41,176 bases of DNA from a virus. Position numbers and translations under genes: made by a program. The notes under the pieces were generated by a model. That model was not told where the DNA came from, did not search any database, and saw nothing but the letters and a program-made list of their open reading frames with translations. This document shows, in pieces, positions 1 through 41,176 of the stretch. The stretch lies in the IMG/VR virus record IMGVR_UViG_3300032116_000480, positions 1 to 41,176 of that record. The stretch is one strand, 5' to 3'. Position 1 is the first letter of the stretch. Each line of letters begins with the position of its first letter.

Positions 1-263
1 CCGAAGCGGTGATCACCGTGGGCTGGCGCTGCAACGGCACACAGGACAGCTACAGCGCAAGCGTGTACTCCACCTGCTCACTGCCCCCTGCTGACCCGGC
101 AAACTTCACCCCCTACGCTGATCTGACTCAGGACATCGTGCTGGGCTGGATCTGGGCGAATGGTGTGGACAAGGACGCGACTGAGGCTGCGGTACAAGCT
201 CAGATCGACAACCAAATCAACCCTCCTGTGATTCAGCCACCCTTGCCTTGGAGTCAAGCATGA
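1..263 (+). CDS. Partial phage protein, 5' end outside window
   Basis: The open frame continues to the left edge of the window, so only the last 87 codons are seen. The first GTG, at 9, need not be the real start. The C-terminal part contains the motif WRCNGT, a YSASVYSTC stretch with two cysteines, and the helix-like DIVLGWIWANGVDKDATEAA. From memory this resembles small conserved phage proteins found near the endolysin and virion genes. That is a family impression, and no function is known to me. The stop overlaps the next start (ATGA), so the two are translationally coupled. Confidence 0.7.
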   Translation, partial: EAVITVGWRCNGTQDSYSASVYSTCSLPPADPANFTPYADLTQDIVLGWIWANGVDKDATEAAVQAQIDNQINPPVIQPPLPWSQA

Positions 264-430
264 ACGATCAGAAAATTGAACTGTCCTTGTCCCTCGTGAA
301 CGCTGTTCTTCAGTATCTGGGGACGCGCCCTTACGCGGACATTTATCAACTGGTGCAGGCTATCCAAGCCCAAGCCGCTCCGCAGGTCACCCCGGCTGAA
401 GAGCCTGAAGCTACACAAGAAGCCGCCTAA
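260..430 (+). CDS. Small conserved phage protein (56 aa)
   Basis: The ATG at 260 overlaps the previous stop as ATGA and has GGAG 6 nt upstream, so it is preferred over the in-frame TTG at 248. The first 40 residues look like two amphipathic helices containing LVNAVLQYLGTRPY. The tail is an Ala/Pro/Glu-rich acidic extension. No enzymatic motif is visible. Its position directly before the endolysin, with TAA abutting the next ATG, suggests co-translation with the lysis genes, but this does not establish a lysis role. Confidence 0.7.
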   Translation: MNDQKIELSLSLVNAVLQYLGTRPYADIYQLVQAIQAQAAPQVTPAEEPEATQEAA

Positions 431-907
431 ATGAACTTTGATACCGCTTTCCATCACCTTCTAGGGCACGAGGGGTCGTACTCAAACCACCCGAATGATC
501 CGGGTGGTGAGACCATGTGGGGCATCACGATTGCTGTTGCGCGTGAGCACTGCTACGACGGCCCGATGAAGACCATGCCGACCGATGTCGCCAAGGCGAT
601 CTACAGGAAGTCGTATTGGGATGCGGTTCAAGCCGACAACCTCCCTCCTGTGGTGCGCTATGCGGTGTTTGATGCTGCGGTGAACAGCGGTGTGGGTCAA
701 GCGGTCAAGTGGTTGCAGCAAACCGTTGGTGCGACTCCTGATGGTGTCCTCGGCCCAAAGACCTTGGCTGCGCTCCATGAAATCAATCCTGATGGGCTGC
801 TTCGGAAGATGGTAGCTCGGAGACTCCGGGCGATGACGAACATGCAGGGCTGGCCGATCTTTTCAACGGGCTGGGCTAGACGGATTGCGAGCTTGTTGGA
901 GGCGTGA
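431..907 (+). CDS. Endolysin, glycoside hydrolase family 108-like
   Basis: This is a peptidoglycan hydrolase expected to cleave the glycan backbone at the end of infection. The N-terminus has the GH108 signature: HEGSYSNHPNDPGG at residues 13-26, with Glu14 as the predicted catalytic acid, followed by ETMWGIT. The C-terminal half, from about residue 85 (FDAAVNSGVGQAVKWLQQ and the DGVLGPKTLAAL region), matches the predicted peptidoglycan-binding domain usually fused to GH108. At 158 aa it is close to the usual length for phage members. No signal peptide or transmembrane segment is seen, so export would depend on the holin-like protein two genes downstream. Confidence 0.93.
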   Translation: MNFDTAFHHLLGHEGSYSNHPNDPGGETMWGITIAVAREHCYDGPMKTMPTDVAKAIYRKSYWDAVQADNLPPVVRYAVFDAAVNSGVGQAVKWLQQTVGATPDGVLGPKTLAALHEINPDGLLRKMVARRLRAMTNMQGWPIFSTGWARRIASLLEA

Positions 908-1360
908 GTGATCGACTACCACAAGGCAATCGGAGCAGTAGCTGCCAGTATTGCTGCACTGGGCGGTGGTTACACGCTGTTTGATAAGTTCGGCTGGTTA
1001 GACAGCGCGATCATCGAGTGGGTGCCTGAGCATTTTAAGATTGCAGATAGTAAGATTGGCGAACCAGTGCTAGTCACAGTGGCTCGGATCAAGAAGCGTG
1101 ACGATTGTTCGGTAGAGTCTTTCGTACCGGCGATCAGGGATGGCAAGGGTGTAGTTCATGAGGCGGTGTCGTCTAACCCCAAGTTTTCCGGCCCTGCTGG
1201 GCCAGAGGTTGACACCTTCACCTATTCGCTTACACTCAAAGAAACGCCAGCTCCCGGCAAATCAACGCTGCTTGCTACGATCAAGTACAAGTGCCCAGAG
1301 GGCGAACGAGTTGTGACTTATCCTCGGCATCAAAATCTAACTTTTACACTGAGCAACTAA
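908..1360 (+). CDS. Single-pass membrane protein of the lysis region
   Basis: GTG start directly after the endolysin stop (TGAGTG). Residues 7-27 form one hydrophobic segment rich in Ala, Gly and Ile (AIGAVAASIAALGGGY). The remaining 120 residues are soluble and beta-rich with two cysteines (Cys in DDCSVES and in KYKCPEG). The layout of an N-terminal anchor followed by a periplasmic-sized domain, between endolysin and holin, would fit a spanin-like or other envelope protein. I recognise no family, and there is no lipobox. Function is unassigned. Confidence 0.75.
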   Translation: MIDYHKAIGAVAASIAALGGGYTLFDKFGWLDSAIIEWVPEHFKIADSKIGEPVLVTVARIKKRDDCSVESFVPAIRDGKGVVHEAVSSNPKFSGPAGPEVDTFTYSLTLKETPAPGKSTLLATIKYKCPEGERVVTYPRHQNLTFTLSN

Positions 1361-1361
1361 C

Positions 1362-1862
1362 ATGGCTCCGCTCATCGCCAGTATCGTCTCCGGTCTGATC
1401 TCCAACAACCTACCCAAGGTTGCCCAAGCGGTCGTGGACAAGGGTCTGGACTACGTTCAAGAGAAGACCGGCATCGAGCTGAAGCCGGATATGAATCCGG
1501 AGGAAGTAAAAGCTCTCCGTGAATCAGCCATGAAGCACGAAGAGTTCAAGATTGAGCAAGCCAACAAAAACACGGCTGACGCTCGGGCGATGCAGGTTGC
1601 TGCGTTGCAGCAGGACGATAAGTTCGCCAAGAGGTACGTCCTGTATCTGGCTACCTTCTGGTCGATCACTGCCGTGTCCTACATCTTTCTGATCACTTTC
1701 ACAAATATTCCTGAGACCAATGTTCGGTTTGCAGACACGATCCTTGGGTTTCTCCTTGGTACTGTCGTTGCCACGATCCTGAACTTCTTCCTTGGCTCTA
1801 GCGCAAGCAGCAAAGAGAAGACGGAAGTCTTGGCAGCAGAACTTAAAGAGCAGAAAAGGTAA
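1362..1862 (+). CDS. Holin, 3TM gene-transfer-release type
   Basis: Membrane protein of 166 aa with two clear C-terminal transmembrane helices at residues 92-113 and 124-146, joined by a short loop with a proline, and a weaker hydrophobic N-terminus (residues 3-14). The order amphipathic N-terminus, charged middle, two helices, then GSSASSKEK resembles the '3TM holin' family of gene-transfer agents and phages. It would permeabilise the inner membrane and release the endolysin encoded two genes upstream. The assignment rests on topology and the terminal motif, so a general phage membrane protein is possible. Confidence 0.75.
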   Translation: MAPLIASIVSGLISNNLPKVAQAVVDKGLDYVQEKTGIELKPDMNPEEVKALRESAMKHEEFKIEQANKNTADARAMQVAALQQDDKFAKRYVLYLATFWSITAVSYIFLITFTNIPETNVRFADTILGFLLGTVVATILNFFLGSSASSKEKTEVLAAELKEQKR

Positions 1863-1864
1863 TC

Positions 1865-2119
1865 ATGGCTAAGAGTCCAGCATGGCAACGCAAGGAAGGC
1901 AAGAATCCCGCTGGTGGTTTGAATGCCAAAGGACGCGCCAGCTACAACGCAGCCAATCCGGGCAAGCCGGGGCTGAAGGCTCCGCAACCGGAAGGTGGCT
2001 CACGCCGGGACTCATTTTGCGCCCGGATGAAAGGGATGAAGAAGAAGCTGACTTCCGCGAAGACAGCAAATGATCCCAACAGCCGTATCAACAAAAGCCT
2101 GCGGGCGTGGAAGTGTTAA
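1865..2119 (+). CDS. Small basic conserved phage protein, DUF6321-like
   Basis: This 84-aa protein begins MAKSPAWQRKEGKNPAGGLN and continues with RASYNAANPGKPGLKAPQP, FCARMKGMKKKL and a C-terminal block NDPNSRINKSLRAW. I associate this pattern with a short, highly conserved protein of marine and freshwater phages (DUF6321, from memory). It is strongly basic. No biochemical role is known to me, and the charge suggests nucleic-acid or virion-DNA contact (inference). An AAAAGG site precedes the ATG. It opens the run of small basic genes. Confidence 0.8.
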   Translation: MAKSPAWQRKEGKNPAGGLNAKGRASYNAANPGKPGLKAPQPEGGSRRDSFCARMKGMKKKLTSAKTANDPNSRINKSLRAWKC

Positions 2120-2128
2120 GGAACAATC

Positions 2129-2722
2129 ATGGGACGCCGAAACAGACCAGCACAACCGGGGTATCGGTATCGATCCCCGAATCAGACCAATGCGGAAGAT
2201 CTGTTTCCTAACCTACAGGAAGATGTAATCGCTTCTCAAAGAGCTGATACGGAGCGGATTCGTAAAGGCCTTAACACCGATCAGATCCAGAACCCGGCTA
2301 ATCGCCGACGCTCTCAGGAAGCAGGTGGGCGAGCTACCTTGCGTTCTCTTGGTCGTGCAGGGCTCATGGGTGCTGCTTTCCAAGGCGGCAAAGATATTGG
2401 TGAAGAGCTTGAACGCCGGGTTCCCGCCGTTGGTAAAGCTGCTGACGCATTGATTGAGAAGAGTGGCGTGGGCGCTCTCGCTCGTCGAGGTGCTGTCTCT
2501 CCGGGGCGGGTTGAGTTGACCGATGAGGCTCGTCAACGACTGACCGACAAAGATGATTCCGAAGACGCTGCCCGGTCTCGGAAGATGGACTATGAGCGCG
2601 AACGCGAACTTCACAAGGGCGCGGAGCGTAAAGGTTTCGCTAAAGGTGGTATGGTCAGCTCTGCTTCCAAGCGTGGAGATGGCATTGCCCAGCGTGGTAA
2701 GACCCGTTGCAAGGTGTGTTGA
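2129..2722 (+). CDS. Basic protein with shared C-terminal tail (copy 1)
   Basis: A 197-aa protein with AAGGA upstream of its ATG. The body is charged and probably helical, with a short Gly/Ala-rich patch (LGRAGLMGAAFQGGKDIGE). The last 26 residues carry KGGMVSSASKRGDGIAQRGK followed by TRCKVC. The same tail recurs in the genes at 2957, 3306 and 4299. The Cys-X3-Cys ending is peculiar to this copy. No known enzyme or fold is recognised. The tail family suggests a common partner or a common destination such as the virion (inference). Confidence 0.75.
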   Translation: MGRRNRPAQPGYRYRSPNQTNAEDLFPNLQEDVIASQRADTERIRKGLNTDQIQNPANRRRSQEAGGRATLRSLGRAGLMGAAFQGGKDIGEELERRVPAVGKAADALIEKSGVGALARRGAVSPGRVELTDEARQRLTDKDDSEDAARSRKMDYERERELHKGAERKGFAKGGMVSSASKRGDGIAQRGKTRCKVC

Positions 2723-2970
2723 TGGAAATGCAACTTTGGAATACAGTCTTAACCGTAGCTCTTGGACTGATTGCTTGGGTCTTCAAAGAGAAGGCCGCAG
2801 AGCTTAAGCGTCTTGAGATCCTCTTGAACAAAACACGGGAGGAAGTCGCCAAAGAGTATGTAACTAAGTCTGAGGTGCACACCGACATCAATCGGGTATT
2901 AGACCGACTGGATCGCCTCGAAGCAAAGATTGATGCCTTCATCAAGGAAAGAAGGCATGCAGCCAGTTAA
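2722..2970 (+). CDS. Membrane-anchored coiled-coil protein (82 aa)
   Basis: The start ATG at 2722 overlaps the preceding TGA. One N-terminal transmembrane helix (about residues 5-23, WNTVLTVALGLIAWVFK) is followed by a heptad-rich coiled coil from residue 28 on, including TDINRVLDRLDRLEAKIDAF. This architecture is typical of hemolysin XhlA-like phage proteins and of inner-membrane spanin subunits. The gene lies about 1 kb after the holin. I call only topology. A role in lysis is plausible but unproven. Confidence 0.75.
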   Translation: MEMQLWNTVLTVALGLIAWVFKEKAAELKRLEILLNKTREEVAKEYVTKSEVHTDINRVLDRLDRLEAKIDAFIKERRHAAS

Positions 2971-3304
2971 AGGTATCAAGTTCAAAGGTAGGTCGAAACC
3001 TCGACCTGAACAGCAGGCTCTCAACAAACAAAAGACCGCTCAGGGGTCTTCAGAACTTTTTAAGGATGGTGGTGCCATGAAAGAGTCCAAAGCTATGATG
3101 GGTAAAGAGATCGCCTTCATGAAAAAGAAGGGGGCTCCGAAGTCCATGATCAAGCATGAGATGGCGGAAGCCAAGGGTATGAAGTACGGTGGCGCAGCCA
3201 AGAAGATGGCCTCGGGTGGCTACACTCGTGCTGCTGACGGTGTTGCGAGCAAAGGCAAAACCAAGGCCAAACAAGTCACGATGCGCATGGGTGGAAAGTG
3301 CTGA
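2957..3304 (+). CDS. Basic protein with shared tail motif (copy 2)
   Basis: The ATG at 2957 lies inside the previous gene (14 nt overlap) with an AAGG/GAAAGAAGG site upstream, so it is preferred to earlier in-frame codons. The product is 115 aa and very rich in Lys and Met: MKESKAMMGKEIAFMKKKGA and SMIKHEMAEAKGMKYGG. A tail block (SGGYTRAADGVASKGKTKAK) matches the tails of neighbouring proteins, but here a further VTMRMGGKC follows it. Nothing catalytic is visible. A nucleic-acid-binding or packaged protein is one possibility. Confidence 0.75.
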   Translation: MQPVKGIKFKGRSKPRPEQQALNKQKTAQGSSELFKDGGAMKESKAMMGKEIAFMKKKGAPKSMIKHEMAEAKGMKYGGAAKKMASGGYTRAADGVASKGKTKAKQVTMRMGGKC

Positions 3305-3305
3305 T

Positions 3306-3626
3306 ATGTCTAATACAGCCAAAAAAGCTCCGCCTAAACGCCCTCAAGTGGTTGGACCCTTCCAAGGGGTGAACCCGCCTGAAGACGTTGGCGCTCCCCC
3401 TGCAGAACCGCCTAAACCTCAAGTCAACGAGCTGACGCCCTCTGCTGAAACCTTGAAGAAGGTGGAGGAAGAACGTAAGCTCGATGAGCTGCGTGATACG
3501 TCAGGTAAAGCTGCGGAAACTTCTCGCCGAGCCTCTATGGGTACAACGAACAAGGCTAAAGGTGGCTACGTCAAAGCTGCTGATGGCTGCGCTCAGCGCG
3601 GTAAGACCAAAGGTAAGTACCTATGA
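3306..3626 (+). CDS. Proline-rich protein with shared tail motif (copy 3)
   Basis: The start at 3306 lies 1 nt after the previous stop. Earlier in-frame codons lie inside the upstream gene and encode unlikely sequence. The 106-aa product has a Pro/Lys-rich N-terminus (KKAPPKRPQVVGPF), a charged helical middle (LKKVEEERKLDELRD), and ends with GGYVKAADGCAQRGKTKGKY plus Leu. This tail is the cleanest version of the motif shared with three other genes in this cluster. No known function. Confidence 0.75.
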   Translation: MSNTAKKAPPKRPQVVGPFQGVNPPEDVGAPPAEPPKPQVNELTPSAETLKKVEEERKLDELRDTSGKAAETSRRASMGTTNKAKGGYVKAADGCAQRGKTKGKYL

Positions 3627-4069
3627 TGGCCTCTCGCGGCATGGGTATCATTAACCCAGCCAAAGTACCTAAGCGGAAACAAAGGAGGGACGATACCTCC
3701 TTTGATGAGTACGCCGAGGGTGGTTTGGTTCCTGAGTCCCCCGGCTCTTTAGCTGGGGAGTACAGCACTGCGCTGGACACAGACTTGGAGACCGCGAAGA
3801 AGAAAGCACAGACCCGTAAGCAGGTACAGACTGTAAGAGATATTGAGTCCGAGCAGCAGCTGCGTAAGCGGCTGCGTAGCTATGCCGAGGGTGGTACGAG
3901 TAAAGTAAATGAAGCCGGGAACTACACCAAACCGGGAATGCGTAAGGCTCTGTTCAACCGCATCAAGGCGTCTGCAACTCAAGGCACCGCTGCGGGTCAG
4001 TGGTCCGCTCGGAAAGCACAGCTCCTAGCTAAGCAGTACAAAGCGAAGGGCGGGGGGTATCGAGATTGA
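3623..4069 (+). CDS. Conserved small phage protein with KVNEAGNYTKPGMRK motif
   Basis: Start ATGATG overlaps the previous stop. The 148-aa protein carries two YAEGG signatures (near residues 31 and 88). Its C-terminal block, KVNEAGNYTKPGMRKALFNR then QWSARKAQLLAKQYKAKGGG, is one I recognise as recurring in aquatic phage proteins, sometimes annotated as DUF5872-like. The middle is a charged helix. It is strongly basic, with no enzymatic residues evident. The (F/Y)AEGG signature links it to the large internal proteins at 17164 and 19595. Confidence 0.75.
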   Translation: MMASRGMGIINPAKVPKRKQRRDDTSFDEYAEGGLVPESPGSLAGEYSTALDTDLETAKKKAQTRKQVQTVRDIESEQQLRKRLRSYAEGGTSKVNEAGNYTKPGMRKALFNRIKASATQGTAAGQWSARKAQLLAKQYKAKGGGYRD

Positions 4070-4302
4070 AAGCTCCTCAGCAGTCGCTTAAAAGTTGGAC
4101 TGACCAAAAATGGAGAACGAAGAGTGGTAAACGATCTACTGACACGGGTGAAAGATATCTTCCAGAAGCTGCGATCAAAGCTCTTTCGCCCCAAGAGTAT
4201 GCCGCCACAACCCGAGCCAAACGAGCAGGCAAAGCCTCCGGTAAGCAGTTTGTGAAGCAACCCAAGGGCATCGCTCAGAAGACCGCGAGGTACAGAACGT
4301 GA
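4066..4302 (+). CDS. Small basic conserved phage protein (78 aa)
   Basis: TTG start in a TTGA overlap with the previous stop, with a G-rich tract about 10 nt upstream. The sequence begins with SLKSWTDQKWRTKSGKRS. It ends with a block I recognise from other phages: ALSPQEYAATTRAKRAGKAS, then KQFVKQPKGIAQKTARYRT. In other phages this block is often found with the KVNEAGNYTKPGMRK-type block of the preceding gene, so the pair may be one functional unit split in two. Very basic, role unknown. Confidence 0.7.
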   Translation: MKAPQQSLKSWTDQKWRTKSGKRSTDTGERYLPEAAIKALSPQEYAATTRAKRAGKASGKQFVKQPKGIAQKTARYRT

Positions 4303-4712
4303 AAAAATTGCTTGGGACACTGTCTCCCATCTACGGCATGGCAACGGGTCACGGACTTTTTGGTAAAGATGTCGGTCTATTACCCGCTGCGGCTAAGCGA
4401 ATGCGTGAAGAAGGGAAAGATGGTAAGTCAAAAAAACTGCTTGGGACACTGTCTCCCATCTACGGCATGGCAACGGGTCACGGACTTTTTGGTAAAGATG
4501 TCGGTCTATTACCCGCTGCGGCTAAGCGAATGCGTGAAGAAGAAGCTGGCTCTGCTGCGCAAACTCCATCTAGCGCAACCGATCAAGCTGCTCTACAACC
4601 AGTAACGAGTATGCCCGATGTGGGTATGAAAAAAGGTGGCAAAGTTAGTTCGGCTTCAAGCCGTGCTGATGGGTGTGCACAGCGGGGTAAAACGCGTGGG
4701 AGAGTAGTCTAA
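4299..4712 (+). CDS. Protein with internal tandem duplication and shared tail (copy 4)
   Basis: GTG start overlapping the previous stop (GTGA). The 137-aa product contains a 37-residue unit twice in tandem (residues 2-38 and 45-81; core LSPIYGMATGHGLFGKDVG). An Ala/Ser-rich linker follows, then the shared tail KKGGKVSSASSRADGCAQRG followed by KTRGRVV. The duplication is almost perfect at DNA level, so it is recent. The repeat unit is hydrophobic and glycine-rich and could be membrane-associating (inference). No family recognised. Confidence 0.75.
   Translation: MKKLLGTLSPIYGMATGHGLFGKDVGLLPAAAKRMREEGKDGKSKKLLGTLSPIYGMATGHGLFGKDVGLLPAAAKRMREEEAGSAAQTPSSATDQAALQPVTSMPDVGMKKGGKVSSASSRADGCAQRGKTRGRVV
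4302..4542 (+). repeat. 112-bp direct tandem duplication inside a coding gene
   Basis: Positions 4302-4413 and 4431-4542 are identical except for one base (T4308 versus C4437), at a period of 129 bp (43 codons). The reading frame is preserved. The single difference is a silent Leu change. Confidence 0.97.
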
Positions 4713-4984
4713 TGGCTAGCAAGTTTCCTGATCTGACCGGCGACGGCAAAGTTACTCAAGCCGACGTTCTCAAAGGGCGTGGTGTTGAGGGTATGAAGAA
4801 GGGCGGCAGTGCCAAGAACTGGATCGCTGGTGCGATCAAGAAGCCCGGTGCCCTTCGCTCCTCTTTGGGCGTAAAGGAGGGGCAGAAGATCCCAGCAAAG
4901 AAACTAGCAGCAGCTGCAAAGAAGCCCGGTAAAATGGGCCAACGTGCGCGACTCGCGCAAACTTTGAAAGGGTTTAACCGATGA
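4712..4984 (+). CDS. Small basic protein with EF-hand/dockerin-like loop
   Basis: TAATG overlap with the previous gene. Residues 7-18 (DLTGDGKVTQAD) have the spacing of a calcium-binding loop of the EF-hand or dockerin type, with acidic or hydroxyl groups at positions 1, 3, 5, 9 and 12. The rest is basic: KNWIAGAIKKPGALRSSLGV and AKKLAAAAKKPGKMGQRARL. I recall similar proteins in other aquatic phages, of unknown role. Calcium binding is inferred from the loop only. Confidence 0.75.
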   Translation: MASKFPDLTGDGKVTQADVLKGRGVEGMKKGGSAKNWIAGAIKKPGALRSSLGVKEGQKIPAKKLAAAAKKPGKMGQRARLAQTLKGFNR

Positions 4985-5151
4985 ACCCATTTGCACATAT
5001 GCCGCAAGAGAGTCTTCTTATGACTCTGGACGCTGTTCGGGCACATGCAGCCATGCAAGAGCGTTTGTTTGGCACAGTTAATGACTACCTCAAAGACTCC
5101 TTGAATGCGCTTGAGAAGGCTCTCGCCGACAAGACTGCAAAGGCTGAGTGA
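4981..5151 (+). CDS. Small helical protein (56 aa)
   Basis: The ATG at 4981 overlaps the previous stop (ATGA) and the stop overlaps the next ATG (TGATG), filling an otherwise non-coding gap exactly. The product begins MNPFAHMPQESLLMTLDAVR and is a predicted amphipathic helix throughout, ending in KALADKTAKAE. No family recognised. The precise start/stop coupling on both sides is the main evidence that it is expressed. Confidence 0.7.
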   Translation: MNPFAHMPQESLLMTLDAVRAHAAMQERLFGTVNDYLKDSLNALEKALADKTAKAE

Positions 5152-6134
5152 TGGCAACCACCTCTGGAACCGTTTCGTTTAACCTCGATCTGGCTGAGCT
5201 GGTCGAGGAAGCTTTTGAACGAGCCGGTGCGGAGTTGCGCACGGGCTACGACCTGCGTACTGCTCGCCGTAGCCTGAACATCATGTTCGCCGACTGGGCG
5301 AACCGTGGCATCAATATGTGGACGATGGAGCAGGGAGTGATCCCGCTCAACACAGGTCAAGCCACCTATCTGCTGCCCAACGATACGGTTGATCTCCTTG
5401 AGCATGTCATTCGCACCCAAGCGAACAATACGAGCAATCAAGCGGATCTGACCATCACTCGAATTAGCGTCTCTACGTACGCAACGATTCCTAACAAGTT
5501 GACTACGGGGCGTCCGATTCAGATTCTTATCAATCGTTACACGGGGCAGGATTCGATCTCTTCCTATCAGCTCACTGGTACTCTGAACACTACGGACACT
5601 ACCCTTACGCTGAGCAGCACAACTGGTGCTTCGCCGACTAACACGTTGCCGGGGTCGGGTGTCATCAAGATCGACAACGAGTACATTTACTACAACGAGC
5701 TGGTGCAGACAACTCCAAGCAACGGGCTGACTAGCGGCGTCTACACTCTGTACAACTGCATCCGAGGGTACAACGACACCACCGCTGCTTCTCATCTGAG
5801 CTCTGCAACTATCTACAAAGTCAACGCTCCGTCTGTGACGGTTTGGCCGACTCCTAATGCGGGTGGCGACTATCAGTTGGTGTACTGGCGGTTGCGTAGG
5901 ACTCAGGATGCTGGAGACGGCGACAACATCATGGATGTGCCGTTCAGGTTTATTCCTTGTATGGCTGCTGGGCTGGCGTACTACATCGCAGGCAAGATTC
6001 CGTCAGGGTACGAGCGCTTGCCTATGCTTAAAGCTCAGTACGATGAGGCATGGGGTTTGGCATCTGAAGAAGATCGTGAGAAGGCTTCAGTGCGGTTCGT
6101 TCCCCGGCAGCAGTTCATTGGAAGTGGGCCGTAA
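5151..6134 (+). CDS. Head-tail connector/adaptor protein with inserted beta module
   Basis: This 327-aa protein starts at the ATG overlapping the previous TGA. The N-terminus (AFERAGAELRTGYDLRTARR, then LNIMFADWANRGINMWTME) and C-terminus (MDVPFRFIPCMAAGLAYYIA, then EEDREKASVRFVPRQ) are typical of podovirus gp4/gp11-like connectors that sit below the portal. Assignment is by recollection of similar proteins and by its place before the other adaptor genes. Residues 141-223 look like an insertion: a DSE/DNE...GYNDTTAASH beta module that recurs twice in the nozzle protein at 14060. The flanks (NRYTGQDS and VTVWPTPNAG) read as one continuous domain without it. Confidence 0.75.
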   Translation: MATTSGTVSFNLDLAELVEEAFERAGAELRTGYDLRTARRSLNIMFADWANRGINMWTMEQGVIPLNTGQATYLLPNDTVDLLEHVIRTQANNTSNQADLTITRISVSTYATIPNKLTTGRPIQILINRYTGQDSISSYQLTGTLNTTDTTLTLSSTTGASPTNTLPGSGVIKIDNEYIYYNELVQTTPSNGLTSGVYTLYNCIRGYNDTTAASHLSSATIYKVNAPSVTVWPTPNAGGDYQLVYWRLRRTQDAGDGDNIMDVPFRFIPCMAAGLAYYIAGKIPSGYERLPMLKAQYDEAWGLASEEDREKASVRFVPRQQFIGSGP

Positions 6135-6523
6135 TGGGGAATAGGTTTGCTTCTGGTAAAAACGCTATCGCTGAATGCGATAGGTGTGGGCAGCGGTACA
6201 AGCTAAAGATTCTTCGCAAAGAGATCATTAAGACTAAAAATTACAATTTGCTGGTGTGTCCGCAATGTTGGGACCCAGACCACCCGCAGTTGCAGCTTGG
6301 GATGTATCCTGTAGATGATCCCCAAGGACTTCGTGATCCTCGTCCTGACACTTCTTATCGTGTGTCTGGGCCTTTGGCTAACGGTAGTCTTGGTGAAGGT
6401 AGCCGAGTTTTTCAGTGGGGCTGGAACCCTGTAGGTGGGTCCAGCAGTTTCGATGCTGCGCTAACTCCAAACAACTTGGCGCTGACCATCCAACTTGGTA
6501 CAGTTACTGTCGTAACGACGTAG
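6134..6523 (+). CDS. Zinc-ribbon virion-cluster protein
   Basis: TAATG overlap with the connector gene. Two CXXC knuckles (Cys15-Cys18 in AECDRCGQRY and Cys42-Cys45 in VCPQCWDPDHPQ) form a probable structural zinc ribbon. The motif DDPQGLRDPRPDTSYR follows, and the C-terminus is a beta-rich, Ser/Thr-rich extension. The N-terminal 80 residues resemble a conserved phage protein found next to connectors and adaptors. Its exact virion role is not known to me. The metal site is inferred from cysteine spacing. Confidence 0.75.
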   Translation: MGNRFASGKNAIAECDRCGQRYKLKILRKEIIKTKNYNLLVCPQCWDPDHPQLQLGMYPVDDPQGLRDPRPDTSYRVSGPLANGSLGEGSRVFQWGWNPVGGSSSFDAALTPNNLALTIQLGTVTVVTT

Positions 6524-6532
6524 GAGTCCATC

Positions 6533-6688
6533 ATGGACAAGAAAGTCATGAAAGGGGTCGCCGACAAGGCGGTCAAAGCTCACGAAAAGCGGATGCACAA
6601 AGGCATGAAGAAAGGCGGCGTTACTGGCGAGATGGCGCGCAAGTACGGTCGCAACATGGCCCGCGTCATGAATCAGCGGGGTGGCTGA
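6533..6688 (+). CDS. Small basic protein (51 aa), GGVTGEMARKYGRNMARVMNQ type
   Basis: ATG at 6533 with TAGGAG about 6 nt upstream. The product is very basic. It begins MDKKVMKGVADKAVKAHEKR and ends with a conserved-looking block KKGGVTGEMARKYGRNMARV followed by MNQRGG, which I recognise from other phage genomes. It lies between the zinc-ribbon protein and the adaptor, 1 nt before the next ATG. Function unknown. The charge and GG-containing block fit the small basic family at 1865-5151. Confidence 0.75.
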   Translation: MDKKVMKGVADKAVKAHEKRMHKGMKKGGVTGEMARKYGRNMARVMNQRGG

Positions 6689-6689
6689 G

Positions 6690-6878
6690 ATGGCTACCAA
6701 ACCCGCTAAGAGTAAAGACCCGAACACCTTGACGGCTCCTCAGATGGGGCCGCGTAGTATGCTGCCTCGCGTAAGTGTGGGCGATCCCGGTGCTAGCGAT
6801 GTCAAAACTACCGGCATCAAGATCCGTGGTACTGGTGCTGCTACTAAAGGCGTCATGAGCCGAGGCCCGATGGCATGA
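6690..6878 (+). CDS. Small basic protein (62 aa), TTGIKIRGTGAATKG type
   Basis: ATG at 6690, one base after the preceding stop. GTG 6681 is in frame but lies within the upstream gene. The C-terminus, VKTTGIKIRGTGAATKGVMS then RGPMA, is a recurrent phage signature. The N-terminal half is variable and proline-rich. It overlaps the adaptor gene by 4 nt (ATGA). Function unknown. Its fixed position just before an adaptor suggests a structural or assembly role (inference). Confidence 0.75.
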   Translation: MATKPAKSKDPNTLTAPQMGPRSMLPRVSVGDPGASDVKTTGIKIRGTGAATKGVMSRGPMA

Positions 6879-7570
6879 ACTACTCCGAGCTTGTAGCTGC
6901 GATCCAGTCGTATACGGAGAATCAGTTTCCGGCGACGTTTCTTGCTGATGGTTCGACTGTTTCTTATACGACGCAGCTGAACACAATCATCGAGCAAGCG
7001 GAACAGCGCATCTACAACTCGGTGCAGTTTCCGTCTTTGCGTAAAAACCAAACGGGTACTGTTTCAACCGCTACATCATACTTGTCCGCGCCAAATGACT
7101 TTCTATCGGCGTATTCTTTTGCTGTGATTGACGGTACGGGTAGGTATTATTACCTGCTCAATAAGGATGTGAACTTCATCCGTGAAGCTTACCCAAACCC
7201 CGCATCGTCTGGGCTACCTAAGTATTACGCGCTCTTTGGGCCAACAGTCTCTGGTACTACCATTACCAATGAACTGTCGTTTATTCTTGGTCCTAAACCA
7301 GACGCCGCGTATTCGGTAGAGCTGCACTATTACTACTACCCGGAGTCGATTGTCACGGCTAGCACTACTTGGCTTGGAGACAACTTCGATACTGTGTTGT
7401 TGTATGGGTGTTTGGTCGAGGCGTACACCTTCATGAAGGGTGAAGCTGACTTGATTACTCTGTACGATACTAAGTACAAGGAAGCTCTAGCTCTGGCTAA
7501 ACGTCTTGGTGATGGGCTTGAGCGTCAGGACGCGTATCGTTCTGGTCAATACAGACAACCGGTGGCGTAA
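6875..7570 (+). CDS. Phage tail adaptor protein, SU10-adaptor-like
   Basis: A 231-aa protein opening with MNYSELVAAIQSYTEN and IIEQAEQRIYNSVQFPSLRK, a pattern I recognise from podovirus adaptors that bridge portal and nozzle. The middle is beta-rich (SAYSFAVIDGTGRYYYLLNK) and includes LGPKPDAAYSVELHYYYYPE. The C-terminal helix contains LVEAYTFMKGEADLITLYD and LAKRLGDGLERQDAYRSGQ. Length matches the family. ATGA overlap with the gene before and TAATG overlap with the gene after show tight coupling. Confidence 0.8.
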   Translation: MNYSELVAAIQSYTENQFPATFLADGSTVSYTTQLNTIIEQAEQRIYNSVQFPSLRKNQTGTVSTATSYLSAPNDFLSAYSFAVIDGTGRYYYLLNKDVNFIREAYPNPASSGLPKYYALFGPTVSGTTITNELSFILGPKPDAAYSVELHYYYYPESIVTASTTWLGDNFDTVLLYGCLVEAYTFMKGEADLITLYDTKYKEALALAKRLGDGLERQDAYRSGQYRQPVA

Positions 7571-7992
7571 TGGCATTCACGGGCAACTACACCTGCAACG
7601 TATTCAAGACGGGGTTGCTGAACGGCGGCTTCGACTTTACGTTTGGTACGTTCTACATTGCGCTGTACACCAATGCAGCCACATTGGATGCGAATACTAC
7701 TGCGTACACTTCTGTAGGCGAAGCTTCCGGTGGTAACTACGCGGCTCCCGGTCAGCTTTTAGTCGTTAATCAAACACCAACTACGGGTGGCTCCGGTACG
7801 ACCGCGTATCTTTCTTTTGCCAATGCTGCTTGGACTGGCGCAATCACCGCTCGTGGAGCTTTGATCTACAAGCCCGGAGTCAACGGTGCGATTTGCGTCC
7901 TAGACTTTGGTGCGGACAAAACGTCCACCAACACTTTCACGGTGCAGTTTCCTGTCGCCACCAATACTTCTGCAATCCTTCGTTTGGGATAA
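7570..7992 (+). CDS. Beta-rich virion protein (140 aa)
   Basis: The protein is almost entirely beta-strand and Thr/Ala/Gly-rich, with NVFKTGLLNGGFDFTFGTFY, FYIALYTNAATLDANTTAY, ARGALIYKPGVNGAICVLDF and FTVQFPVATNTSAILRLG. I recall this pattern in a small structural protein of aquatic tailed phages, often next to fibre genes. Decoration or distal tail position is likely, but the exact location is unknown. No catalytic residues. Confidence 0.7.
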   Translation: MAFTGNYTCNVFKTGLLNGGFDFTFGTFYIALYTNAATLDANTTAYTSVGEASGGNYAAPGQLLVVNQTPTTGGSGTTAYLSFANAAWTGAITARGALIYKPGVNGAICVLDFGADKTSTNTFTVQFPVATNTSAILRLG

Positions 7993-7995
7993 ATC

Positions 7996-8577
7996 ATGGG
8001 TATCGAGAAAGCCCGGTCTACGGATGTTGTTAGAGCCTCTATGGTTCGTGGTGCAAAGCCGACTGAGCAGGTTAAGGCCGGTGGCGTTTTTAAGATTCAG
8101 TGTTTCAACAAGGATGGGCTCCTTAAATGGGAGGCTGAATCCAAGAATCTCGTAGTGAACGTCGGTCTGCAGTACATGGCGGGTACGTCTTTGGTTGGTG
8201 TGACACAGATTACTACGTGGTATATAGGTCTGTACGGTGCAGCAGCGTCTAATAACCCCGCAGCGGGGGATACGATGTCTTCGCATATTGGGTGGACAGA
8301 AGACACGACGTACAGTAATGCCAATCGCCCAACGGCTACGTTTGCTGCTGCTACGTTGGCAGACCCTTCCGTTGTCACGAACTCCGCGTCACCTGCGTCT
8401 TTCAGCATCAACGGTACTACGACGATTGGTGGTGCGTTTCTTACGTCGAACAATACCAAAGGCGGTTCCACCGGAACCCTGTTCTCTGCTGCAGACTTCC
8501 AGTCTCCGGGTGATCGAAACGTATCAAACGGCGATACGCTGAATGTTACGTACACATTCTCGCTGGATGCAGCGTAA
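7996..8577 (+). CDS. Beta-rich virion protein (193 aa)
   Basis: Begins with a short charged N-terminus, then GGVFKIQCFNKDGLLKWEAE and LVVNVGLQYMAG. A long beta region includes SSHIGWTEDTTYSNANRP and TTIGGAFLTSNNTKGGSTGT. The pattern matches a structural protein seen widely in phages beside the previous gene. It is probably a tail or head surface protein. It is followed after 12 nt by the fibre gene. No enzyme motif. Confidence 0.7.
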   Translation: MGIEKARSTDVVRASMVRGAKPTEQVKAGGVFKIQCFNKDGLLKWEAESKNLVVNVGLQYMAGTSLVGVTQITTWYIGLYGAAASNNPAAGDTMSSHIGWTEDTTYSNANRPTATFAAATLADPSVVTNSASPASFSINGTTTIGGAFLTSNNTKGGSTGTLFSAADFQSPGDRNVSNGDTLNVTYTFSLDAA

Positions 8578-8589
8578 TAGGATGCCGTC

Positions 8590-10125
8590 ATGGCACTTGT
8601 CCTAAAAGACCGTGTAAAAGAGACCACTACCACCACCAGTACAGGCACATACACGCTTGCTGGTGCTGTTACGGGGTATCAATCGTTTTCCGTTGTTGGC
8701 GACGGAAACACGACCTACTACACGGTCACGGACGGCACGAATTGGGAAATTGGTATCGGGACGTATACGTTGTCTGGTACGACTCTCAGCCGAGATACGA
8801 TTCTAGAGTCCAGCAATGCAGGATCGGCTGTCAGTTGGGGTGCTGGCAGTAAGGATGTGTTCCTGACTTACCCAGCAGAAAAAGCGGTTACTGTTGACGG
8901 TGTGAATCCGTTCACCAGTCCAGTTCTGGTGGATGTAAACAGCGCATCAACTGCTTTTGAAATCAGGCAGATTGGCACAGGCAATGCGTTGCTGGTGGAA
9001 GACTCCGCAAATCCTGATTCTTCACCTTCTGTGATTGATGCGCGAGGAAATTTAATTCTTGGAAAGACTGCCCGTACATCAGTCATTGATAATAAGTTGG
9101 AGGTACATAGCACAGGTTCGGAAACACTTGGACTTGCCCCATCTGCCGGGTTTTACAACTGGAGCGCCACCGCTTCACATTCATCGTATTTGGCGTTTTT
9201 CCATTACCCGTCAGGAGTTGTTGGCACAACAACTACTGCAAATGCTTCCGGCGATGCGCTTGGCAGGATCAGATGGTACACACAGAATGGTGCTGGGAAT
9301 CTTTTTGCAGCAACTATTGCCGGGACAACTGCCAGCGATCTGGTCAGCGTCAACTTAACCTACACGGCAAACTCACATTCGTTTAGTGGGGCAATCACAT
9401 CTGGAACTTGGAACGGTTCAACAATTGGTGTGGCGTATGGCGGCACAGGCCAGACATCCTACGCGGTAGGTGACCTGCTCTACGCTAGTGCAAGCACGAC
9501 TCTGGCAAAGCTAGGGATTGGTGCTCCGGGTCAGGTTTTGCAAGCGGGTGCAACCATTCCAGAATGGGGTGGACTGTCTGGGAACAACACCACGATACAA
9601 CTGGCATTCAGCAGCACTCCCGGATCCGTTCCGTCTGCTGTCAGTCTGTCTGCTGGCGAGCTGGTAGTTAACACCGCTGACGGGAAGCTGTACTTCAAAG
9701 ACAGTGGCGGCACTGTTCAGACGTTAGCGCAGATCAATCAAGCTACAACCAATGGCGCGGAAACCCTTACCAACAAAACGCTGACTGATCCAGCGATCAT
9801 TGGCGCAATTCTTGAAGATGTTTTTACTATTACAGATGGCGCTGCGTTTGAAGTCGATCCCAGTAATGGAAGCATTCAACTGATTACTCTAGGAGCAAGC
9901 CGTACTCCAAAAGCAACGAATTTTGCTGCTGGGGAAAGTTTGCTTTTGATGGTGAATGACGGGACCGCATACACTCTGACATGGACAGACACGACATGGG
10001 GTCCGTCAGGAGTGATCTGGGTTGGAGGATCTGCGCCTGCATTGGCTACAACCGGATACACTGTGATTGAGTTTTGGAAGGTTGGTTCGCAAGTTTATGG
10101 CGCAAGAGTCGGGAGCGTGGCGTAA
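8590..10125 (+). CDS. Tail fibre protein (511 aa)
   Basis: The N-terminal domain (residues 1-105) begins MALVLKDRVKETTTTTSTGT and has alternating beta strands typical of a virion-attachment domain. The shaft contains the fibre signature GTWNGSTIGVAYGGTGQTSY, followed by AVGDLLYASASTTLAKLGIG and LQAGATIPEW. The C-terminal part (about residues 395-511) looks like a globular beta tip. AGGA precedes the ATG. It is probably a receptor-binding or side fibre. The region from here to about 11.1 kb is more AT-rich in places than its neighbours, as expected for an exchangeable host-range cassette. Confidence 0.8.
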   Translation: MALVLKDRVKETTTTTSTGTYTLAGAVTGYQSFSVVGDGNTTYYTVTDGTNWEIGIGTYTLSGTTLSRDTILESSNAGSAVSWGAGSKDVFLTYPAEKAVTVDGVNPFTSPVLVDVNSASTAFEIRQIGTGNALLVEDSANPDSSPSVIDARGNLILGKTARTSVIDNKLEVHSTGSETLGLAPSAGFYNWSATASHSSYLAFFHYPSGVVGTTTTANASGDALGRIRWYTQNGAGNLFAATIAGTTASDLVSVNLTYTANSHSFSGAITSGTWNGSTIGVAYGGTGQTSYAVGDLLYASASTTLAKLGIGAPGQVLQAGATIPEWGGLSGNNTTIQLAFSSTPGSVPSAVSLSAGELVVNTADGKLYFKDSGGTVQTLAQINQATTNGAETLTNKTLTDPAIIGAILEDVFTITDGAAFEVDPSNGSIQLITLGASRTPKATNFAAGESLLLMVNDGTAYTLTWTDTTWGPSGVIWVGGSAPALATTGYTVIEFWKVGSQVYGARVGSVA

Positions 10126-10814
10126 TGTTGCACCATGCTCTTAGAGCTTCTGTGGGAGCGGCTTCAGCAACGACCGCATCAATTGTTCAAGTAACCAATT
10201 CCAGTGTATCGGTTTCATTTAGTTCTGGTGTTGCCACTTTTACATCAGTTGACATTGGGACCGCCGCAACAGGCCGTTTAGTTGTGGTGTATATAGGTGG
10301 TGGCTCAAGCGCCAGCGGAAGTGTTTCTTCTGTAACAATTGCTGGCAATACAGCAACCTTGGCTGTAAAAAGCGCAACCAGCGAAGTTCGGCATAATTCA
10401 ATTTGGTACGCAACTGTTGACTCGGGAACAACTGCCACCATTGTGGTCAATTTTAGTGTAAGCGTTTCTAACCCTGTGTACATCTCTGTAGCTGCTATTT
10501 ATGACGCATCTTCAACCACCCCGGTGACGGCATCGAGCCAAAGCAGTAGCGTAAATGTTTCTCCAAATCAAAGCGTCACTTTGACGCCTCAAACAAACGC
10601 TGTGCTTTACGCTGGATATTCCGCTGGCGCTGTTGCGACCGGCACTACGGCAAGCTGGACAGGGGCGACAATTGCGTTAGAGTACGTTGCTGGTGTAGCG
10701 CTTATTACCGCAGCAACGGATTCGGGTTTATCAAATACAAGCAGGACAGTTTCTGCTACCTTGACTGACAGTGTTGTAAACCGTCCCGGCCTTGTCGTTG
10801 CGACTTGGGCATGA
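10125..10814 (+). CDS. Beta-rich tail-associated protein (229 aa)
   Basis: The ATG at 10125 overlaps the fibre stop (TAATG). Upstream in-frame codons lie inside the fibre gene. The product is a Ser/Thr/Val/Ala-rich all-beta protein with the pattern VTNSSVSVSFSSGVATFTSV and a terminal VNRPGLVVATWA. It looks like an adhesin or immunoglobulin-like fold. Placed between a fibre and a tail assembly chaperone, it is probably part of the fibre or tip (inference). No closer family recognised. Confidence 0.65.
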   Translation: MLHHALRASVGAASATTASIVQVTNSSVSVSFSSGVATFTSVDIGTAATGRLVVVYIGGGSSASGSVSSVTIAGNTATLAVKSATSEVRHNSIWYATVDSGTTATIVVNFSVSVSNPVYISVAAIYDASSTTPVTASSQSSSVNVSPNQSVTLTPQTNAVLYAGYSAGAVATGTTASWTGATIALEYVAGVALITAATDSGLSNTSRTVSATLTDSVVNRPGLVVATWA

Positions 10815-10844
10815 CCATTTACATTAAATCCTTAAGGCAGGGTA

Positions 10845-11315
10845 ATGATGTTAATTAAAGTAGAAGGCTTGCGAACAAAAAATTATTCTGTACAACAGTT
10901 ACTTCAAGACAATCCAAATGTTTCGTTTCCTGTCAATCCATCTTCAGAATTGCTTGCTGAATGGAACGTCTTTGAATTAACAGCTGTGCCTCGACCTACT
11001 GTCGATCACACCAAGACGGTGACAGAAGGTAGTCCGTACCTAGAAAACGACAAATGGACGCAAAGCTGGGTGGTGGTTGATGCGACAGCAGAAGAAATAG
11101 AGTTGCGCCGGACAGACTGTTCCGTATCAGTGCGGGATGAGCGCAATGCTTTGCTTACCGCATGTGATTGGACCCAGCTTCCTGACTCTCCTGTAGACCG
11201 ACAGGCTTGGTCTGTGTACCGTCAGGCACTGCGTGACATCACTAGCCAATCAGGGTTTCCGTTCGCGGTTGTGTGGCCTACTCAGCCTGACATGGCTGGA
11301 TCGCAGGCGGTGTAA
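10845..11315 (+). CDS. Tail (fibre) assembly chaperone-like protein
   Basis: Starts at ATGATG with AAGGCAGGG upstream. The C-terminal half contains SVRDERNALLTACDWTQLPD, SPVDRQAWSVYRQALRDITS and FPFAVVWPTQP, the recognisable signature of phage tail assembly chaperones (Phage_tail_APC type). The N-terminal half is AT-rich and unlike it in base composition (20/60 G+C at 10861-10920), so the gene looks chimeric. Fibre chaperones commonly pair a conserved domain with a client-specific one, and the client here is probably the adjacent fibre. Confidence 0.8.
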   Translation: MMLIKVEGLRTKNYSVQQLLQDNPNVSFPVNPSSELLAEWNVFELTAVPRPTVDHTKTVTEGSPYLENDKWTQSWVVVDATAEEIELRRTDCSVSVRDERNALLTACDWTQLPDSPVDRQAWSVYRQALRDITSQSGFPFAVVWPTQPDMAGSQAV

Positions 11316-11923
11316 TGTTCGGATTCGCATCATTTGCAGACTTACCGTTTTCGGCACTCCCAGCAGGTGTCATTAATGTTGTTGTCTCTGAAAATGCGAC
11401 AGCTTCTGACAGTATTGCTGCAGTAGGTTCCTTTCTATCCGCTGTCTCCGATACAGCTACCGCCAGCGATGCTATTGCCGGGGTGCTCGATCTTAGCGCA
11501 GCGGTCTCTGAAACTTCTACGGGTTCCGACACGGTTAGTGCGTTGATGGTGTTTTCGGTTTTGATCGCTGAGCAGGCGGTTGCGCTGGACGTTATCTCTG
11601 TCGCCCCAAGTATACTTAACGTAACAGTACCGGAAACGGCAACTGCTCAGGACTCTGTATCCGCAAACGGGGTTTTCCCAGTTGCTTTTCTTGACACCGT
11701 CAGTATCCAAGATCTACTATCGGGCACACCGCTGTGGTTGCTCATCCCGACAGACCAGCCAACCAACTGGGCGAACATCACCACCACAGGTGGTACAAGC
11801 TGGACGCCGATTGATACGAGCGCAGGTTCTGGCTGGGCGAACATCACCACCACAGGTGGTACAAGCTGGACGCCGATTGATACGAGCGCAGGTTCTGGCT
11901 GGGTTAACATCGACACGATTTAA
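11315..11923 (+). CDS. Repeat-containing tail/fibre protein (202 aa)
   Basis: TAATG overlap with the chaperone gene. From residue 24 there are five full copies and one partial copy of a 20-residue repeat with consensus V-S-E-T-A-T-A-S-D-S-(I/V)-(A/S)-A, each likely one beta-hairpin. A Trp-rich C-terminus follows, with a 22-residue unit (WANITTTGGTSWTPIDTSAG then SG) present twice plus a start of a third. These features suggest an extended fibrous or stalk protein. No enzymatic function. Confidence 0.75.
   Translation: MFGFASFADLPFSALPAGVINVVVSENATASDSIAAVGSFLSAVSDTATASDAIAGVLDLSAAVSETSTGSDTVSALMVFSVLIAEQAVALDVISVAPSILNVTVPETATAQDSVSANGVFPVAFLDTVSIQDLLSGTPLWLLIPTDQPTNWANITTTGGTSWTPIDTSAGSGWANITTTGGTSWTPIDTSAGSGWVNIDTI
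11767..11903 (+). repeat. 66-bp perfect tandem repeat
   Basis: Two identical 66-bp units (11767-11832 and 11833-11898) followed by the first bases of a third before divergence. The period of 22 codons keeps the frame and encodes the Trp-containing repeat of the fibre-like protein. Confidence 0.97.
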
Positions 11924-11932
11924 GGATTAGGC

Positions 11933-13642
11933 ATGCCAAGCACTCCTTCCCCACTCCTGCGTATTCAGCTGATGGGTACTGGTGACCAAGCCGGTACTTG
12001 GGGTGATACGACAAACACTAATCTTGGTACTCTTCTTGAGGGGTCGATTGCTGGGCTGGCGTCCGTGTCAGTCACTTCGGCGAGCCAAGCCTTGGTGGCT
12101 ACCGACTACGTTGCTGATCAGGCTCGGATGGCGATTCTTAGTCTGTCTACTAGCGGTGCGGTTACTACTGCTTTTAACATCTACGCCCCACCGGTTTCTA
12201 AAACCTACGTCATCCAAAACACTTCGATCTACGACGCCACCATTTACAACGCTACTGTTGCCAATGGCACGACTGCTGCTGGCAGTGGGGTGACGGTCCC
12301 TGCTGGTGGTGTTGCGTATGTGTTTTCAAACGGTACCAACTGTCTTTCTCTGAACGCTCTTTATGGCGGTTCTACTGCATCTTTGCGGGTTGATGGTTCT
12401 GGTAACGTGATTCTGACTGGCAACTTTACTCAAACCGGCAACTTTACGCTGACAGGCGATGTTAATGTCACTGGCGCTGCGGTGTTTAATGAAGCAGGCG
12501 CAGACAAAGACTTTCGTGTTGAGGGTGACACGGACGCCAACTTGCTGTTTGTTGATGCATCAACCGACCGAGTTGGTATTGGGACTTCTACCCCTGCGTA
12601 CACTTTTGATCTAAACAAAGCGTCTGGTAGTTTTAGGGTACGGGACGCCACAGGTGGCAATGATGTTGTAATTCGCTCTATTGCAGGCCCGGTGTCACTT
12701 ATCGGGTCGGTCGCAAACACGCCGATTGGGATTACCACTAACGACACAACTCGAATTTATGTCACCGCCGCTGGTAATGTAGGCATCGGCACTGACACGC
12801 CGCAAAATAAAACGCATATCCAACAAACAAGCGCTACGACTAACGCGGTCACGCAAGTGCTTCGTCTTGACAGTCAGTCATCAGGTACCCCAGCAATTGG
12901 TATTGGCGTCGGTATGGAGTTTGCCGCTGAGACTTCGGCGGGTAATACCGAAGTTGGTGTGATGTTGGAAGCTGTAACAACTGATGTTACCGCCGCGTCA
13001 GAAGATTTTGACTTGGTCTTTAAGACAATGCAAAACGGCACTGCGGCTGCTGAGCGTGTCCGTATCCGAAGTGATGGAAACGTAGGGATTGGCACTAGTA
13101 GCCCCAATACTATTCTTTCGCTTTCCCGGTCTAGCGCTTGCGTAGCCCAATTTGCGAACGGTACAGCTACCGCTCAGGTCGGCGCGTTCGGCACCAACGT
13201 CGCAGCTTTTGGCTCTAGCACCAATCACCCCACACGTTTTTTAATCAACGGAAGCATAGCGGCTGGCATTGAGACCACGGGTGACTTTCAATTTAACAGC
13301 GGGTACGGCTCTTCCGCCACCGCCTATGGTTGCCGTGCGTGGATTAACTTTAACGGCACTGGTACACCGGCAATTAGGGGTAGTGGCAACGTCAGCAGCA
13401 TTACGGACAACGGCACGGGCGACTACACAATTAACTTTACCAACGCAATGCCAGACGCGAATTACTCGGCAATTGTTACGTCGGAATTTGTAAGCAACGG
13501 CACTAACATTTGTTTTCCGTCGCTGTACGCAGCTGGGGCACCTATTGCAACTGGATCTGTCCGCGTGTACCTACAAGCTTCGGGTGCAGGCGGCGGCGTA
13601 CGGGTAGATGCGACCTATTTCTGTGTTGCTATTTTCAGGTGA
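11933..13642 (+). CDS. Tail fibre/receptor-binding protein (569 aa)
   Basis: The N-terminus (PLLRIQLMGTGDQAGTWGDT) is typical of a virion-anchoring domain of large phage fibres. A shaft follows with TGNFTQTGNFTLTGDVNVTG and three GIGT(S/D)(T/S)P repeats, a signature common in phage and bacterial fibre shafts. The C-terminal tip, from about residue 465, reads AWINFNGTGTPAIRGSGNVS, SITDNGTGDYTINFTNAMPD and DATYFCVAIFR, a receptor-binding tip type I recognise in many phages. No intramolecular chaperone peptidase signature is seen. Confidence 0.85.
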   Translation: MPSTPSPLLRIQLMGTGDQAGTWGDTTNTNLGTLLEGSIAGLASVSVTSASQALVATDYVADQARMAILSLSTSGAVTTAFNIYAPPVSKTYVIQNTSIYDATIYNATVANGTTAAGSGVTVPAGGVAYVFSNGTNCLSLNALYGGSTASLRVDGSGNVILTGNFTQTGNFTLTGDVNVTGAAVFNEAGADKDFRVEGDTDANLLFVDASTDRVGIGTSTPAYTFDLNKASGSFRVRDATGGNDVVIRSIAGPVSLIGSVANTPIGITTNDTTRIYVTAAGNVGIGTDTPQNKTHIQQTSATTNAVTQVLRLDSQSSGTPAIGIGVGMEFAAETSAGNTEVGVMLEAVTTDVTAASEDFDLVFKTMQNGTAAAERVRIRSDGNVGIGTSSPNTILSLSRSSACVAQFANGTATAQVGAFGTNVAAFGSSTNHPTRFLINGSIAAGIETTGDFQFNSGYGSSATAYGCRAWINFNGTGTPAIRGSGNVSSITDNGTGDYTINFTNAMPDANYSAIVTSEFVSNGTNICFPSLYAAGAPIATGSVRVYLQASGAGGGVRVDATYFCVAIFR

Positions 13643-13647
13643 TCAAC

Positions 13648-13839
13648 ATGAACCAACGAGTCATTTACCCGACGCCTGATGGTGGCGTGGCGATCTTGAT
13701 GCCGATCCCAGACTGCGGATTGACGCTGGAAGAGATCATTGCCAAAGACGTACCTCCCGGTGTGCCGTATAAGATCATCGACGCGGCTGACATTCCGACT
13801 GACAGGACGTTTAGAAACGCTTGGGAGTACAACGAATGA
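13648..13839 (+). CDS. Small conserved protein after fibre (63 aa)
   Basis: ATG at 13648 with AGGTGA upstream. An alternative in-frame GTG at 13639 overlaps the fibre stop and would add three residues. The sequence RVIYPTPDGGVAILMPIPDC, EIIAKDVPPGVPYKIID and IPTDRTFRNAWE is one I recognise in phages beside fibre and tail genes, sometimes fused to longer tail proteins. Function unknown. An assembly role is suggested by context. Its stop overlaps the next ATG. Confidence 0.75.
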   Translation: MNQRVIYPTPDGGVAILMPIPDCGLTLEEIIAKDVPPGVPYKIIDAADIPTDRTFRNAWEYNE

Positions 13840-14057
13840 TTACGATCAATCTCACCAAAGCTAAAGAGATCACCAAAGCCCGACTACGCGCAGAACGGGA
13901 GCCGTTGTTTACTACTCTTGATGTGCGGTTTCAACGCAATCTTGAGACCGGTGCCGACAACTCAGCAGTGGTTGCAGAGAAGCAACGACTACGTGATCTA
14001 CCAGCTTTGGCTGATGCTTGCACTACTCTCGATGAGCTAAAAGCCTTACGGGCGTAA
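13836..14057 (+). CDS. Small helical protein, tail-assembly-like (73 aa)
   Basis: ATGA overlap with the previous gene. Mostly alpha-helical: LTKAKEITKARLRAEREPLF, then FQRNLETGADNSAVVAEKQR and LRDLPALADACTTLDELKAL. The arrangement (TKA...K.RAER.PL...LD..F.R..E.G) resembles small helical proteins that follow fibre genes in many phages. It could be a fibre assembly partner of the preceding 63-aa protein. No direct evidence of function. Confidence 0.7.
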   Translation: MITINLTKAKEITKARLRAEREPLFTTLDVRFQRNLETGADNSAVVAEKQRLRDLPALADACTTLDELKALRA

Positions 14058-14059
14058 TC

Positions 14060-16465
14060 ATGCCGCTCCAAAAACTTCAGTTCCGTCCGGGCGTAAACCG
14101 AGAGGGCACTACTCTTTCTAACGAGGGAGGGTGGTTCGCCTGTGACAAGATTCGGTTTCGTTCCGGCTACCCGCAGAAGCTAGGTGGATGGACGAAGGAT
14201 ACTGGTACATCTAACAGCCTCCCCCTCCCGCCGAGTGGGTCGTTCTGGGGTGTATGTCGGTCGATGTGGAACTGGCTGACTCTGGCGGGGTACAACCTAG
14301 TCAGCCTTGGCACGAACTTAAAGTTTTACATCCAGCCGTCTTCTGGTGGTGCGTTCTACGATGTCACCCCCTTGCGCCGTGTCGGCGGCACAGTAACCCC
14401 TTCGGTTCCCAACTGCTTCACCGCTGCGGCTAGCACTCTTAATGGCGGTATTAACGCTACCGTTACTTCACTTACTGTAGCTTCAGGCACTAACTTCCCA
14501 GATGCTGGCGTAGTCCTGATCGACTCCGAGATCATTGCCTATACGGGCAAATCAACCAACGTACTAACTGGTCTAACCCGTGGGTACAACGGCACTACCG
14601 CTGCTTCGCACTCCACAGCAGCTGTTGTTGGCTCTTACTTGCTGTTAGTTACCCACGCGACCAACGGCGCACAAGCCAATGACTTCGTGACGTTTTCGGG
14701 AGCTGCGAGTCTTGGTGGCAACATAACTGCCACCGTGCTCAACCGTGAGTTTCAAGTTGTAGCCGTTCAAACAGCCAGTATTTACACAATCGTATCTACT
14801 GCTTATAACACTCTTGGTGTTGGTATCGGTACTAGCGATACCTCCCTAACTCTTGCTTCCGCTGCGGATTTCCCAAACACTGCGGGTGTATTGAAAGTTG
14901 ATTCTGAGCAGATCTTCTTCGCTGGTAAAACGAGTAACACGCTTACTGGTCTCATTCGTGGGTTCAACGGTACGACCGCAGCTTCCCACAGCTTGGGGGC
15001 GATTGTTTACGCTCCGGTGCAAGCAACGTCAGCAGACACAGGTAACGGTGGAGCGAGCACAACTGCACAGTATCAAATCAACACTGGTTCTGAGACTGTT
15101 TCCGTTGCTACTGGTTGGGGTGCTGGTGGTTGGGGTGGTGTGACTACAGGATTCACAAGTACAGGTTGGGGTCGGTCCGCAGCGGTTGGTGTATCTGTGG
15201 ATCTGCGTCTTTGGTCCCAAGACAACTACGGTCAGGATCTGATATTTAATGCTCGTGGCGGTCCGCTTTACTACTGGGCGGTTAATCTTTTGCCGACTAC
15301 GTATGATCGGGGTCAGTTGATTTTCGCTAGCGGGACGGTGTCTATCAGGGGCTCTACGGTAACGTGCGACTCCACTACACCGAGTCTGTGTAACTTCGTA
15401 CTGATCTCAGACGCGTCTAGGTTTGTAATCTGTTTTGGTACAAACGACCCGACAGGCGTATACGCCACGACTGCCCTAGACCCAATGCAGATTCGGTGGT
15501 CGGACCAAGAGTCTTTTGCTACGTGGACTCCTGCGGTTACTAACCAAGCGGGTGATTATCGACTGAGCCACGGTTCAGAGATCGTTGCTGCCATTCAAAC
15601 TCGCCAAGAGATTCTGGTGTTGACCGACGCTGCTATCTACTCGATGCAGTTTGTTGGCGCTCCGTATGTTTGGGGGTTCCAGATTCTCGGCGACAACATT
15701 TCAATTATTGGGCCGAATGCAATCGCCACCGTCAATAACATGACGTTCTGGATGGGCGTAGACAAGTTCTACATGTACGCGGGTAGGGTTGAGACTCTCC
15801 CTTGCACGGTGCGCCAGTATGTGTATAACGATATCAACCTGACCGAAGCTTCTCAGGTGTTTGCGGGGACTAGCGAAGGGTATAGCGAGATCTGGTGGTT
15901 CTACTGTTCGGCAAACTCAACCACAGTCAACAAGTATGTGGTCTACAACCACCTTGAGCGGATCTGGTACTACGGAAACCTTTCTCGCACTGCTTGGTTT
16001 GATAGTTCTCTGCGTTCGTTCCCTATGGCTGCTGGGTATAACGGGCAGTTGATTTATCACGAAGACGGTGTAGATGACGGTACTACCAACCCACCTTCGC
16101 CGATCTCCTGTTTCATTGAGTCTTCGGACTTCGATATTGGTGACGGGCACAACTACGGGTATGTATGGCGGGTGATTCCCGACATTACGTTTAACGGGTC
16201 TTTCTCAAACAACCCAACGACTACCCTTACGTTGCAGCCCCGTGCTAACCCCGGAGCAAACTACGGTAACTCCAACACTCCTTCGGTTACCAGTACTCAG
16301 AACTACAGTTCACAACGCAACTACGATGTGCAGCAGTTCACTCAGATTGTGTATGTACGGGTTCGTGGGCGTCAGATGGCGTTTAAGGTTAGCTCCGACG
16401 GACTTGGTGTGAACTGGCAGTTGGGCGTACCCCGTATTGATAGCCGTGCGGATGGGCGTAGATAA
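14060..16465 (+). CDS. Tail nozzle/DNA stabilisation protein, gp10-like (801 aa)
   Basis: Starts MPLQKLQFRPGVNREGTTLS, then NEGGWFACDKIRFRSGYPQK and LGGWT, the hallmark N-terminus of podovirus nozzle or P22 gp10-like stabilisation proteins that form the distal tail tube. Conserved-looking core blocks include AGDYRLSHGSEIVAAIQTRQ, LTDAAIYSMQFVGAPYVWGF and VYNHLERIWYYG. Residues 128-190 and 251-318 are two copies of a DSE...GYNGTTAASH beta module also found in the connector at 5151. The second copy interrupts another domain (HATNGAQANDFVTFSGA to ATSADTGNGG). Length is larger than relatives because of these insertions. Confidence 0.8.
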   Translation: MPLQKLQFRPGVNREGTTLSNEGGWFACDKIRFRSGYPQKLGGWTKDTGTSNSLPLPPSGSFWGVCRSMWNWLTLAGYNLVSLGTNLKFYIQPSSGGAFYDVTPLRRVGGTVTPSVPNCFTAAASTLNGGINATVTSLTVASGTNFPDAGVVLIDSEIIAYTGKSTNVLTGLTRGYNGTTAASHSTAAVVGSYLLLVTHATNGAQANDFVTFSGAASLGGNITATVLNREFQVVAVQTASIYTIVSTAYNTLGVGIGTSDTSLTLASAADFPNTAGVLKVDSEQIFFAGKTSNTLTGLIRGFNGTTAASHSLGAIVYAPVQATSADTGNGGASTTAQYQINTGSETVSVATGWGAGGWGGVTTGFTSTGWGRSAAVGVSVDLRLWSQDNYGQDLIFNARGGPLYYWAVNLLPTTYDRGQLIFASGTVSIRGSTVTCDSTTPSLCNFVLISDASRFVICFGTNDPTGVYATTALDPMQIRWSDQESFATWTPAVTNQAGDYRLSHGSEIVAAIQTRQEILVLTDAAIYSMQFVGAPYVWGFQILGDNISIIGPNAIATVNNMTFWMGVDKFYMYAGRVETLPCTVRQYVYNDINLTEASQVFAGTSEGYSEIWWFYCSANSTTVNKYVVYNHLERIWYYGNLSRTAWFDSSLRSFPMAAGYNGQLIYHEDGVDDGTTNPPSPISCFIESSDFDIGDGHNYGYVWRVIPDITFNGSFSNNPTTTLTLQPRANPGANYGNSNTPSVTSTQNYSSQRNYDVQQFTQIVYVRVRGRQMAFKVSSDGLGVNWQLGVPRIDSRADGRR

Positions 16466-17154
16466 TGGCTACCGATGTTCGCCTCAGACGGATTACCCCA
16501 CCGATCGCCCCTCGGCTACCTGCTGCGCCGGTTGATTACGATCGGACAATCCAAGAACAGTACTCTGGGTTTCTTCGGCTGTACTTTAATCAGTTGGATT
16601 CGACGTTTAGCAGTGTTCTTGGTTCGCCAAAAACGGTAAGTGGTGCGTCTGTAGGGCATCCGGGCGGTGCGTACTTGAACTTCCCGTACGCTGCGGTTCA
16701 AAGAACCACAGACAAAACCTTTGCCGCTAACACTGCCACGTTGATTACGTTTGACGAAACCGACTACATCAACGACTGTCGAAACGACACAAGTAACGGG
16801 CTCTACGTAAACAACGCTGGTATCTACAACTATCAGTATAGTGTGCAGTGGCGCAACACCGACTCTCAGATACATGATGCTTGGATCTGGTTGCGAAAGA
16901 ACGGCATTGATGTAGACGGGACTGGTAGTCAGTTCTCGGTTATCTCCCGGCACGGATCGGTTGATGGTCACATTATTGCTGCTGCTAACTTTTACGTGGA
17001 CCTTGATGCGAATGACTACGTAGAGATGTGGGCTGCTGTGAGCAACGTAGCTGTAGCTATGGAGCAGTACCCTGCTCAAACAACTCCGTTTATTATGCCA
17101 GCCATCCCGTCCTGTGTTGCTACGTTATCATTCGTCTCGTCCCTCCCCGCTTAA
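16465..17154 (+). CDS. Fibre-like virion protein with jelly-roll-type domain (229 aa)
   Basis: TAATG overlap with the nozzle gene. The N-terminal segment (PPIAPRLPAAPVDYDRTIQE then QYSGFLRLYFNQLDS) looks like an anchor. The C-terminal 140 residues (YLNFPYAAVQRTTDKTF, NNAGIYNYQYSVQWRNTD, IWLRKNGIDVDGTG, HIIAAANFYVDLDANDYVEM) have the pattern of C1q/TNF-like beta domains common in phage fibres. Position after the nozzle suggests a distal tail appendage. No hydrolase motif. Confidence 0.75.
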   Translation: MATDVRLRRITPPIAPRLPAAPVDYDRTIQEQYSGFLRLYFNQLDSTFSSVLGSPKTVSGASVGHPGGAYLNFPYAAVQRTTDKTFAANTATLITFDETDYINDCRNDTSNGLYVNNAGIYNYQYSVQWRNTDSQIHDAWIWLRKNGIDVDGTGSQFSVISRHGSVDGHIIAAANFYVDLDANDYVEMWAAVSNVAVAMEQYPAQTTPFIMPAIPSCVATLSFVSSLPA

Positions 17155-17163
17155 GGAACGGTC

Positions 17164-19197
17164 ATGCAAACAGATGAACTCACTCTGTTGCTAGCCAAAC
17201 AAGGTGAAGTCCCCAGAGGGCAAGCCTTTCAGGCAGCGCGACGGCTTGGTTTGTCTGAGTTTGAGTGGAAAGATCCGTCCTCTGGAAACGTAGGGCGGTT
17301 TCATACCCGCATGGCTGGTGAAGGGCTTAAGCTGCCTAAAGGTTTGAAAGAGTCTGATTTGTACCGTGACCCTGAGCAGGAACGAATCAACAGGGACTAC
17401 TACAACGCTACTCAGGAAAGCGAACGTAAGTACAAGCAGGGTATGGCTGACATTGAGGCTAAGTACGCGCTTAAGGGTCTGGCTGATCAAGAAGATCGTG
17501 AGCGACAAGCCGAATCTGAAGGTGAGCTAGAGTACCTGAGAGAGACATCTGAGCCGTCTGACCGGGCAAAGATTAACCAACTTCTAAGAGCCAAAGCTCA
17601 AGAAGAACAAGAAGGGCTTGAAAAACAGGAAGCGTTTGAAGGTCGTGCCGAGCGACTCGGGGAGATGCAAGATCAACTTGCCGCTATGAACCGGCAGATA
17701 GAAGTCCTGCGTACTCGCCCAGAAGATCTCGCGTCTGATCGTGCCAAAATTGCTGCTACCCAAAGAGCGTTTCAGCAGTGGGCGGAAAAAAAGAAGCGCG
17801 AGCAAGCGTTGCGAGGCGTCTATCCTGAAACTGCTATACCATTCATCCGAGGGCTCGGATCGCTGTTCCGTAGCTCAGCACCGAGGGCTGCTCCTATGCG
17901 TTACGAAAGACAAGAACCCACCTTCAATTTTGCATCGGGTGGGGCGGCTTCTCTAGCACAGTATGGGCGTGGTGGTGACACCATGCTCGTTCACATGGCC
18001 CCAAGCGAAGTCAAAAGCCTTCAAGACTTGGCTATGGCTGCGGGTGGTTCGCTGACCATCAACCCGACTACGGGCCTGCCGGAAGCCGGGTTCCTTAAGA
18101 AACTTCTGCCTACGCTCATTGGCATTGGACTTACTGCAGCTACCGGTGGAGCCGCCGCACCTTGGATGATTGGGCTAGGGGTAGGCGGTGTAGAAACCCT
18201 GCGTACTGGTGATATCGGTAAGGGTCTGATGGCTGGTCTGGGTGCGTACGGTGGAGCGGGGCTTGCAGGTGGGTTGACTGCAGCGGGTACTTCTGCTGGT
18301 GCTCAAGCCGGTTTGGGTGACCCCACTGCTGTTCTTGGTGGTATGCCCGAGCAGGTGGCTTCTGCCGCTACTAATCTTGGTACTGCTGGTCAGGGTATTT
18401 CTGCTCTAGGTACTGAAGCAGGGCGCTCTGGCTTCATGAGCGGTGTTGGTGGACTCGGTGGTTTGGCTAAATACGGACTCGCTGCGACTTCTCCGATCCT
18501 AGGCGCTATGGGGGAGCAACAGCAACCTAAGATGCAGCAAACCCCGGTGATGAACCGGATAGAGTTTCAAGCTCGTCCTGTTAGCTCTGCGTCTACCGTC
18601 CCTAGCTATGAGGAGCTTAGTCTTGGTAAAGACTTTGGCCGACAGCGTCAGTACTTTGATCCGCGCTTCGTAGACACTGGCGAAAAGTTCACTCCCACTG
18701 CTGGTATTCCTAAAACTGTTACCCAGATGCCTACTATGGCAAACGGCGGTGGAATTGGAAACAACACTAGCTACCCGCTGGTAGAGTCCCCGCCGACTGC
18801 GTACAACACTGCGTCAAACAGACCGCAGCAGATGGAAGTTATGCTTAGACAGCCTGAAGTTCAATACGACATGGGTACTGGTCAGGCTCGGTTTGCTGAA
18901 GGTGGCATCTCCCATCTTGGTGGCTACTCGGATGGTGGTCGGATGCTGCGTGGTCCGGGAGATGGGGTGTCGGATTCGATTCCGGCGACGATTGGTGATC
19001 GACAGCCTGCTCGGTTAGCTGACGGTGAGTTCGTTGTGCCTGCTCGGATTGTGTCTGAGATCGGTAACGGGTCGTCTGAAGCCGGTGCCCGTAAGCTCTA
19101 TGCGATGATGGACCGAGTGCAGGGCGCTCGGAAGAAATCAGTTGGCAAAGGCAAAGTTGCGGTTGACTCCAAAGCCGAGAAGCTCCTCCCCGCATGA
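17164..19197 (+). CDS. Large internal virion (ejection) protein candidate, 677 aa
   Basis: AAGGA precedes the ATG. Residues 75-215 form a long charged coiled coil. Residues 255-345 contain FASGGAASLAQYGRGG, MLVHMAPSEVKSLQDLAMAA and a hydrophobic Gly/Ala-rich stretch (LLPTLIGIGLTAATGGAAAP). The C-terminus has FAEGGISHLGGYSDGGRMLR, GPGDGVSDSIPATIG and ARLADGEFVVPARIVSEIGN. I recognise this last block from large proteins of aquatic podoviruses. Size, coiled coil, hydrophobic segments and location before two larger proteins suggest an ejected inner-core protein (inference). Confidence 0.65.
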   Translation: MQTDELTLLLAKQGEVPRGQAFQAARRLGLSEFEWKDPSSGNVGRFHTRMAGEGLKLPKGLKESDLYRDPEQERINRDYYNATQESERKYKQGMADIEAKYALKGLADQEDRERQAESEGELEYLRETSEPSDRAKINQLLRAKAQEEQEGLEKQEAFEGRAERLGEMQDQLAAMNRQIEVLRTRPEDLASDRAKIAATQRAFQQWAEKKKREQALRGVYPETAIPFIRGLGSLFRSSAPRAAPMRYERQEPTFNFASGGAASLAQYGRGGDTMLVHMAPSEVKSLQDLAMAAGGSLTINPTTGLPEAGFLKKLLPTLIGIGLTAATGGAAAPWMIGLGVGGVETLRTGDIGKGLMAGLGAYGGAGLAGGLTAAGTSAGAQAGLGDPTAVLGGMPEQVASAATNLGTAGQGISALGTEAGRSGFMSGVGGLGGLAKYGLAATSPILGAMGEQQQPKMQQTPVMNRIEFQARPVSSASTVPSYEELSLGKDFGRQRQYFDPRFVDTGEKFTPTAGIPKTVTQMPTMANGGGIGNNTSYPLVESPPTAYNTASNRPQQMEVMLRQPEVQYDMGTGQARFAEGGISHLGGYSDGGRMLRGPGDGVSDSIPATIGDRQPARLADGEFVVPARIVSEIGNGSSEAGARKLYAMMDRVQGARKKSVGKGKVAVDSKAEKLLPA

Positions 19198-19598
19198 AGC
19201 TACACCCCGTAGATGTAGGGCACATTCACAGGCTTTGGCCTGAAGTTGAGGGGTTCGTTGCTGCTGCGCTAGAACATGCTGACGGTGACTACACGCTAGA
19301 GTCAGCCAAAACTCTGCTCGCTACTGGACAGTGGATGTTGATTGTTTTTGTAGATGAGCAGAAAATTGCAGGTGCGGCAACGGTGCATCTGTTTAATCGC
19401 CCGCATGATCGGGTTGCCTTCATAACTGCCATTGGCGGTGGACTCATCAGCAACAAAGATACGTTTGAGCAGTTCAAGCAGATTCTGGCTTCGTATGGAG
19501 CCACATGTATCGAAGGTGCAGCCCGTGAGTCGATTGCCCGTCTGTGGCGGCGTTACGGATTCCAAGAGAAATACAGGATCGTGGGGATCAAAATATGA
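19194..19598 (+). CDS. GNAT-like acetyltransferase-fold protein (134 aa)
   Basis: ATGA overlap with the upstream gene. The pattern (ALEHADGDYTLESAKTLLAT, GQWMLIVFVDEQKIAGAATV, HDRVAFITAIGGGLI, then RLWRRYGFQEKYRIVGIKI) matches small phage proteins with a minimal GNAT fold. The terminal yGF...y....I strand is characteristic. A clear acetyl-CoA pyrophosphate loop (Q/RxxGxG/A) is not obvious, so catalytic activity is uncertain. It is always sandwiched between ejection-type genes in the genomes I recall, suggesting a virion or assembly role. Confidence 0.7.
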   Translation: MKLHPVDVGHIHRLWPEVEGFVAAALEHADGDYTLESAKTLLATGQWMLIVFVDEQKIAGAATVHLFNRPHDRVAFITAIGGGLISNKDTFEQFKQILASYGATCIEGAARESIARLWRRYGFQEKYRIVGIKI

Positions 19599-22500
19599 GC
19601 TACTCCCGCAAACAACTTGAAGCTCTTGGCGAGCCGTTTGGCGAATCTGCCACTGCGCTTAAGCCCGGTGGGCGTATCTATGGTGGCGGAGGGGGTGGAG
19701 GCGGTCCTTCTACCTCAACTCAAATCGCTGAGCTTCCTGAGTGGGCGCGTCCGTATGCGCAGAAGGCTCTTGGCTTTGGCGAGTCCTTGGCGTTTTCTCC
19801 GTATCAGCGGTACAGCGGGGATCGTATCGCTGGCTTCTCTCCCATGCAAGTTGAAGCCCAACGAACAATTGGGCAGATGGGGCCTGCTGGTCAGATTGGG
19901 GAGGCTTCTGCTCTAGCGAGAGGTATTGGGTCTGCCGCTCAAGGCACTTCATATGATCCGGGTACGTTTACCGGTGGGGTGTTTAATACGGGTGCTGCAA
20001 ACCAATACATGTCCCCGTTCATGGAGGCTGCGATGGAACCGCAGCTTCGGGAGGCACAACGTACTTCCGCTATTCAAGCTACTCAGCAGGCTGGGCAGGC
20101 GGTTCAGTCAGGTGCGTTTGGTGGTGGTCGAGCTGCCATTCTTGAAGCCGAGCGGCAGCGTAACCTAGGCACTCAGCTTGGAGACATCCGAGCCCGTGGG
20201 TACCAGACTGCCTTTGAGCAAGCTCAAAGCCAATTCAACCAAGACATGCAGCGTCGGATGCAGGCCCAGCAGTTGGGTGAGCAGTCCAGACAGTTTGGTG
20301 CGGGTCTTGGGCTCCAAGGTCTTGGTATCGGTCTCAACGCCGCTGCTCAGCTTGGACAACTTGGGCAGCTGCAGTTTGGGCAACAAAAAGACGTTCTTGG
20401 TATGCAGAGGGACGTAGGGAGAGAACAACAAGAGCTGCGGCAAAGAGGTCTGACTCAGGACTACCAAGACTTTTTGGACGAACGAAACGCTCCGTACAAG
20501 AACCTTGGATTCTTCTCCGACCTTATTCGTGGTCTTCCGCTTGGGCAACAATCTACTAGGCAGCTGTACGAAGCCCCGCCTTCCGCACTGCAGACTCTTG
20601 GGTCTATCGGGGCGGGTGCGTATGGCATGAAGCAACTCGGCATGTTCGCCGAGGGTGGCTCGGTTACGGATGATCGGTTCGTTGAGAGCGCCCTAGACAA
20701 GATGTCTGACGAACAGCTTGCTCAAGCCGAGCGGGTTGCAATGATGCGTGGTGACAGAGAACGCCTTGCCATGATCGCCGAAGAGAAGGCCATGCGAGCG
20801 TCAGAGCGCCGAGGTCTTGCCGCTGGCTTTAACCAGATGCCTCAGCAAACGCAACAACAGATGCTCCAAGCCGCTCGGGGAGGAATCGTTGCGTTTAGTG
20901 ATGGTGGCTCAGCTCTTGACGCTGCACGGAAACGCCGCCAAGCAGCGCAAGAAAAGTTGTATACGTTTGGTTCACGCCAACAACGTGCTAACCCTGAAGG
21001 GTTCCGTGCCGCACAGGAAGAGCTTCGTGCAGCCGAGGCTGCACTACAAGCTGCTCAAAAAGCCTACGCCTCTGAAGTATCTGCCGCTGGGTTGGATCGC
21101 CCGGTGACAAGTCGTGAAGATATTGGGGCTGCTAGTCGCTTTCAGAGTTCTGCTGCCGCTCCTGCTGCCGCTCCTGCTGCCGCTCCTGCTGCCGCTCCTG
21201 CTGCTAGCTCCGATGTTCAAAGTTTTGATGGAGACCCATATCGTCCTGAAACTCCATTGACTTCTATTCAAGACCCTTTCGCTCCCGCTGCTGGTGAAGC
21301 TGCTCCCGCTGCTGGTGAAGCTCCTGCTGCCGCTGCCGCTGATGGTGAAGCTCCTGCCGCCGCTCCCGTTAGGTCGATTGCTGACCTAATTGGAGACGCC
21401 CAAGCTGTTGTACGCGGCATAGGCGAAAGAGCAGCTCCATCCTTTAGCTACGCCGAACCTAGGTCTTATCTTGAGAGTGCGGCGGCTATGAGGCCGGAGC
21501 AGTTTGATCCAGCTAAGTTTGAAACTGAAGCAGGACAATTTAGAGAAGCTGCTGCTAGATTTCGTGGCGGTCTTAGTGAGTTGGAACCGTACGAAAAACG
21601 GTTGAAAGAACAACGTGAAGGTTTGGCTGGTCGGCGGCAAGAGAACAAAGGGTTAATTGCTTTGGCTGCGGCTCAAGCTCTTTCCAAGGGTTCTGGGCTT
21701 CGTCGGGGTATTGGTGAGATGTTTGGTGCCATCGGTACTACTGCGGCTTCTCTTAACAAAGAGCTGCGTGAATCGGAGCGACTTATTGACCAATCTGAAT
21801 TTGCTCTTGCTCAAGCCAAACAAGCCCGTAAAGATGGCAACGATACGCTGGCTATGCAGTGGGCTGAGAAAGCTCGGGCTGATAGAAACGCCGCTATTGC
21901 TTTGGATCGTGACGTACAACTTAGAGCAGCCGCCGCTGCTGACGCAGAAAGGCGCGAAGAGCGTAAAGCGGATGAGGACTACAGAAAAACTCAGATTACG
22001 GTTGCAGGCGGTATTGCACAACAGATCATTGCTGCTGACTCGCGTATAACCGCTGCGGAAGCTAGGAATTTGGGTGCTCCTATGGTGCAGCTGGCTGAAA
22101 CGCTTGTGCCGGGGATCATGAGAGCTAACCCCGGATTGTCTAGGGAAGAGGCTTTGTCTAGAGCATCTGAACGTATTCTTGAAGCTCAAAACATGGGCTC
22201 AGGAGGCGCTCAGAACATCAATGCTTTCTTTGAGGATTTTAAAGAACGCCGCAATTCTGGTGACCCAGCACTCAAAGGTAAGAGTGACGCCGCTCTGCGT
22301 GTTATGGCTATTAAGGAAAATGCAAATGTTCAGGGCAGAGTTGGCGGTGATGTTACTACAGAGACTAGGTTGCAAAACGCGTTTGCTAGGGACCCTAAGC
22401 TAAAAGAAATATCGGAAGCACGAGCAATGCTTCGCTTGAGACCAGAAAGCCCTGAAGTCAGAGCCAAAATAGAAGCGCTAGACAAAGAAGAAGAAACTCG

Positions 22501-22672
22501 CAAAGAGCGTATCCGTAGGGAGGTAACTGGAGCTGGAGCTGGAGCTGGTGTTACCATGACTAAAGCCGATATTCAGACTACTCTAGCTAGATTAAGAACT
22601 ACTAACCCAAACATAACGGAAGCGGATGTAATAAAAAGAGCGCGAGATTCGGGATACACCATTGTAGACTAG
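19595..22672 (+). CDS. Large internal virion protein candidate, 1025 aa
   Basis: ATG at 19595 overlaps the previous TGA. Codons upstream in the same frame lie within the GNAT-like gene. The N-terminus has a Gly8 run, then a region (AELPEWARPYAQKALGFGES, NQYMSPFMEAAMEPQLREAQ) typical of phage internal proteins. Gln-rich helices follow, then MFAEGGSVTDDRFVESALDK and AARGGIVAFSDGG. A low-complexity Ala/Pro linker (about residues 515-590) precedes a charged helical C-terminus (residues 650-1025). It is probably an ejected core protein. No lytic transglycosylase motif is seen. The linker DNA contains 12-bp tandem repeats. Confidence 0.65.
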   Translation: MSYSRKQLEALGEPFGESATALKPGGRIYGGGGGGGGPSTSTQIAELPEWARPYAQKALGFGESLAFSPYQRYSGDRIAGFSPMQVEAQRTIGQMGPAGQIGEASALARGIGSAAQGTSYDPGTFTGGVFNTGAANQYMSPFMEAAMEPQLREAQRTSAIQATQQAGQAVQSGAFGGGRAAILEAERQRNLGTQLGDIRARGYQTAFEQAQSQFNQDMQRRMQAQQLGEQSRQFGAGLGLQGLGIGLNAAAQLGQLGQLQFGQQKDVLGMQRDVGREQQELRQRGLTQDYQDFLDERNAPYKNLGFFSDLIRGLPLGQQSTRQLYEAPPSALQTLGSIGAGAYGMKQLGMFAEGGSVTDDRFVESALDKMSDEQLAQAERVAMMRGDRERLAMIAEEKAMRASERRGLAAGFNQMPQQTQQQMLQAARGGIVAFSDGGSALDAARKRRQAAQEKLYTFGSRQQRANPEGFRAAQEELRAAEAALQAAQKAYASEVSAAGLDRPVTSREDIGAASRFQSSAAAPAAAPAAAPAAAPAASSDVQSFDGDPYRPETPLTSIQDPFAPAAGEAAPAAGEAPAAAAADGEAPAAAPVRSIADLIGDAQAVVRGIGERAAPSFSYAEPRSYLESAAAMRPEQFDPAKFETEAGQFREAAARFRGGLSELEPYEKRLKEQREGLAGRRQENKGLIALAAAQALSKGSGLRRGIGEMFGAIGTTAASLNKELRESERLIDQSEFALAQAKQARKDGNDTLAMQWAEKARADRNAAIALDRDVQLRAAAAADAERREERKADEDYRKTQITVAGGIAQQIIAADSRITAAEARNLGAPMVQLAETLVPGIMRANPGLSREEALSRASERILEAQNMGSGGAQNINAFFEDFKERRNSGDPALKGKSDAALRVMAIKENANVQGRVGGDVTTETRLQNAFARDPKLKEISEARAMLRLRPESPEVRAKIEALDKEEETRKERIRREVTGAGAGAGVTMTKADIQTTLARLRTTNPNITEADVIKRARDSGYTIVD
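21152..21204 (+). repeat. 12-bp tandem repeat encoding Ala-Ala-Pro linker
   Basis: Four consecutive exact copies of GCTGCCGCTCCT (21152-21199) plus a partial fifth, encoding an (A-A-A-P) linker in the 1025-aa protein. A related, less regular A-P-A-A-G-E repeat follows at about 21283-21366. Confidence 0.95.
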
Positions 22673-22681
22673 GAGCCCTAA

Positions 22682-25600
22682 ATGGCTGGTCGTGATTTTA
22701 GTCAAGAGCTGTTTGGGGCTAACTCTGGCTTTTCGGGTGGGCGCGATTTTAGCCAAGAGCTGTTTGGGACTGCTGCTCAACCTGAACCCAGACCTGAAGA
22801 CCAAAGTATCTTCCGCTCGGTAGCCGACCCGTTCCTAAAGGCAGGGGCGGGGGTTGTAATGGGCGTTCGCATGATTGCGGACGCTTTCGGTGCTGGTAGC
22901 GAAACCTCTCAAACACTCAAAGGCGCAGAGGATTGGATTGCTGCGCTGTACAGCGCTCAGTCCCAACGTGATAGCAAAAAAGTTGCGCAAATCATTGACG
23001 CTGCAAAAGACAAAGGCGTCTGGGATCAAGTCAAAGCTGGCTTTAGCGCGTTTCTTGAAGCACCGGTTGACATAGTTGCTCAGGGTCTTGGCACGGCTGC
23101 GCCTGCCATCCTTGCTTCGCTAGCAACTACGGTGGTAGGCGCTCCTGCTGCGGTCACTACTGCAGCTGGTTTAGGTATTGGCGCTCTCATGGGCGCGGGT
23201 ACTGTCAAAGGCGCTATCTACGACGCGGTCAAGGAGGAACTCGCCAAGACCAGCATGCCCACGGATGAGATCGAAAAACGAGCCCAACTAGCGCAAGAGT
23301 ACGGTGGGGCGAACCTCGATCAGATTCTTATGGGTAGCGCTATTGGCGGTCTGTCGGCTCGGACTGGTTTGGAGTCTTCAATTGCCAAAGCCGCCGCTGC
23401 CCGGATCGCAGGTAAAACTGCAGTTGCTGAAGCTGCGGAAGCGGCCACTAGACAACAGGTAGCAAAAGAAACCGCAGAAGCTGCTGCCCGTGGACCGCTT
23501 CTTCAGGGGGCTAGAACTGCCGCTGTTGAATCCGGCACTGAGTTCCTTCAAGGTGGGCAAGAACAGCTTGCTCGAAACTTGGCGCTGCAACGCGAAGGGT
23601 TTGACGTACCTACGTCCCGAGGGGTTGTGGCTCAAGGTACGTTGGAAGCTCTTGCTGGCGCTCCTCTGGGTGGAGCGTTTGGAGCTCGTGAGGCTGTAGT
23701 CGCTCGGCAAGAACAAGAGCGTCTTGACCAGCTTCGTGCTCTTGTAAACCCCCCTCCTCCCGATCCGGCCCTTAATGCTGATGAACAAACGCAGCAACTA
23801 GCTACGTGGTACGAACAGTCGGTCACTCCAGAACTTGCGGGTGTGATGGCTAGGGAGATGACGGCACTTCGTAGTGCTGCCGAACAACAAGCAGCGGCAG
23901 CTGGGCTTACGCTTCCTCCCCTTACTCAAGCAGCCGAAGGCACAGATCAAGTCATCAGTGTAGACCCGGAACGGGTGCGCATGCTGGAGGATGCTCTACT
24001 TGCTAACGGTCAGAAACCTGCAATCGCTCGTCTGAGGGCTATTCTTTTAGCGACCAAAGAAGCGTATGACGATTGGTTTGCAGAGCAAGATGCAGAGCAA
24101 GGGGGAGAAGTAAAAGAAGCGACAGCCCCTAAGCCCAACCCGTTACGGGTTGAAGAACTTATCGATGCGCTTGTCGAAGCTGGTGTCCCTCTTGAGGAGG
24201 CTAAAAAACTAGCGCTAACCAAAGCTACTCAAGAGGCCGCGCAAGGAGTAACAAATGTTAGAGGACCTGTCACCCCAGCAGGTGGAGAAGGCGTTCGAGT
24301 GGCTGGCGAGCCCCCTGCAGGAGCCCCCACCGGAGGGGCTGGAGTCTCTGAAGCAGCAGGAGTGGTTTCTCCTGCAACGGATGCTGGATTGCCTGATGGA
24401 AGAAAAGAGACTGCACCCGGTACAGTAGAAACAGTTACCCCAACCCCTGACCTAACCGGAGCCCCCAGTGGCACTCAAACCCCTCAAACCGTCGAAGCAA
24501 AAGAAAAAAGACCAGCGGCAGCTGCCAAGACTGCTGCAGCCAAACCCGCCGCAACCGCAAAACCCGAAAAACCGCTAGGTGTACTCGCGCTCGCCGACAA
24601 GCTCGCCAATGATGCGTTTACTAACTTAGACCAGTACACGGGCTCAGACCAGTATGAGAAGTTAGAGAACGCTGTAAGCGAGCTTCGGTTTGCTCTACAA
24701 ACAGAGTTAGAGAATCGAGGGGCCAAAACAGGTGCCTATGCCCCTACGTTAGCTCGGTTCAATAAAAAAGTAGCTGAACTGCGCAGAGATGCGGTTTCTC
24801 GTAATCCTACCCTCGATTCAGAAGGTATGGGTAGGAGCATGGCTGATGCGGCTTTTGACCAACGCAAAGAGTATGGTGGGTTAGAGGAAGCAATTGATAG
24901 CTACCGAGACAATTTGATAGATACGCTAAATGAGTACAAAGCGGGAGCTTTTGCAAATGACGTAGCACTACGAGCGTTTGGCGCTCGGGTAGAAGAACTA
25001 CGTAAGGGAGAAAAACCTGCGCCTAAGAAACGCGGTCGGCCTGCACGGTCTTCAGCGGAATCAGCTTTAGAGTTTAAGAAACTCTTATTGCGCGGTCGCG
25101 GTAGGCCAGCACTGTCTCCAGAAGAACGCGCAGCCAGAGCGAAGGCTCGTACGGGTGTCCGTGCGCAAGCGAATCGTGATGCTCGCCGACTGCAACAGGC
25201 TGCATTAGATTTAACTACCAAAGACAAAGACCGCCGTAGGGACGCGCTCTTCACTCTCCTTGATATCGTCAAGACCTCACAGTCTACGCCTCGGCTAAAT
25301 CAAGCTAGGAACATGCTGAAGGCAAACACCACTGAGGCTGAACGCGCAGAGCTTGAGAAAGGGTACGGGGATTGGAAAGACAAACAGGCTGAGATTGCTG
25401 CGTTTGAGGCAGCTCAAAGAGAGCAACAGAAAGCTACTCGGCTGACTCCTGAAGAGAAAAAACAGAATCAAGAGGAAGCGGAAAGAGCTAGAGATAAGCG
25501 TAGAGTAGAGCAGGAACAAAACAGGCTAGATGCTCTGGAGGCAAAAGCCTCGCGTAACTGGCGCAGTCAAACGGTCGATGTCGCAGCTGCTGCAGAGCGC

Positions 25601-28600
25601 AGGGCTGTACAAACTCTAAAAATTAAACGTCAACTTGAAGACAAGATCAACAAGCAAAAACAGAAGATTGCTGATCTCGGGAAGAGACTGGCTGCGTTCA
25701 GGCAGAATAAACCTGTCGATGAAGCTAAGCTACTGCTCAAAGAGAAAGAGTACAAGCTGGAGCAGCTGAAGCTCAAGGTCTTTGAAGAGAAGCCCATTGA
25801 TTGGGATGCCGACTGGGAGCGGGGCACCAATGTCCGCTCGTTGGAGGGTGCTGCACAAGAGATCCGTGTTCTGCAGCCTAAGAGAGCGGCCAAGAAGAGC
25901 ATGACTTTTGAACAGCAGCTTGCTGCAGCTCGGAACATTGAGTCAAACCTTAAAGGGCGTGACGCTGAAGAGGATGATGGCGCTGTTGTTGAGCAAGTTG
26001 CCGGTGCTCGTGGTAGAAGAGCCACTGAAGACGAAGCTGGTACAAACGATATCGCCATAGCTAATCTGTTTGATACGCAGGTTGAAGGAGAGGTCGAAGC
26101 TGAGATCGAGGCTGTGGTTGAACCCAAGGCAACGAAGAAGCGCAAGCCCAAAAGCGAAAAACTTAACCCCGTATCTACCGAAATGTATCATGGGTCTCCT
26201 AATACAGAGATCGCTGAGTTTAGTGGGTTAACATTTTTTACCTCCAACAAAGACGTTGCAACGCAATACGCAAAAAAACAGGTAGCTTTTGCGGGTAAAA
26301 CCGCAACTGGTCCGGGGCGGGTATATCAAGTCACTGTTAACACAAAAAACACACTGGACCTCAGAAAAGATACACACCGTGCTGCTTATAACAAAGCACG
26401 AACTGAGTGGAATAAGACACGCGAGCCTGATGAACAGCTACCTCCACTTACTAGCGAAGGTTTTCTAATATCAAAAACGGGATTGCCTAGTTATGGGCAA
26501 ATTGCTTCTGTTCTAAAAGCACTACCGCAGTTTGATTCTGCTTTTGTAGATGAAGGTACCCAAGGAACATCTCTTGTTGTGGTAGACGGGTCCGCTGCTA
26601 AAGTCAAACCAGCAGAAGAACCCAAGCAGCTCACCCCTCAAGAGCAGTACGCGTCTCTTGTTGAGAACCTCCCCGGTGCACCTGCGTTCGATACGCTGAG
26701 CGAAGGAGCTCAGAAACAAATCACCGATCTCGCCGAGCGGAATCAGCTGAACCTTGCTGCGATCAATAGGATTGCGGCAGATCAAGCACCCAAGTTCTCT
26801 CAAACTCCAAACGTAGACAAAGCAGACGTTCGCTTTAGCAAGTTCACAACTGCTGGACAAGCTGCAGCTCACGTTGCTCGTACGGGCAACGCCTTTCAAC
26901 GCGCTCTTGCTCGTCGGCTTAGTGGCCTCAAGATTCTTCAGAACACGAAGTTTGTAGTCCTTGAACCGGGCGACCCGCCCCCGAGAGAACTTAAGGGCGA
27001 TCCGGGTTGGGGTACAGCTCGTGGTGTGTTCATACCAAGCACAAACACTATCTATGTCAGAAGTGCGGCTGACCCTTTGCAGGGTGCAAACAACGTCACC
27101 GTATTGCATGAAGTACTGCATGCTGCATTACAGGCCAAGATTGCTGCAGGTAGGCAAAGACTGAAGGCTTATCGAGATGCCATCCTGCGCGGCCAGCCGG
27201 TAAGCGGGCTTGCTACTGAAGTTGAAAGTCTGTTCATGGACTTGGCTCGTATCGCTCGGCGAGCTGAAACGCACTTCAGAGCTTTGGAAGATATGCCGGA
27301 AGACCTGATGTTGACGGTTGCTGGTACGCAGAACGAGCGCACTGGTAAGTACGACATTTTCAGCGATCTTGATGAGTTTCTTTCCTATGGTATGTCAGAC
27401 CCTGTCTTTCAAGACTTCCTGAAGACGGTGCCAATGGAGGGGACCACAGGATTCTCTAGATTTGTGAAGGCAATCCTGCGTTTCTTGGGGATGGCTCCCA
27501 ACGACCAGTCGGCTCTTTCTCGACTCATTGACGCCACAGACAAACTCATCGCTGTTCCCGGCAAGTTTGTGCGCTCTCAGCAAGCGGCTTTTGCTCAAGC
27601 TGCTGCGGCTCCAACGCCGCCGACTCCCCCTGCCGCTAACGTAGCTGCCAAAGCAAAAGCTAAAAAGCAGAAAGTAGACGCCACGCTTCAGAAAGTTTTG
27701 CGTTCTCACTCATCTAGCCCTACGTTCATGGACGGAGTGCGGCAGCTCATCAACGAGCGCAAGAGCGATTTGCTTTTGGACGTACTAACTTCTAAGTTTG
27801 CGTCCTTCAAAGGCTCAGCCCTGCGGCAACTTTTGCCGACGTTGCAAACCGAAACCTTAGTGGACTGGGCTAGCCGACTGGGTCTGAAGAACACTGAAGT
27901 AGCTTGGGGTGCGACTAAGAGCATGCAAGCTATGCAGACTCAAATGCTTGCCGAAGCCGCTGATATAAGCGAACGGCAAGTGAAGCTGCAGCTTAAAAAC
28001 CCAGAAATGTACAAGCTGCTGGGGGTAGTGCAAGACTACAGCACGTTGCGTAGGGTTGATCCAACTAGGGTAAACCTGAATGAGCGTGACGCCAAAGGCA
28101 AACTCAAGTACGAAACTTTGAAGACGTACTGGGGCAAACTTAGTTTGGAAGCAAAGCAGCTGTACGAAGACACCCGTGACTACTACGTCAAGAACTACAA
28201 CCTGCACTACGATTTGCTAAACGGTTGGATCACTGCGTTTGATCTGCCCGGTGATGTTTCGGACGCGTCTACCCCCAAAGGCAATTTGATTGCGTCGATC
28301 AGAAAGATGCAGGAGACCGGACGAGCTATCGATCCTTACTTCCCGCTCATGCGCTACGGCAACTTTTGGGTGCGGATTGGCAAAGGAAAATCCGGAAAGA
28401 TGTACATGTTCGAGTCGCAGTCCGATAAAGAACTCTTCATCAAGACTTGGTTCCGCGAACAGCAGGCAGCTAACCCCAATGCGGATCTGAACAAGTTTAG
28501 AGAAGACGATGTTCTGAGTGATGGCAACGACATCGAAAGTGCCCGTAAAGACATGACTAAGTACTACGACGTACTTAAGAACATGTTTGACACTATCGAC

Positions 28601-30667
28601 AGTATGAAGTCCACTGGCACTACAGATGACTTCGGCAACAAACGCCCTGAGTTGGATAAGGTCAACAAAGAACGGCTGAAAGACAGCATCTATCAGATGA
28701 TCTTGCACACCTTGCCGGATGCTAGTTTCCGCAAACAGTTCATTCATCGGCAAGGCAAAGAGGGTTTCTCTGGCGATCTCGCTCGCAACTTTATGACCCT
28801 CAGCACTGCCATGTCCAACCAACTGTCTCGGCTTAAGTATGGGCCGGTAATCACTAACGCCATGCAAGCTGCAGAGGCAGAGCTAAAGGGTAATCCAGAA
28901 GCTGCACGTTTGCGTGAGTTTGTTACTGAAATGAAGATGCGTACGGGCAGGGAGATGAACCCTGCTCCTGAGAATGCTCTTGGGCATCGGGCGGCTAACT
29001 TTGCCAATCAAACCGCGTTCCTCTACATGATGACGAACGTAAAGACGGCTGTTGCTCAGTTGCTTGCCATACCTACGTTCACCGCTCCGGTGCTTGCGTC
29101 TAGGCACGGGACAGCGCGTACAGCTAAGGCTTTGGGTTCGTTTGCTGCTATCTGGAACAGCGTCGGCGTACGTAGGGAGAATGCGGACGGATCTACTTCG
29201 TGGGTTGCGCCTACGATTGCTCAATCTAAGCGCGTGAAGCTAAACCCTGAAGAACGCCAAGCGGTTCAGTACATGATTGATCGAGGCTTGACTGAAAACA
29301 CACTTGCGTATGATTTGGGTAACCGCAAGAAGATGCCCACTGAAGTGCAAAACTCAACTTTCCGACGCGGGGCTAGGGCGGCTATTAACGCCATGACTGC
29401 GTTGTTCCATCACAGCGAACGGCTGATCCGTGAAGTGACGTTCATGGCTTCGTTCAGGTTAAACCGACAGAAGTATCCAGACGAGTCTTTTGAGCAAATT
29501 GCACAACGTGCGGAGAAAGAAACTTACGATGCGCTGAGCAACTTTGCCTCTTCTAACCGTCCTCGGGGTATCGGTGCTACTGCTGAGCGAGAAGTTTTGC
29601 TGGATGCGCACAAGCCATTGGGCCGAGCCATTCTGCAATTTAAGATGTTCCCAGCCTTCGTGACTACCTACTTCGTGCGCAATCTGTATCGCATGCTGGG
29701 TAAGGGCTACACGAAAGAAGAGCGTAAAGAAGCAGCCGTGCAGTTCTTTGGAACTATTTTGATGTCGTTCACGCTTGCTGGTGTGATGGGCATCCCCGGT
29801 TTCTCGTTTGCTCTCGGCGTGTTGTCAGGCTTGCGCAAGGTAATGATGGATGATGACGAGGACGATCCGCTTGAGAAACGGGATCTGATGCTTTGGTTCC
29901 GCAACATCTGGATACCGCAGACGTTTGGAAACATCACGATTGCAGGCAAGCCGTTGTCAGATGTTGTGGATCGTGGAGTCATTGCTTCGCTCACTGGGTT
30001 TGACTTTACCGGCAGCATGTCGCTGAACAACATGTGGTTCCCTGAACTGAAGGAAACCGCAACTGCTCAGGCTGCGATGCAGGACTATTTGATCTCGTTG
30101 ATGGGTCCGTTTGCATCACTCATCAGCAAGCAACTTCCCAAAGCAATTGACTTCTTTAACCAAGGAAAGCTGCTTGAAGGTATGGAGCAGTTGCTTCCCG
30201 CTATCGCTAGGTCACCGGTCACTGCGTATCGCTATGCTACGGAAGGTGCGTCTACTACGTGGGGTGCAGAGATCAAACCCGCCAACGAGTTTACGATTGG
30301 GCAGATCATCGGCCAAAGCGCGGGGTTCAGCACCGAAGGGCTTGTGGCTCGACGAGAAGATTTGTTTAGGGCCAATGCTTTGCGGATTCAAATTCAAAAT
30401 CAGAAGCGCAAGCTTATGGACCGACTTGATCTGGAGCTACGTGAAGATGGAAATGTGGATAAGGTGCTGGAAGACATCTTCAAGTACAACGCCAAAAATT
30501 GGTTCGACCCAATCCGACCTTCGGAAATTAAAAAGTCTTTGCGTACTCGCTTGGAGCGCCGAGTAACTGCAGAGCGTGGGCTTGCCGTTGAGAAGAAGTA
30601 CTACCCGCAGATGATGGAGCTCTTTGATGTGTCGGGTCGTAAGCTAGCAGCCGAAGCCGCCAAATAA
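22682..30667 (+). CDS. Giant polyvalent protein with ART-like, zincin-like and AT-hook elements (2661 aa)
   Basis: AGGAG precedes the ATG. The N-terminus repeats GRDFSQELFG twice, then a hydrophobic Ala/Gly-rich region (about residues 140-175). Low-complexity linkers surround residues 525-582. Two AT-hooks occur at 782-789 (KKRGRPAR; DNA minor-groove type) and 804-810. A Lys/Glu-rich coiled coil follows (about 880-1050). Residues 1168-1310 (MYHGSPNTEI, FFTSNKDVATQYAKKQVAF) look like a polyvalent ADP-ribosyltransferase domain. His1476-Glu-Val-Leu-His1480 is a zincin metallopeptidase motif. The C-terminus has hydrophobic stretches (about 2355-2385) and HKPLGRAILQFKMFPAFVTT, of the PLxRFG type. 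Such proteins are thought to be co-injected and to act on host targets. Activity is inferred. Confidence 0.75.
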   Translation: MAGRDFSQELFGANSGFSGGRDFSQELFGTAAQPEPRPEDQSIFRSVADPFLKAGAGVVMGVRMIADAFGAGSETSQTLKGAEDWIAALYSAQSQRDSKKVAQIIDAAKDKGVWDQVKAGFSAFLEAPVDIVAQGLGTAAPAILASLATTVVGAPAAVTTAAGLGIGALMGAGTVKGAIYDAVKEELAKTSMPTDEIEKRAQLAQEYGGANLDQILMGSAIGGLSARTGLESSIAKAAAARIAGKTAVAEAAEAATRQQVAKETAEAAARGPLLQGARTAAVESGTEFLQGGQEQLARNLALQREGFDVPTSRGVVAQGTLEALAGAPLGGAFGAREAVVARQEQERLDQLRALVNPPPPDPALNADEQTQQLATWYEQSVTPELAGVMAREMTALRSAAEQQAAAAGLTLPPLTQAAEGTDQVISVDPERVRMLEDALLANGQKPAIARLRAILLATKEAYDDWFAEQDAEQGGEVKEATAPKPNPLRVEELIDALVEAGVPLEEAKKLALTKATQEAAQGVTNVRGPVTPAGGEGVRVAGEPPAGAPTGGAGVSEAAGVVSPATDAGLPDGRKETAPGTVETVTPTPDLTGAPSGTQTPQTVEAKEKRPAAAAKTAAAKPAATAKPEKPLGVLALADKLANDAFTNLDQYTGSDQYEKLENAVSELRFALQTELENRGAKTGAYAPTLARFNKKVAELRRDAVSRNPTLDSEGMGRSMADAAFDQRKEYGGLEEAIDSYRDNLIDTLNEYKAGAFANDVALRAFGARVEELRKGEKPAPKKRGRPARSSAESALEFKKLLLRGRGRPALSPEERAARAKARTGVRAQANRDARRLQQAALDLTTKDKDRRRDALFTLLDIVKTSQSTPRLNQARNMLKANTTEAERAELEKGYGDWKDKQAEIAAFEAAQREQQKATRLTPEEKKQNQEEAERARDKRRVEQEQNRLDALEAKASRNWRSQTVDVAAAAERRAVQTLKIKRQLEDKINKQKQKIADLGKRLAAFRQNKPVDEAKLLLKEKEYKLEQLKLKVFEEKPIDWDADWERGTNVRSLEGAAQEIRVLQPKRAAKKSMTFEQQLAAARNIESNLKGRDAEEDDGAVVEQVAGARGRRATEDEAGTNDIAIANLFDTQVEGEVEAEIEAVVEPKATKKRKPKSEKLNPVSTEMYHGSPNTEIAEFSGLTFFTSNKDVATQYAKKQVAFAGKTATGPGRVYQVTVNTKNTLDLRKDTHRAAYNKARTEWNKTREPDEQLPPLTSEGFLISKTGLPSYGQIASVLKALPQFDSAFVDEGTQGTSLVVVDGSAAKVKPAEEPKQLTPQEQYASLVENLPGAPAFDTLSEGAQKQITDLAERNQLNLAAINRIAADQAPKFSQTPNVDKADVRFSKFTTAGQAAAHVARTGNAFQRALARRLSGLKILQNTKFVVLEPGDPPPRELKGDPGWGTARGVFIPSTNTIYVRSAADPLQGANNVTVLHEVLHAALQAKIAAGRQRLKAYRDAILRGQPVSGLATEVESLFMDLARIARRAETHFRALEDMPEDLMLTVAGTQNERTGKYDIFSDLDEFLSYGMSDPVFQDFLKTVPMEGTTGFSRFVKAILRFLGMAPNDQSALSRLIDATDKLIAVPGKFVRSQQAAFAQAAAAPTPPTPPAANVAAKAKAKKQKVDATLQKVLRSHSSSPTFMDGVRQLINERKSDLLLDVLTSKFASFKGSALRQLLPTLQTETLVDWASRLGLKNTEVAWGATKSMQAMQTQMLAEAADISERQVKLQLKNPEMYKLLGVVQDYSTLRRVDPTRVNLNERDAKGKLKYETLKTYWGKLSLEAKQLYEDTRDYYVKNYNLHYDLLNGWITAFDLPGDVSDASTPKGNLIASIRKMQETGRAIDPYFPLMRYGNFWVRIGKGKSGKMYMFESQSDKELFIKTWFREQQAANPNADLNKFREDDVLSDGNDIESARKDMTKYYDVLKNMFDTIDSMKSTGTTDDFGNKRPELDKVNKERLKDSIYQMILHTLPDASFRKQFIHRQGKEGFSGDLARNFMTLSTAMSNQLSRLKYGPVITNAMQAAEAELKGNPEAARLREFVTEMKMRTGREMNPAPENALGHRAANFANQTAFLYMMTNVKTAVAQLLAIPTFTAPVLASRHGTARTAKALGSFAAIWNSVGVRRENADGSTSWVAPTIAQSKRVKLNPEERQAVQYMIDRGLTENTLAYDLGNRKKMPTEVQNSTFRRGARAAINAMTALFHHSERLIREVTFMASFRLNRQKYPDESFEQIAQRAEKETYDALSNFASSNRPRGIGATAEREVLLDAHKPLGRAILQFKMFPAFVTTYFVRNLYRMLGKGYTKEERKEAAVQFFGTILMSFTLAGVMGIPGFSFALGVLSGLRKVMMDDDEDDPLEKRDLMLWFRNIWIPQTFGNITIAGKPLSDVVDRGVIASLTGFDFTGSMSLNNMWFPELKETATAQAAMQDYLISLMGPFASLISKQLPKAIDFFNQGKLLEGMEQLLPAIARSPVTAYRYATEGASTTWGAEIKPANEFTIGQIIGQSAGFSTEGLVARREDLFRANALRIQIQNQKRKLMDRLDLELREDGNVDKVLEDIFKYNAKNWFDPIRPSEIKKSLRTRLERRVTAERGLAVEKKYYPQMMELFDVSGRKLAAEAAK
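24243..24248 (+). promoter_or_regulatory. Shine-Dalgarno site of the embedded gene
   Basis: AAGGAG with 6-nt spacing to the alternate-frame ATG at 24255. It is stronger than the sites of many annotated genes in this window and decides the start of the embedded frame. Confidence 0.6.
24255..24428 (+). CDS. Embedded alternate-frame gene (57 aa) inside polyvalent gene
   Basis: ATG at 24255, TAG at 24426, in the +1 frame relative to the host gene. A strong Shine-Dalgarno AAGGAG (24243-24248) sits 6 nt before the ATG. The product starts MLEDLSPQQVEKAFEWLASP, continues with a proline turn (QEPPPEG) and a second helix (LKQQEWFLLQRMLDCLMEEK). It reads as a sensible acidic two-helix protein (11 Asp/Glu, 5 Lys/Arg), with 9 of 11 leucines as CTG. 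The host frame here gives low-complexity Gly/Ala/Pro/Val, as if read through. G+C at 24301-24360 is 44/60, above neighbours. It resembles, from memory, small independent proteins in other aquatic phages. Function unknown. Confidence 0.6.
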   Translation: MLEDLSPQQVEKAFEWLASPLQEPPPEGLESLKQQEWFLLQRMLDCLMEEKRLHPVQ

Positions 30668-30691
30668 AAAGCCCCGGTCTTAGACCGGGGC
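30664..30691 (-). terminator. Rho-independent terminator of the minus-strand operon
   Basis: A perfect 9-bp GC-rich stem (GCCCCGGTC, 30671-30679; GACCGGGGC, 30683-30691) with a TTA loop. On the minus strand it is followed by TTTTTATTT. On the plus strand the downstream sequence (CAACTCTGG) is not T-rich, so it should act mainly on minus transcripts after the gene at 30751. It sits 3 nt from the stop of the giant + gene. Confidence 0.85.
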
Positions 30692-30750
30692 CAACTCTGG
30701 AAGAACACACAGAGAGAAGGAGAGAGCAATGACGACAGAGGCATTGTAAC

Positions 30751-30945
30751 TCAGACTCTCCAGACGCGCAACCCCTTCACTCCATCTACGATCACAACCT
30801 TGGTCTCGATGCGTATGCCGAGCCGGTTGGTCACTTCCCTGATTGCCGCCCGTGCTGCTTTCTGGTCTATACAGGGTACAAAGAACGAGTACCCCGTACG
30901 GAACTTAGACCAGTCCATCTGATAGCTGACGCCTTCAACTCGCAT
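30751..30945 (-). CDS. Small conserved phage protein (64 aa), last gene of minus operon
   Basis: The likely start is the ATG at 30945, giving MRVEGVSYQMDWSKF. An earlier ATG at 30984 would add 13 residues and overlap the primase-helicase gene by 50 nt. The motifs YSFFVPCIDQKAARAAIREV, then TNRLGIRIETKVVIVDGVKG and LRVWRV, look like a compact alpha/beta domain. From memory this is a conserved small phage protein. Role unknown. The 11-nt overlap with the upstream gene indicates coupling to the replication operon. Confidence 0.7.
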   Translation of the reverse strand: MRVEGVSYQMDWSKFRTGYSFFVPCIDQKAARAAIREVTNRLGIRIETKVVIVDGVKGLRVWRV

Positions 30946-33730
30946 TCTGCGTAACAATTTGCTCGATACCGAAGTCTTTGGCATTGAACTTCAACGCCCG
31001 GACAGGTGGTGACGAGATATTCATACCTGTGCTCATGCGCTTGTTGACTGGTTCGAGGTACACCCCATCAGCAGCCAGTGACCGCAGCGTATCTTTGTAG
31101 TTGACCTGCCGCTCAACGCAATACTTCTTGAACACTGCAGCGGGTACATACAGTGACTTGCTGTCAGGTTCATAGCGAATGATCAGCTCACCCCTTGGCT
31201 CAGATAGCGGCATGGGCGTCAGTCCAGTCTTTGTATCGACCGTACCGTTCACGACCAGCGCATGACTCAGGTACGAATTGATGAACGACCCAAGCACCGA
31301 CTGAGGGGTAGCGTCTGGGATGTCTACATCCTTCCTCATCATGGCTAACATACCGACAAGCCAGTCATAGATCCGCTTCATGTCGAAGTCAATCAGGCCG
31401 AGGTTCTTGGCAACCAACCCGCCCGTAATGTTGCAAGCTGCTGTTGCCGACCAGAACCGCTCCTTCTGCGTTACCTGAAGCTGCTTGTCGAGCCGAGCCT
31501 GCACCTTCATCAGTAGGTCTTTGGCTTCCTCAAGGTTGTTGACCAACCACTGCAAGTAGACTTCTCCTGCATGCCCATAGTTGTCGAACAGCTGATGATC
31601 GAACAGCTCTTTGCCTCGTGCTGGGTCGATGATATCGTTGGGAGATATGTGGTACTCAAGCAACCGCATCATCTCACCGTCCGGAGCGGTCTTCAGCGCA
31701 CCGAGCTTTTCGTAGAACGATGCGTTCGCCGACGCCAATGAGATGCCCTGCCATGAGGTGTTGTTCACCCTCAGCTCATTCGCATTGCTCTTGACTCGGT
31801 TCTTGCCCCGACCTTGCGTGATGCTGTAGACCAGCTCTGAGAACTCAGCCGGTGTGGTGTTCGTGATCTCGTCAATCGTGTTCGCCAGATTGTTCATCAC
31901 ACCGAGCACTTGGATCTTTGCGTTAGCTGTGTCCTTCCAAATAGATCCAAGACGTTTAGGATGCCCCATGATGCTGTTGCACATGTAGAGCGTGGTGGAC
32001 TTGCCAGAGCCAGACTCCGGGTGAATCACGTTGATGAGCGCACCTTCGAGGCCTGTGAACTTCAGGAGCGGCGAACCAAACCCAGTGAGTGCAGCAAACG
32101 CATGGGGCTCAAGACCGGGGAGGTTGTACATGTTGAACACCTCCTGCCACTTCTCAAGCGTCCCTCTGGAGTGGACATGCTGCGCCACATCTTTCGTGAC
32201 GGCAGACGGAGGGCTATGGAACACCCCGTCTTTGGTGATCTCTCGGTCGCCGAGGATGAACTTGCTGTCCTTATCGACCCAGCCAAACTGTGTCCTCATG
32301 ATCTCTGCTTTCCTTTCAAACTGCATATTTTTTAGGGATGCAGCTACATAGTGGGTAAGGAACTCGATCTGCTTACCCGTGGTCACCACCCCGTGATGGG
32401 CGATGCCCTCTCGTAGCTTCTCTTTGACAACCACTGCCGTTATCGGCAGCACGAACTCGTTGACACCGTCCTGCGGAAGATGGAGTCGAAACAGCGCAAC
32501 TTCACCTAGCTCAGGATGCTTCATCCGCTTGACCGGATAGAAGTCATACTCGTACACAAGTACCAGCTCTTCCTCTTCCTCCATCGGCTTCTTGTAGATG
32601 CCGCCATTCTTGCCTCTGACATACGGGAACGGGTACGTCGGTATGACGTACTTCTGCACACCCTCCGCTGTCTCTACAACCACCTCGTTGCTGTCAGCCT
32701 CGGCTACATCTGCACCCAACACAATCGGCGACTTGATGGTTCCCTTGTGAGGACACCCTTCGCAACCTGTTGGGTTCAAGCTCTCAAACGTGCCGCAGGT
32801 GTACGGACCACCTTTGGCGATGATGTAGTCCAGCTTCTTATCTACTTCATCAGGGTCATAGCCGGGATACTGATCCGACATCTTGTGCGCAGACTTGCGC
32901 CCATCTTCACAGAACGCAGCTATGGACAACGCCGCTCGCCACATCGGTTCTTCTAACGTCGCTTGGTTCTCGTAGCAGTGGACTAGCTGCTGACATCCGT
33001 TCCCTTCCGCCGAGTGCTTCATGATGAGACTGAACCGCTTGACACGGTTGCCCATCAGGGCTTGCATCATCGTGCTGCGCTTCTGCGGCAGGTAGTCAGG
33101 TACTTCATCTTCGGAGGGCTCGTAGCCGAGCAGCTCCTTCACTCGCGCATACGGCAACCTCTCCGTTTCTTCGTTGATCACGGTGACTTCAACTTTGCCG
33201 TCATGCTTGAAGTTGAAGGTGCCCGGAATACGCAGCACTCGTGATGCTTCAAAGACCGCAGGATCAACGATCAGGTTGTGCTTGACGCACAGCTCCTTCA
33301 GCCGCTTAGCCAAAGGAACCCATTCTCTCTGTGTCAGTACCTCCTCAAACAACCAGTAGATGTGCAGACCGTAGCCTGAATCTACGATGATGGGCCTTGG
33401 CAGGCTAAGTACTTTGCAGAACTCACGCAGCTTAAGGAGTCCAGCTTCCTGTGTTGGGTAGCCTTTGCCTTCTGCTGCCTTTGCTTCTCCACAATCAAGG
33501 TCTAACCATAGGGCTCGAAAGAAGTGCGCGTTCTCATGTGTGCGGTTGTTCTCGGGGCCGTATTTGGCGCAGCCAAAGAACGCATTCATGCGTTTGCGAA
33601 CCAGCTCCTCCGCTCTGGCTGTTACCTCTTCTCGTGTGTCTACAAACGATTGCGCAGGGTACTTACCTACACCGAAGACGCAGTAGCGTCCTTCTGCCGG
33701 TAGAACGGCATCGAGTAGGTCAAATGGCAT
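30935..33730 (-). CDS. Primase-helicase, PrimPol-like N-terminus with DUF927-type helicase
   Basis: The N-terminus has a prim-pol pattern: LWLDLDCG (residues 74-81, Asp77 and Asp79 as candidate metal ligands) and IIVDSGYGLHIYWLF (114-128, His123). A Cys cluster (TCGTFESLNPTGCEGCPHKG, 311-330) probably binds zinc. The C-terminal half is DUF927-like: FGWVDKDSKFILG, Walker A HPESGSGKST (570-579) and acidic NTIDEIT (618-624). It would synthesise primers and unwind DNA at phage origins, working with the family A polymerase in the same operon. Length of 931 aa fits a fused primase-helicase. Polymerase activity of the N-terminus is inferred from motifs. Confidence 0.85.
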   Translation of the reverse strand: MPFDLLDAVLPAEGRYCVFGVGKYPAQSFVDTREEVTARAEELVRKRMNAFFGCAKYGPENNRTHENAHFFRALWLDLDCGEAKAAEGKGYPTQEAGLLKLREFCKVLSLPRPIIVDSGYGLHIYWLFEEVLTQREWVPLAKRLKELCVKHNLIVDPAVFEASRVLRIPGTFNFKHDGKVEVTVINEETERLPYARVKELLGYEPSEDEVPDYLPQKRSTMMQALMGNRVKRFSLIMKHSAEGNGCQQLVHCYENQATLEEPMWRAALSIAAFCEDGRKSAHKMSDQYPGYDPDEVDKKLDYIIAKGGPYTCGTFESLNPTGCEGCPHKGTIKSPIVLGADVAEADSNEVVVETAEGVQKYVIPTYPFPYVRGKNGGIYKKPMEEEEELVLVYEYDFYPVKRMKHPELGEVALFRLHLPQDGVNEFVLPITAVVVKEKLREGIAHHGVVTTGKQIEFLTHYVAASLKNMQFERKAEIMRTQFGWVDKDSKFILGDREITKDGVFHSPPSAVTKDVAQHVHSRGTLEKWQEVFNMYNLPGLEPHAFAALTGFGSPLLKFTGLEGALINVIHPESGSGKSTTLYMCNSIMGHPKRLGSIWKDTANAKIQVLGVMNNLANTIDEITNTTPAEFSELVYSITQGRGKNRVKSNANELRVNNTSWQGISLASANASFYEKLGALKTAPDGEMMRLLEYHISPNDIIDPARGKELFDHQLFDNYGHAGEVYLQWLVNNLEEAKDLLMKVQARLDKQLQVTQKERFWSATAACNITGGLVAKNLGLIDFDMKRIYDWLVGMLAMMRKDVDIPDATPQSVLGSFINSYLSHALVVNGTVDTKTGLTPMPLSEPRGELIIRYEPDSKSLYVPAAVFKKYCVERQVNYKDTLRSLAADGVYLEPVNKRMSTGMNISSPPVRALKFNAKDFGIEQIVTQNAS

Positions 33731-33961
33731 TTACAGTGCATTCTTTATGTAGCGTTGGACTTGGGCTATGAGATCGGGGCGGGGGTTGTTAACCCCCTTG
33801 AACCAGTTGTAGATCGTCATCCTGCTTACACCGAAGTGCTCTGCAATCTGGGTGACGCTGACCCCCCGTCGAATGCAAACCCTACCCAAGGCTACACCCA
33901 GAGACCTAGCACTTGCCTGTTTGTTGGCTCGAACTAGGTTCTGGCTGTAACCGTATCCCAT
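33731..33961 (-). CDS. Helix-turn-helix DNA-binding protein (76 aa)
   Basis: GAGGAG lies 8 nt before the ATG. Residues 34-60 (VSVTQIAEHFGVSRMTIYNW, then FKGVNNP) form a clear helix-turn-helix of the Cro/Xre-like class. The N-terminus is basic (NLVRANKQASARSLGVALGR). It is immediately upstream of the primase-helicase start and could be a transcriptional regulator of the operon or a small origin-binding protein. No partner domain is present. Confidence 0.8.
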   Translation of the reverse strand: MGYGYSQNLVRANKQASARSLGVALGRVCIRRGVSVTQIAEHFGVSRMTIYNWFKGVNNPRPDLIAQVQRYIKNAL

Positions 33962-33964
33962 AGA

Positions 33965-34840
33965 TTACTCCTCGGCAGTCCAGTCCTTCAGCACCGTCTT
34001 GAGATCTTTCTTCTCGGCGGGAGGTGCTTCAGGCTTGCGGGTTTCGCGTTTGGTCGGCTCGACAACAGCCTCGGCTTGCGGGGCTGCGATCTGCTTGGGT
34101 GCACCTCTGCCAGAGGCATCGGCTTGATACGGAGTCATAATCACCAGACGCTGCGTCTCGGGAGCAGCAGCCGCTTTGTTCAGCACCTCGAACTCGTTAC
34201 GGTTGATGTACCGATTAGCGGTGAAGACCACCGACTGATTGTCGTTGTCCTCATTGAACATGATCGTAGTCACAAGGTGATCGATGTTCTTGCCGTTGTT
34301 GGCGAGGTACTTCGTGTAGTTCTCGAACGGATGCACCTTGTCCGAAGGGCTATCACCAAACAACGACTTCGATGCAAGGTTCATCTGATACACATGCCCT
34401 TCAAGTGCAGTGCCAAAGTCTTCCTCCAGCAGCACAGCGAGTCGGCGAGAGTACCGGCAGGCCTTCGAGTTGCCTTGACCTGACCCCTTGACGTTCTGAG
34501 GGCAGGTGTCGCACCGATCACTCTGTGGGCTGTTAGCCCCAGCGTCAGGAGTACGACCGTCGTTCGAGAAGCAATCCGGCGCAGTCGGCTCGGCATCGGG
34601 AGACCACTGCTTGGCGTAGAAGATACGACCTACGTGCGGAGAGGCATTGACCACGATCGTGTTGATCGGGCCTTTGACTTTGCCCATCTCCTCGCCGCCG
34701 ACTAACTTGCGGAAGATCCCATTGCGGGGAACGATCCGCTTCGCGCCGGTACGACCGGCAAGCTGCTTGGTGAGTGCGCTAAGCCCAGCCTCACGGAGGA
34801 AGTCGGGCATGTTCTGGTCAACAATGGTGATGTCATTCAT
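33965..34840 (-). CDS. Zinc-site protein, possible ssDNA-binding/recombination protein
   Basis: The start at 34840 (MNDITIVDQN) has AAGGAAA upstream and is preferred to the in-frame codon at 34891, which lies in the previous gene. Four cysteines, Cys90, Cys110, Cys113 and Cys128 (QSDRCDTCPQNVKGSG), suggest one zinc site. The C-terminus is a Lys/Pro/Ala linker ending in acidic DWTAEE, as in SSB-like tails. The pattern WSPDAEPTAPDCFSNDG...PQS is one I recognise in a conserved phage replication-region protein. The SSB-like role is inferred from context and the acidic tail. Confidence 0.6.
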   Translation of the reverse strand: MNDITIVDQNMPDFLREAGLSALTKQLAGRTGAKRIVPRNGIFRKLVGGEEMGKVKGPINTIVVNASPHVGRIFYAKQWSPDAEPTAPDCFSNDGRTPDAGANSPQSDRCDTCPQNVKGSGQGNSKACRYSRRLAVLLEEDFGTALEGHVYQMNLASKSLFGDSPSDKVHPFENYTKYLANNGKNIDHLVTTIMFNEDNDNQSVVFTANRYINRNEFEVLNKAAAAPETQRLVIMTPYQADASGRGAPKQIAAPQAEAVVEPTKRETRKPEAPPAEKKDLKTVLKDWTAEE

Positions 34841-34841
34841 C

Positions 34842-35264
34842 TCAGTTTCCTTTCGCTCGTCTAACAACCACGGTGTACTCACTCTCAACATTCAGACCCA
34901 TAGGCTGCAGGTCTGGATTCTCAGCTAGGAACTCCTTCATGTGACTCTGGTGAAGGCGTTTCTCCAGCAAGGCGAACGCATCATGTTCACTGATGAACCG
35001 ATACATCGAATCCCAATCGTTCGTCCAGTACCGTGATTTAACTGAACGGATGATCGTGCCGTAGGGGGTGCGGACGCTGTCAACGCCCAGCTGCTTACAT
35101 GCGTCGAGCATAGCCTGCTCAAGCATCTTGGCGCTCTCTTCGAGCGCTTTGTCTTTTATTTCGTACTCATGCTTCAACTCACTCCTTGCGTCTCTGATTT
35201 TGATAAATGCTTCGGTCAACTTATCCAACTGCGGGGTCGCCCCCATCTCGGCTTCTTCCGACAT
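34842..35264 (-). CDS. Replication-region coiled-coil protein (140 aa)
   Basis: ATG at 35264 with GTGGAG 6-7 nt upstream. An in-frame GTG at 35276 overlaps that site and is unlikely. Residues 15-60 form a charged helix or coiled coil (IKIRDARSELKHEYEIKDKA). A second domain follows (LGVDSVRTPYGTIIRSVKSR, YWTNDWDSMYRFISEHDAFA). The layout resembles Gp157/Gam-like phage proteins, but the second domain is distinct, so I do not assign a function. It is the first gene after the putative promoter at 35298-35325. Confidence 0.7.
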   Translation of the reverse strand: MSEEAEMGATPQLDKLTEAFIKIRDARSELKHEYEIKDKALEESAKMLEQAMLDACKQLGVDSVRTPYGTIIRSVKSRYWTNDWDSMYRFISEHDAFALLEKRLHQSHMKEFLAENPDLQPMGLNVESEYTVVVRRAKGN

Positions 35265-35285
35265 CTCTAACTCCACGGGTTGATC

Positions 35286-35305
35286 GGTAGGAAGGGCATC
35301 CTACC
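35286..35305. repeat. Inverted repeat near promoter
   Basis: GGTAGGA (35286-35292) and TCCTACC (35299-35305) form a perfect 7-bp inverted repeat with a 6-nt loop, overlapping the putative -10 at 35298-35303. It could be a second operator half or an mRNA hairpin at the transcript 5' end. No T-run follows on either strand, so a terminator is unlikely. Confidence 0.5.
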
Positions 35306-35325
35306 ATGCTTCTTGACAATGTCAA
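35298..35325 (-). promoter_or_regulatory. Putative sigma70-like promoter, minus strand
   Basis: On the minus strand, TTGACA (35325-35320, a perfect -35) is separated by 16 nt from TAGGAT (35303-35298, 4 of 6 matches to TATAAT). It would drive the genes from 35264 down to 30751. The -35 lies over the stop codon of the SNF2-like gene, so the site is squeezed into a compact operon. Confidence 0.5.
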
Positions 35326-35326
35326 G
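35312..35326. promoter_or_regulatory. 15-bp palindrome (operator candidate)
   Basis: CTTGACA-A-TGTCAAG is a perfect 7+1+7 palindrome that contains the -35 hexamer of the putative minus-strand promoter. A repressor bound here would occlude it. The helix-turn-helix protein at 33731 is a candidate binder (inference). Confidence 0.45.
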
Positions 35327-36710
35327 GGGTTGATGCGAACTCAGCCCTATACAGATCTACGAGCTTGTTGTGCTCCTGTATGCCTGACCGCAGCATTGAG
35401 TACAGCTTGCTCTCGATAGGACTACTGCGGATGTGCACGATGGTCATGTTGTTCTTCTGACCGGGTCGATCAATGCGAGCGTTTGCTTGCAGGTACGTCT
35501 CTACGCTGGTAACCGGGGCGTACCAGATGATGGTGTCGGCGGCAGTGAGCGTCAGTCCATGACTTGCAGCTTGTGGCTGTATGACCAGCACCTTCGTAGT
35601 CGGCGAGTTCTGGAACCGCATAACGATGTCGGTGCGCTTGTTGACGTTGACACTGCCGTCGATCACTTCACTGGTGATGCCCTTCTTAGCTAGGTGCTTC
35701 TGAAGCAGGTCGATGGTGTGTGAGAACGGCACGAAAACAAGCACCTTGTGACTCGCCTCAGAGATCACCTCTTCGACCACTGCGAGCCTAGGAGATACAT
35801 CAAAGTCCACTACGCTCTTGTCGTTCGAGTAAGCTGCACCACACGCGATCTGCAGTAGCTTGTTGATCTTGACTGCAGCGTTCACGGCAGAGATCTCTTC
35901 GCCCGCAGCTTCGATGTGTAGCTCATCTTTTAGTGCGTCGTAGTACTTGCGCTGCTGTGCGCTCATCGGTGCTTCGCGGGTCAAGTACGTGATCGGCGGC
36001 AGGTCTAGGCACTGGGACTTCTCAAACCGTATCGCTGGCTGAAGAGCCTTGTGCACGATCTTGTCGGCGTTGGGGCGAGCCACCCACTTGTACAACCCAA
36101 ACTTCTGCATCACCAAGTCTCTGTACTGCCCGAAGAACTTGGGTACGCCTTGTGGGTTGACGAGCTTAGCTAGTCCGTAAGCATCCGCAGGAGACTGAGC
36201 AGCGGGCGTACCAGTCAACATCCATAGCCCTCGGACTGCTGGCATGATGTCTCGCATGCACTTCCATCTTGAGGTCTGAGCGTTCTTGTACGCCGACGCT
36301 TCATCAATGACGATGAGGTCGAACTTGCCGGTGATGATCTCCTTCTTGACGATCTCTACGCCATCGAAGTTCACGATGACGTACTCGGCATCACTCAGTA
36401 CCAGCTGCTTGCGTACCTCAGCTTTGGCGTGGTGCGCTACCGCAACCTTCCTGTGCATGGCGAATGTGAAGAGGTCTTGCTGCCATGCAGACCGCATGAT
36501 GGAGAGAGGGCAGACCACCAACACACGCTTGATCGCGCCCACGTTCATGAGGTAGTCGGTTGCCCAGATGACGGATGCGGTCTTGCCTGTTCCTTGCTCG
36601 TTGAAACAGAACGCCTTCGGATGACCCACTAAGAACTCAACTGTTGTCTTCTGATGATCGAACGGTTTGATACCCAGTGGCGCAGGCCACTGATAGTCAG
36701 CTAATAGCAT
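35322..36710 (-). CDS. SNF2-family DNA helicase/ATPase (462 aa)
   Basis: Superfamily 2 ATPase of the SNF2/Rad54-like type. Walker A NEQGTGKT (37-44), Walker B DLIVIDEAS (131-139, DEAS box), motif III LTGTPA (165-170) and motif VI QANARIDRPGQ (408-418) are all present, and the last is characteristic of SNF2 proteins. It is compact, close to phage members, and lacks accessory domains. It would translocate on double-stranded DNA during replication or recombination. It follows the nuclease genes in the operon. No key motif is missing. Confidence 0.92.
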   Translation of the reverse strand: MLLADYQWPAPLGIKPFDHQKTTVEFLVGHPKAFCFNEQGTGKTASVIWATDYLMNVGAIKRVLVVCPLSIMRSAWQQDLFTFAMHRKVAVAHHAKAEVRKQLVLSDAEYVIVNFDGVEIVKKEIITGKFDLIVIDEASAYKNAQTSRWKCMRDIMPAVRGLWMLTGTPAAQSPADAYGLAKLVNPQGVPKFFGQYRDLVMQKFGLYKWVARPNADKIVHKALQPAIRFEKSQCLDLPPITYLTREAPMSAQQRKYYDALKDELHIEAAGEEISAVNAAVKINKLLQIACGAAYSNDKSVVDFDVSPRLAVVEEVISEASHKVLVFVPFSHTIDLLQKHLAKKGITSEVIDGSVNVNKRTDIVMRFQNSPTTKVLVIQPQAASHGLTLTAADTIIWYAPVTSVETYLQANARIDRPGQKNNMTIVHIRSSPIESKLYSMLRSGIQEHNKLVDLYRAEFASTP

Positions 36711-36716
36711 GGGATC

Positions 36717-36983
36717 TCACTTTGGTGTGTGGTCGCTTTTCCTTGGGAACGACCGATTGTCAGAAGCACTCTTTACACGTAGGTTGCTACGTGTCGATGT
36801 GCCGCCTTTGCTGAGAGCTTGCTTGTGGTCAACGTCCTTGCCGTCTCCCTTCTTCACAAGCCCCTCTTGCTCCATGAGCCGACGCGCTTTGTTGCGAGCC
36901 GCTCGCTTCTTCTTGACGGCAGGGGTGCCGTCATACTGTGCGTACTCTTTGGCGTAAGGTCTAGGTTTGTTTACGTAGGGCAT
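36717..36983 (-). CDS. HNH-like nuclease, minimal (88 aa)
   Basis: AGGAG precedes the ATG. The C-terminal half has GKDVDHKQALSKGGTSTRSN and LRVKSASDNRSFPR, with Asp52-His53, Asn67 and Asn76 at positions expected for a beta-beta-alpha metal HNH core. The CXXC zinc knuckles of larger HNH proteins are absent. The N-terminus is very basic (KKKRAARNKARRLM). Similar compact proteins are frequent in aquatic phages. Nuclease activity is inferred from the motif only. It lies 6 nt before the SNF2 helicase gene. Confidence 0.75.
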   Translation of the reverse strand: MPYVNKPRPYAKEYAQYDGTPAVKKKRAARNKARRLMEQEGLVKKGDGKDVDHKQALSKGGTSTRSNLRVKSASDNRSFPRKSDHTPK

Positions 36984-36985
36984 TT

Positions 36986-37648
36986 CTAGCTCCTATTAAA
37001 TTCGCAGGTCCGTACAGGACAGAATCTGCACAGCGGACCCTGCACTGGGTTCCATACGTTGTTACTTATTGCCGCTTCTATGCGCTGCACCGACTGGGCA
37101 GGTTTCTCGATGTACTTGGGTATGGCTTCAACTACATGCTCGGCTTTCACGAACTCGTTGCTCACTACGAACGCAAGCGCAGACTTGACTCGCTTGATGG
37201 CAGGGAACTTCTTGAAGATGCCAATCGCAACCAGATCGAGCTGCTTTACATCTGCAAACCTAGCCGACTTGCTTGTCTTGAAGTCGATTGAGTGGGCTAA
37301 CCCTTTGCCCTCGTTGATGACCACCAAGTCAGCAATGCCATGCCACCAGACGTTCTTGGCACTGAAGCCGCATGCCTCCAAGTCTTTCGTGAGTCCGAGC
37401 TTTAGCTCGCAGTGCTTCTCACCCTCGATGCCGTTGAGCGTGTCTAGGATAGGCTGTAGGTACTCGTACTTCTTTGGTATGGCCGTGCCATCACGTATGT
37501 AATGCTCAGCAGTTGAATGGACATCCTTGCCGTAGATCGTGGCTTGGGTGTCTTTCTCTACGATGTCCTTCGCAATCTTCACGTGGTAGTACTTGCGTGG
37601 GCATTGCTCGAACGTCTTCAAGCTACTGAACGACCATACGACTGACAT
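36986..37648 (-). CDS. Cas4/RecB-like PD-(D/E)XK nuclease with Fe-S cysteines (220 aa)
   Basis: ATG at 37648 overlaps the polymerase stop (TGATG). The nuclease core shows His44, Asp107 (GIADLVV), Asp122-Phe-Lys124 (HSIDFKTSK) and Gln136. Cys16 (FEQCPRKYY) plus the C-terminal Cys207, Cys210 and Cys215 (LCRFCPVRTCEF) match the four-cysteine iron-sulfur clamp of Cas4/AddB nucleases. No CRISPR genes are nearby, so it is a phage recombination or end-processing nuclease rather than a CRISPR adaptation gene. It is probably an exonuclease acting with the SNF2 helicase and polymerase (inference). Confidence 0.85.
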   Translation of the reverse strand: MSVVWSFSSLKTFEQCPRKYYHVKIAKDIVEKDTQATIYGKDVHSTAEHYIRDGTAIPKKYEYLQPILDTLNGIEGEKHCELKLGLTKDLEACGFSAKNVWWHGIADLVVINEGKGLAHSIDFKTSKSARFADVKQLDLVAIGIFKKFPAIKRVKSALAFVVSNEFVKAEHVVEAIPKYIEKPAQSVQRIEAAISNNVWNPVQGPLCRFCPVRTCEFNRS

Positions 37649-39477
37649 CAGCAATCTCCGTACGACTTGCCGGAACCGGCTTCACAATTGAGGGGTAGCT
37701 CAGGAGCCCATGCAGGGCGCAGACGCATACACAGCTCTACGTATTCCTTGGCATTAGCTTCCTGCTCGATGGGTGCAATGCAGCCGATGGCGTCGTGCAC
37801 CGTCATCACCACTTTATACTTCTTTGCGATCATTAGCATCTGCTCGCCAATGATGATCCGAGCCAGTGCCTGACAGACATTCTCGGTGACCTTGCCCCCG
37901 TAGATCTTGGTCTCTACGACTTGCTTGCCCTTCTTGCTATCGTAGACGTATTGGTTATTGCCGGTTTCGGGGTCTTGCACCTGCCTCAAGTTTGGATAGC
38001 GTAGGTACAACCCGTTGGGTAGCCGGATACCTTTCTTGCCCTCTACCCGCAGCAAATCGCCCCTGCCGAATGCCATGAACTTATTTTCTAGGACGGCTTT
38101 CAATGCGCTGTTAGCTGTCTCCCAAAACTTGACGATCTTGGGGTAGGTCTTCCGGTACGTAGAGATGATGTGTTCAGCTTCTTCCTTGGTGATGTTCACC
38201 TTGGACACCTTGAGCTGAGCTTGGAACTTGAGGGCACCCATGCCGTAGCCACTGCCGAGAATCGTGGTCTTGCCCATGAACCGTTCGCTCTTCTCGATGT
38301 CGGCGACAGGCTTGTTGTAGATCGCTGAAGCCATGATCTTGTAAACGTCCTCACCCTTCTCGAAGGCATCGACAAGGCCATCCTGCTCAGCTAGCCATGC
38401 GAGCGTACGTGCTTCGATTTGCGATGAGTCTGAGTCGATGAACATGTAGTTGTCTGGAGCTACGATTGCTTTCTTAAGCTCTGATCCCCTCGGCAGGTTG
38501 TGCAGGTTTACCTTGTCGTCGCCACCCCACCGACCCGTATGGGCAGCGTAATAGCGGAGCGGCACAGGCAGTGAACCCCGTGCGGCGATCTCAATGAATC
38601 TTTGAGTCCGGGTCTCCTCCAACGTGCTCTTGATCCCCAGTCGTGCAGCTACGATGGCTTGCACTCGGGGGTCTTCATGTTCAGCAAGCGCTAAAAAAGC
38701 TTCATCCGTTTTCGAGAAGGCATACGTCTCCTTGCCCGTAGTCGGGCTAGTCTTCATTGGTGGATCAACGCCGAACAGCTTTAGGGTAGCTGCCAGCTTG
38801 TGGTTCGACATCAGTTGCTCTTTGTCTACCAGCGTAACAGCACTGAGTAAGTCGGCTTTTTTCTTCTGCACAGATGTCAGATGGTCGAGGAGCCGATTGA
38901 CATTCAGCTCCAACACCGGCTCGGTGAACATGCGCAGGGTCAAGTCGATGAGCTTTAGCTCGGGCATGGGAAACTCTTGAGCCATCTGCTCAAACAACGC
39001 ATACGTAAGAGCAACGTCGTTCTTGCAGTACTCCCCGTACCGGGCCAGTTGGTCGGGCGGGAAATCCAGTCGGCGAAGCCCCTTGGCGTTGATGACCTCC
39101 GTGCCCTTCTCACCTAACCCATAGTGCTGCGCAAGCACAGCCAGTGAGCCACCAACCTCAGTGCCATGCAGTGCGCGGCCCATCGACAGTGTGTCAAACC
39201 AACCCTTGGGTTTGATGTCGAACAGCCATGTGAGGATGGCACCGTCGAATGCAGCGTTGTGCGCGAGAGCAAATGACCGTTCCCAGTCGAACTGCTTGAG
39301 CCACTCCTCCGTACTCGGCATGTCACCGGAGAACCAAGTCGGCTCCCCGTCATCCACCTGCACAGATACACCGATCACCTCGAACTCACCAGAGCGGACG
39401 TACTCCTCGGTTGTTATCTTGGTTAGGCTGAACTCTTGCGAGTAGTACGTCTCGAAGTCGATCGTTATCACTTGCAC
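37648..39477 (-). CDS. Family A DNA polymerase with 3'-5' exonuclease (609 aa)
   Basis: Replicative polymerase of the Pol I family without a 5' nuclease. Exonuclease motifs: Exo I DFET (7-10), Exo II HNAAFDGA (73-80) and Exo III YGEYCKNDVALTYA (147-160). Polymerase motifs: A, DSSQIEA (350-356, Asp350). B, RFMGKTTILGSGYG (399-412), with Arg399, Lys403 and Tyr411, and Leu407 at the position of Pol I Phe762. C, VHDA (560-563), with Asp562 present but Ala where Glu is usual. Start GTG 39477 has GGAG 8 nt upstream. An alternative GTG at 39471 gives a GTGA overlap. Confidence 0.93.
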   Translation of the reverse strand: MQVITIDFETYYSQEFSLTKITTEEYVRSGEFEVIGVSVQVDDGEPTWFSGDMPSTEEWLKQFDWERSFALAHNAAFDGAILTWLFDIKPKGWFDTLSMGRALHGTEVGGSLAVLAQHYGLGEKGTEVINAKGLRRLDFPPDQLARYGEYCKNDVALTYALFEQMAQEFPMPELKLIDLTLRMFTEPVLELNVNRLLDHLTSVQKKKADLLSAVTLVDKEQLMSNHKLAATLKLFGVDPPMKTSPTTGKETYAFSKTDEAFLALAEHEDPRVQAIVAARLGIKSTLEETRTQRFIEIAARGSLPVPLRYYAAHTGRWGGDDKVNLHNLPRGSELKKAIVAPDNYMFIDSDSSQIEARTLAWLAEQDGLVDAFEKGEDVYKIMASAIYNKPVADIEKSERFMGKTTILGSGYGMGALKFQAQLKVSKVNITKEEAEHIISTYRKTYPKIVKFWETANSALKAVLENKFMAFGRGDLLRVEGKKGIRLPNGLYLRYPNLRQVQDPETGNNQYVYDSKKGKQVVETKIYGGKVTENVCQALARIIIGEQMLMIAKKYKVVMTVHDAIGCIAPIEQEANAKEYVELCMRLRPAWAPELPLNCEAGSGKSYGDC

Positions 39478-39755
39478 AGCAGCTTCTCCAATTCATCTAG
39501 GTTGTCTTCGTTCACCACCAACGCTAACCCTCCCGCCTCTCGTATGTCTTTCAACTGCTTCTCCTGAAGGGCGGTCGTCCTGCCTTTGCCTGCTTTTGCT
39601 TCGATAGCCAGAAACCTCCCTCTGACACAACACAGGAAGTCAGGCACCCCCGAGTTGCCAAACATCGTCCCAATCGGCATCGCGTAGTACACGTTGTACT
39701 CGGCGAGAAGCTTCTTGATCTTCTTCTTGACTTTTGCCTCGGGGGTGTCTGCCAT
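39468..39755 (-). CDS. VRR-NUC domain nuclease (95 aa)
   Basis: The core SGVPDFLCCVRGRFLAIEAK gives the VRR-NUC/PD-(D/E)XK pattern with Asp39, Glu52 and Lys54. The following QLKDIREAGGLALVVNE completes the fold. Stand-alone VRR-NUC proteins of this size are common in phages and are thought to act on Holliday junctions or other branched DNA. It overlaps the polymerase start, so polymerase and nuclease are translationally coupled. The start ATG overlaps the upstream stop (TAATG). Confidence 0.88.
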   Translation of the reverse strand: MADTPEAKVKKKIKKLLAEYNVYYAMPIGTMFGNSGVPDFLCCVRGRFLAIEAKAGKGRTTALQEKQLKDIREAGGLALVVNEDNLDELEKLLCK

Positions 39756-39988
39756 TATGGATTCTTCTTGTTAACGATACCGGTCGTACCACGAATCCAC
39801 AGAGCTTCGGCTTTCTCCTTGGCACCCTTCAGAAGCAGCTCTTTGTACGAGTAGGTGTCGAAGTTGTACTTACCGTAGCCGGGGCCTACATACACGCTGT
39901 CGTTCCTGTAGTGCGGTACATAGGTGATGCCATTGAGTACATACGTCGGGTACTCATCCCGTTCTGCTTTACGATCTGCGGTGTTCAT
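39755..39988 (-). CDS. Hypothetical protein (77 aa)
   Basis: ATGA coupling with the upstream AT-hook gene and TAATG coupling with the nuclease downstream. The sequence is Tyr-rich in the middle (EYPTYVLNGITYVPHYRNDS, then VYVGPGYGKYNFDTYSYKEL) with a Lys-rich helix at the end. I recognise no family. Its conserved-looking tyrosine spacing and operon position suggest a small replication accessory protein, but nothing more can be supported. Confidence 0.65.
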   Translation of the reverse strand: MNTADRKAERDEYPTYVLNGITYVPHYRNDSVYVGPGYGKYNFDTYSYKELLLKGAKEKAEALWIRGTTGIVNKKNP

Positions 39989-40440
39989 TTACGCTCTCCT
40001 TGTTTGTGTAGTACTGCCATACCAATGTAGACCATCGCTCCCAACAACTCCTGAACGTAGGCTTCGCCTTCCTTCGTAGTCACAGCCTCTTCAAGCTTCT
40101 TGGCCGCTTGTCCCGTCAAGAACCCGCGCCCGTGCATCTGAGCGTAGTGAGCCCACGGCTGATCGAGGAAGGGAACTGAGTCACCCCCATGCCGCACACC
40201 CTTACCCTTGGTGACCTGCTTGATTGCGGCGTCAAAGATAGCTGTAAGCGGATGTTCAGGGGGCTGCGGTTTGACTACGCTTGGTCGCGTTCTGACTACT
40301 TTCTTGCCCGTAGCTTTGCCGCTACCTTTGGGGCGACCACGTTTTCTGCGCGGTGCTGCCGGTGGGACAGGCAAAGAAACCGCTTCGGTTGCGATCGGAA
40401 TACTGAGGTCAAGGGTTTGTTGCATTGCGTCATTCACCAC
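39985..40440 (-). CDS. AT-hook protein (151 aa)
   Basis: The start may be GTG 40440 (GGAG 7 nt upstream), GTG 40437 or ATG 40425. The residue numbers given here assume GTG 40440. A classical AT-hook, RKRGRPKGSGK (residues 32-42), follows a proline-rich N-terminus and precedes a basic linker. The C-terminal half is a helical domain (LTAIFDAAIKQVTKGKGVRH, QAAKKLEEAVTTKEGEAYVQ). It probably binds AT-rich DNA, perhaps at an origin or on packaged DNA. AT-hooks also occur in the giant polyvalent protein at 22682. No enzymatic motif. Confidence 0.75.
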   Translation of the reverse strand: MVNDAMQQTLDLSIPIATEAVSLPVPPAAPRRKRGRPKGSGKATGKKVVRTRPSVVKPQPPEHPLTAIFDAAIKQVTKGKGVRHGGDSVPFLDQPWAHYAQMHGRGFLTGQAAKKLEEAVTTKEGEAYVQELLGAMVYIGMAVLHKQGERK

Positions 40441-40517
40441 GGTGGTTCTCCATCTTCAAGTGCCTCCTGTCGGAGGGCTTTGGGTTTAGGTCCGGTGTAC
40501 GGACTACAAACGATCAG
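40434..40517 (-). CDS. Possible micro-gene without AUG (27 aa)
   Basis: The frame ending at 40434 reads LIVCSPYTGPKPKALRQEAL then EDGEPPW. It closes with a TGA that overlaps the tandem GTG starts of the AT-hook gene, exactly like other junctions in this operon. No ATG, GTG or TTG start is in frame before it, and the nearest candidate is CTG at 40517, without a clear ribosome-binding site. It could be a non-AUG micro-gene or a +1 frameshift extension of the winged-helix gene at an A5 run. Confidence 0.3.
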   Translation of the reverse strand: MIVCSPYTGPKPKALRQEALEDGEPPW

Positions 40518-40863
40518 TTTTTCGGGAAACGGCCACAGGGCGGCACAGGGCGTAGAAGGGATCGAACTGCGCTTTGAGCTTTTGCCGCTCCTTGTACCGC
40601 TTTGCGACTTCGGCTGATGGGATGGGTTTGGGTCTGGGTTTGTCAATACCTTCTCCTAGTTTGTACATAGGCAGCTTGATGCGCCGGTTGAGTCGCGTGT
40701 CCCACTGCGCGATGTGGACCAGCCCGCGCTTGTGCATTTCCTTCACAAACGCTCTTGTCGTCTCTACGTGCAGACCCGTTAGATCTGCAAGATCCTGTGC
40801 GCTTACTGCACCTTCCGTCAGATGCGCTAACAGCGAGACGTAGTTCTGAATCTTCAAACTCAT
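40504..40863 (-). CDS. Winged-helix/HTH DNA-binding protein (119 aa)
   Basis: Residues 1-60 form a helix-turn-helix with wing: NYVSLLAHLTEGAVSAQDLA, then DLTGLHVETTRAFVKEMHKR and GLVHIAQWDTRLNRRIKLPM. The rest is a basic linker (KPRPKPIPSAEVAKRYKERQ) and a short helix. It is likely a regulator of the early operon or an origin-binding protein. ATGA overlap with the zinc-ribbon gene upstream. The C-terminus runs into the micro-gene region at 40434-40517. Confidence 0.8.
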   Translation of the reverse strand: MSLKIQNYVSLLAHLTEGAVSAQDLADLTGLHVETTRAFVKEMHKRGLVHIAQWDTRLNRRIKLPMYKLGEGIDKPRPKPIPSAEVAKRYKERQKLKAQFDPFYALCRPVAVSRKTDRL

Positions 40864-41054
40864 TTATCTAATCTTCCGTTGGGGTTGACCCACTCATCAG
40901 GCTCGGTGATGCAGTCGGTCGGCAGCTCGTACGTCTCGAACTTGTGACCGCACTCGTTGCACTTCTTTCGTCTCCACACCCAGTTGTACCGGGTGTCTTT
41001 CCTCGTCGCAGTCGTGCGGGTGTTCCAGTCCCCGCAGGAGGGACACATGCTCAT
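40860..41054 (-). CDS. Zinc-ribbon protein, NrdR-like ribbon (64 aa)
   Basis: ATG at 41054 with AAGGAG upstream. Two knuckles, Cys4-Cys7 (MCPSCGDWNT) and Cys32-Cys35 (RRKKCNECGHKFETYEL), make a zinc ribbon whose second half strongly resembles the NrdR N-terminal ribbon (RR..C..C..RF.TYE). The ATP-cone domain of NrdR is absent, so it is not a full NrdR. It probably binds DNA as a small early regulator. Coupled by ATGA overlaps on both sides. Confidence 0.8.
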   Translation of the reverse strand: MSMCPSCGDWNTRTTATRKDTRYNWVWRRKKCNECGHKFETYELPTDCITEPDEWVNPNGRLDK

Positions 41055-41176
41055 CCATTCTTCTCCTTGAGTTTTGCTTCGATGGCTCGGGCAAATACGA
41101 TTGGATTGATACCGTTTTTGCCAAACACTGGCACAACATGACCATCCCATAAACTGCCGATCTCCTCATCCGTCAG
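41051..41176 (-). CDS. Partial gene at right edge (C-terminal 41 aa)
   Basis: The open frame on the minus strand enters from the right edge and ends at TGA 41053-41051, overlapping the next ATG. The visible C-terminus starts LTDEEIGSLWDGHVVPVFGK and ends VFARAIEAKLKEKNG. The FARAIEAK block is one I recognise at the ends of small phage hypothetical proteins. Start and full length lie outside the window. Function unknown. Confidence 0.7.
   Translation of the reverse strand: MTDEEIGSLWDGHVVPVFGKNGINPIVFARAIEAKLKEKNG

Follow-up and report, generated by a model that had tools for sequence, protein, structure and literature searches.

Fully nested overlapping genes are known from phages: gene E lies within D of phiX174, and Rz1 lies within Rz of lambda. 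Such genes have rarely been proven in tailed phages because gene callers suppress them. Viral overlapping genes have been reviewed (PMC8227390). Polyvalent proteins, which include DarB of phage P1, are thought to be packaged and injected, and no nested gene in another frame is mentioned in the searched passages on them (PMC5512222).

The viral DNA analyzed here, referred to as the window, is 41,176 nucleotides long (IMG/VR record IMGVR_UViG_3300032116_000480). It contains two small open reading frames, ORF1 and ORF2, within a polyvalent gene referred to as the host gene (Table 1). Like E and Rz1, ORF1 has the form of an entire small gene that is read in a frame different from that of the longer gene and brings its own ribosome-binding site and start codon. 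It differs from those systems in having a giant polyvalent gene as host, in the presence of two unrelated nested genes in this one host and in an outer frame that is relaxed over the overlap. Nesting as such is known in phages; no description of the ORF1/ORF2 pair, of the two families or of double nesting in polyvalent linkers was found in the open-licence papers searched.

ORF1 is very probably a genuine protein-coding gene that is nested wholly in the +1 frame of this late gene, is initiated internally and is the main target of selection in the overlap, with ORF2 following it. This assignment rests on sequence comparison; translation is inferred, as there are no expression data. ORF1 would be translated by internal initiation at its own Shine-Dalgarno (SD)/ATG on the polyvalent mRNA, and the host protein would cross the overlap as a disordered linker that joins its N-terminal domain to the domains farther downstream. 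After ORF1, and likewise in +1, ORF2 would be another nested gene, shorter than ORF1 and encoding a putative basic peptide.

Table 1. Features of the host gene and its nested reading frames (positions in the window).
Feature	Position	Strand	Description
Host polyvalent gene	22682..30667	+	2661 codons, DarB-like/PLxRFG C-terminal; closes late block
Host N-terminal domain	22682..24253	+	Residues 33-470 conserved in 60/105 hosts
ORF1 Shine-Dalgarno AAGGAG	24243..24248	+	6-nt spacer; motif and spacing kept across 130 distinct relatives
Host-frame segment overlapping ORF1	24254..24427	+	G/A/P/T/E-rich, predicted disordered linker; host pN/pS 1.73
Putative nested gene 1 (ORF1)	24255..24428	+	ATG, 57 codons and TAG, +1 frame of host; acidic product, predicted two-helix
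ORF1 predicted helix 1 (residues 7-18)	24273..24308	+	AlphaFold2, mean pLDDT 87.4
ORF1 predicted helix 2 (residues 34-53)	24354..24413	+	AlphaFold2
ORF2 Shine-Dalgarno core GGAG	24458..24461	+	6-nt spacer; SD core in 45/46 and 63/64 distinct relatives
Putative nested gene 2 (ORF2)	24468..24578	+	GTG start, 36 codons and stop, +1 frame of host; basic peptide MALKPLKPSKQKKKDQRQ...
Host C-terminal domain common to DarB-like/PLxRFG proteins	28292..30619	+	phrog_10089 and tblastn matches
Upstream gene, DNA ejection protein family	19544..22672	+	phrog_4287, 1.1e-15; late, virion-injection context

The host gene resembles polyvalent proteins, including P1 DarB (PMC5512222), in that it is giant, multidomain, located in the late block next to an ejection-protein gene and DarB-like in its C-terminal part, which matched phrog_10089 (DarB-like antirestriction, 6.6e-61). 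ART-PolyVal remained below the threshold in the window host and exceeded the cut-off in an ORF2 host from another locus (L322). By tblastn, the C-terminal part was ~22-26% identical to PLxRFG/DarB-like proteins of cultured podoviruses. The homologous C-terminal domain is present in the PLxRFG/DarB-like genes of Pavtok, LASTA, Parlo and Skulduggery, and the corresponding genes of F116 and H66 are the counterpart for the ORF2 host L341. The cultured podoviruses differ from the window in that the ORF1 profile found nothing in 12 whole records, and ORF2 occurred in cultured phages only as an isolated weak candidate in phage USP_18. Virion packaging and injection of the window host protein are inferred from its position only.

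Relatives of ORF1 and constancy of its nesting

The sequence-only reading had described an AAGGAG motif 6 nt ahead of the ATG at 24255, followed by 57 open codons, a CTG-skewed codon use and a G+C-rich interior over a featureless host frame. All of this holds exactly: the TAG ends at 24428, 9 of 11 leucines are CTG, 44 of 60 bases at 24301-24360 are G or C, and the host frame over the same bases is rich in Gly, Ala, Pro, Val, Thr and Glu. The same reading had named the absence of homologues, variation preserving the host frame alone and frequent stops among relatives as outcomes that would refute it, and none of the three occurred. IMG/VR contigs were searched with the 57-aa product, which yielded 16 full-length relatives, then with an ORF1 profile (best 80 of 174 relatives taken) and with a divergent ORF1 profile (best 80 of 251 taken). 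Full-length homologues were found at at least 209 viral loci, corresponding to 130 distinct DNA sequences. ORF1 occupied the same relative frame of a long host ORF at every locus inspected, and the host frame was open over ORF1 in all 130 distinct loci (median host length 2126 codons). The site lies 306-682 residues from the host N-terminal end and 1180-2518 residues before the C-terminal end. In L189, L198 and L178 the host ORF is broken by apparent frameshifts, which are probably assembly errors; in L189 and L198 the break sits between ORF1 and the C-terminal part, and the host frame over ORF1 is still open.

Most of these loci were ascertained through the small protein itself. The unbiased sample was collected with a query restricted to the conserved C-terminal region of the host protein, and here all 33 distinct loci that could be scored carried an intact ORF1 (30/30 hosts with a complete 5' end and 3/3 truncated hosts reaching the site). 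The 21 host-ascertained loci without ORF1 were truncated contigs. Collection scans could not be based on two host alignments (A4 and A6) or on the divergent ORF1 alignment (A7), whose sequences differ too much.

The open length alone carries little weight. Synonymous recoding with the host amino acids fixed left the window segment open in 12.7% of trials (P = 0.127), and alternate-frame open stretches of ≥40 codons are common, with ~23 per host gene (1923 in 82 hosts). These figures favor the explanation that ORF1 is a by-product, with a low-complexity host linker being conserved and its +1 frame open by chance. However, ORF1 was open in 82/82 representatives (<85% DNA identity to each other, mostly found through the small protein), compared to 16.6 expected under synonymous recoding. 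An SD with ATG or GTG at the homologous codon was found in 67 of these 82, compared to 5.5 expected. ORF1 was present in 80/81 hosts, whereas other alternate-frame ORFs of the same hosts were common to about a dozen hosts at most. In addition, the host frame is the less conserved one by both entropy and pN/pS, and the constraint is bounded by the SD and the stop codon (see below). The by-product explanation is already contradicted and has next to no chance of being correct. The other conserved alternate-frame ORFs in the hosts were set aside, as the conserved C-terminal domain or the third frame over ORF1 seems to account for them.

Selection in the overlap and initiation of ORF1

The sequence-only reading had proposed that the small gene is the constrained frame and that synonymous and nonsynonymous variation be compared per frame. 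Nucleotide entropy at positions 1, 2 and 3 of the ORF1-frame codons was 0.87, 0.55 and 1.11 bits (67 distinct sequences), as expected when the small frame is coding. In the same set, amino-acid entropy was 1.19 in the ORF1 frame compared to 1.86 in the host frame. Across 11 disjoint pairs with alignable flanks, host-frame pN/pS was 1.73 in the overlap, against 0.21 in the upstream and 0.30 in the downstream flank, and ORF1-frame pN/pS was 0.31. The value of 1.73 arises because host synonymous change drops in the overlap, with pS of 0.41, 0.076 and 0.41 upstream, within and downstream. In six-codon bins this dip extended from ~6 codons before the ORF1 start, where the ribosome-binding site lies, to the stop codon. 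The pN/pS values are plain counts; neither multiple hits nor the dependence of the two frames on each other has been corrected for. Despite this, the size and boundaries of the dip appear to leave little room for a reading other than ORF1 coding. Codon-position entropy, per-frame pN/pS and the bounded synonymous constraint agree that ORF1 is the constrained frame, so the variation does not favor the host frame alone. The host frame is not free either: recoding of ORF1 would keep it open in only ~7% of cases.

Instead of a peptide gene, the site could be a conserved DNA or RNA element with a recombination, packaging or regulatory function. Median identity among representatives was 0.60 for ORF1 and 0.28 for the C-terminal 500 residues of the host, and ORF1 similarity tracked host similarity weakly (Spearman 0.18 for the N-terminal and 0.14 for the C-terminal part), which suggests that modules recombine around the linker. 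A site in a linker between shuffling modules, with such weak correlations, is compatible with a recombination element. Against such an element, third codon positions of the ORF1 frame vary freely and second positions do not, lengths among relatives change by whole codons only, ORF1-frame pN/pS is low as given above, and the start moves together with its own SD. We regard an element of this type as very improbable. As a separate observation, the host linker at ~24254-24580 and its homologous sites appear to be a recombination junction of the polyvalent gene.

In the 130 distinct loci, with the start at each locus picked by the best SD, ORF1 begins with ATG (98), GTG (25), CTG (4) or TTG (3). 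An SD match of ≥4 bases was present in all but one of them, mostly at a spacing of 6-8 nt; the SD is weak or absent in a small number of loci, L240 and L016 among them. Loci without the usual start have an in-frame one upstream that is preceded by an SD of its own, as AAGGAG-GTG in L004, AGGAGG-ATG in L010 and AAGGAG-ATG in L097 and L109. Predicted RNA structure was weakest at the ORF1 start codon (69 representatives).

SD-like sequences can stimulate frameshifting, as in prfB, and ORF1 sits in the +1 frame, so programmed +1 frameshifting could instead fuse the host N-terminal domain to the ORF1 sequence. A frameshift would need neither the ATG or GTG kept in 123/130 loci nor its relocation with the SD. 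Furthermore, there is no host-frame stop at the site, and ORF2 has the same SD-start pattern at a variable distance. Frameshifting is therefore very unlikely, and the conserved and relocating SD-start pairs, together with the weak RNA structure at the start, favor internal initiation. The idea of a separately translated product, put forward in the sequence-only reading, has, like the other central claims of that reading, survived every comparative test applied; translation itself is inferred. Neither a cultured ORF1 carrier nor ribosome profiling or proteomics evidence was found in the records searched.

ORF2 and further nested frames

ORF2 was missed in the sequence-only reading and was found in a scan for further conserved alternate-frame ORFs, 40 bases downstream of ORF1. 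Its basic peptide (MALKPLKPSKQ...) is conserved in >100 loci and was always overprinted in the phage loci examined. In 46 distinct relatives, a TTG, GTG or ATG start and an SD core were each kept in 45. At this start the xTG is preserved, while the residue in the host frame can be Val, Ser, Leu, Asp or Gly. Over ORF2, pN/pS was 0.10 in its own frame and 3.12 in that of the host. When the collection was scanned with ORF2 only, 64 distinct loci were analyzed, with the start in 64/64, the SD in 63/64 and 63 counted as fully overprinted. Most of these loci also carry ORF1; four complete hosts have no recognizable ORF1. For both frames, comparison of natural relatives demonstrates, at the sequence level, coding in +1, purifying selection on the peptides, conserved initiation sites and constant nesting. 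The timing and stoichiometry of the nested products, like their actual translation, are inferred.

Outside the phage loci, ORF2 is nested in genome contigs of five betaproteobacterial bins, including Rhodoferax, Hydrogenophaga and Accumulibacter. In the Rhodoferax bin, the host carries domains typical of polyvalent proteins (InPase, helicase and methyltransferase), and one genome-contig ORF2 sits in a host ORF of only 444 codons. No match to ORF2 was obtained in phage records (tblastn, E up to 10) or in curated families. The weak candidate in the cultured Pseudomonas phage vB_PaeM_USP_18 (MASKPLKPSKQARNERKRLERQ..., 21.5 bits) was not counted, as the 83% identical phage 8P lacks it; it lies inside a polyvalent gene (L349 1493-1603, MASKPLKPSKQARNERKR...).

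In L311 and L322, two ORF2 hosts without recognizable ORF1, another SD-preceded nested ORF (MSAQIAQLEPQLAWAVSQG...) occupies the corresponding place, at locus coordinates 5574 and 7530, respectively. It has 67-68 codons, reads MSAxxAxLEP...ISLSEAWAFQDL... and lies 157-161 codons upstream of ORF2. Possibly, it is a replacement for ORF1 or a very divergent ORF1.

Nested products and their possible roles

The AlphaFold2 model of the ORF1 product, built with 82 homologues, contains two confident helices, as listed in Table 1. The product (MLEDLSPQQVEK...) has a median net charge of -5 and no hydrophobic N-terminus, and is predicted to be an acidic two-helix hairpin, as the sequence-only reading had supposed. 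The host segment over ORF1 (segment-model residues 81-137) was modeled with pLDDT ~43-58 and no secondary structure between helical flanks, which bears out the suggestion that the giant gene reads through ORF1 as a linker. Unlike lambda Rz1, ORF1 has no lipoprotein signal peptide, lipobox cysteine or membrane segment, and a nested lysis protein of the Rz1 type was rejected.

Searches of PHROGs, Pfam, NCBIfam, PADLOC and PDB with the ORF1 family returned only scattered weak matches. Neither phrog_5825 (best 0.027, only 14/82 members), FGAR-AT_N (best 0.0023, 3 members) nor PDC-M16B (best 0.0024, 3/82 members) was accepted as a homologue. Foldseek of the model against PDB gave nothing better than E 6.9, which is unsurprising for a protein of two helices. 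In phage records, tblastn with the ORF1 consensus (E up to 10) or the window product (E up to 1) gave no match, and ORF1 was absent from the genome contigs searched. Both nested ORFs are thus unmatched in phage records and curated families. The expectation that annotation overlooks ORF1 was borne out. All homologues found are nested, and no free-standing one was detected in phages, PHROGs, Pfam, NCBIfam or genome contigs; distant relatives below detection are not excluded. The proposal of a captured gene is thus unsupported, and birth of ORF1 by overprinting is at least as likely as capture.

Both ORFs lie in inter-domain linkers and their ribosome-binding sites are very well kept, as would be the case if their translation acted in cis, on the traffic of ribosomes or on how the giant protein folds during its synthesis, with the peptides secondary. 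The strong amino-acid-level selection (pN/pS 0.31 for ORF1 and 0.10 for ORF2) and the confident ORF1 fold argue against this role, which we consider improbable.

As the host gene ends the late block after an ejection-family gene, late expression of ORF1 and ORF2 is inferred. Their products may be small late partners of a virion-packaged polyvalent protein. For example, they might hold this protein or its DNA-binding parts in a soluble or inactive state before packaging, or they might aid its loading. Although the best guess, this is a doubtful proposal, an inference without direct evidence. An almost equal alternative, which remains possible, is that the nested genes are real and encode host-takeover or counter-defense proteins acting on bacterial targets. 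Small acidic phage proteins often inhibit host enzymes, and ORF1 persists even though the host middle domains cannot be aligned between carriers. Polyvalent genes are also conflict genes (PMC5512222). On the other hand, the position in a late virion-protein block predicts late expression, and no defense or counter-defense family was matched consistently, PDC-M16B being the case in point.

It is probable that, across a large lineage of environmental podoviruses, nested genes are stably housed in the disordered linkers of the giant polyvalent gene, with one mRNA stretch encoding three selected proteins, of which the nested ones are more conserved than the surrounding one. The three would be the giant protein, which is probably injected, a helical hairpin of acidic character and a basic peptide. 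Natural variation here provides textbook evidence for two nested genes in one host, the inner frames being more tightly constrained at the protein level than the outer one. Two protein families that match nothing in the databases are added, and linkers of polyvalent genes are shown to be able to code twice. With ORF2 also nested in the Rhodoferax, Hydrogenophaga and Accumulibacter bins, polyvalent genes may commonly hold hidden genes. These could be sought at scale by screening giant phage genes, in their alternate frames, for conserved SD-start pairs and host-frame synonymous suppression.

Among the loci, Limnohabitans phage DC33 (L345, PQ492659.1) is classed as Inoviridae despite a length of 39 kb, a polyvalent-like gene of 9.4 kb and late genes arranged much as in tailed phages, and this taxonomy line looks wrong.
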